Shown piece after piece: positions 1 to 6,931 of a stretch of DNA of 6,931 nucleotides. Under the pieces are notes generated by a model that saw only the letters and a program-made list of their open reading frames with translations, was not told the origin of the DNA and did not search any database. Each line of letters opens with the position of its first letter. The stretch's first letter is position 1. The DNA is taken from the NCBI GenBank assembly GCA_937942465.1, contig CALDEO010000292.1:1-6931 (forward strand), read 5' to 3'. Made by a program: the position numbers and the translations under genes. The stretch is from an uncultured Saprospiraceae bacterium. Lineage in GTDB: Bacteria > Bacteroidota > Bacteroidia > Chitinophagales > Saprospiraceae.

Positions 1-501
1 CGAACAAAAGGTAGTAAAGTAAAGAAATCTATAATGGATCTCAATGCTAAGAGTATTGTACGTAAGCTAGACCGAGTCGACTATAGTGAATCAAAGCCAA
101 AGAAAAACAAGAAGAAGAAAAAGTCTAAATCTAAGAAATCAGGATCCAAAAAAATGCAGCTTGTCGGTAATGACACCTCTGCTTATACTCAATGGTTGCT
201 GAGCTTGCGAATGGCTAATACCGGAGATATACCTTATATCGACTGGACTGAAAATACAGAAAGAGAGTTGAAGAAAAAACCAAAGAAAAAATACCTAAAG
301 AAAGATGCCAAGATAAGAGCAATGGCAGAGCGAAGTGTACAGGAAAGAGAGGAAATAGTCTCTGAAACACTAGCCGATTTATTACTAGCTCAAGGACATA
401 ATAAGAAGGCTAAGAAAATGTATAAGCAGTTGAGCTTGATATTTCCTGAAAAAAGTAGTTACTTTGCTGCCAAAATTGATCAAACTAAGAAGAATATATA
501 G
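1..501 (+). CDS. C-terminal part of a lysine-rich TPR-like protein (5' end outside window)
   Basis: The frame is open to the left edge of the window with no stop before the first ATG at 34, so this is probably the C-terminal 166 codons of a longer protein, although a start at 34 cannot be excluded. Numbering from that ATG, residues 21-40 are strongly basic (13 of 20 are Lys), with a second Lys cluster at 79-93. Residues 51-59 (YTQWLLSLR) resemble the short aromatic/WL segment of Bacteroidota proteins encoded next to secG. Residues 109-148 look like one TPR-type helical hairpin: SETLADLLLAQGH, then KKAKKMYKQLSLIFPEKSSYF, where 'A..Y..L...PE.S.YF' is the typical ending of that family. The stop lies three bases before secG, so the two are very likely cotranscribed. 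The molecular function is unknown. The family link is from memory of gene neighbourhoods; the Lys-rich insert looks unusual for it. Confidence 0.75.
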   Translation, partial: RTKGSKVKKSIMDLNAKSIVRKLDRVDYSESKPKKNKKKKKSKSKKSGSKKMQLVGNDTSAYTQWLLSLRMANTGDIPYIDWTENTERELKKKPKKKYLKKDAKIRAMAERSVQEREEIVSETLADLLLAQGHNKKAKKMYKQLSLIFPEKSSYFAAKIDQTKKNI

Positions 502-504
502 CTC

Positions 505-774
505 ATGATTACATTATTTACGATACTCATTGCAATTAACTGCATCCTTTTGACTTTAGTTATTCTTATCCAGAACCCAAAAGGTGGTGGTGTAGATAGT
601 ACTTTCGGTGGCTCAGGAGCTAACCAAATGCTAGGAGCAGCAAAATCGACTGACTTCATTGAGAAGTTAACTTGGGGACTTGCAGCTTCATTATTCCTAT
701 TGTGTATAATCACTGCGATCATGGTAAACATGAATTCAGGTGGTGTAGGTACCATGTTAGACTCAGAATTATAA
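505..774 (+). CDS. secG: Preprotein translocase subunit SecG
   Basis: SecG is the small non-essential subunit of the SecYEG inner-membrane channel and supports SecA-driven export. The 89-residue protein has the family layout. The first transmembrane helix (about residues 3-22) ends in the hallmark ILIQNPKGGG (21-30). A Gly/Ser-rich cytoplasmic loop follows, with FGGSGANQMLGAAKSTDF (34-51). A second helix spans about residues 56-74, and the short tail ends in DSEL. The length is normal for Bacteroidota SecG. The ATG at 505 follows the upstream stop after three bases, with no Shine-Dalgarno motif, as is usual in this phylum. The gene is the last of its operon, because a strong terminator starts 28 bases after the stop. 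Confidence 0.95.
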   Translation: MITLFTILIAINCILLTLVILIQNPKGGGVDSTFGGSGANQMLGAAKSTDFIEKLTWGLAASLFLLCIITAIMVNMNSGGVGTMLDSEL

Positions 775-801
775 GTAACACCGTTTACTTTACTAAAATA
801 T

Positions 802-833
802 AAAGCTTGTGACTCGCGTCACGAGCTTTTTTT
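802..833 (+). terminator. Intrinsic terminator of the secG operon
   Basis: A 12-bp stem pairs AAAGCTTGTGAC (802-813) with GTCACGAGCTTT (818-829), with a single U-G wobble and a TCGC loop. The run of seven T (827-833) overlaps the end of the 3' arm. This is a textbook rho-independent terminator and separates secG from the chaperonin operon. Confidence 0.93.
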
Positions 834-922
834 ATGTCATAATGTCAACCACTACCCCCTGAATACATGACATAATATTCGACGAAAGTCACTCCTACCC
901 AATGATGACTGATATTATGTCA
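832..922 (+). promoter_or_regulatory. Cluster of TTATGTCA half-sites upstream of groES (putative operator)
   Basis: TTATGTCA occurs three times in the groES upstream region: 832-839 forward, 868-875 reverse (as TGACATAA) and 915-922 forward. A one-mismatch copy, TAATGTCA, sits directly after the first (840-847). The second and third copies extend to a perfect 11-bp inverted repeat, TGACATAATAT (868-878) and ATATTATGTCA (912-922), with 33 bases between. I saw no other exact copy elsewhere in the window when reading by eye. The CIRCE element (TTAGCACTC-N9-GAGTGCTAA) is absent, as is a clear Bacteroidota TAnnTTTG box. Binding by a heat-shock or stress regulator is inference; the repeats are seen directly. 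Confidence 0.45.
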
Positions 923-1010
923 CCTATTGCGCATTGGCATAATCAATGATATAGTAGTAGTGTAATAATTTTTTAAATAATTTAATCATTCCGAAAAAAA
1001 TAATTGTTTT

Positions 1011-1283
1011 ATGATGAAGCCAATCAATGACAGAGTCGTAGTTAAACCAGCACCGGCGAACGAAAAATCGCAGGGAGGTATCATCATCCCAGACACAGCT
1101 AAAGAAAAGCCACAAAGAGGCGAAATCATCGCTGTAGGTCCAGGTAAGGATGATGTCAAGATGACTGTAAAAAAAGGTGATATTGTTTTATACGGTAAGT
1201 ATGCAGGACAAGAAATCAACTTTGAAGGTATAGACTATTTGATCATGAAGGAAGATGATATTCTAGTAATACTAGAAGACTAA
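1011..1283 (+). CDS. groES: Co-chaperonin GroES (Hsp10)
   Basis: GroES is the heptameric lid of the GroEL chamber; it binds in the presence of ATP and encloses substrate proteins in the cytosol. The 90-residue product starts [13 protein letters not shown], the standard N-terminal beta strand. The mobile loop is at about residues 17-33. It contains GGIIIPDTA, where III (24-26) corresponds to the hydrophobic tripeptide that docks on the GroEL apical domain. [11 protein letters not shown] (36-46) and the closing ILVILE strand are also typical. Two ATG codons lie in tandem (1011 and 1014); the second gives the MKPxxDR start seen in most homologues, so the true start could be 1014. No Shine-Dalgarno motif is visible, only an A/T-rich leader. 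groEL follows after 75 bases. Confidence 0.97.
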
Positions 1284-1352
1284 ATCATATCCTAATTGAA
1301 AGAATTATAAAGTTCTTACCCATTATTGTTCAACACTATCAAAAAAAATTAA

Positions 1353-2999
<1,647 letters not shown>

Positions 3000-3026
3000 A
3001 CAAGGCTTCCTAAAAAGCAAATATAT

Positions 3027-3062
3027 AGCCCGGTCAGATTTATTCTGATCGGGCTTTTTTTT
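3027..3062 (+). terminator. Intrinsic terminator of groESL
   Basis: A 12-bp stem pairs AGCCCGGTCAGA (3027-3038) with TCTGATCGGGCT (3044-3055), with one G-U wobble and a five-base loop. The T run extends to 3062. The 17-base stretch from TCTGATCGGGC through the first six T (3044-3060) recurs exactly in the terminator at 6657-6673. Confidence 0.94.
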
Positions 3063-3119
3063 ATACATCCAAAAATATTATTTGATATTTATTTAAAATA
3101 AATCTCCTCTACTGTCACA

Positions 3120-3152
3120 TTTTGGAATGATCCTGTGTATTCTATATAAATG
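3120..3152 (+). promoter_or_regulatory. Candidate Bacteroidota-type promoter for the SprB-repeat lipoprotein gene
   Basis: TTTG at 3121-3124 could be the -33 element. TATAAATG at 3145-3152, 20 bases downstream, matches the Bacteroidota -7 consensus TAnnTTTG at only four of the six specified positions. The spacing agrees with the 19-21 bases known for the phylum, and the site lies between the groEL terminator and the start codon at 3207. The weak -7 match and the AT-rich background make this tentative. Confidence 0.22.
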
Positions 3153-3206
3153 TCGAGCTCGTATAAAGACATTCATTAATTTTAAACCACAAAAAAACAT
3201 TTTAAT

Positions 3207-4193
3207 ATGAATTTTAAAATTGGAATATTCGGATTCTTAGCAGCAATACTTCTTATTGTATCATGCTCTAAAGAAAATATCGACACGTCTACAGAGGAGG
3301 AAGAAGAAAATCCAACTACTGTAGTTGATTGTAATCTAAGTGCAACAATAGTTATAGATTCTATTGCCGAATTAGAATTCACATACAGTGTAAGAGTTGA
3401 AGGAGGTACTAACCCCTATACGTATAGTTGGGCGACAGGAGAAGACACAGAGAGTATTCAGTTAGAAGAATTGGTAGATAATGCTATCGTTGTAACCGAT
3501 GCTGACGGTTGTGTTGCAACAGATAGTATCATTTTACAGGGAATGGATCCTTGTGAGGGTTTCGTAGGTGGTATTATTGACTCCTTATCATCGTCAGAGC
3601 TTTTTGCTTGGGTATCTGGTGGGACTGAGCCATATGCTTATCTATGGTCTACAGGAGAAACAACAAGTTCTATAACAGCAACAGAGCCAGGAAATTATGA
3701 CTTACTAATAATAGATGCACTCGAATGTGCCATTGCTTATACCTATAATGTTGTGTCAACTGATCCATGCAATGGTTTGGAAGTATTAATACAACAAGAT
3801 AATTTATCAAATTTCATTTGGGCTACCGCTTCGGGCGGCAATGGATCATATACTTATGAGTGGTCTACTGGACAGACCATACCACAAATTGAAGCTACAG
3901 AAAGTGGAACTTACACAGTGACTGTAACAGATTCTGAAGGTTGTACTGCTACATTTTCTATAACAGTTACTCTAGATGCAGATCCTTGTGGTAACTTTGA
4001 GATGTACATTCAACAAGATTCTCTTTCAACAGAAATCTATGGATTAGCTGCTGGAGGCACAAGCCCTTACAATTACTTATGGTCTACTGGAGAGACAACT
4101 ATTAGCATTATCGGCGAAGTAGGATCTACATATTCTGTAACGATATATGATGCAAACGAATGCACTTTAGAAGGTTCGTATCAAGTACAGTAA
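3207..4193 (+). CDS. Surface lipoprotein with four SprB-like repeats
   Basis: The N-terminus is a lipoprotein signal: a basic start, a hydrophobic core (5-18) and the lipobox LIVSC with Cys20 as the lipidation site. The segment after it (SKENIDTST, then five Glu at 30-34) is acidic, like the surface-export signals of Bacteroidota lipoproteins. The rest is four repeats of about 72 residues, each resembling SprB repeats (Pfam PF13573). Their core is GGTxPYxYxWSTGETTxSI followed by GxYxVxVxDxxxC. Each repeat has exactly two Cys: 42/102, 116/174, 188/246 and 261/319. No type IX secretion C-terminal domain is present, which fits anchoring by lipid rather than T9SS. SprB itself is a giant gliding adhesin; this short lipoprotein may be an adhesin or scaffold, but its function is unknown. 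It is a single-gene unit flanked by terminators. Confidence 0.85.
   Translation: MNFKIGIFGFLAAILLIVSCSKENIDTSTEEEEENPTTVVDCNLSATIVIDSIAELEFTYSVRVEGGTNPYTYSWATGEDTESIQLEELVDNAIVVTDADGCVATDSIILQGMDPCEGFVGGIIDSLSSSELFAWVSGGTEPYAYLWSTGETTSSITATEPGNYDLLIIDALECAIAYTYNVVSTDPCNGLEVLIQQDNLSNFIWATASGGNGSYTYEWSTGQTIPQIEATESGTYTVTVTDSEGCTATFSITVTLDADPCGNFEMYIQQDSLSTEIYGLAAGGTSPYNYLWSTGETTISIIGEVGSTYSVTIYDANECTLEGSYQVQ
3327..4190 (+). repeat. Four tandem SprB-like protein repeats
   Basis: The units cover residues 41-112, 114-185, 186-258 and 259-328. Units 2-4 start with DPC and unit 1 with VDC. The period is 72-74 residues, measured from first Cys to first Cys. Repeats 2 and 4 are still similar in DNA around the WSTGET core (TATGGTCTAC at 3643-3652 and 4078-4087). 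This suggests duplication within the gene, while repeat 1 has diverged most (WATGED in place of WSTGET). Confidence 0.85.
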
Positions 4194-4200
4194 TTAATCA

Positions 4201-4238
4201 AAGAAAGCATATTTAACCGAGGTTAAATATGCTTTCTT
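4201..4238 (+). terminator. Long perfect hairpin, probable terminator after the lipoprotein gene
   Basis: A 17-bp perfect stem pairs 4201-4217 with 4222-4238 around a CGAG loop, starting seven bases after the stop codon. The T tract directly after it is poor (the stem ends CTTTCTT, followed by ATTCT), but a run of nine T lies further on (4256-4264). It most likely acts as a terminator or a 3' mRNA stabiliser. The symmetry would also work for transcripts from the other strand. Confidence 0.75.
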
Positions 4239-4433
4239 ATTCTAGATCTAAGAGATTTTTTTTTCGTAATACCATTTAAACTTCAAAATATCTGATAGTA
4301 TTGAATCTTAACTTTTCAGTTACAAAGTAGAAAACGCAAACTTAATAGTTGCAAATATCTCTGAGGCAGTAATTGTAAAAATGGATAAAAAATAAATAAG
4401 ATATTTTGTAGTTTATCAGGTATAATATCTTTA

Positions 4434-5009
4434 ATGCATATAGAGAATACACTCATAGAAAAATGTCGCTCTAATGATAGAGCAGCACAGAAAGAACTGT
4501 ATAGCATGACACTGCCATATCTACGGGCCGTTGCCCATAGATATCTACGTGATCAATCTTACATAAAGGATGTACTACAAGAGAGCTTCATAAAAGTATT
4601 TAAAAACATAAGCTCTTACAATTCAGAAAAAGGAACCATCCAAAATTGGGCAACCAAAATAGTTATCAATAGTTGCTTTAACTATAATGATCGTGTTATA
4701 AAAACACCTAATGTCGAACTTGACCATGGCAAACACGATATTGCTTTCAGCAATACCAATTACGAGTCATTCTCAGATGAAGATCTACTGTTGCTTTTAA
4801 AGAAAATGCCTACCGAATACTTTAGAACTTTCAATCTATTTGTCATCGATGGTTACTCTCACGATGAGATAGCAGATTTACTTAAAATATCTAGCTCACT
4901 TTCTAGAAAACGACTTTCACGAGCTAAACAATGGCTCAAAAATCAACTAACAGATGATAAAGGTTCGCGAACGTTCAATTATTCATTACTCATAAACTTT
5001 ATACTATAA
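4434..5009 (+). CDS. ECF-type RNA polymerase sigma-70 family sigma factor
   Basis: The protein has the two-domain layout of group 4 (ECF) sigma factors, which direct RNA polymerase to a small regulon. Region 2 spans about residues 12-90: YIKDVLQESFIKVFKNISSY (43-62) is the conserved core-binding helix and GTIQNWATKIVINSC (67-81) the -10 recognition part. Region 4 spans about 115-172, with LLLLLKKMPTEYFRTFNLF followed by the helix-turn-helix GYSHDEIADLLKISSSLSRKRLSRAKQWL. The usual G-x-S turn is changed to SSSLS. After region 4 there is an extra tail ending FNYSLLINFIL. The ATG at 4434 is the only possible ATG start, since an in-frame stop lies at 4386. The next gene starts two bases after the stop, so the pair is almost certainly translationally coupled; the partner is the likely anti-sigma factor. 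Targets are unknown. Confidence 0.88.
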   Translation: MHIENTLIEKCRSNDRAAQKELYSMTLPYLRAVAHRYLRDQSYIKDVLQESFIKVFKNISSYNSEKGTIQNWATKIVINSCFNYNDRVIKTPNVELDHGKHDIAFSNTNYESFSDEDLLLLLKKMPTEYFRTFNLFVIDGYSHDEIADLLKISSSLSRKRLSRAKQWLKNQLTDDKGSRTFNYSLLINFIL

Positions 5010-5011
5010 AC

Positions 5012-6583
5012 ATGGAACATTTAGAAAATGAGTTTAAAAAAAGGTTTGGAGATCAACAGCTTTCAAGTGAAGGATTTGATGCCGATGGTTTATGGGATGA
5101 TATCAACAAGGATCTAGAACAAGATACTGTCATCGTACCACCTCCGACAAATGGCCTACCTGTATCGCAATTAGCCACTATTGTGATCGTATTGATCGTA
5201 ATAGGCATCCTCTCATTTATCACTATCACCTCGAATAATAAAGATAATAACCTGAGTAGTGAAGTAACCACTACACCAGAAAAAAATCAAACCAAGAAAT
5301 ACACTGATCCGTCACTAGTAGCTACTAATAAGATAGATAAGTCCACAGATATACATATCTCACAAACTACTCCTACCCTATTGGATAAGTCCGTTAGTGA
5401 AAATAAAAATAATCAAGACCGTTCATTAGCTTACGCAAATAACAACATCAATGATCCAAATAATCAATCACAGAATAGTCAACTATCAAATCAACAACGT
5501 ACTGAAAATCAGATAAATAGTAACCAATCAAAGAGCATCGAACATCAATCAACATCTGCAGCTTACGCAAATACCATTAAATCCGATATATCGAAACAAC
5601 GACTTACAACGGATCAACAAAAAAATAATGAGCTCGGAAATAATATGAACTCGACCGCAAATACAGATAGAGTTGTAACCTTTGAAAATTCTAAAGTAGA
5701 TAATTCTATTACTAAATCTACATCGAATACTTTAACGACATCTCAGCCTTTGCCCCCCCAAATAGATAGATTATCTATACCAATAGCAGCTTTATTATAT
5801 GACTCAAAAGCTATTGCTGTAAGTCTTAATAATGCGCCTACATATCACATAAAAGATCATAATAATCAATTTGCTTTCTATGCTAGCATATATGGTGGAA
5901 TCAATAGCTTTACGCAAACATTCTCTAACACTCAGTCTAGTGATCTCGTAGATCAACTAAACCTTGCTAACAATACACATATCGGTACTAACGTAGGCTT
6001 AGGAGCGACGGTAAGATTACACAACAAATGGGCTTTAAATACGGGTATCGAATACACCCAATTATGGAATAAATTAGATATCACTCAACAAAATACAACT
6101 ACAAGACTTAAGGAAGATCAATTGCTCAAAGTATGGATCCAACAGTCAACAGGAGATACAATTGCCGAACAAAGAGGTGCTGCTAATATCAATGTCATAC
6201 AGACACGAAAAGTGCAACATTACAACTCATACCAACGAATATCGATCCCATTGGAGTTTGGCATCAACAGGGCTTACAACAGATGGAACTATGGTATTAA
6301 TGCTGGTGTTGCATTCAACTTCACAACAGCACAAGCAGGAAAAACACTAGATAGTGCTGGAGCAATAGTTGACTTCAATACTAATAATGAGATCGCTTCA
6401 TTCCGATCATTTGATATTGGCTTTAGAGTCAACGCTAGCGCAAGCTATCACATAACAGATAAAATATCGCTCACCTTGTCCCCTCAATGGATGAGAGTAA
6501 ATGGTAATAATCAAAGAACTGATATCACATCGACCATACAGCAGTTTCAATTAAATATAGGAGCTAGCTATCGACTAAGATAA
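5012..6583 (+). CDS. Putative anti-sigma / outer-membrane beta-barrel fusion spanning the envelope
   Basis: This 523-residue protein has four parts. Residues 1-52 are charged and presumably cytoplasmic, with F.KRFGD and the GLWDDINKDL motif found at the start of many Bacteroidota proteins encoded beside sigma factors. Residues 53-72 are one strong transmembrane helix. Residues 73-285 are a low-complexity linker dominated by Asn, Gln, Ser and Thr, without Cys. Residues 286-523 show about eight amphipathic beta strands (roughly 286-299, 323-336, 338-357, 397-416, 424-438, 464-479, 483-497 and 508-522). They include ISIPLEFGINR and NYGINAGVAFNF, typical of the PorT/OMP_b-brl families. There is no cleavable signal peptide, and no ATG between codon 1 and Met212 offers a shorter export start. 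The gene sits two bases after the ECF sigma gene. Sigma binding by the N-terminus is inferred from context; the barrel ligand is unknown. Confidence 0.72.
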   Translation: MEHLENEFKKRFGDQQLSSEGFDADGLWDDINKDLEQDTVIVPPPTNGLPVSQLATIVIVLIVIGILSFITITSNNKDNNLSSEVTTTPEKNQTKKYTDPSLVATNKIDKSTDIHISQTTPTLLDKSVSENKNNQDRSLAYANNNINDPNNQSQNSQLSNQQRTENQINSNQSKSIEHQSTSAAYANTIKSDISKQRLTTDQQKNNELGNNMNSTANTDRVVTFENSKVDNSITKSTSNTLTTSQPLPPQIDRLSIPIAALLYDSKAIAVSLNNAPTYHIKDHNNQFAFYASIYGGINSFTQTFSNTQSSDLVDQLNLANNTHIGTNVGLGATVRLHNKWALNTGIEYTQLWNKLDITQQNTTTRLKEDQLLKVWIQQSTGDTIAEQRGAANINVIQTRKVQHYNSYQRISIPLEFGINRAYNRWNYGINAGVAFNFTTAQAGKTLDSAGAIVDFNTNNEIASFRSFDIGFRVNASASYHITDKISLTLSPQWMRVNGNNQRTDITSTIQQFQLNIGASYRLR

Positions 6584-6640
6584 CTAGATAAAATACGCAA
6601 CACCCTTTATTAGTATTACCCATAAAAAGGTAATAATATT

Positions 6641-6673
6641 GTCCGATCAGATTGACTCTGATCGGGCTTTTTT
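6641..6673 (+). terminator. Intrinsic terminator of the sigma/fusion unit
   Basis: An 11-bp stem pairs GTCCGATCAGA (6641-6651) with TCTGATCGGGC (6657-6667), with one U-G wobble, a TTGAC loop and six T (6668-6673). A second small hairpin lies just upstream, TATTACC (6614-6620) with GGTAATA (6629-6635), and may support termination or protect the mRNA end. The 3' arm and T tract are identical to the groESL terminator. Confidence 0.92.
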
Positions 6674-6698
6674 GTATTTTGATGTATACACAAATACT

Positions 6699-6931
6699 AT
6701 GGAAGAAAATGCCCTACAATCAGCAATATTACAGCTACAATATTACAAATCACTAGGTGACAAGACATTCGCTCAACTCACAGAATCGGATATACACTGG
6801 ACCACAGATACAAGTCAAAACTCCATAGCGATTATAGTTAACCACCTTACGGGGAATATGCTATCAAGATGGACCAACATACTTGAAGAAGATGGCGAGA
6901 AAGACTGGCGCAACCGAGACCAAGAGTTCGA
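6699..6931 (+). CDS. DUF1572 (DinB-superfamily) protein, N-terminal part
   Basis: The frame starts at ATG 6699 and runs off the right edge after 77 codons. The visible protein begins MEENALQSAILQLQYYKSLG, then DKTFAQLTESDIHW, SIAIIVNHLTGNMLSRW and GEKDWRNRDQEF. These segments match the DUF1572 family (Pfam PF07609), a four-helix-bundle relative of the DinB/YfiT metal-binding enzymes. His in IVNHLTGN is the expected first metal ligand; the other ligands would lie beyond the window. Family members are cytosolic and their substrates are mostly unknown, with thiol-dependent transferase or detoxification roles suggested for relatives. The gene follows a terminator by 25 bases, so it needs its own promoter, which must lie in or very near that terminator; I could not identify it. 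Confidence 0.85.
   Translation, partial: MEENALQSAILQLQYYKSLGDKTFAQLTESDIHWTTDTSQNSIAIIVNHLTGNMLSRWTNILEEDGEKDWRNRDQEF

What the first reader, a model, noticed from the sequence alone, without database searches (positions are those of the whole stretch)
4434..6583. ECF sigma factor coupled to a single protein that appears to span both membranes
The gene two bases after an ECF sigma factor encodes, in order, a cytoplasmic segment with a GLWDDI motif, one transmembrane helix, a ~210-residue linker and a probable 8-strand outer-membrane barrel. In classical systems (FecI-FecR-FecA) these roles belong to separate proteins. Here one chain could sense at the outer membrane and hold the sigma factor in the cytoplasm. 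An 8-strand barrel has both ends in the periplasm, which agrees with this topology. The architecture is read from sequence; sigma binding and signalling are inferred. I recall similar pairs in other Bacteroidota annotated only as outer-membrane beta-barrel protein, without a described mechanism.
Basis: partly seen in the sequence, partly recalled or inferred. Interest (0 to 1): 0.72.

Follow-up and report, generated by a model that had tools for sequence, protein, structure and literature searches.

The report
Anti-sigma protein bridging both membranes
A gene-switch protein (sigma factor) is encoded next to one long protein that is predicted to span both membranes of the cell and likely holds the switch until a surface signal frees it; this design is already known from gut Bacteroides (the Dma family), and here it sits beside a predicted surface-lipoprotein gene with its own conserved promoter-like element, its likely target.

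Summary
ORF 4434-5009 is an ECF sigma factor. Two bases on, ORF 5012-6583 (523 aa) has two N-terminal helices with GLWDDI, one transmembrane helix (51-74), a disordered tether (75-282) and a confident 8-strand OmpA/OmpW-like barrel (287-521). [quoted passage not shown] EcfO-Reo, Dma1/2). Both ends match Bacteroides-type Dma proteins by profile comparison (E 6e-11 N-terminus, 1.6e-12 barrel), and the sigma factors share a clade apart from other sigmas of those genomes. What adds something lies outside the given coordinates. The gene 5' of the sigma gene is a predicted lipoprotein (SprB repeats); a same-strand lipoprotein takes that place in 27 of 34 related pairs, against 8 of 48 control neighbours. 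Before it sits TGTCACA-N15-GTGTAT, the only match in the held (65% complete) genome; of 17 matches in eleven genomes 7 lie 51-67 nt before such a lipoprotein gene. So the pair likely drives its own surface lipoprotein, as EcfO-Reo drives NigD. Sigma binding, dual-membrane insertion, signal and target are predicted, not shown. Verdict: new member of a known kind.

The parts
3113..3140 (+). Promoter-like element TGTCACA-N15-GTGTAT, 66 nt before the lipoprotein ORF
   Evidence: Found with 15-nt spacing before 8 of 10 lipoprotein genes of the window clade and sisters and 0 of 17 others; 0.001 expected per 10 resampled sequences; only match of TGTCACA-N15-GNRTAT in the held genome. Promoter activity not shown.
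3207..4193 (+). Predicted lipoprotein (328 aa) with SprB repeats and CSKENID at the lipobox Cys; likely target of the sigma factor
   Evidence: PF13573 SprB 5.8e-11, 4 stretches; lipoprotein in this place in 27 of 34 pairs; SprB in 7 of 7 of the nearest clade.
4201..4238 (+). Hairpin between lipoprotein and sigma genes, probable terminator
   Evidence: RNA fold z -6.4, 0 of 200 shuffles as good.
4434..5009 (+). ECF sigma factor (191 aa), Das-like
   Evidence: Pfam r2 and r4; tree groups it with Bacteroides Das-type sigmas apart from 16 other sigmas of the same reference genomes, SH-aLRT 97.
5012..5170 (+). Dma-type protein, residues 1-53: predicted cytoplasmic anti-sigma segment with GLWDDI
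   Evidence: AF2 helices 2-12 and 24-35; hhalign to Bacteroides-type Dma N-termini prob 97.1, E 6e-11.
5171..5227 (+). Transmembrane segment, residues 54-72 (AF2 helix 51-74)
   Evidence: Hydropathy 3.03 at 54; AF2.
5234..5869 (+). Predicted disordered periplasmic tether, residues 75-286 (N/S/T-rich, no Cys)
   Evidence: pLDDT about 30; 27 aligned rows, window included: 199 +/- 28 residues, range 151-261.
5870..6574 (+). Predicted 8-strand outer-membrane barrel, residues 287-521
6641..6667 (+). Terminator-like hairpin with T tail after the Dma gene

Best explanation
The window encodes an ECF sigma factor (4434-5009) and, two bases on, a Dma-type protein (5012-6583) that is predicted to run from the cytoplasm through the inner membrane and a disordered tether to an outer-membrane barrel, and that likely holds the sigma factor inactive until an unknown surface signal releases it to transcribe, most likely, the predicted SprB-repeat lipoprotein gene next door (3207-4193). 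Shown by sequence and computation: the gene order, the homology of both ends to Bacteroides-type Dma proteins, the shared sigma clade, the conserved lipoprotein neighbour and the conserved element TGTCACA-N15-GTGTAT before it. Inferred: insertion in both membranes, binding of the sigma factor by residues 1-53 (the Trp helix), release (by pulling on the tether or by proteolysis), and recognition of that element by this sigma factor. The lipoprotein would be a surface product, in the place that NigD holds in the EcfO-Reo system.
For: Architecture: AF2 and PDB matches. Family: hhalign of barrels E 1.6e-12 and N-termini E 6e-11 with nine proteins next to Das-type sigmas of Bacteroides, Phocaeicola and Chryseobacterium. 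In five Bacteroides/Phocaeicola genomes the window-type sigma profile finds 1-3 sigmas each at E 2e-41 to 1e-49 and nothing more before 1e-24; 8 of these 9 are followed by a TM chain that aligns with the others in A5, the ninth (L230) is fused to a chain that the Dma profile matches at E 3.5e-6. Sigma tree: 96 such sigmas against 16 others, split at 97 (the 16 were picked as weaker matches). Sigma/anti-sigma: a model of a relative's sigma plus anti-sigma segment (stop read as Gln) has pTM 0.77 and pLDDT 92-96 on the Trp helix; its sigma domains align over 144-157 residues at 4.0-5.0 A with SigW-RsiW, CnrH-CnrY and RpoE-NepR, while RNA-polymerase-bound ECF sigmas in the list align on one domain only or at above 20 A. 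Target: lipoprotein neighbour 27 of 34 against 5 of 23 and 3 of 25 (pooled Fisher p 1.2e-8); lipoprotein type follows sigma relatedness, 0 of 2000 label shuffles as strong; element nearly private to it. Published parallel: EcfO-Reo drives three nigD surface-lipoprotein genes, one numbered next to the pair (passages); at a B. fragilis locus the divergent neighbour of such a sigma gene is NigD, PF17415 1.6e-32.
Against: No binding, localisation or expression data for this protein. The window protein lacks the usual K/R-rich stretch before its TM. Modelled alone, its N-terminal helices have only moderate pLDDT (blocks 77, 55, 65, 52). The joined model has no control (sigma alone, mismatched pair), 8 of its 41 rows are paired, its first anti-sigma helix has pLDDT 73-79, other anti-sigma-bound sigmas align on one domain only (SigE-RseA, AlgU-MucA, SigE-ChrR) or poorly (SigK 8.1 A, BldN 12.5 A), and unbound SigG1 aligns as well as the bound ones (156 residues, 3.8 A). 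The element is not seen before the sigma gene and is absent from the G037 locus and genome. A hairpin separates lipoprotein and sigma genes. 7 of 34 pairs lack the lipoprotein as first neighbour; of ten Das-type loci about five have one by eye, one of them tested. The lipoprotein rule was written after the pattern was seen.
Confidence: 0.66

Rival explanations
1. Same Dma-type sigma/anti-sigma pair, but the lipoprotein is a partner or ligand of the barrel (a surface sensor arm, as RcsF is threaded through OmpA in E. coli, recalled) and not the main target.
For: Lipoprotein type tracks the sigma type; its start resembles, without fully matching, the surface export signal C-X-K-(D/E)2 (PMC5080379 passages); L031 keeps the lipoprotein-like ORF and the Dma chain without a sigma gene between.
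Against: The conserved promoter-like element sits before the lipoprotein gene, not before the sigma gene, and NigD, the counterpart in P. vulgatus, is a reported target.
Confidence: 0.2
2. The hydrophobic segment is cleaved in the cell, so the barrel is an ordinary free outer-membrane protein and the anti-sigma is a short inner-membrane stub.
For: In L051 the sigma domain is fused to a membrane segment and a separate barrel ORF with a signal-peptide-like start follows.
Against: No AXA or Cys after the segment in the window protein; TM and barrel stay in one chain, with a 151-261 residue tether, in 27 of 27 aligned rows, window included (rows chosen for barrel similarity).
Confidence: 0.07
3. 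A FecI-FecR-FecA type system.
For: Weak TIGR02985 hit of the sigma factor, 62.9 bits against a cut-off of 126.4.
Against: No FecR domain; sigma clade apart from an outgroup that holds the sigmas with FecR-like neighbours (by eye); no ORF in the window long enough for a TonB-dependent receptor.
Confidence: 0.02
4. Chance neighbours: the barrel protein has nothing to do with the sigma factor.
For: None beyond missing experiments.
Against: Sigma, Trp motif and TM recur together in 84 of 86 loci, across genera and in several paralogues of one genome.
Confidence: 0.02

Closest known systems
[quoted passage not shown] Dma3 with the sigma domain in the same chain)
   Same: Same order: anti-sigma segment, TM helix, long disordered tether, C-terminal barrel, next to an ECF sigma gene (PMC13088901); both ends homologous to Dma-type proteins of other Bacteroides, Phocaeicola and Chryseobacterium (the B. 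thetaiotaomicron sequences themselves were not fetched); same broad sigma clade.
   Different: Other lineage; sigma subclade separate from the Das-type subclade; neighbouring lipoprotein has SprB repeats; vesiculation or PUL control not known here.
EcfO-Reo and NigD (B. fragilis, Phocaeicola vulgatus)
   Same: Pair of this architecture with surface-lipoprotein genes in its regulon, one numbered next to the pair; NigD is the divergent neighbour at a B. fragilis locus.
   Different: Here the lipoprotein is co-directional and SprB-type, and the candidate promoter appears to serve this one gene in the held genome.
FecI-FecR-FecA
   Same: ECF sigma factor controlled from the outer membrane through an inner-membrane anti-sigma (recalled).
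   Different: Three separate proteins with a TonB-dependent receptor (recalled); no FecR domain here.

Membership tests
[quoted passage not shown]
   Homology to the N-termini of Bacteroides-type Dma proteins, hhalign prob 97.1, E 6e-11. Binding itself not testable here.
[quoted passage not shown]
   AF2 helix 51-74; hydropathy.
[quoted passage not shown]
   Residues 75-282, pLDDT about 30.
[quoted passage not shown]
   8 strands, 287-521; hhalign to Bacteroides-type Dma barrels E 1.6e-12.
[quoted passage not shown]
   Adjacent to an ECF sigma in the same broad clade as Das-type sigmas, but no ECF21 model was at hand and the window lies outside the Das-type subclade.
[quoted passage not shown]
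   Needs genetics.
EcfO-Reo with NigD | NigD lipoprotein as neighbour | tested here: not met
   The neighbour is a SprB-repeat predicted lipoprotein; NigD found at a B. fragilis locus.
FecR anti-sigma factors | FecR domain | tested here: not met
   No Pfam FecR hit in the 523-aa protein at E up to 10.
Zinc anti-sigma factors | HxxxCxxC motif in the cytoplasmic segment (recalled) | tested here: not met
   No Cys in residues 1-75.

The most novel reading that the evidence does not exclude
The pair is one copy of a multiplied, modular surface-reporting cassette: each sigma factor with its own dual-membrane anti-sigma and its own surface lipoprotein behind a private promoter. On the same sigma/anti-sigma/TM chassis other lineages have swapped the barrel for PKD and CHU_C type IX secretion domains, so that a chain threaded out by type IX secretion would tie the cell surface to a cytoplasmic sigma factor.
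Probability: 0.35. Interest if true: 0.75.

Novelty: new member of a known kind. Interest (0 to 1): 0.47.

Why it matters
It carries the Dma architecture well outside gut Bacteroides. It also offers a predicted dedicated target, a neighbouring surface lipoprotein behind a clade-specific promoter-like element, which one deletion and one transcript assay can test. The swaps of the C-terminal module on one sigma chassis, including type IX secretion domains, make it possible to ask by comparison how a signal crosses two membranes in one chain.

Tried and rejected
Rejected: FecI-FecR-FecA type; zinc anti-sigma (no Cys in residues 1-75); chance neighbours. A fixed tether length as a ruler for the periplasm is not supported: it varies 151-261 residues.

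Led nowhere: a first promoter pattern with the wrong spacing gave 0 matches; dyad search in the other lipoprotein clade gave no signal over resampling (best support 3, resampled maximum 4); no comparable element was seen before the sigma genes. ECF21 membership could not be tested. Searches of the open-licence library found no report of the SprB lipoprotein cassette or of CHU_C anti-sigma proteins (listings only, none aimed at SprB by name). The PNAS 2024 Dma1 paper is not held and is known only through citing papers and recall, so it may say more about family distribution and neighbours.

Full report

It is a known kind. I recalled the Dma family and the library confirmed it. PMC13088901 (abstract, introduction, start of results, section on Das2, discussion, part of the reference list and passages read) gives exactly this order for Dma family members and says that ECF21 sigma factors are encoded adjacent to them. 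PMC9308784 (passages) describes the P. [quoted passage not shown] PMC13114119 (passages) calls Reo unique in spanning from cytoplasm to surface and reports that EcfO-Reo drives three nigD surface-lipoprotein genes. The founding Dma1 paper (PNAS 2024) was not held.

Membership by sequence. To get named references I reached Bacteroides loci by a 16S pattern and searched six genomes with the sigma profile A3. Twelve matches have E 1e-49 to 9e-41; the next is about 1e-24. The weaker ones that I looked at sit next to other anti-sigma types, FecR-like ones by eye among them. In the five Bacteroides/Phocaeicola genomes the strong matches (1, 1, 2, 2 and 3) have a TM chain downstream that aligns in A5, or, in B. 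salyersiae L230, are fused to it in one 542-aa chain, as described for Dma3. In Chryseobacterium indologenes one of three strong matches (L220) has such a protein, with the same GLWDDI; of the other two one is cut (L224) and one has a 202-aa partner (L231). Profile comparison links the window type and these Dma-type proteins in the barrel (E 1.6e-12) and in the N-terminus (E 6e-11). In a quick tree of 112 sigma factors (SH-aLRT only; one short row, L005, left out) 96 window-type sigmas, ten Das-type ones included, separate from 16 others at 97; Das-type rows form their own subclade and the window sits in another.

Generality. 21 of 60 genomes, own included, have a match to the 523-aa protein. 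The sigma profile finds matches at E <= 1e-20 in 57 of 60 genomes of the class, own included, and 13 in the window's own, 65% complete genome. I fetched the best match of most of these genomes, the own genome's listed ones and four with long open frames. Next to a sigma of this type 87 distinct proteins were seen (L048 and L083 showed none; L008 and L019 are cut by contig ends and L031 has no sigma gene). 86 of 87 have a hydrophobic segment, 84 of 86 a Trp before it, and K+R is higher before than after it in 68, equal in 11, lower in 7 (sign test p 6e-14). By iterated search, of the 58 fetched through the sigma factor 22 are barrel-like, 17 carry CHU_C/PKD ends and 19 were not called; of the 29 others 28 are barrel-like, as they were mostly chosen for that. 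In the own genome barrel-like partners follow six of the ten sigma places inspected (window, C97, C53, C208, C30, C213); C4 and C121 were not called, C235 and C197 are cut by contig ends. Six further barrels of that genome (L033-L037, L039) showed no sigma gene nearby and are taken as ordinary.

Does it bind the sigma factor? Not shown. The one test possible was a chain in which a relative's adjacent sigma and anti-sigma genes are read through the stop (L011). The model has mean pLDDT 86 and pTM 0.77, the Trp helix at 92-96, the first anti-sigma helix at 73-79. Its sigma domains are placed as in SigW, CnrH and RpoE bound by RsiW, CnrY and NepR (144-157 residues, 4.0-5.0 A), not as in polymerase-bound ECF sigmas. 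But SigE-RseA, AlgU-MucA and SigE-ChrR align on one domain only, SigK and BldN complexes at 8.1 and 12.5 A, and unbound SigG1 at 3.8 A. With no control and 8 of 41 rows paired this is supportive, not decisive.

The neighbour. Just upstream lies a predicted lipoprotein with SprB repeats (3207-4193). In 34 pairs (the window, seven more of its genome, 24 of the same family or genus and two of the same order; a 35th locus, L294, held no sigma) the first gene 5' of the sigma gene is a same-strand predicted lipoprotein in 27, against 5 of 23 second neighbours and 3 of 25 genes 3' of the Dma gene (Fisher p 1.9e-5, 2.2e-7, pooled 1.2e-8). The rule for a lipoprotein was written after the pattern was seen. 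In the own genome it is 6 of 8. In L266 and L270 the second neighbour is a lipoprotein of the same kind and counts with the controls. The residues after the Cys are alike (CSKENID, CDKEEID, CRKDTD and so on); the best surface-export signal in Capnocytophaga is C-X-K-(D/E)2 (PMC5080379, passages), which the window's CSKEN meets in part. SprB repeats occur in all 7 of the nearest clade; three of another clade have carboxypeptidase-regulatory-like domains. Body type follows sigma relatedness (0 of 2000 label shuffles as strong; relatedness of genomes is not removed). At ten Das-type loci about five have a lipoprotein neighbour by eye, four divergent and one co-directional; only one was scanned, and it is NigD.

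The element. Aligning three same-genus genomes showed TGTCACA-N15-GTGTAT before the lipoprotein gene, with a diverged spacer. It occurs with the same spacing before 8 of 10 lipoprotein genes of the window clade and sisters and 0 of 17 others; 0.001 per 10 expected by resampling. Of the two misses, L266 has it before a second, tandem SprB-type lipoprotein gene, 51 nt ahead, and L290 (G037) has none. At L270, whose lipoprotein is the second gene, a TGTCACA with a spacing of 14 is seen. In eleven genomes TGTCACA-N15-GNRTAT has 17 matches and the reversed control 2: 7 lie 51-67 nt before such a lipoprotein gene, 7 inside long ORFs, 1 lies 38 nt before another ORF and 2 have no ORF close downstream. 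The window's is the only match in its genome. Six of the seven come from loci used to see the pattern; the informative part is how little else matches. No such element precedes the sigma gene. A strong hairpin lies between lipoprotein and sigma genes in the window; hairpins with a T-rich tail were found in 6 of 16 such gaps examined.

Mechanism. The simplest reading: residues 1-53 hold the sigma factor at the inner membrane; the barrel, or what binds it, reports the state of the outer surface along the tether; release turns on the lipoprotein gene. Whether release is by pull, by unfolding or by proteolysis is open. That natural fusions hold the sigma domain itself at the membrane (L230, L051) suggests that in those cases proteolysis must free it; this is inference.

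Verdict. The cassette with its nearly private promoter-like element and the type IX ends are the parts that my searches did not find in print.

Noticed in passing
L056, L058, L061, L062, L064, L069, L074, L075, L079, L096, L100 (downstream ORFs): Proteins next to the same kind of sigma factor with a like N-terminal Trp segment and TM, but ending in CHU_C type IX secretion domains, most with PKD domains (CHU_C over cut-off in all 11 scanned, which were picked from 17 CHU_C-like ones; L096 also has SprB repeats). The CHU_C label needs 7 changes on the sigma tree, at least 3 forced by starred branches.
   Followed up: partly
L230:394-2022:- (Bacteroides salyersiae) and L051:1575-2690:-: Natural fusions of the sigma domain to a membrane segment; L230 continues into a tether and barrel-matching end, L051 is followed by a separate barrel-matching ORF with a signal-peptide-like start.
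   Followed up: partly
L031:814-2208:+: Dma-type chain with Trp segment and TM directly after a lipoprotein-like ORF, with no sigma gene between: an orphan or a partner of a distant sigma factor.
   Followed up: no
L045:643-2304:-, L049:1494-2696:-, L050:706-2436:+, L086:705-2471:-: Anti-sigma-like N-terminal segment repeated two or more times before the TM, by eye; might bind more than one sigma molecule.
   Followed up: no
G000 contigs C292, C97, C4, C53, C208, C235, C30, C213, C121, C197: At least ten sigma genes of this type in one 65% complete genome (13 matches at E <= 1e-20), nine of them with a TM partner in view.
   Followed up: partly
L289, about 80 nt before ORF 647-3349 (own genome C97): TGTGACG-N15-TGGTAT before the paralogue's lipoprotein gene: same layout, different letters, as if each sigma factor had its own promoter.
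   Followed up: no
L273, L276, L284, L286, L288, L298 upstream regions: TGCAGCG followed by AAA or TTT recurs before lipoprotein genes of other clades; possible promoter element, not tested for chance.
   Followed up: no
window 505-2999: ORFs that read as SecG, GroES and GroEL (named by eye); GroEL also precedes the lipoprotein gene in same-genus genomes G001 and G002 (by eye).
   Followed up: no
window 6700-6931: Start of a DinB-like ORF (by eye), cut by the window end.
   Followed up: no
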